Source of the DNA: Siphonodentalium dalli
Taxonomy: Eukaryota > Mollusca > Scaphopoda > Gadilida > Siphonodentaliidae
DNA: 64,000 nt
Reading direction: 5' to 3'
Assembly (NCBI GenBank): GCA_032622095.1
Contig: CP136062.1
Location: forward strand, 124,001 to 188,000
A program made the position numbers and the translations under genes. This document shows, piece after piece, positions 1 to 64,000 of this stretch. The notes under the pieces are model-generated. The model did no database searches and was not told the DNA's origin. It was given only the letters and a program-made list of their open reading frames with translations. The number at the start of each line of letters is the position of its first letter. The first letter of the stretch is position 1.

Positions 1-59
1 AGGTATAAACTATATAAATTCATTTAAATGCATTTTTGTGGGGGTTGAATGTTTTTGGT

Positions 60-471
60 AAAATCAGTTCTTTTGAGTACATATTGAGCGATCATTCAAG
101 CATTTAACATGTCATTTTATTTGTTCATCAGCGATGATTATCTATGTGATTGGGCATGGTATTTAAATGTCATTTTATTTTTTCATCAGCGATGGTTATT
201 CATGACATTTAATGTGTAGTTTAATTTTTCCACAGGGATTGTTATCTATGTGATCGGTTATGGCATTTAATATCTCATTTTATTTTGTCATCAGCGATCG
301 TTATTCATGACTTTTGATGCGTCAATTGTTTTCCTGCAGCCATAATTGTTGCTTTGTGGCTACATATAACATCTCATTTTATGTTTTTTCTTCAACAATG
401 CTCAATTTATGTTTTTTCTTTGGCAATGTTTATTCATGACATTTACCATCTCGTTTTATGTTTTTCCTCAG
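60..471 (+). repeat. Degenerate tandem copies of the exon 1 acceptor edge
   Basis: Irregular units of about 48-60 bp combine a T-rich stretch (CTCATTTTATTT-like), an acceptor-like CATCAG or CACAG, and then GCGATGATTATCTATGTGA-like sequence. The last and best-formed copy is the real start of exon 1 (CTCAG then CGATGATAATC at 472). Copies are visible near 125, 183, 231 and 288, with weaker ones near 393 and 422. Entering the coding frame from the copy near 125 would meet a stop within about a dozen codons. I interpret the block as old tandem duplication of a 3' splice-site region; the divergence says it predates the exon 3 array. Confidence 0.6.
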
Positions 472-600
472 CGATGATAATCTTTGTGAATGACCAGGAC
501 AAAACAACAAATTTCTACAATAGTCAGGATTTTAATTACACTGAAACAAACATCATGGCGAAGCGCGTTAACGATTCCATCATCATGGTGCTTAATTCAG
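472..600 (+). CDS. Exon 1 of a VWD/EGF mosaic protein (partial gene)
   Basis: A 129-bp internal exon with a T-rich tract and AG at 470-471, and a GTAAAG donor at 601. Phase 1 on both sides. The frame gives 42 residues including NDQDKTTNFYNSQDF, ending in NDSIIMVLNS plus the first base of a Gly codon. The Gly is completed by exon 2, and the joined text continues the beta-rich first half of a von Willebrand type D domain of the MUC4/SUSD2/Mesh class. VWD domains of this class follow NIDO and AMOP domains in an extracellular, often membrane-bound adhesion protein. Upstream exons must lie left of the window. ATG at 474 is not taken as the initiator because there is no leader and the domain is already under way. 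Assignment as an exon is firm from phase and homology; the protein's function is unknown. Confidence 0.72.
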
Positions 601-1049
601 GTAAAGTTACTATACTGCGTAATTGTGCTGGTACTGGAATCAGTCCATCTGTGTGTCCTTCTGTCCATGGATGCAACTTTGTCCGAGCTTATATTGTTTA
701 ATTGTTCAGTGTATTTTTTTTAAACTTGGCACAGATATTTAATACCATGGGAATTGGTATACTTGGGAACATGACGTCCGTCTGACTTTTTTTAGTGGAG
801 TTATTCCCCTTTTTCAATCTTTTATTCAAATTGAAGAATCTATATCTTCTTGTATTCTATAAGATAGGATACTACTTCAACTGACCATTTATTTTAGGAA
901 GAATAACATTTAAAAAATTAAATTCGTCCCCCCGCTCCCTGACAAGTTGCATGTAAATATAGCAATATATTTATATTGGACTAATATGCACTCCATATTT
1001 GGAAACAATTCTTTTGTTATCTTGGGATAGACGTGTCCTCCTAGAAAAG

Positions 1050-1712
1050 ATTGTAGTCCGTAAATATGTAGTCCATTGTAGTTCGTAAATATGTAGTCCG
1101 TCAATATGTAGTCCGTTGTAGTCCGTAAATATGTAGTCCATTGTAGTCCGTAAATATGTAGTCCATTGTAGTTCGTAAATATGTAGTCCGTTGTAGTTCG
1201 TAAATACGTAGTCTGTAAATATGTAGTCCGTTGTAGTTCGTAAATACGTAGTCCATTGTAGTCCGTAAATATATAGTCCATTGTAGTCCGTAAATATGTA
1301 GTCCGTTGTAGTCTGTAAATATGTAGTCCGTAAATATGTAGTCCGTAAATATGTAGTCTGTAAATATGTAGTCTGTAAATATGTAGTCTATAAATATGTA
1401 ATCTCTAAATATGTAGTCTGTAAATATGTAGTCTGTAAATATGTAGTCTGTAAATATGTAGTATATATGTAGTCTGTAAATATGTAGTCTGTAAATATGT
1501 AGTCTGTAAATATGTAGTCTGCAAATATGTAGTCCATTGTAGTCCGTAAATATGTAGTCCGTTGTAGTCCGTAAATATGTAGTCCATTGTAGTCCATAAA
1601 TATGTAGTCTGTAAATATTTAGTCCGTCAATATGTAGTCTGTAAATATGTAGTCTGTATATATGTAGTCTGTAAATATGTAGTCCATTGTAGTCCGTAAA
1701 TATGTAGTCCGT
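1050..1712. repeat. 15-bp/25-bp minisatellite
   Basis: About 660 bp of GTAGTCYGTAAATAT (15 bp), mixed with a 25-bp form that has an added GTAGTCCATT. The left and right thirds are rich in the 25-bp form; the middle (about 1310-1520) is mostly pure 15-mers. Because 15 is a multiple of three, the minus strand stays open for long stretches and yields a Tyr/Thr/Ile-rich low-complexity reading frame. That frame has no non-repetitive part and I do not regard it as a gene. Confidence 0.9.
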
Positions 1713-1767
1713 CGGCTTTTCAAAGAGACTGGATAGGATAACTTTATTTACAATATACACTACACAT

Positions 1768-2010
1768 ACAGTAATGTCCTAAATAATCAACTCCTTAACC
1801 ACAGCGGAATTATGGGTAACTTTTCAGGATTTCAGGATTTGGTCGGAAATATGGCTTGTTGCCATTCATCGGAAAGCTCTCAGTGAGATATCCAAGCCTG
1901 GACATAGTGTGTATAACCCATGGAGAGACCCACATAGGCTGGAGCAGAGGACACTCCGTAGTGCATGCTTCCATCTTGTTGCCATTGATTGGAAAGCTCT
2001 CAGTGAAACT
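1768..2010 (+). mobile_element. Composite MITE, AGTAATG family, copy 1
   Basis: Starts with ACAGTAATGTCCTAAATAAT and runs through a CTCCTTAACCACAG block and a GGAAAGCTCTCAGTGA block into the AACCCAT...CCACAT hairpin family. The same order of blocks is found at 3160-3386, and partly at 19571-19680 and 25523-25590. The copy ends with an extra repeat of the GCCATT..GGAAAGCTCTCAGTGA block. No coding capacity; a non-autonomous DNA transposon is the simplest reading. Confidence 0.6.
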
Positions 2011-2031
2011 TGGGACAAGTTGTATATTCTA

Positions 2032-2701
2032 TTTATTACATGATCCAAAACATCGATAAAACATAACTAAATCAACAAATTGGATGTGAAACTAAAATCG
2101 GTTTCTATAAGGCATGCGATGACATTTCACGTAACTATGCGTTCTTTTCCCACGTAAAGAAATAGTCCCAGATAAATAAAATCTCTTTGATGGATTGGAA
2201 AAATATTGGAAGCAATAGTATTTTGAGACATAGCCTATATATTGTAAACAGACTACAAACCGGAAGTCAAAGGACATTATTTCCTGTTATGAAAAGAACG
2301 TTTAATATCACATAATTTGCCCATAAAAGAAGTTTCATAATTACCGGTAAGACACACGTTTAATATCCGCGCGTGCGATGACGTCACGCCGTTCTTCAAA
2401 TGACTTGCGATCGTTGCAGTTTATGATTGTTATTTTCAATGAATAATTCGCGTTGCTTCGCGTTGCTTCGCGTTTATTTAATCATGTGATAAAAGGTGTC
2501 TCACACTCATCCTATTTTATACATAATTTATCAACCTCGTCCACTAAATTCTATTTGCGCCTCGGTAAACCTCGGATCAAATCGAATTTAGTGAACTCGG
2601 TTGATAAATTCTGTATAAAATAGAAACTCATGTGAGATCCTTTATATAATCTTTATAGAATGGGTTTATTGAATGGAATAAGGGTATGATCATGTAATAA
2701 A
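2032..2701 (+). mobile_element. TIR element B, copy 1, carrying a nested hairpin
   Basis: Begins with TTTATTACATGATCC and ends with the inverted form (ATGATCATGTAATAAA). The body is the reverse complement of 7555-7942: shared blocks include the ATAGTCCCAGATAAATAAA region and the AAACCGGAAGTCAAA region. This copy is 670 bp against 388 bp for the other. The extra ~280 bp lies between about 2313 and 2650 and contains a CGCGTTGCTT direct repeat and the long hairpin listed separately. Confidence 0.7.
2495..2640. repeat. Long hairpin with CTCG motifs, nested in element B
   Basis: Arms of roughly 55 nt pair imperfectly: TCTCACACTCAT with ATGAGTGTGAGA-like sequence, CTATTTTATACA with its complement, and TTATCAACCTCGTCCACTAA with TTAGTGAACTCGGTTGATAA. 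The loop has two CCTCGGT-like words. Related in design and loop words to the hairpin at 7947-8091. Confidence 0.7.
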
Positions 2702-2940
2702 TTCCACTATAAACATCTGATTTTCCACAAATCCCAAAAATAACGCCATTATACGCATGACGCATATATTTCTATAGCGCGTATGAATACATAACACACT
2801 AGTTAAAGTGGGTCATACAAAGAGAATTCATCAGAATAATTAAATAATATTGGTGATAAACTCATAAAGTGATCCGTTTTCTTTCTAAATTTAAATTTTT
2901 CTATGACAGATGAGCTTTGACATCACTTTTATGTTTGCAG

Positions 2941-3138
2941 GATTCAGTATTTTGATGACTGTTGGTGTGAAGATGATGACGATTTCTAATGTGGTTCCAG
3001 AGGAACTGAATGGATTAACTACGGGGCTGAGCGGTAACTCCGATGGTGATGCCACAAATGATTTCATAGACCCTGCTGGCAATGAGATACCAGATAACTC
3101 AACAGAACGCGATATATTCTATAGCTTCGGACAAAAAT
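2941..3138 (+). CDS. Exon 2: core of the VWD domain
   Basis: A 198-bp exon with acceptor TTTGCAG ending at 2940 and donor GTAAGT at 3139; phase 1 on both sides. Joined to exon 1 it reads through a Gly into FSILMTVGVKMMTIS. It then carries the diagnostic central VWD motif VVPEELNGLTTG followed by GLSGNSDGDATNDF and TERDIFYSFGQK. In the family this segment is the 'LPEEF..KT.GLLG..NG...DDF' stretch followed by '..FG..W'. The expected Trp after FGQK is supplied by the split codon T plus GG of exon 3, which strongly supports the exon join. No stop or frameshift. Extracellular by family; no membrane segment here. Confidence 0.85.
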
Positions 3139-3159
3139 GTAAGTGTCAACAAAGGTACA

Positions 3160-3386
3160 TGCAGTAATGCTCTAAATAATCGACTCCTTAACCACAGCAT
3201 AATTATGGGTAACTTTTCATGATTTAGTCGGAAATATGGCTGGTTGCAATTCATCGGAAAGCTCTCACTGAGATGTCCAAGCCTGGATATAGTGTGTCTA
3301 ACCCATAGTGAGCCCCACATAGACCGGAGCAGACGACACTCCGTAGTGCATGCTTCCATCTATGTGAGGCTCCCTGTGGGTTAAAC
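3160..3386 (+). mobile_element. Composite MITE, AGTAATG family, copy 2
   Basis: Lies 22 bp downstream of exon 2. GCAGTAATGCTCTAAATAAT opens it and the same blocks follow as at 1768-2010. The final ~90 bp (3297-3386) form a hairpin: AACCCATAGTGAGCCCCACA against TATGTGAGGCTCCCTGTGGG. The stem-internal words GAGCAGACGACA and CCCCACATAGA recur in the 106-bp array in front of exon 3. Confidence 0.65.
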
Positions 3387-3461
3387 ATTAAACTTTATCA
3401 GTGAGGTTTGAGATGGATGTCTAACATTACTGACCAGTCTGGATATAGTGTGTCTGTGATT

Positions 3462-3551
3462 GCAGAACGAGGTCCCCAGAGGGTGAATTTATGGTGGAAA
3501 GATGGTGAATTTAGCATCACTAAATTCACCCTAAGGGAACCTCATTCTGCT
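3462..3551. repeat. Foldback element, GAATGAGGT family (hairpin)
   Basis: ATTGCAGAACGAGGTCCCCA and its inverted partner AACCTCATTCTGCT flank a variable centre; GAGGGTGAATTTA pairs with TAAATTCACCCT. The family occurs at least seven times in this gene's introns, usually preceded by AGCGTGTCTGTCATTTGCAG or followed by TTAGGCC. Confidence 0.7.
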
Positions 3552-3596
3552 GTGGTCTCAACTCTGCTATTAGCCTGCAAATAGCGTGTCTGTCAT

Positions 3597-4122
3597 TTGC
3601 AGAATGAGGTCCCCAGAGGGTGAATTTACACTCTTATAACTAATGTGTAGAAACGATTACACATCAAATGTGTAAACCCGGTGAATACACATAGCAATGT
3701 GTAGTTTTACATACAAATACATTGACCAAGGGCCGTTCTACACATAATGTGTATGTTTTGTTACACACAATTGTGTAAGAACGTAGAACTGAACTTACAT
3801 TCTTGTCTACGATATATATGTGTAAGAATCTACACAAAATGTGTATGGGATATGTGTTGATTTTATGCACAACAGTGTGTATAAATGTGTTGAAATTGAC
3901 CCATTTATTGTGTAGAAATTGTTACACAATTTGTGTACGTACATAAAACTACACATATACTACACAAATATGTTTAAGATCAAAAATGAATAATGATTGT
4001 GTAGCAGGGCTCCACATTGTTTGTAGAAAACATACACATTAGTTATAAGAGTGTAGTGACACTATCCCGCATAGCGTGCTAGAATAACTAAATTCACCCT
4101 CTGGGAACCTCATTCTGCTTAG
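3597..4122. mobile_element. Foldback element, GAATGAGGT family, split by a MITE
   Basis: The left arm (to 3628) and right arm (from 4054) are the same hairpin family as 3462-3551. They are separated by the 425-bp element at 3629-4053. Removing it restores GTGAATTTAGTGACAC, the continuous centre seen in other copies. Confidence 0.75.
3629..4053. mobile_element. 425-bp MITE with a perfect 21-bp TIR and TA target duplication
   Basis: The 5' end CACTCTTATAACTAATGTGT and its perfect inverted copy at 4033-4053 bound the element (21 bp match). TA at 3627-3628 and 4054-4055 is the duplicated target, as in Tc1/mariner-type insertions. The interior has no open frame of note and is packed with short ACACA...TGTGT inverted words roughly every 20-40 bp, so many small stems are possible. 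It sits inside an older foldback element, which dates it as the later event. Confidence 0.85.
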
Positions 4123-4289
4123 GCCGTCAACTGATATGGCAGACCTAGGATCAGATTGAAGTTCCCCAGTTCCTCAATTATGAATTTTATCTTCTGCAAA
4201 TTAGGGGATACAGGAACTTCCTAGAAGGGAAATGTAACTAAAACAATCTTAATTTGATACTATAGATACTTCCCAGAAGATGAGGCCTA

Positions 4290-4388
4290 AGCAGAATGAG
4301 GTCCACAGAGGGTGAATCGAGTGATGCTAGCCCGTTATGCGGGATAGCGTCACTAAATTCACCCTCTGGAGACCTCATTATGCAAATG
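4290..4388. repeat. Foldback element, GAATGAGGT family (hairpin)
   Basis: AAGCAGAATGAGGTCCACAG pairs with CTGGAGACCTCATTATGC; the centre has GTGATGCTAGCCCG and CGGGATAGCGTCAC. Followed by the CAAATGACAGACACGCTATT word and then two copies of an 18-bp GTTGAAGTTCGAAGTTC unit at about 4418-4456. Confidence 0.75.
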
Positions 4389-4456
4389 ACAGACACGCTA
4401 TTTGCAGGCTTCTCCTCAGTTGAAGTTCGAAGTTCCCCAGTTGAAGTTCGAAGTTC

Positions 4457-4980
4457 ACCCATTAGTCACCTCGATTATGTAATTTATTTTCTGCAAATTA
4501 TGGGCCATAAAAACTGAACAGAAGGGAATAAGTAACTAAAACATGTTAATCTGAGACCGGGCGAGCAGCAACAAACATATATGCATGTACCATAGCCGTT
4601 TATTGATGGATTCCGACAATTTTTGAGTTAATTGTCATGTGCGTCAACTGGACACTGACAATCGGATCTGCCGAGACTTTCTAACCAGAGTTACCTGAGT
4701 TATGGTCCTTAGTTTGTCTATTTTTAGCTATTTTATGACTGCTAGCGCGAAAACATGAACATATGTCAACCGATTCCATACATATTGGAACAATATCTTG
4801 ATTGGGTTAAAAACTAAATAATGTCCAATTTTTTGTACCTGAAGTATGGCCCTTAGTTCTGGATTATGCTTCTTTAGTTCGTTCATTTTTAGTGATTCTT
4901 GGTCGACCAGATTCTCTCTTATAGACAAAAAGCTAGATCAGACCAATATTTGATGTGCAACCCTTGTTTGTTAATGCTGT
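4457..4980. other. Intron sequence, nothing recognised
   Basis: About 520 bp of AT-rich intron. An internal weak repeat links CTTAGTTTGTCTATTTTTAG (about 4710) with CTTTAGTTCGTTCATTTTTA (about 4870). No exon, RNA gene or further element could be supported. Confidence 0.5.
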
Positions 4981-4982
4981 CA

Positions 4983-6850
4983 TGACGGGAGCTTCCTGAA
5001 ATTTGGTGAAAACCCTGTACCAACGCATTCTCTTATATATAAAACCCTGTGCCAATGCATTTTCTTATATATAAAACCCTGTGCCAACACATACTCTTAT
5101 ATATAAAACCATGTGCCAACACATTCTCTTATATATAACACCCTGTGCCAACACATTCTCTTATATATAAAACCACGTGCCAATGTTTCTCTTATATATA
5201 AAACCATGTGCCAATGCATTATCTTATATACAAAACCCTGTGCCAGCACATTCTCTTATATATATAAAACCCTGTGCCAGCACATTCAATTATATATATA
5301 CAACCCTGTGCCAATGCTTTCTCTTATATATAAAACCATGTGCCAATGCATTCTCTTATATATAAAACCCTGTGCCAACACCTTCTCTTATATACAAAAC
5401 GCTCTGCCAATGCTTTCTCTTATATATATATAAAACCATGTGCCAATGCATTCTCGTATATATAAAACCCTGTGCCAACACATTCTCTTATATACAAACC
5501 CTGTGCCAACACATTATCTTATATATAAAACCCTGTGCCAACACATTCTCTTATATATAAAACTCTGTGCCAATGCATTATCTTATATATAAACCCTGTG
5601 CCAACACATTCTCTTATACATAAACCCTGTGCCAACACATTCTCTTATATATAAAACCCTGTGCCAATGCTTTGTCTTATATATATAAAACCATGTGCCA
5701 ATGCATTATCTTATATATAAAACCCTGTACCAACACATTCTCTTATATTTAAAACCCTGTGCTAACACATTCTCTTATATATAAAACCCTGTGCCAACAC
5801 ATTCTATTATATACAAACCCTGTGCCAACACCTTCTCTTATATATAAAACCATGTGCCAACACATTCTCTTATATTTAAAACACTGTGCCAACACATTCT
5901 CTTATATATAAACCATGTGCCAACACATTCTCTTATATACAAAACCCTCTGCCAACACATTCTATTATATATAAACCCTGTGCCAATGCATTCTCTTATA
6001 AATAAAACCCTGTGCATTCTCTTATATTTAAAAGCCTGTGCCAACACTGTCTCTTATATATAAACCCTGTGCCAATGCATTCTCTTATAGACAAAAACCC
6101 TGTGCCAACACATTCTCTTATATATAACACCCTGTGCCTACACATTCTCTTATATATAAACCCTGTGTCAATGCATTCTCTTATATATAAAACCCTGTGC
6201 CAAAACATTTTCTTATATATATTAAACCCTGTGCCAATGCATTTTCTTGTGTATAAACCCTGTGCCAACACATTCTCTTATATATATAAAACCCTGTGCC
6301 AACACATTCTCTTATGTTTAAAACCCTGTACCAACATATTCTCTTACATATATAAAACCATTTGCCAATGCATTATCTTATATATAAAACCATTTGCCAA
6401 CACCTTCTCTTATATATAAACCCTGTGCCAAAACATTATCTTATATATAACACACTGTGTCAACACATTCTCCTATATATAAAGCCCTGTACCAACACAT
6501 TCTCTTATATATATGAAACCCTGTCCCAATGCATTCTCCTATATATAAAACCATGTGCCAACACATTCTCTTATATATATAAAACCCTGTGCCAACACCT
6601 TCTCTTATATATAAAATCCTGTGCTAATGCATTCTCTTATATGTGAAACCCTGTGACAACACATTATCTTATAAATAAAACCCTGTGCCAACAAGTTATC
6701 TTATATATATAAAACCCTAAAAATATTTGCATTGACCTTATAAGCCAGTGCATTATGTTATATATACGAGGCTCCCAAAGAAGACTCGCATATATATGAG
6801 AATGCACTGGCACAGGGTTATTAATTCTGCACCAACACATCTCCCATCAA
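4983..6850. mobile_element. Foldback element expanded by a 32-bp tandem array
   Basis: From 5011 to about 6725 about 50 units of CCCTGTGCCAACACATTCTC plus TTATATATAAAA (32 bp) repeat with point variants (ACAC or ATGC after CCA) and TA-length changes. The array lies between GACGGGAGCTT (4985) and an inverted tail at 6760-6850 that contains GAATGCACTGGCACAGGGTT and CATCTCCCATC. The same tail design, unexpanded, is at 17850-17960. I infer that one arm segment of a foldback element was amplified. Open frames here are repeat artefacts. Confidence 0.75.
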
Positions 6851-7240
6851 AATCTTTGTTTTATAGGTAACAAATAAGTGGTAAGTGGATGTCCGACCAG
6901 GTAACACATCATGTAGGGTTAGCAAAAATCACACCTAGCATCACGGGATGATAGCAAACAGTCATAATGAAATGCTGGCTGACCCCCGAAAGCTTTTTTA
7001 TATGTCAAATTAGGATAAGCAGAATGATAATGACCTGAAACCAATTAGTCTTATAACATTGTATCACAAAGTGGAAGTTGGTACCAAATGTATGGATGAC
7101 AAGAGAAAGAAGAGGGAATCTGCCAAGCATATGAAAAGAATGGGGGAAATAAGGGAATAGTGACCCAATTTTGTTCTGTCTGAGAAAACCAACCTGTTCA
7201 TCACTTTGAGCAGGATTCATAAAATTATCAAAAACAATGA
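6851..7240. other. Intron sequence, nothing recognised
   Basis: AT-rich intron without a recognisable exon or element. An open frame of about 110 codons on the minus strand (7005-7340) overlaps the repeat at 7247-7340, has no family resemblance I can name and is not called as a gene. Confidence 0.4.
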
Positions 7241-7246
7241 ATTTCA

Positions 7247-7510
7247 TTAACATAGGATTACTGAATACTCTAATTATAATACAGTTTGTGAAAAATATAT
7301 TCATCAAAAATACTTCATAAAATATTACTGTACAAAACATGAGTGAATAGCCTCAGTGAACAAGCCTTGAAATAGGGTGTCTGTCATTTGCAGAATGAGG
7401 TCTTGGCACTGAAAGGGTTAACATAGAATTACTGAATAATCTAATTATAATACAGTTTGTGAAAAATATATTCATCAAAAATACTTCATAAAAATATTAC
7501 TGTACAAAAC
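7247..7510 (+). repeat. Direct duplication of ~95 bp
   Basis: CATAGGATTACTGAATACTC through GTACAAAACATGA (about 7251-7343) recurs at about 7420-7513 with few changes. Between them is a fragment of the GAATGAGGT family (TGTCTGTCATTTGCAGAATG near 7380). The spacing is about 170 bp. Confidence 0.75.
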
Positions 7511-7554
7511 ATTAATGAATATTCTGAATGAAACAGGAGTATCTATAATAACAA

Positions 7555-7942
7555 TTTATTACATGATCCTACATTTATTCCAGTCAATAAACCCATTCAA
7601 TAAATTGTGATATTAAACGTTCGTTTAATAACAGGAAATACTGCCAGGTGACATTTGACTTCCGGTTTGTCGTCTGATTACATTCCCTATGCTACGTCTC
7701 AAAAATACTATGGCTTCCAACAAACTATAATGAATGATGAGTTTGAAAAGTTATGTCATTAATTATACGCCATTAAATACGCCAAAGAGTCTTTATTTAT
7801 CTGGGACTATTTCTTTACGCGGGCAAACAACGCATATAATTACGTGAAACGTAATCGCTTGCCTTATAGAAGCCGATGTTAGTTTCTCGTCCCATTTGTT
7901 GATTTAAGTATGTTTTGTCGAGGTTTTGGATCATGTAATAAA
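7555..7942 (-). mobile_element. TIR element B, copy 2 (inverted relative to copy 1)
   Basis: TTTATTACATGATCC at 7555 and GGATCATGTAATAAA at 7928-7942 are the terminal inverted repeats. The body is the reverse complement of 2032-2701 without that copy's nested hairpin; GACTTCCGGTTTGT and ATCTGGGACTATTTC are shared. No coding capacity. Confidence 0.75.
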
Positions 7943-7946
7943 TATA

Positions 7947-8091
7947 ATCTACAACTCGTCCCCAGTCTATAGCGGAATTTACAAAACTCGTCCAGTAAAT
8001 TATGTCTTAACCTCGCCAAAGGCTCGGTCCAGACCTAATTTACTGGACTCGTTTTGTAAATTCCGCTATAAACTGGGGACTCGTTGTAGAT
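7947..8091. repeat. 145-bp near-perfect hairpin with CTCG motifs
   Basis: Arms of about 55 nt: ATCTACAACTCGTCCCCAGT pairs with ACTGGGGACTCGTTGTAGAT, and AATTTACAAAACTCGTCCAG with CTGGACTCGTTTTGTAAATT. The loop carries CCTCGCCAAAGGCTCGG, itself a small stem. It starts 5 bp after element B and is followed by another TTTATTACATGATCC at 8099, so it may have been inserted at, or carried by, an element B end. Confidence 0.85.
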
Positions 8092-8640
8092 CCTCTATTT
8101 ATTACATGATCCTACCCTTATGCATGCACACATCCCACAGTGAGCCCCACACAGATGGAAGCAAGCACTACAGAATGTCGCCTGCTCCGCTATATGTGGG
8201 GCTCTCTATGGGTTCTGGTGCCATACTACAGATCGTAGTCCACATGTCCTCAAGCCTGCAAATAGCGTGTCTGTCGTTTGCAGAATGAGGTCATCAGAGG
8301 GTGAATTTAGTGATGCTATCCCGCATAGCAGGCTAGCATCACTAAATTCACACTATGTGGACCTCATTCTGCTAAAGCCCTCAAATGCTATGGTAGATCT
8401 AGGATCAGATTGAAGTTCCCCAGTTGAAGTTGATGATGTTCACCGGCAACTTCACCCATTGGGCACCTCAATTATGAATTTAACTTCTGCAAATTAGGGG
8501 ATATAGAAACTTCCTAGAAGGGAAATGTAACTGAAACAATGTTAATTTGATACTATAGATACTTTACAGAAGATGAGACCTAAGCAGAATGAAGTCTCCA
8601 GAGGGTGAATTTGGTGATGCTAGCAGGCTTGGCCATACTA
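8092..8640. repeat. Mobile hairpin fragment and foldback copies
   Basis: 8125-8215 is a copy of the AACCCAT/CCCCACA hairpin family (CAGTGAGCCCCACACAGATG, then TATGTGGGGCTCTCTATGGG). 8258-8378 is a full GAATGAGGT foldback (TTTGCAGAATGAGGTCATCA with TGTGGACCTCATTCTGC). 8580-8632 is a half copy. The stretch between is the associated arm sequence with GTTCCCCAGTTGAAGTT and ACTTCCTAGAAGGGAAATG, also seen at 4160-4290. Confidence 0.7.
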
Positions 8641-8871
8641 AATGTATAAACACCAACTTTTCAACCTTTACTTGGCTAGTAAAATGTTTCAGTTGTCATC
8701 ATTAGAAAAGGCCGACTCATAACGGCTGATGTGCAACCTCTCATCGCCCATCAGCAACAGCCGTTATCACCACGACGATTTGCCTCACATCCACAATGCA
8801 TGCTGATCTACAAAGCTTTGTTTCCAATTAATGCACAGCACATGCTATAAAAGCTGTCTGTTTTTCAGTAC

Positions 8872-8972
8872 TGTAATTTGCAGAATGAGGTCCCCAGAGG
8901 GTAAATTTAGTGACGCAGTGGGCTAGTGTCACCAAATTAATTCTCTGGGGACCTCATTCTGCTTAGGCCCCA
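8872..8972. repeat. Foldback element, GAATGAGGT family (hairpin)
   Basis: AATTTGCAGAATGAGGTCCC pairs with GGGGACCTCATTCTGC across a centre of about 45 bp. The following associated sequence (to 9083) ends exactly where the exon 3 acceptor array begins. Confidence 0.75.
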
Positions 8973-9084
8973 TCTTCTGGAAAGTATCCATAGTCTCAAA
9001 TTAACATTGTTTTAGTTTCTTTTTCCCCTTCTGTTCAGTTTCTATATACCCTAATTTGCAGAAGATAAAATACATAATCGAGGT

Positions 9085-9939
9085 CTTCCAGGGTTGGTGA
9101 GCTCCGATGATACAGTATTCAGGTATCACACTCCCGTAGGGTGCCCCACACAGATTTGAGCAGACGACAGTCATCATTACAATGTTCTCTCTTCCAGGGT
9201 TGGTGAGCGCCTCTGATACAGTATTCAGGCATCACACTCCCGTAGGGTGCCCCACACAGATTCGAGCAGACGACAGTCATCAGTACATTGTTCTCTCTTC
9301 CAGGGTTGGTGAGCGCCTCTGATACAGTATTCAGGTATCACACTCCCGTAGGGTGCCCCACACGGAGTTTAGCAGACGACAGTCATCAGTACATTGTTCT
9401 CTCTTCCAGGGTTGGTGAGCGCCTCTGATACAGTATTCAGGTATCACACTCCAGTAGGGTGCCCCACACGGATTTTAGCAGACGACAGTCATCATTACAT
9501 TGTTCTCTCTTCCAGGGTTGGTGAGCTCCGATGATACAGTATTCAGGTATCACACTCCCGTAGGGTGCCCCACACAGATTTGAGCAGACGACAGTCATCA
9601 TTACATTGTTCTCTCTTCCAGGGTTGGTGAGCTCCGATGATACAGTATTCAGGTATCACACTCCCGTAGGGTGCCCCACACAGATTTGAGCAGACGACAG
9701 TCATCATCACATTGTTCTCTCTTCCAGGGTTGGTGAGCGCCTCTGATACAGTATTCAGGTATCACACTCCCGTAGGGTGCCCCACACAGATTTGAGCAGA
9801 CGACAGTCATCATTACATTGTTCTCTCTTCCAGGGTTGGTGAGCGCCTCTGATACAGTATTCAGGTATCACACTCCCGTAGGGTGCCCCACACAGATTTG
9901 AGCAGACGACAGTCATCATTACATTGTTCTCTCTTCCAG
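9085..9939 (+). repeat. 106-bp array repeating the exon 3 splice acceptor and exon edge
   Basis: Exon-edge starts fall at 9092, 9198, 9304, 9410, 9516, 9622, 9728 and 9834, with the real exon at 9940: exactly 106 bp apart each time. Each unit holds the TTCTCTCTTCCAG acceptor (shortened to TCTTCCAG in the first), about 35 bp of exon (GGTTGGTGAGC to AGGTATC), then intronic ACACTCCCGTAGGGTGCCCC and CAGACGACAGTCATCA. Four upstream copies share GAGCGCCTCTGATACAG and match each other rather than the exon; three (9092, 9516, 9622) keep the exon text GAGCTCCGATGATACAG. Reading the coding frame into an upstream copy usually reaches a TGA after CPTQI. The copy at 9304 has TTA in place of TGA. The intronic half resembles the mobile hairpin at 3297-3386. 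Confidence 0.92.
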
Positions 9940-10185
9940 GGTTGGTGAGCTCCGATGATACAGTATTCAGGTATCCCAATGGGAAAACACATGCCGAATT
10001 CACAAACACAAATTTCGAGCCAATCTTCCTTGACGAGGTTGATCCAACAACGCTTAACAACGCCAAGACAATCTGCGGAGATAACAATGAGTGCATACTC
10101 GATTACATCGCGACTGGCGATCAAACCGTAGCTGAGGAATCAAAGACGACGGGTGACAAAACTACTCAAGAAGATGCTATTCTCA
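9940..10185 (+). CDS. Exon 3: C-terminal half of the VWD domain
   Basis: A 246-bp exon. The acceptor CTCTCTTCCAG is the last of nine tandem copies; the donor is GTAAGT at 10186. Phase 1 on both sides; GG completes the Trp codon begun in exon 2. The product continues LVSSDDTVFRYPNGKTHAEF, then NFEPIFLDEV, then CGDNNECILDYIATGD. This is the family pattern of 'W.......LF.Y..G', '.F.P.F..' and 'C..N..C.FD...TG', with two Cys that pair in VWD domains. The last ~25 residues are polar and Thr/Lys/Asp-rich. ATG at 9924 is intronic and is not a start. I chose 9940 because only this copy continues into the conserved text; upstream acceptors run into stops. Confidence 0.85.
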
Positions 10186-10865
10186 GTAAGTTCCAACCGA
10201 AGCTGGTCCTATACGACAAGTGACAATACTACATGTATATGACATATGACGAGACTACTCAAGAGATGATATATTCTCTGTTAATTCTGACTGAAATTGC
10301 ATGGTCCTGTGCGAGATAAGGCCAATTGGATTAAATTATAAGATTATCATTACCTCTTCACATTATCGTTACTAAGACGACAGGCAACTCAAGAAGACGT
10401 AAGATTGTAATACGGCTGAAATGATTAATCCACTAATTAACAATTAATAAGATATTTGATTAATCGTCCCATTTCTTAGAACACAAACAATAAATTACAA
10501 CATAATATTTACCATTTTATTAAATTTTCGTCAATATACTACCGTAAAAACTGTCAAGTTGACACACAATTCTTTGTTATGGACGAGTATGGTGAGAAAT
10601 CGCAAGATATTCCTGATATATATGTCTTAATTTAAAGTTAATTCACATTAAAGGGATACTGTACCCAAAATGCTCTTATTGGGTTCTTTTGTCTATGAGT
10701 TGTAGAATAAGGTAACCAGATAACCAGATTTCCATTATTTGAAAGTCTGGTGAGTACGAAGTAATATTAGCAGATGAGCCGGAATGCGAAAATACCAATT
10801 GTCGTTGTTGAGTAATTTTTGAACAATTTTCAAGCAAATGTATCAAATATACTCATCGAGTCATC
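10186..10865. other. Intron 3, 5' part, nothing firm
   Basis: AT-rich intron. Just after the donor (about 10225-10290) lies a degraded echo of the exon's end (ACTACTCAAGA with GATGATATATTCT against ACTACTCAAGAAGATGCTAT), so the donor edge may also have been duplicated once. The AAGGGATACTGTACCC word at 10651 looks like part of a dispersed repeat but I cannot delimit it. Confidence 0.4.
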
Positions 10866-10879
10866 TATTATATTATATT

Positions 10880-11610
10880 TTGGAAGATCTGTCTGTCTGT
10901 CTATGTGTCTGTCTGTTTCCAATGAACTCGAAAACGGCCGAGCCGATTTCGATGAAACTTGGTATGTGGGGTTATTTTCGGCCGGGGAGTGACATAGGCC
11001 TATTAATTTGCCCGTGCGACGTGACATTGACCTTGAAATCGGGTCATTTCAATGTCAAACGCGCGAATATCACGGGTTTCGATGAAACTTGGTTTGTGGG
11101 GGTATTTTCGGCCGGGGAGTGACATAGGCCTATTAATTTGCCCGTGTGACGTGACATTGACCTTGAAATCGGGTCATTTCAAGGACAAACGCGCGAATAT
11201 CACGGGATTTCGATGAAACTTGGTATGTGGGGGTACTTTCGTATGGGGAGTCTCAAAAGACTATGAATTTGCCCGTGCGACATGACCTTGACCTTGAAAT
11301 CGGGTCAATTCAAGGTCAAATCGCCAATTTTGTTGGGATTTCGACGAAATTTTATACATAGGGTTACTTTTGTCCACTGAGTGTTTTGGACGGGTCAAAT
11401 CGTGACCCCGACCTGACCTTGACCTTAAAAATTATCAATTCAATGTCAAATCGGGTAAAACCGGATGGATTTCGACGGGCACGTTTGTCGGGTACTTTTG
11501 TCCGGGCAGTGTTTTGGACTGGTCAAATCGTCACCCCACTTGACCTTGACCTTCAAAATGGACAATTCAAGGTCAAAGCCCGGACGAAGTCGGGTCACCT
11601 TCTAGTTGTA
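10880..11610. repeat. 131-bp tandem repeat with TGACCTTGA motifs
   Basis: A short GTCTGTCTGTCT run is followed by about five units of 130-131 bp, marked by GATGAAACTTGG or its variants at 10951, 11081, 11212, 11343 and 11474. Each unit has CCTTGAAATCGGGTCA-like or CTTGACCTT-like words. The first units (GGCCGGGGAGTGACATAGGC) are very similar; the last two are more diverged. TGACCTTGA is a half-site for monomeric nuclear receptors (ERR/SF-1 type), but here it is more likely a property of the repeat than a regulatory cluster. Confidence 0.8.
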
Positions 11611-11614
11611 TATA

Positions 11615-12080
11615 TATAGTCAGTGGCTTGAGTTTACGCCCGGTATCAACATAATTTTTACACGATCATGTGAGTCAAATACACTTTCCATGAACTATTT
11701 TGATGACATCTTGTACACATAAATTCGTAATTTAATGTATGACTCCAGTCATAAATTAAATTTATATCAAATTATTAACTTTGATTTTAAGATAACCTAT
11801 TAACCTGAACGTTTACAGAATACATCTTCAACTCAAATTACTTAGTTTTCTCTTAGATCGTTGTTATCACCGTACCCTCAACAAGCCGTGTAATGTATTT
11901 ATCCCCGGTCTTTATTAACAAGATATTCCCACAGCCATAAAGCGCGGAAACGAGCCACGAACAGTAACTCTATTTTATTAGACTGCTCATACGATGAATA
12001 GTAGCAAGATAACATCACACCTGGAATCAACGTGGCTTTGAAAGATATACATTCGACTTTCAAACTTTTGCCAGGTCATA
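11615..12080. other. Intron sequence, nothing recognised
   Basis: About 465 bp of unremarkable AT-rich intron 3 with no repeat, exon or RNA gene I can support. Confidence 0.4.
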
Positions 12081-12084
12081 TAAT

Positions 12085-12237
12085 TTATACTAGGGGCATA
12101 CGAGATTGTTATGACCTTGTAAAATCTGTCTTCTCTATATAGCGACGACAATTTTTGTGGTGTAATATCAGTTTTACACGGGGCATACGAGATTGTTATG
12201 ACTTTTGTAAAATCTGTCTTCTTTATATAGAGACGAC
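12085..12237 (+). repeat. 88-bp repeat, left block (two copies)
   Basis: GGGGCATACGAGATTGTTAT occurs at 12093 and 12180, each followed by TGTAAAATCTGTCTTC and GACGACAATTTTTG. The same unit, in the same orientation, makes an eight-copy block at 16738-17455 on the other side of the large inverted repeat. Confidence 0.85.
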
Positions 12238-15200
12238 AATTTTTGGGGTTTCCCTTTTTACCGGATCCCGGATTTCGACCCGGATTTAGGTGTCTTTTTA
12301 CTGGATTTCGACCCGGATTCGGGTATGAATTTCATGCTTGTTTTATCACACATTTAACCCATTAAAAGCCGTTTCTGGCACGCGGAAACTGGTTAGGAGG
12401 TGAGATTAAACCAATATAGGGCTGTCGTGCTCATTCAACCCGATTAATCGTATTTAAAGGTACATATCGTGCCCGGATCAGCATACTTTTTTTTTCTTCA
12501 TATAGACACGGCGGTTGGATTGATTTTACGTGATCATGATGGCATTTAAGGGAACACACCATGTCCGGATCCGAATTAATTATCTCGTAATTATTGATCA
12601 TATTTAAAGGTAGATATCATGTCCGGATCCGGTTTTTTTCTCTCTCTTTTTTTTCCATATAAATTATCGTCTTTTTGATATATTAAATGTCACGTGGAAC
12701 AAAGTTATAAGTTGATTTTGAGATGTTATACTAGGCTGTTGGATTGATTTCACGGAATGATTATCGCATTTGAAGGTACACACCATGTGCGGAACCGAAT
12801 TAATTTCCACGTATTTACTGATAATATTTAAAGGTACAGATTATGCCCGGATCCGGATTTTTCTTCTTATAAAGTAATGCTTATTTAATACAATAAATGT
12901 AAACTGAGTCGCGTGGAACTAGGTTATAGATGTTGATGTTTAGATCAGATCATTCCCGGATTCGGATACGAATAGTTTTTTTCTATTTCATATAAATAGT
13001 CAAGTATTTAGCACATTAAATGGCAGCTGAGCCACGCGGAACTCAGTTTATTTGGAAACGGTGAACATGGCGCTTGGATTGATTTCACGCGAGAATGAGC
13101 CCATTTACAGACAAACTTTATGCCCGGATCTGGATCCGGATTTTATGTGTCTTTTTCTAATTTTGATCCGAACCCTGATCTCAATTTTATGTTTATTATA
13201 ACCCATGTTTAACACATTAACAGACATTTCAGACCCGCGAAAACATATATATTCTTTATTAGCCTCCATCGAGGAGAGTATTGTATGTTCATATACGGAT
13301 ATTATACAAATAATGTACAGTCTTACACATAAATGATAAATATATACATATTGTGGTATGGTCAACAAGTGTCACTGTACTGAAGCCTCGTGCACTCATG
13401 GAGTTAATCAGCTATTTACAGTCACGGTACAGCTACATTCAGTTACCGGTAACTAACTTGCAGGCATGCATTAGGAATGTCGATGTGTCCACAATAAAAT
13501 TGCTATACACCGAAAACAATTCCGAGTCTGCGCAAGTGTTCTCATTCCCTAAAATCAGCGAGATAAATTGATTATCAGTTAGATTGCTCAATAAGAGGTA
13601 AATGTTCACTCCATATTTGTTCACAATTGTCCCAATATATGTTCCGAAAGTGCAGCAGCGCTATCGATTGGCATGCGAACAGAACGTGTACCAGTTCATT
13701 TGGATAAGTTTGTCCACAAGAACGACACAGTTTGTTGTTGATGTATGTTGTTTTGTTCAACAACAGCGCAAGGTGTTTGAGCTGGACCTCGTACTGTCTA
13801 TTGGCAGAGAGTATCTGCCAGATTGTCCATGGTTTTCTGGGGTTCTGGTGGCACGTATAGAATGTCGACAAATCATGATCTTGTGATACAGATGTTTGCC
13901 AGTGATTCGTATACAGGTCCGACACCCGCGACTTTACTAAAAACTTCCACTGTGCCTTCTCTGGGAACGATCCAGTGTCTAGAAATTCTAGAAGGTAATG
14001 TTTTAGATCGTATTTTTCTAGAATAGGAAATATTTCAGATATATCCCGTTGCAGCCAGCTACAGTTTATACAGTGATTATCTAGTTTAAAGGTACAGACC
14101 ATGCCCGGATCCGGTTTAAAAAAAATTCTCCATATAAATTAACGCCTATTTAATATATTAAATGTCAGCTGAGTTAAGAGGAAGTTAGAAGTTGATTTTG
14201 AGAGGTTAGACCCGGCTGTTGGATTTATTTTACGGAAGGATGATCGCATTTAAAGGTGAATGCCATGCACGGATCCGAATTAATTATCGCGTATTTATTA
14301 ATCATTTTTAAAGGTACAGATTATGCCCGGATCCCGATTGTTCTCCTTTCACTTATAAATTAACTCCTATTTAATACATTAAATGCCAGCGGAGTCACGT
14401 GGAACCAGGTTTTAGAATTAGTACGTTTAAAGACACACTTTATTTCCCTATTTGAATCCGGATTTGATGTGTCTCTTTTTGCTGATTTCGACCCTAACCG
14501 GGTTTGCATTTTATGTTTATTATATCCCACATTTAACACATTGAAAGACATTTCAGACACACGGAAACATGGCACAGGTTGGGTTTGAACAGAACAGAAA
14601 ATATAAACTGTCCATATACCGCATGGTTGTTTAATAAATATACAACAGATATCTATCAATCAATTACTGAAACGGTACTATTAGTACAAAATCCGGATCC
14701 GGGCATAATCTGTACCTTTAAATTTTATCAGTAAATACGAGGTAATTAATTCGGATCCGCACATGGTGTGTACCTTTAAATGCGATAATCCTTCCGTGAA
14801 ATAAATCCAAAAGCCGAGTCTAACTTTTCAAAATCAACTTATATAGTATTTTGTACTAATAGTACCATTTCAGTAATTGATAGATATCTGTTGTATATTT
14901 ATTAAACAACCATGCGGTATATGGACAGTTTATATTTTCTATTCTGTTCAAACCCAACCTGTGCCATGTTTCCGCGTGTCTGAAATGTCTTTCAATGTGT
15001 TAAATGTGGGATATAATAAACATCAAATGCAAACCCGGTTAGGGTCGAAATCAGCAAAAAGAGACTCATCAAGTCCGGATTCAATGTACCTTTAAAAATG
15101 ATTAATAAATACGCGATAATTAATTCGGATCCGTGCATGGCATGCACCTTTAAATGCGATCATCCTTCCGTGAAATAAATTCAACAGCCGGGTCTAACCT

Positions 15201-16735
15201 CTCAAAATCAACTTCTAACTTCCTCTTAACTCAGCTGACATTTAATATATTAAATAGGCGTTAATTTATATGGGTTTTTTTTTTTAAACCGGATCCGGGC
15301 ATGGTCTGTACCGTTAAACTAGATAATCACTGTATAAACTGTAGCTGGCTGCAACGGGATAGATATGCTAGCAGTGTTTTTATAACGATTCGGGCGGCCA
15401 GACTATAAAATCACTGTATAAACAATAGCGGGCTGCAACGGGATGGATATGCTATCCGTGTTTTTATAACGATTCGGGCATCGTGACATAAAACGCTTAA
15501 TACAAGTCGTACATCTATCTCACTTAAACCGGCTTAAATATCGAATTTACAATAGCAATACTACTAGTATCACAAATATAATCGTTTATAATCGAACTAA
15601 AACAATAAACCATTTAAACTGCACCAGGTTTTTTTGTGGGCTGGAGAACAAAAAATCTTCACAAAAGCAAGTCAATTTATTTCAATCCCAATGATATTAC
15701 TGTTAAATGCAACCTGTGCCATGTTTTCGCGGGTCTGAAATGTCTTTTAATGTGTTAAACATGGGTTATAATAAACATAAAATTGAGATCAGGGTTCGGG
15801 TCGAAATTAGAAAAGGCACATAAAATCCGGATCCAGATCCGGGCATAAAGTTTGTCTGTAAATGGGCTCATTCTCGCGTGAAATCAATCCAAGCGCCATG
15901 TTCACCGTTTCCAAATAAACTGAGTTCCGCGTGGCTCAGCTGCCATTTAATGTATTAAATACTTGACTATTTATATGAAATAGAAAAGAACTATTCGTAT
16001 CCGAATCCGGGAATGATCTGATCTAAACATCAACATCTATAACCTAGTTCCACGCGACTCAGTTTACATTTATTGTATTAAATAAGCATTACTTTATAAG
16101 AAGAAAAATCCGGATCCGGGCATAATCTGTACCTTTAAATATTATCAGTAAATACGTGGAAATTAAATCGGTTCCGCACATGGTGTGTACCTTTAAATGC
16201 GATAATCATTCCGTGAAATCAATCTAGTATAACGTCTCAAAATCAACTTATAACTTTGTTCCACGTGACATTTAATATATCAAAAAGACGATAATTTATA
16301 TGGAAAAAAAGAGAGAGAACAAAACCGGATCCGGACATGATATCTACCTTTAATTATGATCAATAATTACGAGATAATTAATTCGGATCCGGACATGGTG
16401 TGTTCCCTTAAATGCCATCATGATAACGTAAAATCAATCAAACCGCCGTGTCTATATGAAAAAATAAGAAGTATGCTGATCCGGGCACGATATGTACCTT
16501 TAAATACGATTAATCGGGTTGAATGAGCACGACAGCACTATATTGGTTTAATCTCACCTCCTAACCAGTTTCCGCGTGTCAGAAACGGCTTTCAATGGGT
16601 AAAATGTGTGATAAAACAAGCATGAAATTCATACCCGAATCCGGGTCGAAATCCAGTAAAAAGACACATAAATCCGGGTCGAAATCCGGGATCCGGGATC
16701 CGAAATCCGGTAAAAAGACACACCCCAATTTTTGC
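12238..16735. mobile_element. 4.5-kb inverted repeat (palindromic mobile element)
   Basis: The left arm (12238-14692) and right arm (14848-16735) are imperfect reverse complements around a spacer of about 155 bp. Matching landmarks: the ACCGGATCCCGG / CCGGGTCGAAATCC ends; AACTGGTTAGGAGGTGAGAT with its complement near 16550; GCTGTCGTGCTCATTCAACC with its complement near 16520; and GGTACTATTAGTACAAAAT flanking the spacer. Throughout, AAAGGTACANANCATG followed by TCCGGATCC repeats every ~150-290 bp in either orientation. The arms differ in length because about 800 bp in the left arm (13240-14040) is replaced by about 290 different bp in the right arm (15370-15665). Identical short open frames in the two arms are inverted-repeat echoes, not genes. 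Confidence 0.85.
13439..14040 (-). pseudogene. LINE reverse-transcriptase C-terminal fragment
   Basis: A minus-strand open frame (stop at 13575) carries KYDLKHYLLEFLD, then EKAQWKFLVKSRVSDLY, then the Cys/His motif CRSCG followed about ten residues later by HVLFAC. This resembles the C-terminal tail of non-LTR retrotransposon pol proteins, downstream of the RT domain. The family-like text ending in LILGN appears in another minus-strand frame at 13439-13624, so a frameshift near 13600 is likely. There is no RT catalytic motif and no endonuclease, so this is a dead 3' piece. The preceding NCSWLQRD is also encoded in the right arm near 15340, followed there by a different continuation. Family assignment within LINEs is not possible by eye. 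Confidence 0.55.
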
Positions 16736-16737
16736 TG

Positions 16738-17455
16738 TGTAATATCAGTTTTACACGGGGCATACGAGATTGTTATGACCATTGTAAAATCTGTCTTCTC
16801 TATATATAGCGACGACAATTTTTACCGGGTAATATCAGTTTTACGAGGAGCATACGAGATTGTTATGACCCTTGTAAAATCTGTCTTCTTTATATAGCGA
16901 CGACAATTTTTGCGGTGTAATATCAGTTTTACAAGGGGCATACGAGATTGTTATGACCCGTGTAAAATATGTTTTTCTATATAGCGACGACAATTTTTGC
17001 CGGGTAATATCAGTTTTACAAGGGGCATACGAGATTGTTATGACCCTTGTAAAAATCTGTCTTCTCTATATAGCGACGACAATTTTTGCCGGGTAATATC
17101 AGTTTTACAGGGGGGCATACGAGATTGTTATGACCAGTGTAAAATATGTTTTCTCTATATAGCGACGACAATTTTTGCCGGGTAATATCAGTTTTACAAG
17201 GGGCATACGAGATTGTTATGACCCTTGTAAAATCTGTCTTCTCTATATAGCGACGACAATTTTTGCCGGGTAATATCAGTTTTACCAGGGGAATACGAGA
17301 TTGTTATGACCCGTGTAAAATCTGTCTTCTCTATATAGCGACGACAATTTTTGCCGGGTAATATCAGTTTTACAAGGGGCATACGAGATTGTTATGACCC
17401 GTGTAAAATCTGTCTTATCTATATAGCGACGACAATTTTTTGCGGGGTAATACGA
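16738..17455 (+). repeat. 88-bp tandem array (eight copies)
   Basis: AATATCAGTTTTAC starts at 16741, 16831, 16919, 17006, 17095, 17184, 17272 and 17360, so the period is 87-90 bp. Each unit contains a short foldback (TTTTACAAGGGG with CCCTTGTAAAA) and ends with CTATATAGCGACGACAATTT. Variation is mainly TGCGG, TGCCGG or TACCGG before GTAATATC. Some bivalve 'pearl'-type mobile elements carry such internal minisatellites, which would fit. Confidence 0.9.
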
Positions 17456-17845
17456 AATAAGTGTTTCCTGTTTAGTTAACATATATTGAACAAGAACACC
17501 GGGATACGGCGTGGTATGGCCCTAGAAGTACAATGGTGCCTAAGAAGGCTTACAATTATACAGAGGGGATAACTGTAAATTCAAGTGGTAATTGGGCCAA
17601 TTTTTGTGATATGAAAGTGATAATACGGCCATATTTCATTGAACAACATGTTGATAAATAACACGTTTTTGGGGAATTTTATACCATTAGTTGACAGCGG
17701 TTAGCATTAATCGATTTTGATAACAAAAGTATATTTTAAAGAAATTTTGTTGTTTTTGTAACTTGGTGATATGGGGACCTTCTGATTGGATTGAGTACCT
17801 TCAGGGCCTTTTATGTGCTGCCTCATTGCACAGATATACACTGCT
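17456..17845. other. Intron sequence, nothing recognised
   Basis: About 390 bp of intron 3 between the 88-bp array and the next foldback. No exon or element seen. Confidence 0.4.
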
Positions 17846-17849
17846 TGAC

Positions 17850-17960
17850 ATAATTGTGCATTCTCTTATATAGATGCAAGGCTCCCATTTATAAGACTCA
17901 CATTTATAAGAGTATTGCACTGACACAGGGTCTTTAATGCTGCATCAGTGCAGCTCCCGT
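17850..17960. mobile_element. Unexpanded relative of the 4983-6850 foldback
   Basis: TGTGCATTCTCTTATATAGA followed by an inner AAGACTCACATTTATAAGAG and the inverted TTGCACTGACACAGGGTCTT, TGCAGCTCCCGTCACGA. These match, in order, the right-hand tail of the 32-bp array element. It therefore shows what the element looks like without the tandem expansion. Confidence 0.65.
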
Positions 17961-17996
17961 CACGAAAGTGATAATAACTGAGGCAATATATAAAGT

Positions 17997-18096
17997 TTAA
18001 TGTTTAACCCACAGGGAGCCTCACATAGATAGAAGGATGCACTATAGAGTGTCATCTGCTAAAGTATATGTGGTGTTCTCTATGTGTTAAACTGTC
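17997..18096. repeat. Mobile hairpin, AACCCA/CCACAT family
   Basis: TTTAACCCACAGGGAGCCTC pairs with GTTCTCTATGTGTTAAACT at the far end; the inner stem has CACATAGAT and the TAGAGTGTCATCTGC word. The same family is at 1880-1975, 3297-3386 and 8125-8215. It ends only a few bases before the duplicated acceptor of exon 4. Confidence 0.75.
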
Positions 18097-18103
18097 AGGA
18101 AAG

Positions 18104-18185
18104 GGTTAAATCATTTCAGTAACTCAATTCCAAATGTTTTCTCGGAGACCGTAGTTCTACATGCTACGATCGGTGATGAGAGTAC
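18104..18185 (+). repeat. Tandem duplicate of the exon 4 acceptor and exon edge
   Basis: 82 bp repeat the 83 bp at 18186-18268: TTAAATCATTTCAG acceptor followed by exon text (CCAAATGTTTTCTCGGAGAC, then ACATGCTACGATCGG). The upstream copy lacks one G at the splice junction. Using it would change the frame and reach TAG within about a dozen codons. GGTTA is present at the start of each copy (18104, 18186) and again at the downstream boundary (18269), which is the signature expected of duplication at a 5-bp microhomology. Confidence 0.9.
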
Positions 18186-18201
18186 GGTTAAATCATTTCA
18201 G

Positions 18202-18412
18202 GTAACTCGATTCCAAATGTTTTCTCGGAGACCGTAGTCCTACATGCTACGATCGGCGTTGAAAGTACGGTTACTTTCGTAGCTAACGACACTGATGCTG
18301 CCGACAATGTGACCTTACATATCGTACAACAACCCGCGACAGGTTTCACCTTTGACCTTTCAACTCTGGTCGCCACGTGGACGCCTGCTGATACCACTGC
18401 CGTATCTATACA
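18202..18412 (+). CDS. Exon 4: Ig/cadherin-like domain after the VWD
   Basis: A 211-bp exon with acceptor CATTTCAG ending at 18201 and donor GTAAGT at 18413; enters in phase 1, leaves in phase 2. GT completes a Ser codon from exon 3. The product has IPNVFSETVVLHATIGVEST, then ANDTDAADNVTL and FTFDLSTLVATWTPAD. That is the pattern of the small beta-sandwich (cadherin/Ig-like) domain that follows VWD in invertebrate MUC4/Mesh-like proteins: 'AxDxDxDNVTxxL', then 'FxxD...xWTP'. No Cys. The first bases after the acceptor (GTAACT) resemble a donor site, so a zero-length exon or recursive splice is conceivable, but the conserved protein text argues that the exon is used normally. Confidence 0.82.
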
Positions 18413-19017
18413 GTAAGTCTGAGTTATCTCCCCTGACTTATGACAGGGGCGCCACATGAACGCTTGCTGATATTGAATGGTGGGTGACACTCCATGTGTT
18501 AATGGCATTACCTTTCATATACAAATTCACATTTCCTTCATATATAACTAAGGGGCGTAACTCTATCTCCACATTTCATTTGAAACCTTTTGCAGGAGCC
18601 CAATCTTTTAATGTGTGATTACAAATTTCCTGTATGACATCACTCAGAAATCCCACCTGAAACGAAAGAACATACAGAATGAAACATGTTAACTCTGGTG
18701 TGTGACGTCGCTCAGAAAGCCCACCTGACACGAAACCACATACAGAATGAAACATGGTAACTCTGGTGTGTGACGTCGCTCAGAAAGCCCACCTAAAACG
18801 AAACGACATACAGAATTAAACATGTTAACTGTGGTGTGTGACGTCGCTCAGAAAGCCCACCTGACACGAAACCACATACAGAATGAAACATGGTAACTCT
18901 GGTGTGTGACGTCGCTCAGAAAGCCCACCTGAAACGAAACAACATACAGAATGAAACATGTTAACTCTGGTGTGTGACGTCGCTCAGAAAGCCCACCTAA
19001 AACGAAACGACATACAT

Positions 19018-19124
19018 ACACAGAACGACACGATGTGTAAATGGGTTTGTCTCGAGTTCTATCCTTCCGCGACAGCACGAGCGCCGTATCGACAAACCCA
19101 TTTACACATCGTGTCGTTCTGTGT
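19018..19124. repeat. Perfect 34-bp stem hairpin
   Basis: ACACAGAACGACACGATGTG begins a 34-base arm whose exact reverse complement ends at 19124 with CACATCGTGTCGTTCTGTGT. The loop of about 38 bases has CTATCCTTCCGCGACAGCAC, which is conserved in the second copy near 20990-21010, where the left arm has decayed. Perfect arms suggest recent activity or gene conversion between arms. Confidence 0.9.
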
Positions 19125-19375
19125 TTATTACACGCTTCGCATCCTAGAATCCGTGCATTAAAAATACAGGATTAGAAGGTTTATTTAGGCTCATACAGGG
19201 CGTGTTTGTCATTTGTGGTGATTCTTTTATTTAAATAGTTCCATTTTCGTGGTTGAGGCGAACGTCATGTACGTCATTTTACGTCAACGAGAGGCATATG
19301 GAACGTACGTTGCATACGGATTTGTGAATATGGAACGGCAATAACACTATACTTCTAGGAACAAGCGTGTAATAA
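19125..19375 (+). mobile_element. MITE F, copy 1, inside the 68-bp array
   Basis: TTATTACACGCTT opens and AAGCGTGTAATAA closes the 251-bp element. The interior has CCGTGCATTAAAAATACAG and GTCATTTGTGGTGATTCTTT. A reverse-complement copy at 20717-20962 shares all these blocks. The hairpin at 19018-19124 travels with it in both places, so the two form one ~355-bp composite. Confidence 0.8.
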
Positions 19376-19570
19376 AGAATGAAACATGTTAACTCTGGTG
19401 TGTGACGTCGCTCAGAAAGCCCACCTGACACGAAACCACATACAGAATGAAACATGGTAACTCTGGTGTGAGACGTCGCTCAGAAATCCCACCTGAAACG
19501 AAACAACATACAGAATGAAACATGTTAACTGTGGTGTGTGATGTCGCTTGCAAACACACAATATACTGGG

Positions 19571-19680
19571 AAAGTAATGCCCTAAGTAATCGACTCCTTA
19601 ATCACAGCATTCCTTTTCATGATTTAGTCGGAAATATGGCTTGTTGCCATTCATCGGAATGCTCTCAGTGAACAATTCAT
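19571..19680 (+). mobile_element. AGTAATG-family MITE fragment
   Basis: AAAGTAATGCCCTAAGTAAT, then CGACTCCTTAATCACAGCAT and GTCGGAAATATGGCTTGTTG, match the first half of the copies at 1768 and 3160. The hairpin half is missing. Confidence 0.65.
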
Positions 19681-19814
19681 GAGCAAATGTGTTGTCACTG
19701 GGAGCAGTCACACGAAGAATGGCCTGTTTTATTTGTCCAATTGCGATGAATTACCCGACACATATTGCCACCTAATGCGCACGAGTGTTTAGTTCAGTTA
19801 TATGTTGTTTAAAG

Positions 19815-20010
19815 ATATGTGTGTATATGTAATTTAAGATGTGTGTGTATATGTAAGATGTGTGTATATGTAAGATGTGTGTGTATATGTAATTAAGATG
19901 TGTGTGTATATGTAATTAAGAGGTGTGTGTATATGTAGTTAAGATGTGTGTGTATATGTAATTAAGATTTGTGTGTATATGTAATTAAGATGTGTGTGTA
20001 TATGTATTTG
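19815..20010 (+). repeat. 22-24-bp minisatellite
   Basis: About eight units of GATGTGTGTGTATATGTAAT with TAA or TTAA spacers. Two short units near 19855 lack the AATTA part. Confidence 0.9.
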
Positions 20011-20109
20011 CGGTGAATTACCCGACAAATATTTGTCCTTCTTCATTAATGGCACTTTGCCAATGGGTGAAACATATTATGAATCGTTCTATTTGTGGTG
20101 TAAATATAG

Positions 20110-20178
20110 AAGACCTATGACTTCTCTGCATGTGACCTATGACTTCTCTGCATGTGACCTATGAGTTCTCTGCATGTG
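20110..20178 (+). repeat. 22-bp triplicate
   Basis: ACCTATGACTTCTCTGCATG occurs three times (about 20110, 20132, 20154; the last with GAGTTC). It lies directly in front of the 5S-like sequence. Confidence 0.85.
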
Positions 20179-20180
20179 AG

Positions 20181-20300
20181 GTCTAGATCTGTTGGTCACA
20201 GTCGTTAGATGATTCATGTGATCATCAAAGTTAAGCAAATCGAGCTCGGTTAGTTCTTGGATGGGTGACCGGCTTGGGAGTCCCTGTTTTGCCAACTTTT
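20181..20300 (+). pseudogene. 5S rRNA-derived sequence (pseudogene or SINE head)
   Basis: A 120-bp stretch, the length of 5S rRNA, starts GTCTAGATCTGTTGGTCACA and holds AAGTTAAGCAAATCGAGCTC, GGTTAGTTCTTGGATGGGTG and ACCGGCTTGGGAGTCCCTG. These match the internal promoter half of metazoan 5S genes (box A AGTTAAGCAA, intermediate element, box C GGATGGGTGACC..CTTGGGA). The 5' third is poorly conserved and the 3' end (TTTTGCCAACTTTT) is altered, so a functional 5S rRNA is unlikely. A downstream tail (CTCCCGCAATTCTCTCTC...) could be the body of a 5S-derived SINE. Confidence 0.75.
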
Positions 20301-20715
20301 GGTGCGACTCCCGCAATTCTCTCTCTCATTCTGTGACACTGTATTACTATGCTTTTACATGCATGGAAAATATTATGACGAGATCACTTCTTGTGGACAT
20401 GCATGCTTTCCTTGTCACCTAATCCAATCAGAGGGGTGGTTGCATGGTTGGTTGCCTGTTTCAGACAGACTAATCTAATCAAGATAATCCATGGGTTGTA
20501 ATCTGCCTGCCATCTGGTCTGGTTGTAAGATAATCCCTGTGTTATGATATGCCTGCCATCTGGTCTGGTTGTAAGGATAGATCCATAATATGATTTATTG
20601 GGCCAATTTGTGAAACATGTTTACATTGAATCTTATCGAGTGTCAAAAGTATCAATAATGATGTTTTATCTAGCTTGTTTAGCAGGTAGGCACAGTTGGA
20701 TACAGCTAAACGTTA
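20301..20715. other. Intron 4 sequence after the 5S-like block
   Basis: Contains a ~58-bp direct duplication: AAGATAATCCATGGGTTGTA at about 20481 and AAGATAATCCCTGTGTTATG at about 20527, both followed by TGCCTGCCATCTGGTCTGGT. Part of this stretch may belong to the putative SINE. No exon seen. Confidence 0.5.
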
Positions 20716-20716
20716 A

Positions 20717-21053
20717 TTATTACACGCTTGTTCCTATAAGTACGGTGTTATTGCTGTTCCATATTTACAAATCTGAATGGAACGTACTTGTTGGTGTAAA
20801 ATGAGTCAAATGACATACATGACGTTTGTCTCAACCATGAAACTGGAACTATTTAAATAAAAGAATCATCACACATGACAAACACACCCTGTATGAGCCT
20901 AAAGAAACCTTCTAATTCTGTATTTTTAATGCACGGATTCTAGGACGCGAAGTGTGTAATAAACACAGAACGGCAAGCGCCTCTCGTTCTATCCTTCCGC
21001 GACAGCACTCGTGCCGGATCGACAAACCTATTTACACATCGTGTCATTCTGTG
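20717..21053 (-). mobile_element. MITE F, copy 2, plus decayed hairpin (inverted)
   Basis: TTATTACACGCTTGTTCC opens and GTGTGTAATAA (to 20962) closes the MITE part, the reverse complement of 19125-19375. The associated hairpin follows (to 21053): its conserved loop TTCTATCCTTCCGCGACAGC and right arm ACCTATTTACACATCGTGTC remain, but the left arm is shortened to ACACAGAACGGCAAGCG. It ends 50 bp before exon 5. Confidence 0.8.
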
Positions 21054-21102
21054 TATTTATTATTTACATTTGTTTGTTAATTTTCGAAATTGTGTTTTTC
21101 AG

Positions 21103-21284
21103 AATTGGAGCAAGTGACAGTTCTGGTGCTTCAGCATTGCCTGCCCTGGTCCCGATCGTCCTATGTAACAAATGTACTAATGGACAGGGAACATGTGACT
21201 TCGAGCAGTCTCGAATCGCCGATAATGAGACAGTCGCTCTATACTTCCGACTCGCATTCTGTGTATGTGATGTCGGTTGGGAAG
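21103..21284 (+). CDS. Exon 5: end of Ig-like domain and start of EGF
   Basis: A 182-bp exon with acceptor GTGTTTTTCAG ending at 21102 and donor GTAAGT at 21285. Enters in phase 2 (A completes a Gln codon) and leaves in phase 1. The product is IGASDSSGASALPALVPIVL, then CNKCTNGQGTCDF and FCVCDVGWEG. The first part finishes the beta-sandwich domain. The Cys pattern then matches an EGF-like module with the 'C.NGxGTC...C.C..GW.G' spacing. The hydrophobic LPALVPIVLC stretch is the last strand of the domain and not a membrane segment. The text runs without break into exon 6. Confidence 0.85.
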
Positions 21285-21499
21285 GTAAGTAGATATAGGG
21301 AACATGGGAAGGTGATCGAGGCTATGATATACAAGCAGCAGCGGGTTAGCTTAATTAAATTCACCTTCTCATTCTTTTTGGTATTTTCAAATCTCTGGAA
21401 AGTATATCTTATTGTTTAGAAACTTCTTTCGAAAATATCTGTTTCTTTTTTAGTTTAGTTCCTCATTTTGCAAATGAACATGTAGCACCATATTTTGAG

Positions 21500-21533
21500 C
21501 CCTGATACCGATATTAACGGGTGTGTTGGAATG
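21500..21533 (+). repeat. Partial copy of exon 6 text in intron 5
   Basis: CTGATACCGATATTAACGGG then TGTGTTGGAA repeats exon 6 text GACTGATATTAACGGTTGTG then CTGGAA, with two mismatches over the core 22 bases. No acceptor precedes it in the expected place. It lies about 50 bp before the real acceptor. Confidence 0.55.
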
Positions 21534-21581
21534 GGGCTCTTTATGTAGGCTAATGTGATTAGATTTTATTTATATTTGTAG

Positions 21582-21743
21582 GTGACGACTGTGAGACTGA
21601 TATTAACGGTTGTGCTGGAAACCCATGCTTAGATCTACAGACATGTACAGACAAAACTCCCACTGAGCAGAACACGACAGACCTCACTCACCAATGTTCA
21701 GCATGTCCGACAGGTTACACGCAGCAGCAGTCTAAATGCACAG
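21582..21743 (+). CDS. Exon 6: EGF-like module
   Basis: A 162-bp exon with acceptor TTATATTTGTAG ending at 21581 and donor GTCAGT at 21744; phase 1 on both sides. GT completes a Gly codon. The product is GDDCETDINGCAGNPC, then CTDKTPTEQ, then CSACPTGYT and SKC: an EGF-like repeat with six or more Cys in the usual order, beginning with the last Cys of the preceding module (DDCETD). DINGCAGNPC is close to a Ca-binding EGF start (D.NGC...PC). The gene must continue, because the exon ends mid-codon and no stop or membrane anchor has appeared. I found no later exon in the window. Confidence 0.85.
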
Positions 21744-21789
21744 GTCAGTTATCATATAGTCTGTGTAAATATACAATTAAAATCACACT

Positions 21790-22312
21790 GACATGCTGAG
21801 TCTATTGTAGTCTCTCAAGCCTGAGTTTAGTGTGTCTGTCATTTGCAGAATGAGGTCCAATTTAGTAACTCTATCCCACATAGCAGGCTACCATCACTAA
21901 ATTTACCCGTTGGGATCTCATTCTGCTTAGGCCTGTTCCTTTTATAAAATTTATATAGAAACTTCTTCACATATAATATTTTTATTTATTGGTTTAGTTT
22001 CTCTATATCCCCAAACAGGCAGATGACACATTGTATAATCGAGGTTCATTGGGAATCTCGATTATGCAATGTGTCATGTACACCCATTGGGGGTGTACAT
22101 CACAATATTCAACATCTGGGAACATTTTTGGAACCTCGATTATGCAATGTGTCATGTACACCCATTAGGGGTATACATCTGGGAACTTCAATCTGATCTT
22201 AGGTCTCCCAGATCTTTGAGGTCTCAGCAGAATGAGGTTCCCAGAGAGTGAATTTGGTTATACCAGCATCACTAAATTCACCCTCTGGGGACCTCATTTT
22301 GCAAACGACAGT
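21790..22312. repeat. Foldback copies and a small duplication in the last intron
   Basis: GACATGCTGAGTCTATTGTA (about 21790) matches the 61/102-bp satellite unit of 26-51 kb. A GAATGAGGT foldback follows (21845-21935, with ATTTGCAGAATGAGGTCC and GGGATCTCATTCTGCTTAGG), then a hairpin with ATAATCGAGG / CTCGATTAT arms. TCGATTATGCAATGTGTCAT occurs twice about 85 bp apart (22053, 22138). A last foldback sits at 22228-22312. Confidence 0.7.
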
Positions 22313-22354
22313 CACTAAATTTAAACTAAATTCTTACTAAAGTCTCACCAGTTT

Positions 22355-22528
22355 GTGTAACTTAATAAACATTCAGACTGGACATGACGCAGCTTCGAGA
22401 TTTAATATACATTCAGACTGGACATGACGCAGCTTCGAGATTTAATATACATTCAGACTGGACATGACGCAGCTTTGAGATTTAATATACATTCAGACTG
22501 GACATGACGCAGCTTCGAGATTTCGATT
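22355..22528 (+). repeat. 40-bp tandem repeat (about four copies)
   Basis: GACATGACGCAGCTTCGAGA followed by TTTAATATACATTCAGACTG makes the 40-bp unit at 22381, 22421, 22461 and 22501. The first is preceded by a partial unit (AATAAACATTCAGACTG). One copy has TTTGAGA. Confidence 0.92.
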
Positions 22529-24085
22529 TGATTTCGAGCCTTACGTTCCAATTCGTGTCGATTCGAAAGCAGTTCATCTGGGACCTCTGTGGTCCAATTT
22601 GTAGGGTAATTAAGTTGCCCAATAGCCCACTACAAATAGGCCTTCCAGTCCCAGTGTTGGTTACTCGCAGTAGGTCGGTGGGTTACTCGTGTAACCTGCA
22701 GGGTGGTGATGCATGGTTCACCTGTCCAGTACGGACCATAATCATAACATACAAGGCTTCCTCCACCACATAAATCTTGCAATGTCGCGATATTGCCTGG
22801 CCCCAGCTGCCGAAGCAAGGTAATCCACTTATAAATCAATCACTTAAAGGTACTCAATCTGATTCGATGGTCCCCATATCATCAGATTCCAACAACAACA
22901 ACAACAACAACATTTTTGGAATGCCGCTTCAGTTGTCAGAATCAATTAATTGCCCAAAAATAATGCTAACCTCAGTAAAATATAGTATAAAATTGCCCAA
23001 AACCTGTTGTTCATCAACATTTTTGGAGAAAAAAATATCTGACACAAAAAAGCCACTTGATTTTAGAGTTATCCATCTTCATCCACAATTTGGTCCAAGA
23101 CCGTCTTGTCGTTGACTTTTACTGGGCCACTAGAATTATTGGTTGTGAGAAATAATAGATTTCAAAAATCGATTTCTGATCACTCTGAGCTTTGATGGGT
23201 GGCTGCCTCGAATCAATATTTTTGACCCCACGAAGCCAAGGAAATAGTAATTTGTGAGTTTATGCATCTTTAAGTTCCGCAATTAAGAATGTTCATGGTT
23301 AAAGTTTGTCATTCGTCAATGCTAATCCTTATTAAATATAAAGAGGAATAACTCGAGTTCCATACTATGCAGACAATATAAAAATTACAGATAGAGTTAA
23401 ATATGATATCCGGGAAATGGAAGTTAGTTCAACATTTAGCTTGATCAGTTGTTCTGACAGATATGCCCAAGTTGTGATACTATTAAATTTCAAGCAGGGT
23501 TTCCGCTAGAGGTTGGGGGAATGTGGCCGTATTTCGGAAGCACATACCCGGCGCCCTGTCGGGAGAAAATGTTGATGTGTATCACTGAAAAGTGGCCATT
23601 TCCTTGCACTTGAGACAACAAGCAGGAACATTGAAGCTTCGTATAGAAACCAAATATGTTTACGACTCGCCGAACTGAGTTCAAATGAATGCAGTGAGAC
23701 AAACCGGAAGTAAACGTAAATAGAATGCACGAAACGTAGCGAATCGAATATCTTGTTACTATTACACAAGAGGTCAAGTGACAACTAAGCGCTCCAATGA
23801 ATTACTAGTACATATGGCGAAACAAATTTACACTTGAAGTAAAGGCAAATATAGGAGTTTAGTCATTACTCCGGGAAGAATAATTCTTTTAGTATATTTT
23901 ACAAACATTATAAAAGTTACCAATTAAAACAGTTAGTTATTCTTTGATCTCAAGTTAATGAATTAAAAGCACTTAGCAACACCACATAATTATGTTTATG
24001 TTTATTTGGAATTTAGGCTAGGACAGGGAGGATTTGAAAGGGCAGGATGCCCTTTCCTACAACCCACTTGGAAGTGAAATTTGAA
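22529..24085. other. Intron sequence, little recognised
   Basis: About 1.55 kb. It holds an AAC trinucleotide run at 22891, and a perfect 9-bp stem (GAAAGGGCAGGATGCCCTTTC without its last base at 24037). Open frames on both strands near 22504-23115 and 23490-23784 show no domain, no splice-site logic and no family resemblance. Confidence 0.4.
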
Positions 24086-24086
24086 G

Positions 24087-24422
24087 TTATGAATAATGAA
24101 ATATATAACAATGAATGAAAAAAAGATGATCTAGACTTTTTTTCTTTTTCTTTTTCTTTCTCTTGAGTGTTTTTCCTGTTGTTGTTTTTGGTAAAAAGAT
24201 TCCATGTAATGCTAATAATCTGTCTTGTTCTTCAAACTGCTGTTGGGATGCCAAAATAACAGCGTCTACCCTTGCACCAATCCTGTCTGCCTCTGCGTCG
24301 ATATGGGAGGAACTGGTGCTGTTGTTTTTGTTGTTGTTGGTGCTGCTGGTCGTGGTGTCGATGGATGACTCCGGGCAGATGTATTCCGGAGTCATCGGAT
24401 TGAATGGTGATTCAGTCTCCAT
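24087..24422 (-). CDS. Putative antisense ORF, polar with Lys-rich tail (doubtful)
   Basis: A minus-strand frame of 111 codons. It starts METESPFNPMTPEYICPESS, passes a Ser/Asn/Thr run, then an Ala/Glu/Gln-rich helix-like part (ADRIGARVDAVILASQQQF, EEQDRLLALHG), then a run of Lys (TLKRKKKKKKK), and ends in low-complexity text. A TGA sits three codons upstream of the ATG. The middle third looks more protein-like than other random frames here. The Lys run comes from a CTTTTT-rich tract and the Asn run from TTGTTG repeats, so part is repeat-made. It could be a TE-derived fragment or an antisense exon; I do not recognise it. Confidence 0.25.
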   Translation of the reverse strand: METESPFNPMTPEYICPESSIDTTTSSTNNNKNNSTSSSHIDAEADRIGARVDAVILASQQQFEEQDRLLALHGIFLPKTTTGKTLKRKKKKKKKSLDHLFFIHCYIFHYS

Positions 24423-25520
24423 CCGGCATCAGCAGCATCTGGCTGGATCTCCTCAGTCAGCTAACACTCCAGCGGGGGAGGGGTGGTCTGGGCGTATCTC
24501 AGACCTCTCCCAGGCTGGACTACCGGTAGCATCGTCGGTGGTGCACAGGCGCACCCCATACAATGGATACAAAGACTTTTATAACGGTAGCAATATTAAA
24601 AGCTGACATCAAAGAAATTACTGGGGGTTGAAAGACACATTGTCACACTCAGTGGCAAGTGTACGTACTCTAGCAGTAATAAGTGTTATGTCAGAGCTCA
24701 TGTCACGTGCTTTGCACACTTTATGCATGCCTGTTTCCTTTGTATTTTATACAGTACCGATCAGAACAAGTTGGTGTAAACTCAAAAGCCATTCCTCAGA
24801 CGGAGATGACCACATGCTGGATTTGTTTAATTAATTTTGCATTCATTGGATAGGGAATAAATACACTGATAATAACTATTAATATTTTAATTTTGTTAGT
24901 TTTAATTAAAGTTTCTTTGATACAGACCTTGTTTTGAGGTACAAGGTCAATCGGGCTGCAAAAATTCAACCTGTGTTCATGGTTGTAGCTCAGTATGAGA
25001 GTTGGTCAGAAATTTGGGACTTTAAATAGACAGAAATCTACGGTAAATTAAAATGCGAGAGGCTGATTACTACTAAACATTCTCCAACAAAGCGTTACCC
25101 AGGATGGTGCAGACAACTGTGCGCGTGGTCCGCGGTATTGATCATGTCTTATTCAGGCACCAAGTGTAGGATTCCTTGCAATCGATTAATCGTCAGTGTC
25201 AGTGATCGCTCGTCCTGAGTAAAAAGGGTTGGTCTGTGGCCATTTTGTGACCAATGTTATGTCAAGGTTGTGGAGAGGAATGAGGCCGCCAGAGTAGCGG
25301 AAACCATGTTAATTAAGTTCCCGTAATCCTGTTTGCATATGCGCTATTCCCAAGTCACAATGCGCAATTATGATATCGTACATGCCTGGTGGGAGTGGCA
25401 GGGTGAAGCATATATGTGCAGAATAGTTTCCGTTTGCAACGAGACTTGAATCAAGACTCCATTGACTCGAAGCTGCTTAACTTTCACGAACTTCACATGT
25501 AGTGACACTGTCACTTAAAT
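24423..25520. other. Intron sequence, nothing recognised
   Basis: About 1.1 kb without repeats, exons or RNA genes I can support. Confidence 0.4.
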
Positions 25521-25522
25521 AC

Positions 25523-25590
25523 CGTAATGTCCTAAATTACCCATAATTCTTCTGTGGTTAGAGTCGATTATTTAGGGCATTACTGTATGA
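25523..25590. mobile_element. Short AGTAATG-family MITE (foldback form)
   Basis: CCGTAATGTCCTAAAT opens and ATTTAGGGCATTACTGT closes a 68-bp foldback. The interior (TTCTTCTGTGGTTAGAGTCG) is the reverse complement of the AATCGACTCC..AACCACAG block of the copies at 1768 and 3160. This gives the family's likely terminal inverted repeat, ACAGTAATGCCCTAAAT. Confidence 0.75.
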
Positions 25591-25605
25591 ACCGATAATG
25601 TTCTC

Positions 25606-25800
25606 TTGCATTTAACTGTTTTAAACTCTGATATTAACATTGAAATGAAGTTTGATGAACCTTCTTCTCTCGCTGACATTATAAAATCATTGGATGCTGC
25701 CCCATTTTTGCCTGTACCTCCCACAGATCAGTACCACGAGTCAACTGAAGTGTCGGCAAAAATATTGATTGATATTCTATTTCAAATCATTATCATGATG
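25606..25800 (+). other. Coding-like open frame without splice support
   Basis: A + frame reads SDINIEMKFDEPSSLADIIK, then LDAAPFLPVPPTDQYHESTE. The composition is protein-like and it lies in the orientation of the gene, but the only AG in reach gives phase 0, while exon 6 needs phase 1. I do not call it an exon; a decayed exon is possible. Confidence 0.2.
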
Positions 25801-25866
25801 CTATTCGAGATTTGATGCATATACCTGATTTGATGCATATACCTGATTTGATGCATGTACCTGATG
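25785..25866 (+). repeat. 18-bp triplicate next to a satellite precursor word
   Basis: TTATCATGATGCTATTCGAG (about 25791) is a diverged copy of the satellite unit's first third, about 270 bp before the array starts. It runs into three copies of TGATTTGATGCATATACC. Confidence 0.75.
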
Positions 25867-26041
25867 TCTTTTTCTCCTGTTTACCACTTAATACAAATTG
25901 TGGTTTTGATTTTACCACAAACTTGAAGTTGAATTTGAAACAATGGAAAATTATTTACTCATTGAGATGTGTATTTCATGCCGTATATGTCACGGTTTCA
26001 TGTCAAGAAATTTGGTCAAATGATATCGAGACAATGATATT

Positions 26042-29000
26042 GATGGCAGCATGTAGGTTTTTATCATGATGCGATTCGAGATTTGACGCCTATTCGTCCG
26101 GATGGCATGCTGAGTCTATTATTATCATGATGCGATTCGAGATTTGACGCCTATTCGTCCGGATGGCATGCTGAGTCTATTATTATCATGATGCGATTCG
26201 AGATTTGACGCCTATTCGTCCGGATGGCACGCTGAGTCTATTATTATCATGATGCGATTCGAGATTTGACGCCTATTCGTCCGGATGGCATGCTGAGTCT
26301 ATTATTATCATGATGCGATTCGAGATTCGATGCCTATTCGTCCGAATGGCATGCTGAGTCTATTGTAGTCTCGTAAAAATGTCATTTCCTGGCAGCATCT
26401 AGGTTTTTATCATGATGCGATTCGAGATTGGATGCCTATTCCTCCTGATGGCATGCTGCGTCTATTATTATCATGATGCGATTCGAGATTAGATGCCTAT
26501 TCATCCGGATGGCATACTGAGTCTATTGTTATCATGATGCGATTCGAGATTCGATGCCTATTCGTCCGGATGGCATGCTGAGTCTATTATTATCATGATG
26601 CGATTCGAGATTCGATGCCTATTCGTCCGGATGGCATGCTGAGTCTATTATTATCATGATGCGACTCGAGATTTGATGCCTATTCGTCCGGATGGCATGC
26701 TGAGTCTATTATTATCATGATGCGATTAGAGATTCGATGCCTATTCGTCCGGATGGCATGCTGAGTCTATTATTATCATGATGCGATTCGAGATTCGATG
26801 CCTATTCGTCCGGATGGCATGCTGAGTCTATTATTATCATGATGCAATTCGAGATTCGATGCCTATTCGTCCGGATGGCATGCTGAGTCTATTATTATCA
26901 TGATGCGATTCGAGATTCGATGCCTATTCGTCCGGATATCATGCTGAGTCTATTATTATCATGATGCGATTCGAGATTCGATGCCTATTCGTCCGGATGG
27001 CATGCTGAGTCTATTGTTATCATGATGCGATTCGAGATTCGATGCCTATTCGTCCGGATGGCATGCTGAGTCTATTATTATCATGATGCGATTCGAGATT
27101 TGACGCCTATTCGTCCGGATGGCATGCTGAGTCTATTATTATCATGATGCGATTCGAGATTCGATGCCTATTCGTCCGAATGGCATGCTGAGTCTATTGT
27201 AGTCTCGTAAAAATGTCATTTCCTGGCAGCATCTAGGTTTTTATCATGATGCGATTCGAGATTGGATGCCTATTCCTCCTGATGGCATGCTGCGTCTATT
27301 ATTATCATGATGCGATTCGAGATTAGATGCCTATTCATCCGGATGGCATACTGAGTCTATTGTTATCATGATGCGATTCGAGATTCGATGCCTATTCGTC
27401 CGGATGGCATGCTGAGTCTATTATTATCATGATGCGATTCGAGATTCGATGCCTATTCGTCCGGATGGCATGCTGAGTCTATTATTATCATGATGCGATT
27501 CGAGATTTGATGCCTATTCGTCCGGATGGCATGTTGAGTCTATTATTATCATGATGCCATTAGAGATTCGATGCCTATTCGTCCGGATGGCATGCTGAGT
27601 CTATTATTATCATGATGCGATTCGAGATTCGATGCCTATTCGTCCGGATGGCATGCTGAGTCTATTATTATCATGATGCGATTCGAGATTCGATGCCTAT
27701 TCATCCGGATGGCATGCTGAGTCTATTATTATCATGATGCGATTCGAGATTCGATGCCTATTCGTCCGGATATCATGCTGAGTCTATTATTATCATGATG
27801 CGATTCGAGATTCGATGCCTATTCGTCCGGATGGCATGCTGAGTCTATTGTTATCATGATGCGATTCGAGATTCGATGCCTATTCGTCCGGATGGCATGC
27901 TGAGTCTATTATTATCATGATGCGATTCGAGATTCGATGCCTATTCGTCCGGATGGCATGCTGAGTCTATTATTATCATGATGCGATTTGAGATTCGATG
28001 CCTATTCGTCCGGATGGCATGCTGAGTCTATTATTATCATGATGCGATTCGAGATTCGATGCCTATTCGTCCGGATGGCATGCTGAGTCTATTGTTATCA
28101 TGATGCGATTCGAGATTCGATGCCTATTCGTGCGGATGGCATGCTGAGTCTATTATTATCATGATGCGATTCGAGATTCGATGCCTATTCGTCCGGATGG
28201 CATGCTGAGTCTATTGTAGTCTGGTCAAAATGTCATTTCCTGGCAGCATGTAGGTTTTTATCATGATGCGATTCGAGATTCGATGCCTATTCTTCCGGAT
28301 GGCATGCTGAGTCTATTGTATTCTCGTAAAAATGTTATTTCCTGGCAGCATGTAGGTTTTTATCATGATGCGATTCGAGATTCGATGCCTATTCTTCCGG
28401 ATGGCACGCTGAGTCTATTGTAGTCTCGTCAAAATGTCATTTCCTGGTAGCATGTAGGTTTTTATCATGATGCGATTCGAGATTTGATGCCTATTCCTCC
28501 GAATGGCATGCTGAGTTTATTGTAGTCTCGTAAAAATGTCATTTCCTGGCAGCATGTAGGTTTTTATCATGATGCGATTCGAGATTCGATGCCTATTCTT
28601 CCGGATGGCATGCTGAGTCTATTGTAGTCTCGTAAAAATGTCATTTCCTGGCAGCATGTATGTTTTTATCATGATGCGATTCGAGATTTGATGCCTATTC
28701 TTCCGGATGGCATGCTGAGTCTATTGTAGTCTCGTCAAAATGTCATTTCCTGGCAGCATGTAGGTTTTTATCATGATGCGATTCGAGATTCGATGCCTAT
28801 TCTTCCGGATGGCATGCTGAGTCTATTGTAGTCTCGTCAAAATGTCATTTCAATGGCAGCATCTAGGTTTTTATTATGATGCGTTCGAGATTTGATGCCT
28901 ATTCGTCCGGATGGCATGCTGAGTCTATTGTAGTCTCGTAAAAATGTTATTTCCTGGCAGCATGTATGTTTTTATCATGATGCGATTCGAGATTCGATGC

Positions 29001-32000
29001 CTATTCTTCCGGATGGCATGCTGAGTCTATTATTATCATGATGCGATTCGAGATTAGATGCCTATTCATCCGGATGGCATGCTGAGTCTATTGTTATCAT
29101 GATGCGATTCGAGATTCGATGCCTATTCGTCCGGATGGCATGCTGAGTCTATTATTATCATGATGCGATTCGAGATTCGATGCCTATTCGTCCGGATGGC
29201 ATGCTGAGTCTATTATTATCATGATGCGATTCGAGATTTGATGCCTATTCGTGCGGATGGCATGCTGAGTCTATTATTATCATGATGCGATTCGAGATTT
29301 GATGCCTATTCGTGCGGACGGCATGCTGAGTCTATTATTATCATGATGCGATTCGAGATTCGATGCCTATTCGTGCGGATGGCATGCTGAGTCTATTATT
29401 ATCATGATGCGATTCGAGATTTGATGCCTATTCGTGCGGATGGCATGCTGAGTCTATTATTATCATGATGCTATTCGAGATTCGATGCCTATTCGTCCGG
29501 ATGGCATGCTGAGTCTATTATTATCATAATGCGATTCGAGATTTGACGCCTATTCGTCCGGGTGGCATGCTGAGTCTATTATTATCATGATGCGATTCGA
29601 GATTCGATGCCTATTCGTGCGGATTGCATGCTGAGTCTATTATTATCATGATGCGATTCGAGATTCGATGCCTATTCGTCCGGATGGCATGCTGAGTCTA
29701 TTATTATCATGATGCGATTCGAGATTTGACGCCTATTCGTCCGGATGGCATGCTGAGTCTAATATTATCATGATGCGATTCGAGATTCGATGCCTATTCG
29801 TCCGGATGGCATGCTGAGTCTATTATTATCATGATGCGATTCGAGATTTGACGCCTATTCGTCCGGATGGCATGCTGAGTCTATTATTATCATGATGCGA
29901 TTCGAGATTCGATGCCTATTCGTCCGGATGGCATGCTGAGTCTATTATTATCATGATGCGGTTCGAGATTCGATGCCTATTCGTCCGGATGGCATGCTCA
30001 GTCTATTATTATCATGATGTGATTCGAGATTTGACGCCTATTCGTCCGGATGGCATGCTGAGTCTATTATTATCATGATGCGATTCGAGATTTGACGCCT
30101 ATTCGTCCGGATGGCATGCTGAGTCTATTATTACCATGATGCGATTCGAGATTTGACGCCTATTCGTCCGGATGGCATGCTGAGTCTATTATTATCATGA
30201 TGCGATTCGAGATTCGATGCCTATTCGTCCGGATGGCATGCTGAGTCTATTATTATCATGATGCGATTCGAGATTTGACGCCTATTCGTCCGGATGGCAT
30301 GCTGAGTCTATTATTATCATGATGCGATTCGAGATTTGACGCCTATTCGTCCGGATGGCATGCTGAGTCTGTTATTATCATGATGTGATTCGAGATTTGA
30401 CGCCTATTCGTCCGGATGGCATGCTGAATCTATTATTATCATGATGCGATTCGAGATTCGATGCCTATTCGTCCGGATGGCATGCTGAGTCTATTGTTAT
30501 CATGATGCGATTCGAGATTCGATGCCTATTCGTGCGGATGGCATGCTGAGTCTATTATTATCATGATGCGATTCGAGATTCGATGCCTATTCGTCCGGAT
30601 GGCATGCTGAGTCTATTGTAGTCTGGTCAAAATGTCATTTCCTGGCAGCATGTAGGTTTTTATCATGATGCGATTCGAGATTCGATGCCTATTCTTCCGG
30701 ATGGCATGCTGAGTCTATTGTATTCTCGTAAAAATGTTATTTCCTGGCAGCATGTAGGTTTTTATCATGATGCGATTCGAGATTCGATGCCTATTCTTCC
30801 GGATGGCACGCTGAGTCTATTGTAGTCTCGTCAAAATGTCATTTCCTGGCAGCATGTAGGTTTTTATCATGATGCGATTCGAGATTTGATGCCTATTCCT
30901 CCGAATGGCATGCTGAGTCTATTGTAGTCTCGTAAAAATGTCATTTCCTGGCAGCATGTAGGTTTTTATCATGATGCGATTCGAGATTCGATGCCTATTC
31001 TTCCGGATGGCATGCTGAGTCTATTGTAGTCTCGTAAAAATGTCATTTCCTGGCAGCATGTATGTTTTTATCATGATGCGATTCGAGATTTGATGCCTAT
31101 TCTTCCGGATGGCATGCTGAGTCTATTGTAGTCTCGTCAAAATGTCATTTCCTGGCAGCATGTAGGTTTTTATCATGATGCGATTCGAGATTCGATGCCT
31201 ATTCTTCCGGATGGCATGCTGAGTCTATTGTAGTCTCGTCAAAATGTCATTTCAATGGCAGCATCTAGGTTTTTATTATGATGCGTTCGAGATTTGATGC
31301 CTATTCGTCCGGATGGCATGCTGAGTCTATTGTAGTCTCGTAAAAATGTTATTTCCTGGCAGCATGTATGTTTTTATCATGATGCGATTCGAGATTCGAT
31401 GCCTATTCTTCCGGATGGCATGCTGAGTCTATTATTATCATGATGCGATTCGAGATTAGATGCCTATTCATCCGGATGGCATGCTGAGTCTATTGTTATC
31501 ATGATGCGATTCGAGATTCGATGCCTATTCGTCCGGATGGCATGCTGAGTCTATTATTATCATGATGCGATTCGAGATTCGATGCCTATTCGTCCGGATG
31601 GCATGCTGAGTCTATTATTATCATGATGCGATTCGAGATTTGATGCCTATTCGTGCGGATGGCATGCTGAGTCTATTATTATCATGATGCGATTCGAGAT
31701 TTGATGCCTATTCGTGCGGATGGCATGCTGAGTCTATTATTATCATGATGCGATTCGAGATTCGATGCCTATTCGTGCGGATGGCATGCTGAGTCTATTA
31801 TTATCATGATGCGATTCGAGATTTGATGCCTATTCGTGCGGATGGCATGCTGAGTCTATTATTATCATGATGCTATTCGAGATTCGATGCCTATTCGTCC
31901 GGATGGCATGCTGAGTCTATTATTATCATGATGCGATTCGAGATTTGACGCCTATTCGTCCGGATGGCATGCTGAGTCTATTATTATCATGATGCGATTC

Positions 32001-35000
32001 GAGATTCGATGCCTATTCGTGCGGATTGCATGCTGAGTCTATTATTATCATGATGCGATTCGAGATTCGATGCCTATTCGTGCGGATGGCATGCTGAGTC
32101 TATTATTATCATGATGCGATTCGAGATTTGACGCCTATTCGTCCGGATGGCATGCTGAGTCTAATATTATCATGATGCGATTCGAGATTCGATGCCTATT
32201 CGTCCGGATGGCATGCTGAGTCTATTATTATCATGATGCGATTCGAGATTTGACGCCTATTCGTCCGGATGGCATGCTGAGTCTATTATTATCATGATGC
32301 GATTCGAGATTCGATGCCTATTCGTCCGGATGGCATGCTGAGTCTATTATTATCATGATGCGATTCGAGATTCGATGCCTATTCGTTCGGATGGCATGCT
32401 GAGTCTATTATTATCATGATGCGATTCGAGATTTGACGCCTATTCGTCCGGATGGCATGCTGAGTCTATTATTATCATGATGCGATTCGAGATTTGACGC
32501 CTATTCGTCCGGATGGCATGCTGAGTCTATTATTACCATGATGCGATTCGAGATTTGACGCCTATTCGTCCGGATGGCATGCTGAGTCTATTATTATCAT
32601 GATGCGATTCGAGATTCGATGCCTATTCGTCCGGATGGCATGCTGAGTCTATTATTATCATGATGCGATTCGAGATTTGACGCCTATTCGTCCGGATGGC
32701 ATGCTGAGTCTATTATTATCATGATGCGATTCGAGATTTGACGCCTATTCGTGCGGATGGCATGCTGAGTCTATTATTATCATGATGCGATTCGAGATTT
32801 GACGCATATTCGTCCGGATGGCATGCTGAGTCTGTTATTATCATGATGCGATTCGAGATTTGACGCCTATTCGTCCGGATGGCATGCTGAGTCTATTATT
32901 ATCATGATGCGATTCGAGATTCGATGCCTATTCGTCCGGATGGCATGCTGAGTCTATTATTATCATGATGCGATTCGAGATTTGACGCCTATTCGTCCGG
33001 ATGGCATGCTGAGTCTAATATTATCATGATGCGATTCGAGATTTGACGCCTATTCGTGCGGATGGCATGCTGAGTCTATTATTATCATGATGCGATTCGA
33101 GATTTGACGCATATTCGTCCGGATGGCATGCTGAGTCTGTTATTATCATGATGCGATTCGAGATTTGACGCCTATTCGTCCGGATGGCATGCTGAGTCTA
33201 TTATTATCATGATGCGATTCGAGATTCGATGCCTATTCGTCCGGATGGCATGCTGAGTCTATTATTATCATGATGCGATTCGAGATTTGATGCCTATTCA
33301 TCCGGATGGCATGCTGAGTCTATTATTATCATGATGCGATTCGAGATTCGATGCCTATTCGTCCGGATGGCATGCTGAGTCTATTATTATCAAGATGCGA
33401 TTCGAGATTCGATGCCTATTCGTCCGGATGGCAGGCTGAGTCTATTATTATCTTAATGCGATTCGAGATTTGACGCCTATTCGTCCGGATGGCATGCTGA
33501 GTCTATTATTATCATGATGCGATTCGAGATTCGATGCCTATTCGTCCGGATGGCATGCTGAGTCTGTTATTATCATGATGCGATTCGAGATTCGATGCCT
33601 ATTCGTGCGGATTGCATGCTGAGTCTATTATTATCATGATGCGATTCGAGATTTGACGCCTATTCGTCCGGATGGCATGCTGAGTCTAATATTATCATGA
33701 TGCGATTCGAGATTCGATGCCTATTCGTCCGGATGGCATGCTGAGTCTATTATTATCATGATGCGATTCGAGATTTGACGCCTATTCGTCCGGATGGCAT
33801 GCTGAGTCTAATATTATCATGATGCGATTCGAGATTCGATGCCTATTCGTCCGGATGGCATGCTGAGTCTATTATTATCATGATGCGATTCGAGATTCGA
33901 TGCCTATTCGTGCAGATGGCATGCTGAGTCTAATATTATCATGATGCGATTCGAGATTCGATGCCTATTCGTCCGGATGGCATGCTGAGTCTATTATTAT
34001 CATGATGCGATTCGAGATTTGACGCCTATTCGTCCGGATGGCATGCTGAGTCTATTATTATCATGATGCGATTCGAGATTCGATGCCTATTCGTCCGGAT
34101 GGCATGCTGAGTCTATTATTATCATGATGCGATTCGAGATTCGATGCCTATTCGTCCGGATGGCATGCTCAGTCTATTATTATCATGATGTGATTCGAGA
34201 TTTGTCGCCTATTCGTCCGGATGGCATGCTGAGTCTATTATTATCATGATGCGATTCGAGATTTGACGCCTATTCGTCCGGATGGCATGCTGAGTCTATT
34301 ATTACCATGATGCGAATCGAGATTTGACGCCTATTCGTCCGGATGGCATGCTGAGTCTATTATTATCATGATGCGATTCGAGATTCGATGCCTATTCGTC
34401 CGGATGGCATGCTGAGTCTATTATTATCATGATGCGATTCGAGATTTGACGCCTATTCGTCCGGATGGCATGCTGAGTCTATTATTATCATGATGCGATT
34501 CGAGATTTGACGCCTATTCGTCCGGATGGCATGCTGAGTCTGTTATTATCATGATGTGATTCGAGATTTGACGCCTATTCGTCCGGATGGCATGCTGAAT
34601 CTATTATTATCATGATGCGATTCGAGATTCGATGCCTATTCGTCCGGATGGCATGCTGAGTCTATTGTTATCATGATGCGATTCGAGATTCGATGCCTAT
34701 TCGTGCGGATGGCATGCTGAGTCTATTATTATCATGATGCGATTCGAGATTCGATGCCTATTCGTCCGGATGGCATGCTGAGTCTATTGTAGTCTGGTCA
34801 AAATGTCAGTTCCTGGCAGCATGTAGGTTTTTATCATGATGCGATTCGAGATTCGATGCCTATTCTTCCGGATGGCATGCTGAGTCTATTGTATTCTCGT
34901 AAAAATGTTATTTCCTGGCAGCATGTAGGTTTTTATCATGATGCGATTCGAGATTCGATGCCTATTCTTCCGGATGGCACGCTGAGTCTATTGTAGTCTC

Positions 35001-38000
35001 GTCAAAATGTCATTTCCTGGCAGCATGTAGGTTTTTATCATGATGCGATTCGAGATTTGATGCCTATTCCTCCGAATGGCATGCTGAGTCTATTGTAGTC
35101 TCGTAAAAATGTCATTTCCTGGCAGCATGTAGGTTTTTATCATGATGCGATTCGAGATTCGATGCCTATTCTTCCGGATGGCATGCTGAGTCTATTGTAG
35201 TCTCGTAAAAATGTCATTTCCTGGCAGCATGTATGTTTTTATCATGATGCGATTCGAGATTTGATGCCTATTCTTCCGGATGGCATGCTGAGTCTATTGT
35301 AGTCTCGTCAAAATGTCATTTCCTGGCAGCATGTAGGTTTTTATCATGATGCGATTCGAGATTCGATGCCTATTCTTCCGGATGGCATGCTGAGTCTATT
35401 GTAGTCTCGTCAAAATGTCATTTCAATGGCAGCATCTAGGTTTTTATTATGATGCGTTCGAGATTTGATGCCTATTCGTCCGGATGGCATGCTGAGTCTA
35501 TTGTAGTCTCGTAAAAATGTTATTTCCTGGCAGCATGTATGTTTTTATCATGATGCGATTCGAGATTCGATGCCTATTCTTCCGGATGGCATGCTGAGTC
35601 TATTATTATCATGATGCGATTCGAGATTAGATGCCTATTCATCCGGATGGCATGCTGAGTCTATTGTTATCATGATGCGATTCGAGATTCGATGCCTATT
35701 CGTCCGGATGGCATGCTGAGTCTATTATTATCATGATGCGATTCGAGATTTGATGCCTATTCGTGCGGATGGCATGCTGAGTCTATTATTATCATGATGC
35801 GATTCGAGATTTGATGCCTATTCGTGCGGATGGCATGCTGAGTCTATTATTATCATGATGCGATTCGAGATTCGATGCCTATTCGTGCGGATGGCATGCT
35901 GAGTCTATTATTATCATGATGCGATTCGAGATTTGATGCCTATTCGTGCGGATGGCATGCTGAGTCTATTATTATCATGATGCTATTCGAGATTCGATGC
36001 CTATTCGTCCGGATGGCATGCTGAGTCTATTATTATCATGATGCGATTCGAGATTTGACGCCTATTCGTCCGGATGGCATGCTGAGTCTATTATTATCAT
36101 GATGCGATTCGAGATTTGACGCCTATTCGTCCGGATGGCATGCTGAGTCTATTATTATCATGATGCGATTCGAGATTCGATGCCTATTCGTGCGGATTGC
36201 ATGCTGAGTCTATTATTATCATGATGCGATTCGAGATTCGATGCCTATTCGTGCGGATGGCATGCTGAGTCTATTATTATCATGATGCGATTCGAGATTT
36301 GACGCCTATTCGTCCGGATGGCATGCTGAGTCTAATATTATCATGATGCGATTCGAGATTCGATGCCTATTCGTCCGGATGGCATGCTGAGTCTATTATT
36401 ATCATGATGCGTTTCGAGATTTGACGCCTATTCGTCCGGATGGCATGCTGAGTCTATTATTATCATGATGCGATTCGAGATTCGATGCCTATTCGTCCGG
36501 ATGGCATGCTGAGTCTATTATTATCATGATGCGATTCGAGATTCGATGCCTATTCGTTCGGATGGCATGCTGAGTCTATTATTATCATGATGCGATTCGA
36601 GATTTGACGCCTATTCGTCCGGATGGCATGCTGAGTCTATTATTATCATGATGCGATTCGAGATTTGACGCCTATTCGTCCGGATGGCATGCTGAGTCTA
36701 TTATTACCATGATGCGATTCGAGATTTGACGCCTATTCGTCCGGATGGCATGCTGAGTCTATTATTATCATGATGCGATTCGAGATTCGATGCCTATTCG
36801 TCCGGATGGCATGTTGAGTCTATTATTATCATGATGCGATTCGAGATTTGACGCCTATTCGTCCGGATGGCATGCTGAGTCTATTATTATCATGATGCGA
36901 TTCGAGATTTGACGCCTATTCGTCCGGATGGCATGCTGAGTCTGTTATTATCATGATGCGATTCGAGATTTGACGCCTATTCGTCCGGATGGCATGCTGA
37001 GTCTATTATTATCATGATGCGATTCGAGATTCGATGCCTATTCGTCCGGATGGCATGCTGAGTCTATTATTATCATGATGCGATTCGAGATTTGATGCCT
37101 ATTCGTCCGGATGGCATGCTGAGTCTATTATTATCATGATGCGATTCGAGATTCGATGCCTATTCGTCCGGATGGCATGCTGAGTCTATTATTATCAAGA
37201 TGCGATTCGAGATTCGATGCCTATTCGTCCGGATGGCAGGCTGAGTCTATTATTATCATAATGCGATTCGAGATTTGACGCCTATTCGTCCGGATGGCAT
37301 GCTGAGTCTATTATTATCATGATGCGATTCGAGATTCGATGCCTATTCGTGCGGATTGCATGCTGAGTCTATTATTATCATGATGCGATTCGAGATTCGA
37401 TGCCTATTCGTCCGGATGGCATGCTGAGTCTATTATTATCATGATGCGATTCGAGATTTGACGCCTATTCGTCCGGATGGCATGCTGAGTCTATTATTAT
37501 CATGATGCGATTCGAGATTCGATGCCTATTCGTCCGGATGGCATGCTGAGTCTATTATTATCATGATGCGATTCGAGATTTGACGCCTATTCGTCCGGAT
37601 GGCATGCTGAGTCTATTATTATCATGATGTGATTCGAGATTTGACGCCTATTCGTCCGGATGGCATGCTGAGTCTATTATTATCATGATGCGATTCGAGA
37701 TTCGATGCCTATTCGTCCGGATGGCATGCTGAGTCTATTATTATCATGATGCGATTCGAGATTCGATGCCTATTCGTCCGGATGGCATGCTGAGTCTATT
37801 ATTATCATGATGCGATTCGAGATTCGATGCCTATTCGTCCGGATGGCATGCTGAGTCTATTATTATCATGATGCGATTCGAGATTCGATGCCTATTCGTC
37901 CGGATGGCATGCTCAGTCTATTATTATCATGATGTGATTCGAGATTTGACGCCTATTCGTCCGGATGGCATGCTGAGTCTATTATTATCATGATGCGATT

Positions 38001-41000
38001 CGAGATTCGATGCCTATTCGTCCGGATGGCATGCTCAGTCTATTATTATCATGATGTGATTCGAGATTTGACGCCTATTCGTCCGGATGGCATGCTGAGT
38101 CTATTATTACCATGATGCGATTCGAGATTTGACGCCTATTCGTCCGGATGGCATGCTGAGTCTATTATTATCATGATGCGATTCGAGATTCGATGCCTAT
38201 TCGTGCGGATTGCATGCTGAGTCTATTATTATCATGATGCGATTCGAGATTTGATGCCTATTCGTCCGGATGGCATGCTCAGTCTATTATTATCATGATG
38301 TGATTCGAGATTTGATGCCTATTCGTCCGGATGGCATGCTCAGTCTATTATTATCATGATGTGATTCGAGATTTGATGCCTATTCGTCCGGATGGCATGC
38401 TGAGTCTATTATTATCATGATGCGATTCGAGATTTGACGCCTATTCGTCCGGATGGCATGCTGAGTCTAATATTATCATGATGCGATTCGAGATTCGATG
38501 CCTATTCGTCCGGATGGCATGCTGAGTCTATTATTATCATGATGCGATTCGAGATTTGACGCCTATTCGTCCGGATGGCATGCTGAGTCTATTATTATTA
38601 TCATGATGCGATTCGAGATTCGATGCCTATTCGTCCGGATGGCATGCTGAGTCTATTATTATCATGATGCGATTCGAGATTCGATGCCTATTCGTCCGGA
38701 TGGCATGCTCAGTCTATTATTATCATGATGTGATTCGAGATTTGACGCCTATTCGTCCGGATGGCATGCTGAGTCTATTATTATCATGATGCGATTCGAG
38801 ATTTGACGCCTATTCGTCCGGATGGCATGCTGAGTCTATTATTACCATGATGCGATTCGAGATTTGACGCCTATTCGTCCGGATGGCATGCTGAGTCTAT
38901 TATTATCATGATGCGATTCGAGATTCGATGCCTATTCGTCCGGATGGCATGCTGAGTCTATTATTATCATGATGCGATTCGAGATTTGACGCCTATTCGT
39001 CCGGATGGCATGCTGAGTCTATTATTATCATGATGCGATTCGAGATTTGACGCCTATTCGTCCGGATGGCATGCTGAGTCTGTTATTATCATGATGCGAT
39101 TCGAGATTTGACGCCTATTCGTCCGGATGGCATGCTGAATCTATTATTATCATGATGCGATTCGAGATTCGATGCCTATTCGCCCGGATGGCATGCTGAG
39201 TCTATTGTTATCATGATGCGATTCGAGAGTCGATGCCTATTCGTGCGGATGGCATGCTGAGTCTATTATTATCATGATGCGATTCGAGATTCGATGCCTA
39301 TTCGTCCGGATGGCATGCTGAGTCTATTGTAGTCTGGTCAAAATGTCATTTCCTGGCAGCATGTATGTTTTTATCATGATGCGATTCGAGATTTGATGCC
39401 TATTCTTCCGGATGGCATGCTGAGTCTATTGTAGTCTCGTCAAAATGTCATTTCCTGGCAGCATGTAGGTTTTTATCATGATGCGATTCGAGATTCGATG
39501 CCTATTCTTCCGGATGGCATGCTGAGTCTATTGTAGTCTCGTCAAAATGTCATTTCAATGGCAGCATCTAGGTTTTTATTATGATGCGTTCGAGATTTGA
39601 TGCCTGAGTCTATTATTATCATGATGCGATTCGAGATTTGACGCCTATTCGTCCGGATGGCATGCTGAGTCTATTATTATCATGATGCGATTCGAGATTT
39701 GACGCCTATTCGTCCGGATGGCATGCTGAGTCTGTTATTATCATGATGCGATTCGAGATTTGACGCCTATTCGTCCGGATGGCATGCTGAATCTATTATT
39801 ATCATGATGCGATTCGAGATTCGATGCCTATTCGCCCGGATGGCATGCTGAGTCTATTGTTATCATGATGCGATTCGAGAGTCGATGCCTATTCGTGCGG
39901 ATGGCATGCTGAGTCTATTATTATCATGATGCGATTCGAGATTCGATGCCTATTCGTCCGGATGGCATGCTGAGTCTATTGTAGTCTGGTCAAAATGTCA
40001 TTTCCTGGCAGCATGTAGGTTTTTATCATGATGCGATTCGAGATTCGATGCCTATTCTTCCGGATGGCATGCTGAGTCTATTGTAGTCTCGTCAAAATGT
40101 CATTTCAATGGCAGCATCTAGGTTTTTATTATGATGCGTTCGAGATTTGATGCCTATTCGTCCGGATGGCATGCTGAGTCTATTGTAGTCTCGTAAAAAT
40201 GTTATTTCCTGGCAGCATGTATGTTTTTATCATGATGCGATTCGAGATTCGATGCCTATTCTTCCGGATGGCATGCTGAGTCTATTATTATCATGATGCG
40301 ATTCGAGATTAGATGCCTATTCATCCGGATGGCATGCTGAGTCTATTGTTATCATGATGCGATTCGAGATTCGATGCCTATTCGTCCGGATGGCATGCTG
40401 AGTCTATTATTATCATGATGCGATTCGAGATTCGATGCCTATTCGTCCGGATGGCATGCTGAGTCTATTATTATCATGATGCGATTCGAGATTTGATGCC
40501 TATTCGTGCGGATGGCATGCTGAGTCTATTATTATCATGATGTGATTCGAGATTTGACGCCTATTCGTCCGGATGGCATGCTGAGTCTATTATTATCATG
40601 ATGCGATTCGAGATTTGACGCCTATTCGTCCGGATGGCATGCTGAGTCTATTATTACCATGATGCGATTCGAGATTTGACGCCTATTCGTCCGGATGGCA
40701 TGCTGAGTCTATTATTATCATGATGCGATTCGAGATTCGATGCCTATTCGTCCGGATGGCATGCTGAGTCTATTATTATCATGATGCGATTCGAGATTTG
40801 ACGCCTATTCGTCCGGATGGCATGCTGAGTCTATTATTATCATGATGCGATTCGAGATTTGACGCCTATTCGTCCGGATGGCATGCTGAGTCTGTTATTA
40901 TCATGATGCGATTCGAGATTTGACGCCTATTCGTCCGGATGGCATGCTGAATCTATTATTATCATGATGCGATTCGAGATTCGATGCCTATTCGTCCGGA

Positions 41001-44000
41001 TGGCATGCTGAGTCTATTGTTATCATGATGCGATTCGAGATTCGATGCCTATTCGTTCGGATGGCATGCTGAGTCTATTATTATCATGATGCGATTCGAG
41101 ATTCGATGCCTATTCGTCCGGATGGCATGCTGAGTCTATTGTAGTCTGGTCAAAATGTCATTTCCTGGCAGCATGTAGGTTTTTATCATGATGCGATTCG
41201 AGATTCGATGCCTATTCTTCCGGATGGCATGCTGAGTCTATTGTAGTCTCGTCAAAATGTCATTTCAATGGCAGCATCTAGGTTTTTATTATGATGCGTT
41301 CGAGATTTGATGCCTATTCGTCCGGATGGCATGCTGAGTCTATTGTAGTCTCGTAAAAATGTTATTTCCTGGCAGCATGTATGTTTTTATCATGATGCGA
41401 TTCGAGATTCGATGCCTATTCTTCCGGATGGCATGCTGAGTCTATTATTATCATGATGCGATTCGAGATTAGATGCCTATTCATCCGGATGGCATGCTGA
41501 GTCTATTGTTATCATGATGCGATTCGAGATTCGATGCCTATTCGTCCGGATGGCATGCTGAGTCTATTATTATCATGATGCGATTCGAGATTCGATTCAT
41601 ATTCGTCCGGATGGCATGCTGAGTCTATTATTATCATGATGCGATTCGAGATTTGATGCCTATTCGTGCGGATGGCATGCTGAGTCTATTATTATCATGA
41701 TGCGATTCGAGATTTGATGCCTATTCGTGCGGATGGCATGCTGAGTCTATTATTATCATGATGCGATTCGAGATTCGATGCCTATTCGTGCGGATGGCAT
41801 GCTGAGTCTATTATTATCATGATGCGATTCGAGATTTGACGCCTATTCGTGCGGATGGCATGCTGAGTCTATTATTATCATGATGCTATTCGAGATTCGA
41901 TGCCTATTCGTCCGGATGGCATGCTGAGTCTATTATTATCATGATGCGATTCGAGATTTGACGCCTATTCGTCCGGATGGCATGCTGAGTCTATTATTAT
42001 CATGATGCGATTCGAGATTCGATGCCTATTCGTGCGGATTGCATGCTGAGTCTATTATTATCATGATGCGATTCGAGATTCGATGCCTATTCGTGCGGAT
42101 GGCATGCTGAGTCTATTATTATCATGATGCGATTCGAGATTTGACGCCTATTCGTCCGGATGGCATGCTGAGTCTAATATTATCATGATGCGATTCGAGA
42201 TTCGATGCCTATTCGTCCGGATGGCATGCTGAGTCTATTATTATCATGATGCGATTCGAGATTTGACGCCTATTCGTCCGGATGGCATGCTGAGTCTATT
42301 ATTATCATGATGCGATTCGAGATTCGATGCCTATTCGTCCGGATGGCATGCTGAGTCTATTATTATCATGATGCGATTCGAGATTCGATGCCTATTCGTC
42401 CGGATGGCATGCTGAGTCTATTATTATCATGATGCGATTCGAGATTTGACGCCTATTCGTCCGGATGGCATGCTGAGTCTATTATTATCATGATGCGATT
42501 CGAGATTTGACGCCTATTCGTCCGGATGGCATGCTGAATCTATTATTACCATGATGCGATTCGAGATTTGACGCCTATTCGTCCGGATGGCATGCTGAGT
42601 CTATTATTATCATGATGCGATTCGAGATTCGATGCCTATTCGTCCGGATGGCATGCTGAGTCTATTATTATCATGATGCGATTCGAGATTTGACGCCTAT
42701 TCGTCCGGATGGCATGCTGAGTCTATTATTATCATGATGCGATTCGAGATTTGACGCCTATTCGTCCGGATGGCATGCTGAGTCTGTTATTATCATGATG
42801 CGATTCGAGATTTGACGCCTATTCGTCCGGATGGCATGCTGAGTCTATTATTATCATGATGCGATTCGAGATTCGATGCCTATTCGTCCGGATGGCATGC
42901 TGAGTCTATTATTATCATGATGCGATTCGAGATTTGATGCCTATTCGTCCGGATGGCATGCTGAGTCTATTATTATCATGATGCGATTCGAGATTCGATG
43001 CCTATTCGTCCGGATGGCATGCTGAGTCTATTATTATCAAGATGCGATTCGAGATTCGATGCCTATTCGTCCGGATGGCAGGCTGAGTCTATTATTATCA
43101 TGATGCGATTCGAGATTTGACGCCTATTCGTCCGGATGGCATGCTGAGTCTATTATTATCATGATGCGATTCGAGATTCGATGCCTATTCGTCCGGATGG
43201 CATGCTGAGTCTATTATTATCATGATGCGATTCGAGATTCGATGCCTATTCGTCCGGATGGCATGCTGAGTCTATTATTATCATGATGCGATTCGAGATT
43301 TGATGCCTATTCGTCCGGATATCATGCTGAGTCTATTATTATCATGATGTGATTCGAGATTCGATGCCTATTCGTCCGGATGGCATGCTGAGTCTATTAT
43401 TATCATGATGCGATTCGAGATTCGATGCCTATTCGTCCGGATGGCATGCTGAGTCTATTATTATCATGATGTGAGTCGAGATTTGATGCCTATTCGTCCG
43501 GATGGCATGCTGAGTCTATTATTATCATGATGTGAGTCGAGATTCGATGCCTATTCGTCCGGATGGCATGCTGAGTCTATTATTATCATGATGCGATTCG
43601 AGATTCGATGCCTATTCGTCCGGATGGCATGCTGAGTCTATTGTTATCATGATGCGATTCGAGATTTGACGCCTATTCGTCCGGATGGCATGCTGAGTCT
43701 ATTATTATCATGATGCGATTCGAGATTCGATGCCTATTCGTGCGGATTGCATGCTGAGTCTATTATTATCATGATGCGATTCGAGATTCGATGCCTATTC
43801 GTGCGGATGGCATGCTGAGTCTATTATTATCATGATGCGATTCGAGATTTGACGCCTATTCGTCCGGATGGCATGCTGAGTCTAATATTATCATGATGCG
43901 ATTCGAGATTCGATACCTATTCGTCCGGATGGCATGCTGAGTCTATTGTAGTCTGGTCAAAATGTCATTTCCTGGCAGCATGTAGGTTTTTATCATGATG

Positions 44001-47000
44001 CGATTCGATATTCGATGCCTATTCTTCCGGATGGCATGCTGAGTCTATTGTAGTCTCGTCAAAATGTCATTTCAATGGCAGCATCTAGGTTTTTATTATG
44101 ATGCGTTCGAGATTTGATGCCTATTCGTCCGGATGGCATGCTGAGTCTATTGTAGTCTCGTAAAAATGTTATTTCCTGGCAGCATGTATGTTTTTATCAT
44201 GATGCGATTCGAGATTCGATGCCTATTCTTCCGGATGGCATGCTGAGTCTATTATTATCATGATGCGATTCGAGATTAGATGCCTATTCATCCGGATGGC
44301 ATGCTGAGTCTATTGTTATCATGATGCGATTCGAGATTCGATGCCTATTCGTCCGGATGGCATGCTGAGTCTATTATTATCATGATGCGATTCGAGATTC
44401 GATGCCTATTCGTCCGGATGGCATGCTGAGTCTATTATTATCATGATGCGATTCGAGATTTGATGCCTATTCGTGCGGATGGCATGCTGAGTCTATTATT
44501 ATCATGATGCGATTCGAGATTCGATGCCTATTCGTGCGGATGGCATGCTGAGTCTATTATTATCATGATGCGATTCGAGATTTGATGCCTATTCGTGCGG
44601 ATGGCATGCTGAGTCTATTATTATCATGATGCTATTCGAGATTCGATGCCTATTCGTCCGGATGGCATGCTGAGTCTATTATTATCATGATGCGATTCGA
44701 GATTTGACGCCTATTCGTCCGGATGGCATGCTGAGTCTATTATTATCATGATGCGATTCGAGATTCGATGCCTATTCGTGCGGATTGCATGCTGAGTCTA
44801 TTGTTATCATGATGCGATTCGAGATTCGATGCCTATTCGTGCGGATGGCATGCTGAGTCTATTATTATCATGATGCGATTCGAGATTTGACGCCTATTCG
44901 TCCGGATGGCATGCTGAGTCTAATATTATCATGATGCGATTCGAGATTCGATGCCTATTCGTCCGGATGGCATGCTGAGTCTATTATTATCATGATGCGA
45001 TTCGAGATTTGACGCCTATTCGTCCGGATGGCATGCTGAGTCTATTATTATCATGATGCGATTCGAGATTTGACGCCTATTCGTCCGGATGGCATGCTGA
45101 GTCTATTATTATCATGATGCGATTCGAGATTCGATGCCTATTCGTCCGGATGGCATGCTGAGTCTGTTATTATCATGATGCGATTCGAGATTTGACGCCT
45201 ATTCGTCCGGATGGCATGCTGAGTCTATTATTATCATGATGCGATTCGAGATTCGATGCCTATTCGTCCGGATGGCATGCTGAGTCTATTATTATCATGA
45301 TGCGATTCGAGATTTGATGCCTATTCGTCCGGATGGCATGCTGAGTCTATTATTATCATGATGCGATTCGAGATTCGATGCCTATTCGTCCGGATGGCAT
45401 GCTGAGTCTATTATTATCAAGATGCGATTCGAGATTCGATGCCTATTCGTCCGGATGGCATGCTGAGTCTATTATTATCATGATGCGATTCGACATTCGA
45501 TGCCTATTCGTCCGGATGGCATGCTGAGTCTATTATTATCATGATGCGATTCGAGATTCGATGCCTATTCGTCCGGATGGCATGCTGAGTCTATTATTAT
45601 CATGATGCGATTCGAGATTTGACGCCTATTCGTCCGGATGGCATGCTGAGTCTATTATTATCATGATGCGATTCGAGATTCGATGCCTATTCGTCCGGAT
45701 GGCATGCTGAGTCTATTATTATCATGATGCGATTCGAGATTCGATGCCTATTCGTCCGGATGGCATGCTGAGTCTATTATTATCATGATGCGATTCGAGA
45801 TTTGATGCCTATTCGTCCGGATATCATGCTGAGTCTATTATTATCATGATGTGATTCGAGATTCGATGCCTATTCGTGCGGATGGCATGCTGAGTCTATT
45901 ATTATCATGATGCGATTCGAGATTTGATTCCTATTCGTCCGGATGGCATGCTGAGTCTATTATTATCATGATGTGATTCGAGATTCGATGCCTATTCGTC
46001 CGGATGGCATGCTGAGTCTATTATTATCATGATGCGATTAGAGATTTGACGCCTATTCGTCCGGATGGCATGCTGAGTCTATTATTATCATGATGCGATT
46101 CGAGATTTGATTCCTATTCGTCCGGATGGCATGCTGAGTCTATTATTATCATGATGTGAGTCGAGATTTGATGCCTATTCGTCCGGATGGCATGCTGAGT
46201 CTATTATTATCATGATGCGATTCGAGATTCGATGCCTATTCGTCCGGATGGCATGCTGAGTCTATTATTATCATGATGCGATTCGAGATTCGATGCCTAT
46301 TCGTCCGGATGGCATGCTGAGTCTATTGTTATCATGATGCGATTCGAGATTTGACGCCTATTCGTCCGGATGGCATGCTGAGTCTATTAATATCATGATG
46401 CGATTCGAGATTCGATGCCTATTCGTGCGGATTGCACGCTGAGTCTATTATTATCATGATGCGATTCGAGATTCGATGCCTATTCGTGCGGATGGCATGC
46501 TGAGTCTATTATTATCATGATGCGATTCGAGATTTGACGCCTATTCGTCCGGATGGCATGCTGAGTCTAATATTATCATGATGCGATTCGAGATTCGATG
46601 CCTATTCGTCCGGATGGCATGCTGAGTCTATTATTATCATGATGCGATTCGAGATTTGACGCCTATTCGTCCGGATGGCATGCTGAGTCTATTATTATCA
46701 AGATGCGATTCGAGATTCGATGCCTATTCGTCCGGATGGCATGCTGAGTCTATTATTATCATGATGCGATTCGCGATTCGATGCCTATTAGTCCGGATGG
46801 CATGCTGAGTCTATTATTATCATGATGCGATTCGAGATTTGACGCCTATTCGTCCGGATGGCATGCTGAGTCTATTATTATCATGATGCGATTCGAGATT
46901 TTACGCCTATTCGTCCGGATGGCATGCTGAGTCTATTATTACCATGATGCGATTCGAGATTTGACGCCTATTCGTCCGGATGGCATGCTGAGTCTATTAT

Positions 47001-50000
47001 TATCATGATGCGATTCGAGATTCGATGCCTATTCGTCCGGATGGCATGCTGAGTATATTATTATCATGATGCGATTCGAGATTCGATGCCTATTCGTCCG
47101 GATGGCATGCTGAGTCTATTATTATCATGATGCGATTCGAGATTTGACGCCTATTCGTCCGGATGGCATGCTGAGTCTGTTATTATCATGATGCTATTCG
47201 AGATTTGACGCCTATTCGTCCGGATGGCATGCTGAGTCTATTATTATCATGATGCGATTAGAGATTTGACGCCTATTCGTCCGGATGGCATGCTGAGTCT
47301 ATTATTATCATGATGCGATTCGAGATTCGATGCCTATTCGTCCGGATGGCATGCTGAGTCTATTATTATCATGATGCGATTCGAGATTCGATGCCTATTC
47401 GTGCAGATGGCATGCTGAGTCTATTATTATCATGATGCGATTCGAGATTCGATGCCTATTCGTCCGGATGGCATGCTGAGTCTATTATTATCATGATGCG
47501 ATTCGAGATTCGATGCCTATTCGTGCAGATGGCATGCTGAGTCTATTATTATCATGATGCGATTCGAGATTCGATGCCTATTCGTCCGGATGGCATGCTG
47601 AGTCTATTATTATCATGATGCGATTCGAGATTTGATGCTATTCGTCCGGATGGCATGCTGAGTCTATTATTATCATGATGCGATTCGAGATTCGATGCCT
47701 ATTCGTCCGGATGGCATGCTGAGTCTATTATTATCAAGATGCGATTCGAGATTCGATGCCTATTCGTCCGGATGGCATGCTGAGTCTATTATTATCATGA
47801 TGCGATTCGAGATTTGACGCATATTCGTCCGGATGGCATGCTGAGTCTATTATTATCATGATGCGATTCGAGATTCGATGCCTATTCGTCCGGATGGCAT
47901 GCTGAGTCTATTATTATCATGATGCGATTCGAGATTCGATGCCTATTCGTCCGGATGGCATGCTGAGTCTATTATTATCATGATGCGATTCGAGATTCGA
48001 TGCCTATTCGTGCAGATGGCATGCTGAGTCTATTATTATCATGATGCGATTCGAGATTCGATGCCTATTCGTCCGGATGGCATGCTGAGTCTATTATTAT
48101 CAAGATGCGATTCGAGATTTGACGCCTATTCGTCCGGATGGCATGCTGAGTCTATTATTATCATGATGCGATTCGAGATTTGACGCATATTCGTCCGGAT
48201 GGCATGCTGAGTCTATTATTATCATGATGCGATTCGAGATTTGACGCATATTCGTCCGGATGGCATGCTGAGTCTATTATTATCATGATGCGATTCAAGA
48301 TTTGACGCATATTCGTCCGGATGGCATGCTGAGTCTATTATTATCATGATGCGATTCGAGATTTGACGCATATTCGTCCGGATGGCATGCTGAGTCTATT
48401 ATTATCATGATGCGATTAGAGATTTGACGCCTATTCGTCCGGATATCATGCTGAGTCTATTATTATCATGATGCGATTCGAGATTCGATGCCTATTCGTC
48501 CGGATGGCATGCTGAGTCTATTGTTATCATGATGCGATTCGAGATTCGATGCCTATTCGTCCGGATGGCATGCTGAGTCTATTATTATCATGATGCGATT
48601 CGAGATTTGACGCATATTCGTCCGGATGGCATGCTGAGTCTGTTATTATCATGATGCGATTCGAGATTTGATGCCTATTCGTCCGGATGGCATGCTGAGT
48701 ATATTATTATCATGATGCGATTCGAGATTCGATGCCTATTCGTCCGGATGGCATGCTGAGTCTATTATTATCATGATGCGATTCGAGATTCGATGCCTAT
48801 TCGTGCAGATGGCATGCTGAGTCTATTATTATCATGATGCGATTCGAGATTCGATGCCTATTCGTCCGGATGGCATGCTGAGTCTATTATTATCAAGATG
48901 CGATTCGAGATTCGATGCCTATTCGTCCGGATGGCATGCTGAGTCTATTATTATCATGATGCGATTCGAGATTTGACGCCTATTCGTCCGGATGGCATGC
49001 TGAGTCTATTATTATCATGATGCGATTCGAGATTTGACGCCTATTCGTCCGGATGGCATGCTGAGTCTATTATTATCAAGATGCGATTCGAGATTCGATG
49101 CCTATTCGTCCGGATGGCATGCTGAGTCTATTGTTATCATGATGCGATTCGAGATTCGATGCCTATTCGTCCGGATGGCATGCTGAGTCTATTATTATCA
49201 TGATGCGATTCGAGATTTGACGCCTATTCGTCCGGATGGCATGCTGAGTCTATTATTATCATGATGCGATTCGAGATTCGATGCCTATTCGTCCGGATGG
49301 CATGCTGAGTCTATTATTATCAAGATGCGATTCGAGATTCGATGCCTATTCGTCCGGATGGCATGCTGAGTCTATTATTATCATGATGCGATTCGAGATT
49401 CGATGCCTATTCGTCCGGATGGCATGCTGAGTCTATTATTATCATGATGCGATTCGAGATTTGACGCCTATTCGTCCGGATGGCATGCTGAGTCTATTAT
49501 TATCATGATGCGATTCGAGATTCGATGCCTATTCGTCCGGATGGCATGCTGAGTCTATTATTATCATGATGCGATTCGAGATTCGATGCCTATTCGTCCG
49601 GATGGCATGCTGAGTCTATTGTTATCATGATGCGATTCGAGATTTGATTCCTATTCGTCCGGATGGCATGCTGAGTCTATTATTATCATGATGTGAGTCA
49701 GTCGAGATTTGATGCCTATTCGTCCGGATGGCATGCTGAGTCTATATTATCATGATGCGATTCGAGATTCGATGCCTATTCGTCCGGATGGCATGCTGAG
49801 TCTATTATTATCATGATGCGATTCGAGATTCGATGCCTATTCGTCCGGATGGCATGCTGAGTCTATTATTATCATGATGCGATTCGAGATTCGATGCCTA
49901 TTCGTCCGGATGGCATGCTGAGTCTATTATTATCATGATGCGATTCGAGATTCGATGCCTATTCGTCCGGATGGCATGCTGAGTCTACTATCATGATGCG

Positions 50001-51357
50001 ATTCGAGATTCGATGCCTATTCGTCCGGATGGCATGCTGATTCTATTATTATTATGATGCGATTCGAGATTTGACGCCTATTCGTGCGGATGGCATGCTG
50101 AGTCTATTATTATCATGATGCGATTCGAGATTTGATGCCTATTCGTCCGGATGGCATGCTGAGTCTATTATTATCATGATGCGATTCGAGATTCGATGCC
50201 TATTCGTCCGGATGGCATGCTGAGTCTATTATTATCATGATGCGATTCGAGATTCGATGCCTATTCGTGCGGATGGCATGCTGAGTCTATTATTATCATG
50301 ATGCGATTCGAGATTTGATGCCTATTCGTGCGGATGCATGCTGAGTCTATTATTATCATGATGCGATTCGAGATTCGATGCCTATCGTCCGGATGGCATG
50401 CTGAGTCTATTATTATCATGATGCGATTCGAGATTTGACGCCTATTCGTCCGGATGGCATGCTGAGTCTATTATTATCATGATGCGATTCGAGATTCGAT
50501 GCCTATTCGTGCGGAATGCATGCTGAGTCTATTATTATCATGATGCGATTCGAGATTCGATGCCTATTCGTGCGGATGGCATGCTGAGTCTATTATTATC
50601 ATGATGCGATTCGAGATTTGACGCCTATTCGTCCGGATGGCATGCTGAGTCTAATATTATCATGATGCGATTCGAGATTCGATGCCTATTCGTCCGATGG
50701 CATGCTGAGTCTATTATTATCATGATGCGATTCGAGATTTGACGCCTATTCGTCCGGATGGCATGCTGAGTCTATTATTATCATGATGCGATTCGAGATT
50801 CGATGCCTATTCGTCCGGATGGCATGCTGAGTCTATTATTATCATGATGCGATTCGAGATTCGATGCCTATTCGTCCGGATGGCATGCTGAGTCTATTAT
50901 TATCATGATGCGATTCGAGATTTGACGCCTATTCGTCCGGATGGCATGCTGAGTCTATTATTATCATGATGCGATTCGAGATTTGACGCCTATTCGTCCG
51001 GATGGCATGCTGAGTCTATTATTACCATGATGCGATTCGAGATTTGACGCCTATTCATCCGGATGGCATGCTGAGTCTATTATTATCATGATGCGATTCG
51101 AGATTCGATGCCTATTCGTCCGGATGGCATGCTGAGTCTATTATTATCATGATGCGATTCGAGATTTGATGCCTATTCGTCCGGATGGCATGCTGAGTCT
51201 ATTATTATCATGACGCGATTAGAGATTTGACGCCTATTCGTCCGGATGGCATGCTGAGTCTAATATTATCATGATGCGATTCGAGATTCGATGCCTATTC
51301 GTCCGGATGGCATGCTGAGTCTATTATTATCATGATGCGATTCGAGATTCGATGCCT
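26042..51357 (+). repeat. 61-bp satellite array with 102-bp variants and higher-order blocks
   Basis: About 25.3 kb of head-to-tail units. The 61-bp unit is ATCATGATGCGATTCGAGAT, TYGAYGCCTATTCGTCCGGA, TGGCATGCTGAGTCTATTAT plus T. Minority units have 41 extra bp after CTATT (GTAGTCTCGTAAAAATGTCA, TTTCCTGGCAGCATGTAGGT, TTTT replacing ATT), giving 102 bp. Common variants: TTCGATGCC or TTTGACGCC; CGTCCGG, CGTGCGG or CTTCCGG; ATTGCATG; ATATCATG. A marker long unit (GTCTGGTCAAAATGTCA) lies at 28219, 30621, 34792, 39332, 39984, 41144 and 43951. The first three head almost identical ~800-bp cassettes of long units; 26368-27201 is duplicated as 27202-28035 (offset 834). About 400 units in total by length. 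61 is not a multiple of three and no frame stays open, so it is non-coding. Confidence 0.97.
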
Positions 51358-51457
51358 NNNNNNNNNNNNNNNNNNNNNNNNNNNNNNNNNNNNNNNNNNN
51401 NNNNNNNNNNNNNNNNNNNNNNNNNNNNNNNNNNNNNNNNNNNNNNNNNNNNNNNNN
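51358..51457. other. Assembly gap (100 N)
   Basis: Exactly 100 N, a customary placeholder for a gap of unknown size. The left edge breaks inside a 61-bp unit, the right edge inside a 28-bp unit. The true distance and content between the two satellites are unknown. Confidence 0.99.
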
Positions 51458-54400
51458 GCTGGTTTCAGCTTGTTGTAATTGTGTTGCTGGGTTCAGCTTG
51501 CTGTAATTATGTTGCTTGGTTCAGCTTGTTGTAATTGTGTTGCTGGGTTCAGCTTGCTGTAATTGTGTTGCTGGTTTGAGCTTGCTGTGATTGTGTTGCT
51601 TGGTTCAGCTTGCTGTTATTGTGTTGCTGGGTTCAGCTTGCTGTAATTGTGTTGCTTGGTTCAGCTTGTTGTTATTGTGTTGCTGGGTTCAGCTTGCTGT
51701 GATTGTGTTGCTTGGTTCAGCTTGCTGTAATTGTGTTGCTGGGTTCAGCTTGCTGTAATTGTGTTGCTGGTTTGAGCTTGCTGTGATTGTGTTGCTGGGT
51801 TCAGCTTGCTGTTATTGTGTTGCTGGGTTCAGCTTGCTGTTATTGTGTTGCTGGGTTCAGCTTGCTGTTATTGTGTTGCTGGGTTCAGCTTGCTTTGATT
51901 GTGTTGCTGGGTTCAGCTTGCTGTAATTGTGTTGCTTGGTTCAGCTTGCTGTAATTGTGTTGCTGGGTTCAGCTTGCTCTAATTGTGTTGCTGGGTTCAG
52001 CTTGCTGTTATTGTTTTGCTGGGTTCAGCTTGCTGTAAGTGTGTTGCTTGGTTCAGCTTGTTGTAATTGTGCTGCTGTGTTCAGCTTGCTGTAATTGTGT
52101 TGCTGGGTTTAGCTTGCTGTAATTGTGTTGCTTGGTTCAGCTTGTTGTAATTGTGTTGCTGGGTTCAGCTTGCTGTGATTGTGTTGCTGGGTTCAGCTTG
52201 CTGTAATTGTGTTGCTTGTTCAGCTTGTTGTAATTGTGTAGCTGGGTTCAGCTTGCTGTGATTGTGTTGCTGGGTTCAGCTTGCTGTAATTGTGTTGCTT
52301 GGTTCAGCTTGTTGTAATTGTGTTGCTGTGTTCAGCTTGCTGTGATTGTGTTGCTGGGTTCAGCTTGTTGTAATTGTGTTGCTGGGTTCAGCTTGCTGTA
52401 ATTGTGTTGCTGGGTTCAGCTTGCTGTTATTGTTTTGCTGGGTTCAGCTTGCTGTAAGTGTGTTGCTTGGTTCAGCTTGTTGTAATTGTGTTGCTGGGTT
52501 CAGCTTGCTGTAATTGTGTTGCTGGGTTCAGCTTGCTGTAATTGTGTTGCTTGGTTCAACTTGTTGTAATTGTGTTGCTGTGTTCAGCTTGCTGTGATTG
52601 TGTTGCTGGGTTCAGCTTGCTGTAATTGTGTTGCTTGTTTCAGCTTGTTGTAATTGTGTTGCTGGGTTCAGCTTGCTGTAATTGTGTTGCTTGGTTCAGC
52701 TTGTTGTAATTGTGTTGCTGGGTTCAGCTTGCTGTAATTGTGTTGCTGGTTTCAGCTTGCTGTGATTGTGTTGCTTGGTTCAGCTTGCTGTTATTGTGTT
52801 GCTGGGTTTCAGCTTGCTGTAATTGTGTTGCTTGGTTCAGCTTGTTGTTATTGTGTTGCTGGGTTCAGCTTGATGTGATTGTGTTGCTTGGTTCAGCTTG
52901 TTGTAATTGTGTTGCTGGGTTCAGCTTGCTGTGATTGTGTTGCTGGGTTCAGCTTGCTGTAATTGTGTTGCTGGGTTCAGCTTGCTGTAATTGTGTTGCT
53001 GGTTTCAGCTTGCTGTGATTGTGTTGCTGGGTTCAGCTTGCTGTTATTGTGTTGCTGGGTTCAGCTTGCTGTAATTGTGTTGCTGGGTTCAGCTTGCTGT
53101 TATTGTGTTGCTGGGTTCAGCTTGCTTTGATTGTGTTGCTGGGTTCAGCTTGCTGTAATTGTGTTGCTTGGTTCAGCTTGCTGTAATTGTGTTGCTGGGT
53201 TCAGCTTGCTGTTATTGTGTTGCTGGGTTCAGCTTGCTGTAATTGTGTTGCTTGGTTCAGCTTGCTGTTATTGTGTTCAGCTTGCTGTAATTGTGTTGCT
53301 TGGTTCAGCTTGCTGTAATTGTGTTGCTGGGTTCAGCTGTCTGTTATTGTGTGCAGCTTGCTGTTATTGTGTGCAACTTGCTGTTATTGTGTGCAGCTTG
53401 CTGTTATTGTGTGCAGCTTGCTGTAATTATGTTGCTGTGTTCAGCTTGCTGTAATTGTGTTGCTGGGTTCAGCTTGCTGTTATTGTGTGCAGCTTGCTGT
53501 TATTGTGTGCAGCTTGCTGTAGTTGTGTTGCTTGGTTCAGCTTGCTGTTATTGTGTTGCTGGGTTCAGCTTGCTGTAATTGTGTTGCTGGGTTCAGCTTG
53601 CTGTTATTGTGTTGCTGGGTTCAGCTTGCTGTTATTGTGTTGCTGGGTTCAGCTTGCTGTTATTATGTTGCTGGGTTCAGCTTGCTGTAATTGTGTTGCT
53701 GGGTTTAGCTTGCTGTGATTGTGTGCAGCTTGCTGTAATTGTGTTGCTTGGTTCAGCTTGCTGTTATTGTGTTGCTGGGTTCAGCTTGCTGTAATTGTGT
53801 TGCTGGGTTCAGCTTGCTGTTATTGTGTTGCTGGGTTCAGCTTGCTGTTATTGTATTGCTGGGTTCAGCTTGATGTAATTGTGTTGCTGGGTTCAGCTTG
53901 CTGTGATTGTGTTGCTGGGTTCAGCTTGCTGTAATTGTGTTGCTGGGTTCAGCTCGCCGTAATTGTGTTCAGCTTGCTGTTATTGTGTGCAGCTTGCTGT
54001 AATTGTGTTCAACTCGCTGTTATTGTGTTCAGCTTGCTGTTATTGTGTTGCTGTGTTCAGCTTGCTGTAATTGTGCTGCTGGGTTCAGCTTGCTGTTATT
54101 GTGTTGCTGTGTGCAGCTTGCTGTAATTGTGTTGCTGGCTTCAGCTTGCTGTAATTGTGTTGCTGGGGCCAGCTTGCTGTTATTGTGTTACTTGTGTTGC
54201 TGGGTTCAGCTTGCTGTGATTGTGTTGCTAGGTTCAGCTGTCTGTAATTGTGTTGCTGGCTTCAGCTTGCTGTTATTGTGTTGCTGGGTTCAGCTTGCTG
54301 TAATTGTGTTGCTGGGTTCAGCTTGCTGTTATTGTGTTGCTGGGTTCAGCTTGCTGTTATTGTGTTGCTGGGTTCAGCTTGCTGTAATTGTGTTGCTGGG

Positions 54401-57400
54401 TTCAGCTTGCTGTAATTGTGTTGCTTGGTTCAGCTTGCTCTAATTGTGTTGCTGGGTTCAGCTTGCTGTAATTGTGTTGCTGGGTTCAGCTTGCTGTTAT
54501 TGTGTTGCTGGGTTCAGCTTGCTGTAATTGTGTTGCTTGGTTCAGCTTGTTGTAATTGTGTTGCTGGGTTCAGCTTTCTGTAATTGTGTTGCTGGGTTCA
54601 GCTTGCTGTAATTGTGTTGCTTGGTTCAGCTTGTTGTAATTGTGTTGCTGTGTTCAGCTTGCTGTGATTGTGTTGCTGGGTTCAGCTTGCTGTAATTGTG
54701 TTGCTTGGTTCAGCTTGTTGTAATTGTTTTGCTAGGTTCAACTTGCTGTGATTGTGTTGCTGGGTTCAGCTTGCTGTAATTGTGTTGCTTGGTTCAGCTT
54801 GTTGTAATTGTGTTGCTGTATTCAGCTTGCTGTGATTGTGTTGCTGGGTTCAGCTTGCTGTAATTGTGTTGCTGGGTTCAGCTTGTTGTAATTTTGTTGG
54901 TGGTTTCAGCTTGCTGTAATTGTGTTGCTGGTTTCAGCTTGTTGTAATTGTGTTGCTGGGTTCAGCTTGCTGTAATTATGTTGCTTGGTTCAGCTTGTTG
55001 TAATTGTGTTGCTGGGTTCAGCTTGCTGTAATTGTGTTGCTGGTTTGAGCTTGCTGTGATTGTGTTGCTTGGTTCAGCTTGCTGTTATTGTGTTGCTGGG
55101 TTCAGCTTGCTGTAATTGTGTTGCTTGGTTCAGCTTGTTGTTATTGTGTTGCTGGGTTCAGCTTGCTGTGATTGTGTTGCTTGGTTCAGCTTGCTGTAAT
55201 TGTGTTGCTGGGTTCAGCTTGCTGTAATTGTGTTGCTGGTTTGAGCTTGCTGTGATTGTGTTGCTGGGTTCAGCTTGCTGTTATTGTGTTGCTGGGTTCA
55301 GCTTGCTGTTATTGTGTTGCTGGGTTCAGCTTGCTGTTATTGTGTTGCTGGGTTCAGCTTGCTTTGATTGTGTTGCTGGGTTCAGCTTGCTGTAATTGTG
55401 TTGCTTGGTTCAGCTTGCTGTAATTGTGTTGCTGGGTTCAGCTTGCTGTAATTGTGTTGCTGGGTTCAGCTTGCTGTTATTGTTTTGCTGGGTTCAGCTT
55501 GCTGTAAGTGTGTTGCTTGGTTCAGCTTGTTGTAATTGTGCTGCTGTGTTCAGCTTGCTGTAATTGTGTTGCTGGGTTTAGCTTGCTGTAATTGTGTTGC
55601 TTGGTTCAGCTTGTTGTAATTGTGTTGCTGGGTTCAGCTTGCTGTGATTGTGTTGCTGGGTTCAGCTTGCTGTAATTGTGTTGCTTGTTCAGCTTGTTGT
55701 AATTGTGTAGCTGGGTTCAGCTTGCTGTGATTGTGTTGCTGGGTTCAGCTTGCTGTAATTGTGTTGCTTGGTTCAGCTTGTTGTAATTGTGTTGCTGTGT
55801 TCAGCTTGCTGTGATTGTGTTGCTGGGTTCAGCTTGTTGTAATTGTGTTGCTGGGTTCAGCTTGCTGTAATTGTGTTGCTGGGTTCAGCTTGCTGTTATT
55901 GTTTTGCTGGGTTCAGCTTGCTGTAAGTGTGTTGCTTGGTTCAGCTTGTTGTAATTGTGTTGCTGGGTTCAGCTTGCTGTAATTGTGTTGCTGGGTTCAG
56001 CTTGCTGTAATTGTGTTGCTTGGTTCAACTTGTTGTAATTGTGTTGCTGTGTTCAGCTTGCTGTGATTGTGTTGCTGGGTTCAGCTTGCTGTAATTGTGT
56101 TGCTTGTTTCAGCTTGTTGTAATTGTGTTGCTGGGTTCAGCTTGCTGTAATTGTGTTGCTTGGTTCAGCTTGTTGTAATTGTGTTGCTGGGTTCAGCTTG
56201 CTGTAATTGTGTTGCTGGTTTCAGCTTGCTGTGATTGTGTTGCTTGGTTCAGCTTGCTGTTATTGTGTTGCTGGGTTTCAGCTTGCTGTAATTGTGTTGC
56301 TTGGTTCAGCTTGTTGTTATTGTGTTGCTGGGTTCAGCTTGATGTGATTGTGTTGCTTGGTTCAGCTTGTTGTAATTGTGTTGCTGGGTTCAGCTTGCTG
56401 TGATTGTGTTGCTGGGTTCAGCTTGCTGTAATTGTGTTGCTGGGTTCAGCTTGCTGTAATTGTGTTGCTGGTTTCAGCTTGCTGTGATTGTGTTGCTGGG
56501 TTCAGCTTGCTGTTATTGTGTTGCTGGGTTCAGCTTGCTGTAATTGTGTTGCTGGGTTCAGCTTGCTGTTATTGTGTTGCTGGGTTCAGCTTGCTTTGAT
56601 TGTGTTGCTGGGTTCAGCTTGCTGTAATTGTGTTGCTTGGTTCAGCTTGCTGTAATTGTGTTGCTGGGTTCAGCTTGCTGTTATTGTGTTGCTGGGTTCA
56701 GCTTGCTGTAATTGTGTTGCTTGGTTCAGCTTGCTGTTATTGTGTTCAGCTTGCTGTAATTGTGTTGCTTGGTTCAGCTTGCTGTAATTGTGTTGCTGGG
56801 TTCAGCTGTCTGTTATTGTGTGCAGCTTGCTGTTATTGTGTGCAACTTGCTGTTATTGTGTGCAGCTTGCTGTTATTGTGTGCAGCTTGCTGTAATTATG
56901 TTGCTGTGTTCAGCTTGCTGTAATTGTGTTGCTGGGTTCAGCTTGCTGTTATTGTGTGCAGCTTGCTGTTATTGTGTGCAGCTTGCTGTAGTTGTGTTGC
57001 TTGGTTCAGCTTGCTGTTATTGTGTTGCTGGGTTCAGCTTGCTGTAATTGTGTTGCTGGGTTCAGCTTGCTGTTATTGTGTTGCTGGGTTCAGCTTGCTG
57101 TTATTGTGTTGCTGGGTTCAGCTTGCTGTTATTATGTTGCTGGGTTCAGCTTGCTGTAATTGTGTTGCTGGGTTTAGCTTGCTGTGATTGTGTGCAGCTT
57201 GCTGTAATTGTGTTGCTTGGTTCAGCTTGCTGTTATTGTGTTGCTGGGTTCAGCTTGCTGTAATTGTGTTGCTGGGTTCAGCTTGCTGTTATTGTGTTGC
57301 TGGGTTCAGCTTGCTGTTATTGTATTGCTGGGTTCAGCTTGATGTAATTGTGTTGCTGGGTTCAGCTTGCTGTGATTGTGTTGCTGGGTTCAGCTTGCTG

Positions 57401-60400
57401 TAATTGTGTTGCTGGGTTCAGCTCGCCGTAATTGTGTTCAGCTTGCTGTTATTGTGTGCAGCTTGCTGTAATTGTGTTCAACTCGCTGTTATTGTGTTCA
57501 GCTTGCTGTTATTGTGTTGCTGTGTTCAGCTTGCTGTAATTGTGCTGCTGGGTTCAGCTTGCTGTTATTGTGTTGCTGTGTGCAGCTTGCTGTAATTGTG
57601 TTGCTGGCTTCAGCTTGCTGTAATTGTGTTGCTGGGGCCAGCTTGCTGTTATTGTGTTACTTGTGTTGCTGGGTTCAGCTTGCTGTGATTGTGTTGCTAG
57701 GTTCAGCTGTCTGTAATTGTGTTGCTGGCTTCAGCTTGCTGTTATTGTGTTGCTGGGTTCAGCTTGCTGTAATTGTGTTGCTGGGTTCAGCTTGCTGTTA
57801 TTGTGTTGCTGGGTTCAGCTTGCTGTTATTGTGTTGCTGGGTTCAGCTTGCTGTAATTGTGTTGCTGGGTTCAGCTTGCTGTAATTGTGTTGCTTGGTTC
57901 AGCTTGCTCTAATTGTGTTGCTGGGTTCAGCTTGCTGTAATTGTGTTGCTGGGTTCAGCTTGCTGTTATTGTGTTGCTGGGTTCAGCTTGCTGTAATTGT
58001 GTTGCTTGGTTCAGCTTGTTGTAATTGTGTTGCTGGGTTCAGCTTTCTGTAATTGTGTTGCTGGGTTCAGCTTGCTGTAATTGTGTTGCTTGGTTCAGCT
58101 TGTTGTAATTGTGTTGCTGGGTTCAGCTTGCTGTGATTGTGTTGCTGGGTTCAGGTTGCTGTAATTGTGTTGCTTGGTTCAGCTTGTTGTAATTGTGTTG
58201 CTGGGTTCAGCTTGCTGTAATTGTGTTGCTGGTTTCAGCTTGCTGTGACTGTGTTGCTGGGTTCAGCTTGCTGTTATTGTGTTGCTGGGTTCAGCTTTCT
58301 GTAATTGTGTTGCTGGGTTCAGCTTGCTGTAATTGTGTTGCTGGTTTCAGCTTGCTGTGATTGTGTTGCTGGGTTCAGCTTGATGTTATTGTGTTGCTGG
58401 GTACAGCTTGCTGTAATTGTGTTGCTTGGTTCAGCTTGCTGTTATTGTGTTGCTGGGTTCAGCTTGCTGTAATTTTGTTGCTTGGGTTAGCTTTCTGTTA
58501 TTGTGTTGCTGGGTTAGCTTTCTGTTATTGTGTTGCTGGGTTCAGCTTGCTGTTATTGTGTTGCTGGGTTCAGCATGCTGTAATTGTGTTGCTGGGTTCA
58601 GCTTGCTGTTATTGTGTGCAGCTTGCTGTTATTGTGTGCAACTTGCTGTTATTGTGTGCAGCTTGCTGTTATTGTGTGCAGCTTGCTGTAATTGTGTTGC
58701 TGGGTTCAGCTTGCTGTAATTGTGTTGCTGGGTTCAGCTTCCTGTTATTGTGTGCAGCTTGCTGTTATTGTGTGCAGCTTGCTGTTATTGTGTGCAGCTT
58801 GCTGTAATTGTGTTGCTTGGTTCAGCTTGCTGTTATTGTGTTGCTGGGTTCAGCTTGCTGTAATTGTGTTGCTGTGTTCAGCTTGCTGTTATTGTGTTGC
58901 TGGGTTCAGCTTGCTGTTATTGTGTTGCTGGGTTCAGATTGCTGTAATTGTGTTGCTGTGTTCAGCTTGCTGTGATTGTGTGCAGCTTGCTGTAATTGTG
59001 TTGCTTGGTTCAGCTTGCTGTTATTGTGTTGCTGGGTTCAGCTTGCTGTAATTGTGTTGCTGGGTTCAGCTTGCTTTGATTGTGTTGCTGGGTTCAGCTT
59101 GCTGTAATTGTGTTGCTTGGTTCAGCGTGTTGTAATTGTGTTGCTGGGTTCAGCTTGCTGTGATTGTGTTGCTGGGTTCAGCATGCTGTTATTGTGTTGC
59201 TGGGTTCAGATTTCTGTAATTGTGTTGCTTGGTTCAGCTTGTTGTAATTGTGTTGCTGGGTTCAGCTTGCTGTAATTGTGTTGCTTGGTTCAGCTTGTTG
59301 TTATTGTGTTGCTGGGTTCAGCTTGCTGTGATTGTGTTGCTGGGTTCAGCTTGCTGTAATTGTGTTGCTGGGTTCAGCTTGCTGTGATTGTGTTGCTGGG
59401 TTCAGCTTGTTGTAATTATGTTGCTGGGTTCAGCTTGTTGTAATTGTGTTGCTGGTTTCAGCTTGCTGTAATTGTGTTGCTGGGTTCATCTTGTTGTAAT
59501 TGTGTTGCTGGGTTCAATTTGCTGTAATTGTGTTTCTGGGTTCAGCTTGCTGTTATTGTGTTGCTGGGTTCGGCTTGCTGTTATTGTGTTGCTGGGTTCA
59601 GCTTGCTTTGATTGTGTTGCTGGGTTCAGCTTGCTGTAATTGTGTTGCTTGGTTCAGCTTGTTGTAATTGTGTTGCTGGTTTCAGCTTGCTGTTATTGTG
59701 CTGCTGGGTTCAGCTTGCTGTAATTGTGTTGCTTGGTTCAGCTTGTTGTAATTGTGTTGCTGTGTTCAGCTTGTTGTAATTGTGTTGCTGGGTTCAGCTT
59801 GTTGTAATTGTGTTGCTGGTTTCAGCTTGTTGTAATTGTGTTGCTGGGTTCAGCTTGGTGTAATTGTGTTGCTTGGTTCAGCTTGCTGTGATTGTGTTGC
59901 TGGGTTCAGCTTCCTGTGATTGTGTTGCTGGGTTCAGCTTGATGTAATTGTGTTGCTGGGTTCAGCTTGCTGTTATTGTATTGCTGGGTTCAGCTTGCTT
60001 TGATTGTGTTGCTGGGTTCAGCTTGCTGTAATTGTGTTGCTTGGTTCAGCTTGCTGTAATTGTGTTGCTTGGTTCAGCTTGCTGTAATTGTGTTGCTGGG
60101 TTCAGCTTGCTGTAATTGTGTTGCTGGGTTCAGCTTGCTGTAATTGTGTTGCTGGGTTCAGCTTGCTGTAATTGTGTTGCTGGGTTCAGCTTGCTGTAAT
60201 TGTGTTGCTTGGTTCAGCTTGTTGTAATTGTGTTGCTGGGTACAGCTTGCTGTAATTGTGTTGCTGGGTTCAGCTTGCTGTTATTGTGTTGCTGGGTTCA
60301 GCTTGCTTTGATTGTGTTGCTGGGTTCAGCTTGCTGTAATTGTGTTGCTTGGTTCAGCTTGCTGTAATTGTGTTGCTGGGTTCAGCTTGCTGTAATTGTG

Positions 60401-63400
60401 TTGCTGGGTTCAGCTTGCTGTTATTGTTTTGCTGGGTTCAGCTTGCTGTAAGTGTGTTGCTTGGTTCAGCTTGTTGTAATTGTGTTGCTGTGTTCAGCTT
60501 GCTGTAATTGTGTTGCTGGGTTCAGCTTGCTGTAATTGTGTTGCTTGGTTCAGCTTGTTGTAATTGTGTTGCTGGGTTCAGCTTGCTGTGATTGTGTTGC
60601 TGGGTTCAGCTTGCTGTAATTGTGTTGCTTGGTTCAGCTTGTTGTAATTGTGTAGCTGGGTTCAGCTTGCTGTGATTGTGTTGCTGGGTTCAGCTTGCTG
60701 TAATTGTGTTGCTTGGTTCAGCTTGTTGTAATTGTGTTGCTGTGTTCAGCTTGCTGTGATTGTGTTGCTGGGTTCAGCTTGTTGTAATTGTGTTGCTGGG
60801 TTCAGCTTGCTGTAATTGTGTTGCTGGGTTCAGCTTGCTGTAATTGTTTTGCTGGGTTCAGCTTGCTGTAAGTGTGTTGCTTGGTTCAGCTTGTTGTAAT
60901 TGTGTTGCTGGGTTCAGCTTGCTGTAATTGTGTTGCTGGGTTCAGCTTGCTGTAATTGTGTTGCTTGGTTCAGCTTGTTGTAATTGTGTTGCTGTGTTCA
61001 GCTTGCTGTGATTGTGTTGCTGGGTTCAGCTTGCTGTAATTGTGTTGCTTGGTTCAGCTTGTTGTAATTGTTTTGCTAGGTTCAACTTGCTGTGATTGTG
61101 TTGCTGGGTTCAGCTTGCTGTAATTGTGTTGCTTGGTTCAGCTTGTTGTAATTGTGTTGCTGTATTCAGCTTGCTGTGATTGTGTTGCTGGGTTCAGCTT
61201 GCTGTAATTGTGTTGCTGGGTTCAGCTTGTTGTAATTTTGTTGGTGGTTTCAGCTTGCTGTAATTGTGTTGCTGGTTTCAGCTTGTTGTAATTGTGTTGC
61301 TGGGTTCAGCTTGCTGTAATTATGTTGCTTGGTTCAGCTTGTTGTAATTGTGTTGCTGGGTTCAGCTTGCTGTAATTGTGTTGCTGGTTTGAGCTTGCTG
61401 TGATTGTGTTGCTTGGTTCAGCTTGCTGTTATTGTGTTGCTGGGTTCAGCTTGCTGTAATTGTGTTGCTTGGTTCAGCTTGTTGTTATTGTGTTGCTGGG
61501 TTCAGCTTGCTGTGATTGTGTTGCTTGGTTCAGCTTGCTGTAATTGTGTTGCTGGGTTCAGCTTGCTGTAATTGTGTTGCTGGTTTGAGCTTGCTGTGAT
61601 TGTGTTGCTGGGTTCAGCTTGCTGTTATTGTGTTGCTGGGTTCAGCTTGCTGTTATTGTGTTGCTGGGTTCAGCTTGCTGTTATTGTGTTGCTGGGTTCA
61701 GCTTGCTTTGATTGTGTTGCTGGGTTCAGCTTGCTGTAATTGTGTTGCTTGGTTCAGCTTGCTGTAATTGTGTTGCTGGGTTCAGCTTGCTGTAATTGTG
61801 TTGCTGGGTTCAGCTTGCTGTTATTGTTTTGCTGGGTTCAGCTTGCTGTAAGTGTGTTGCTTGGTTCAGCTTGTTGTAATTGTGCTGCTGTGTTCAGCTT
61901 GCTGTAATTGTGTTGCTGGGTTTAGCTTGCTGTAATTGTGTTGCTTGGTTCAGCTTGTTGTAATTGTGTTGCTGGGTTCAGCTTGCTGTGATTGTGTTGC
62001 TGGGTTCAGCTTGCTGTAATTGTGTTGCTTGTTCAGCTTGTTGTAATTGTGTAGCTGGGTTCAGCTTGCTGTGATTGTGTTGCTGGGTTCAGCTTGCTGT
62101 AATTGTGTTGCTTGGTTCAGCTTGTTGTAATTGTGTTGCTGTGTTCAGCTTGCTGTGATTGTGTTGCTGGGTTCAGCTTGTTGTAATTGTGTTGCTGGGT
62201 TCAGCTTGCTGTAATTGTGTTGCTGGGTTCAGCTTGCTGTTATTGTTTTGCTGGGTTCAGCTTGCTGTAAGTGTGTTGCTTGGTTCAGCTTGTTGTAATT
62301 GTGTTGCTGGGTTCAGCTTGCTGTAATTGTGTTGCTGGGTTCAGCTTGCTGTAATTGTGTTGCTTGGTTCAACTTGTTGTAATTGTGTTGCTGTGTTCAG
62401 CTTGCTGTGATTGTGTTGCTGGGTTCAGCTTGCTGTAATTGTGTTGCTTGTTTCAGCTTGTTGTAATTGTGTTGCTGGGTTCAGCTTGCTGTAATTGTGT
62501 TGCTTGGTTCAGCTTGTTGTAATTGTGTTGCTGGGTTCAGCTTGCTGTAATTGTGTTGCTGGTTTCAGCTTGCTGTGATTGTGTTGCTTGGTTCAGCTTG
62601 CTGTTATTGTGTTGCTGGGTTTCAGCTTGCTGTAATTGTGTTGCTTGGTTCAGCTTGTTGTTATTGTGTTGCTGGGTTCAGCTTGATGTGATTGTGTTGC
62701 TTGGTTCAGCTTGTTGTAATTGTGTTGCTGGGTTCAGCTTGCTGTGATTGTGTTGCTGGGTTCAGCTTGCTGTAATTGTGTTGCTGGGTTCAGCTTGCTG
62801 TAATTGTGTTGCTGGTTTCAGCTTGCTGTGATTGTGTTGCTGGGTTCAGCTTGCTGTTATTGTGTTGCTGGGTTCAGCTTGCTGTAATTGTGTTGCTGGG
62901 TTCAGCTTGCTGTTATTGTGTTGCTGGGTTCAGCTTGCTTTGATTGTGTTGCTGGGTTCAGCTTGCTGTAATTGTGTTGCTTGGTTCAGCTTGCTGTAAT
63001 TGTGTTGCTGGGTTCAGCTTGCTGTTATTGTGTTGCTGGGTTCAGCTTGCTGTAATTGTGTTGCTTGGTTCAGCTTGCTGTTATTGTGTTCAGCTTGCTG
63101 TAATTGTGTTGCTTGGTTCAGCTTGCTGTAATTGTGTTGCTGGGTTCAGCTGTCTGTTATTGTGTGCAGCTTGCTGTTATTGTGTGCAACTTGCTGTTAT
63201 TGTGTGCAGCTTGCTGTTATTGTGTGCAGCTTGCTGTAATTATGTTGCTGTGTTCAGCTTGCTGTAATTGTGTTGCTGGGTTCAGCTTGCTGTTATTGTG
63301 TGCAGCTTGCTGTTATTGTGTGCAGCTTGCTGTAGTTGTGTTGCTTGGTTCAGCTTGCTGTTATTGTGTTGCTGGGTTCAGCTTGCTGTAATTGTGTTGC

Positions 63401-64000
63401 TGGGTTCAGCTTGCTGTTATTGTGTTGCTGGGTTCAGCTTGCTGTTATTGTGTTGCTGGGTTCAGCTTGCTGTTATTATGTTGCTGGGTTCAGCTTGCTG
63501 TAATTGTGTTGCTGGGTTTAGCTTGCTGTGATTGTGTGCAGCTTGCTGTAATTGTGTTGCTTGGTTCAGCTTGCTGTTATTGTGTTGCTGGGTTCAGCTT
63601 GCTGTAATTGTGTTGCTGGGTTCAGCTTGCTGTTATTGTGTTGCTGGGTTCAGCTTGCTGTTATTGTATTGCTGGGTTCAGCTTGATGTAATTGTGTTGC
63701 TGGGTTCAGCTTGCTGTGATTGTGTTGCTGGGTTCAGCTTGCTGTAATTGTGTTGCTGGGTTCAGCTCGCCGTAATTGTGTTCAGCTTGCTGTTATTGTG
63801 TGCAGCTTGCTGTAATTGTGTTCAACTCGCTGTTATTGTGTTCAGCTTGCTGTTATTGTGTTGCTGTGTTCAGCTTGCTGTAATTGTGCTGCTGGGTTCA
63901 GCTTGCTGTTATTGTGTTGCTGTGTGCAGCTTGCTGTAATTGTGTTGCTGGCTTCAGCTTGCTGTAATTGTGTTGCTGGGGCCAGCTTGCTGTTATTGTG
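51458..64000 (+). repeat. 28-bp T/G-rich satellite with a 3,469-bp higher-order repeat
   Basis: The unit is GTTCAGCTTGCTGTAATTGT plus GTTGCTGG (28 bp; 21 of 28 bases are T or G on this strand). Variants: TGTAATT, TGTTATT or TGTGATT; GCTTGC or GCTTGT; CTGGG or CTTGG; and a shortened ~20-bp unit (ATTGTGTGCAGCTTGCTGTT) in clusters near 53340, 56810, 58610 and 63160. 51458-54926 is repeated at 54927-58119 with offset 3,469 and nearly no change, and again from 61271 to the window end (offset 6,344 from copy 2). 58120-61270 is a differently ordered segment. The many short hydrophobic Cys/Leu/Val frames are artefacts of the repeat. Confidence 0.97.

Follow-up and report, generated by a model that had tools for sequence, protein, structure and literature searches.

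The window, i.e. the whole stretch of DNA analysed here (64,000 nucleotides of Siphonodentalium dalli contig CP136062.1, positions 124,001 to 188,000), carries a mucin-4-like gene. The features of this gene given below lie on the plus strand. By Pfam, the exon pair considered here matches VWD (E 0.001, below the cut-off) and C8-3_MUC4 (E 9.9e-10). The preceding exon of the pair (2931–3138, with a provisional 5′ end) encodes the VWD part and has an open frame and an identical donor in all four paralogues described below. It ends in ...AAA T/GTAAGTG, leaving one base of a codon to be completed at the acceptor, and is followed by a 6.8-kb intron. The next exon (9940–10185; 246 nt, phase 1-1, donor GTAAGT at 10186) encodes the end of the VWD region and the C8-3_MUC4 domain. 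This corrects the initial annotation, which described it as a VWD-coding exon.

The start of this exon is the last copy in a tandem array (9084–9975) with the period of 106 bp, comprised of nine copies of an AG with ∼35 bp of exon and eight 66-bp cores between them. The TRF score of the array is 1616, compared to the maximum of 56 in 50 mononucleotide shuffles of positions 8001–11000. The exact 106-bp spacing of the nine acceptors, noted initially, was reproduced: the first exonic base falls at 9092 + 106n, from 9092 to 9940. The eight full units are 92.5–100% identical to each other. The repeat unit spans the intron-exon boundary, and the real boundary is one, terminal, copy of it. Each unit is a hybrid of the 3′ splice site with ∼35 bp of the exon and a 66-bp core akin to a dispersed 92-bp satellite. 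In the first core (9124–9189), as in the others, the 3′ end forms the pyrimidine tract of the next acceptor; the tract reads ATGTTCTCTC in the first core and TTGTTCTCTC in the remaining seven. The first exon-start copy (9092–9123) has no satellite-derived tract before its acceptor: the purine-richer stretch upstream of it contains 9 pyrimidines out of 17, while the other eight acceptors have 13–14. Hence, the pyrimidine tract is repeated along with eight acceptors, but not with all nine as had been assumed.

Only the acceptor at 9940 keeps the protein frame, with 82 of 82 codons open, in agreement with the initial claim that the last copy alone joins the conserved protein. The use of any upstream acceptor would yield an exon of 352–1094 nt that stops early, after 22 codons in five cases and after 41 in three, as 106 is not a multiple of three. 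The first TGA is missing not only at 9304, which had been taken for the sole exception, but also at 9198 and 9410; still, all eight upstream choices run into a stop. At each acceptor of the array, T/GG encodes Trp, since the preceding exon terminates in T. In large introns, splice sites closest to each other across the exon are reported to be preferred, a rule derived in other animals (PMC9225289), and this preference favours 9940. Most likely, the spliceosome pairs 9940 with the exon's own donor 246 nt away, although upstream acceptors may have some leaky use. We also considered masking of the upstream acceptors by RNA structure and rejected it: a crude RNA fold gave no sign of structure hiding these sites, and the AG at 9940 was the least open (0.09 vs. 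0.42–0.50).

A search with the exon yielded four close copies and eight weaker matches, of which seven were used and one, at C8:125848027 (E 4.71), was left out. The four gene copies are at C2:133 kb (the window), C2:14.08 Mb (inverted), C7:612 kb, and C7:723 kb. In this order, they contain nine, eight, four, and three exon-start copies with an AG, preceded directly by the satellite tract in eight, seven, three, and one case, respectively. Hence, the array length is unstable between close copies, as seen by comparison of paralogous loci: nine and eight units in two ∼97%-identical loci, four and three at C7. The region duplicated on C2 spans at least from 90.3 to 142 kb, with the inverted partners at 14.07–14.16 Mb. 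All seven remoter homologous exons start with AG/GG, indicating a common position and phase of the intron. In none of them did TRF and self-comparison reveal an exon-start repeat within the 550–760 bp examined upstream; for L026 and L027, where the match starts inside the exon, only the TRF result is relevant. TRF arrays were found in one of the seven (L023), farther upstream.

We searched the genome (2.23 Gb, nine contigs) with two array units. Among at least 196 matches, the ten best fall in the four loci holding copies of the gene, and most of the others listed are arrays on C1, C2, C5, C6, C7, C8, and C9 with 70–76% identity. Among the matches listed, the dispersed arrays match the query from positions 32–59 onward, mostly from position 40. 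In 17 dispersed loci that we examined, the TRF period is mostly 91–92 bp (range 91–108), with ∼2 to 16 repeats. The window unit at 9728 and a dispersed 92-bp unit share 59 of 69 bases in an alignment that ends at TTCTCTCT. This means that the intronic half of the unit is satellite, the exonic half comes from the host gene, and the tract of eight acceptors is satellite-derived. The 92-bp unit, entered by hand, is palindromic and folds as a long hairpin (−36 kcal/mol).

Transposable elements of the piggyBac type, a possible source of the satellite, duplicate a TTAA target and have CCC...GGG ends. Ten of the 17 dispersed arrays terminate in GGGTTAA at the right edge, and the same letters also occur inside the unit in several arrays. 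GGGTTAA is also found ∼10–35 bp upstream of an acceptor in L023, L025, and at 18103–18109 of the window, two of these three being paralogues; in 29 VWD loci its frequency is near random (14 vs. 11.5 expected). The window further contains two very large satellites, at 27241–51357 (61-bp unit, ∼393 copies) and 51458–64000 (28-bp unit, ∼449 copies), and arrays with the period of at least 20 occupy 68% of it.

The C7 copies retain apparently older forms. At C7:612 kb, there is one further old unit 2.7 kb upstream that has lost its AG. The old units of L002 and L003, both C7 copies, align to the 92-bp satellite through its right end (67 of 80 and 73 of 88 identical bases). In the old unit at C7:723 kb, the right end of the satellite is followed by another tract, CATTCTTTTATTACAG, presumably the original one. 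By-eye comparison shows the 106-bp unit to be ∼34 bp shorter than the older form. As the older C7 units retain more of the satellite, the 106-bp unit is best read as a deletion product that expanded later. L003 also has 182 extra bp (344–525) where the window has the first exon-start copy, which may be a deletion in the window or an insertion in L003; in L003, the first exon-start copy is preceded by an inverted, not direct, fragment of the satellite.

In the exon body (without the first 36 nt), C7b differs from each other copy by 10 synonymous changes per ∼44.5 sites and 5–7 nonsynonymous changes per ∼156 sites (pS 0.22 vs. pN 0.03–0.045). Among the window, C2b, and C7a, there are no synonymous and one or two nonsynonymous changes, too few to be informative about constraint since the array growth. 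In the preceding exon, comparisons of C2 copies with C7b give 4–5 synonymous and 8 nonsynonymous changes, and those with C7a, 6–7 and 6–8, respectively. Judging from these counts, the gene was constrained in the past, with the array possibly younger than most of the changes counted. Between 9940–10185 and C7:612384–612629 (C7a), the body differs at 2 of 213 bases, none synonymous, while the exon before it differs by 7 synonymous changes per 45 sites; gene conversion between C2 and C7 at this exon is possible.

Within the 15 units of the two C2 arrays, 9 of 38 columns are variable in the exon-like part, 9 of 48 in the core, and 3 of 20 in the tract and AG, so this column comparison shows no excess conservation of the acceptor. 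Two linked haplotypes are intermingled along the C2 arrays. In particular, the first codons are AGCTCCGAT (Ser-Ser-Asp) in six units and AGCGCCTCT (Ser-Ala-Ser) in nine, one of them with an extra change; the real exon has AGCTCCGAT in both C2 copies and AGCGCCTCT in both C7 copies. This leaves a small chance that the array serves as a reservoir of alternative exon starts, which unequal exchange or conversion could swap without breaking the gene. If so, a satellite would drive coding change at the edge of a domain.

The gene contains a second acceptor-spanning duplication (18104–18273; two copies of 82–83 bp, with the AGs ending at 18119 and 18201), followed by an exon without a Pfam match (18202–18412). 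It is present in two copies in both C2 paralogues and is single in both C7 paralogues. At its junction, GGTTA is common, by eye, to the exon and the upstream sequence in the C2 copies; as the C7 exons read GATTA, this identity may have resulted from the duplication instead of causing it. In addition, the 9940–10185 exon has an old, degenerate copy of its 3′ end; this duplication occupies 10154–10314 (10154–10216 vs. 10247–10314), and its donor copy has decayed.

In order to see how often repeats capture splice boundaries, we considered 29 VWD-domain loci, among which L057–L059 and L062–L064 score identically and are probably copies. Donor-spanning repeats were found in two loci, L046 and L056. 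They lie at C8:79429538–79432068 and represent two VWD exons ∼2 kb apart, probably from one gene; L046 is a simple duplication, and L056 has ∼7.7 repeats of a 70-bp unit starting at the exon end. Each method had gaps, as L046 had no TRF report and L056 was overlooked by self-comparison. In L054, L067, L068, and L069, TRF arrays lie near the open frame, all of them, by eye, intronic and short of the likely splice site. TRF arrays occupy 4587 of 84,100 flank bases (5.5%), and hence ∼3 of 58 boundaries would be captured, compared to the two observed; this is a rough calculation with estimated exon ends. By this rough count, boundary capture in the 29 loci matches the array density without an excess. 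The array cover in the first 26 kb of the window is 22.7%. Self-comparison of 46 exon loci detected repeats in nine (L046, L068, L033, L034, L036, L025, L001, L002, and L003); L068, L025, and the 26-bp repeats of L033, L034, and L036 were left out of the boundary count as exon-internal pieces. Loci L030, L040, and L041 were not used. A second sample, of 25 kinase loci, was dropped, as all of them belong to one C2 cluster: C2:149826753–150592734 contains dozens of protein-kinase frames on one strand, most of 281 codons and with equal score.

Taken together, these observations make it quite probable that the array is a minisatellite of the type called mirage in lancelets, which arose when a satellite came to lie beside an acceptor, passed through duplication, deletion, and expansion, and has been tolerated with 9940 in use. 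In this scenario, a piece of the dispersed palindromic 92-bp satellite would have come to adjoin the 3′ splice site. A tandem duplication would then have copied the satellite together with the pyrimidine tract, the AG, and the first 35 bp of the exon. A deletion of ∼34 bp would have fused the AG region with the TTGTTCTCTCT of the satellite itself, creating the 106-bp unit, and the latter would have multiplied by unequal exchange or slippage. Given the inverted satellite fragment in L003, the array may instead have been founded by an insertion or by some rearrangement of a more complex kind, and a long target-site duplication was considered as well; we prefer a tandem duplication because of the clean one-to-two step of the second array between C7 and C2. 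The array can be tolerated, as every unit contains an acceptor and an exon start, and the last copy always meets the exon body.

The initial annotation proposed that the locus may act as a splicing-noise or dosage switch. Here, the upstream acceptors would compete with the real one and divert transcripts to decayed mRNA with early stops, so that more copies would mean less protein. All eight upstream choices do stop early, seven of the upstream acceptors have nearly the tract of the real one, and the copy number varies among the paralogues. However, the array was not found in the seven remoter homologues within the upstream sequence examined, the acceptor is unprotected within the units, the exon body is constrained relative to C7b (possibly from before the expansion), and lancelet mirages have been reported to leave splicing undisturbed (PMC3087553, PMC3902484). 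This function is therefore unlikely; neither the unit columns nor the boundary-capture count in the 29 VWD loci show a sign of selection for a switch. The tandem-acceptor anatomy, the productive last copy, and the variation of copy number among the four paralogues stand independently of it. Past constraint on the gene, the unprotected acceptor, the preference for the sites nearest across the exon, and the reported splicing of lancelet mirages make neutral tolerance the best reading, and hence the array is most likely a neutral accident passed over by splicing.

Micro-exons or recursive (stepwise) splicing along the array, also suggested initially, are hardly credible. The idea comes from the donor-like GTGAGC, whose place six bases past every AG was noted correctly: GGTTG lies between the two in each of the nine copies of the window, which puts GTGAGC at bases 6–11. 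However, this arrangement never juxtaposes AG and GT to form a ratchet site, and a micro-exon would measure an implausible 5 nt. Moreover, in the real exon the hexamer is coding sequence (Val-Ser); it is broken in three paralogous units (GTGGGC in C2b6, GTGATC in C7a1, GTGCGC in C7b1) and is missing from the first 24 nt of all seven remoter exons. An assembly artefact is scarcely more plausible. Tandem repeats misassemble easily, and the two C2 copies, being inverted and ∼96–98% alike over the longest matching pieces, could be misplaced haplotypes; by contrast, the array is shorter than 1 kb, its units are distinguished by point changes, and arrays of differing lengths and flanks are present at four loci.

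Mirage minisatellites have been described in the lancelet genes for Adh3, globins BflGb6 and BflGb9, troponin C, and PGBD5, with six and three units in two haplotypes and with RT-PCR said to give regular splicing (PMC3087553, PMC3902484). Among the titles and abstract openings listed for this design and for duplication-born introns, we recognised no other accounts of mirages. The present array adds a case in an apparently different animal, whose genome of 2.23 Gb is larger than those of lancelets (near 0.5 Gb). It is also a naturally occurring test of splice-site choice: with acceptors almost identical in sequence, the spliceosome has only their position to go by. As in the lancelet, tandem copies of the minisatellite type cover an intron-exon boundary, although the lancelet ones occur at both acceptors and donors, and the unit number varies, between haplotypes or assemblies there and between paralogues here. 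The second acceptor duplication in the host gene resembles lancelet PGBD5, which has two mirage sites. While the anatomy and instability are already known from lancelets, the satellite-supplied pyrimidine tract is a feature of this array: lancelet units are 10–160 bp long, and the descriptions consulted do not state their source, whereas here the intronic half comes from a dispersed satellite. The mechanism generating mirages has been called unclear (PMC3087553). Unlike the lancelet cases as described, the paralogues here keep apparent earlier stages, likely leading from a satellite by an acceptor through duplication and a tract-donating deletion to expansion. Intron gain by tandem genomic duplication (PMC4974935; the model is also discussed in PMC3087553) similarly involves a duplicated segment that contains splice signals, but in our case no new intron has appeared, and the copies remain within an existing one. 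TERT VNTR6-1, an intronic VNTR linked to splicing, likewise consists of variable repeats within an intron; its summary does not mention copied splice sites, which the array in S. dalli has in every unit.
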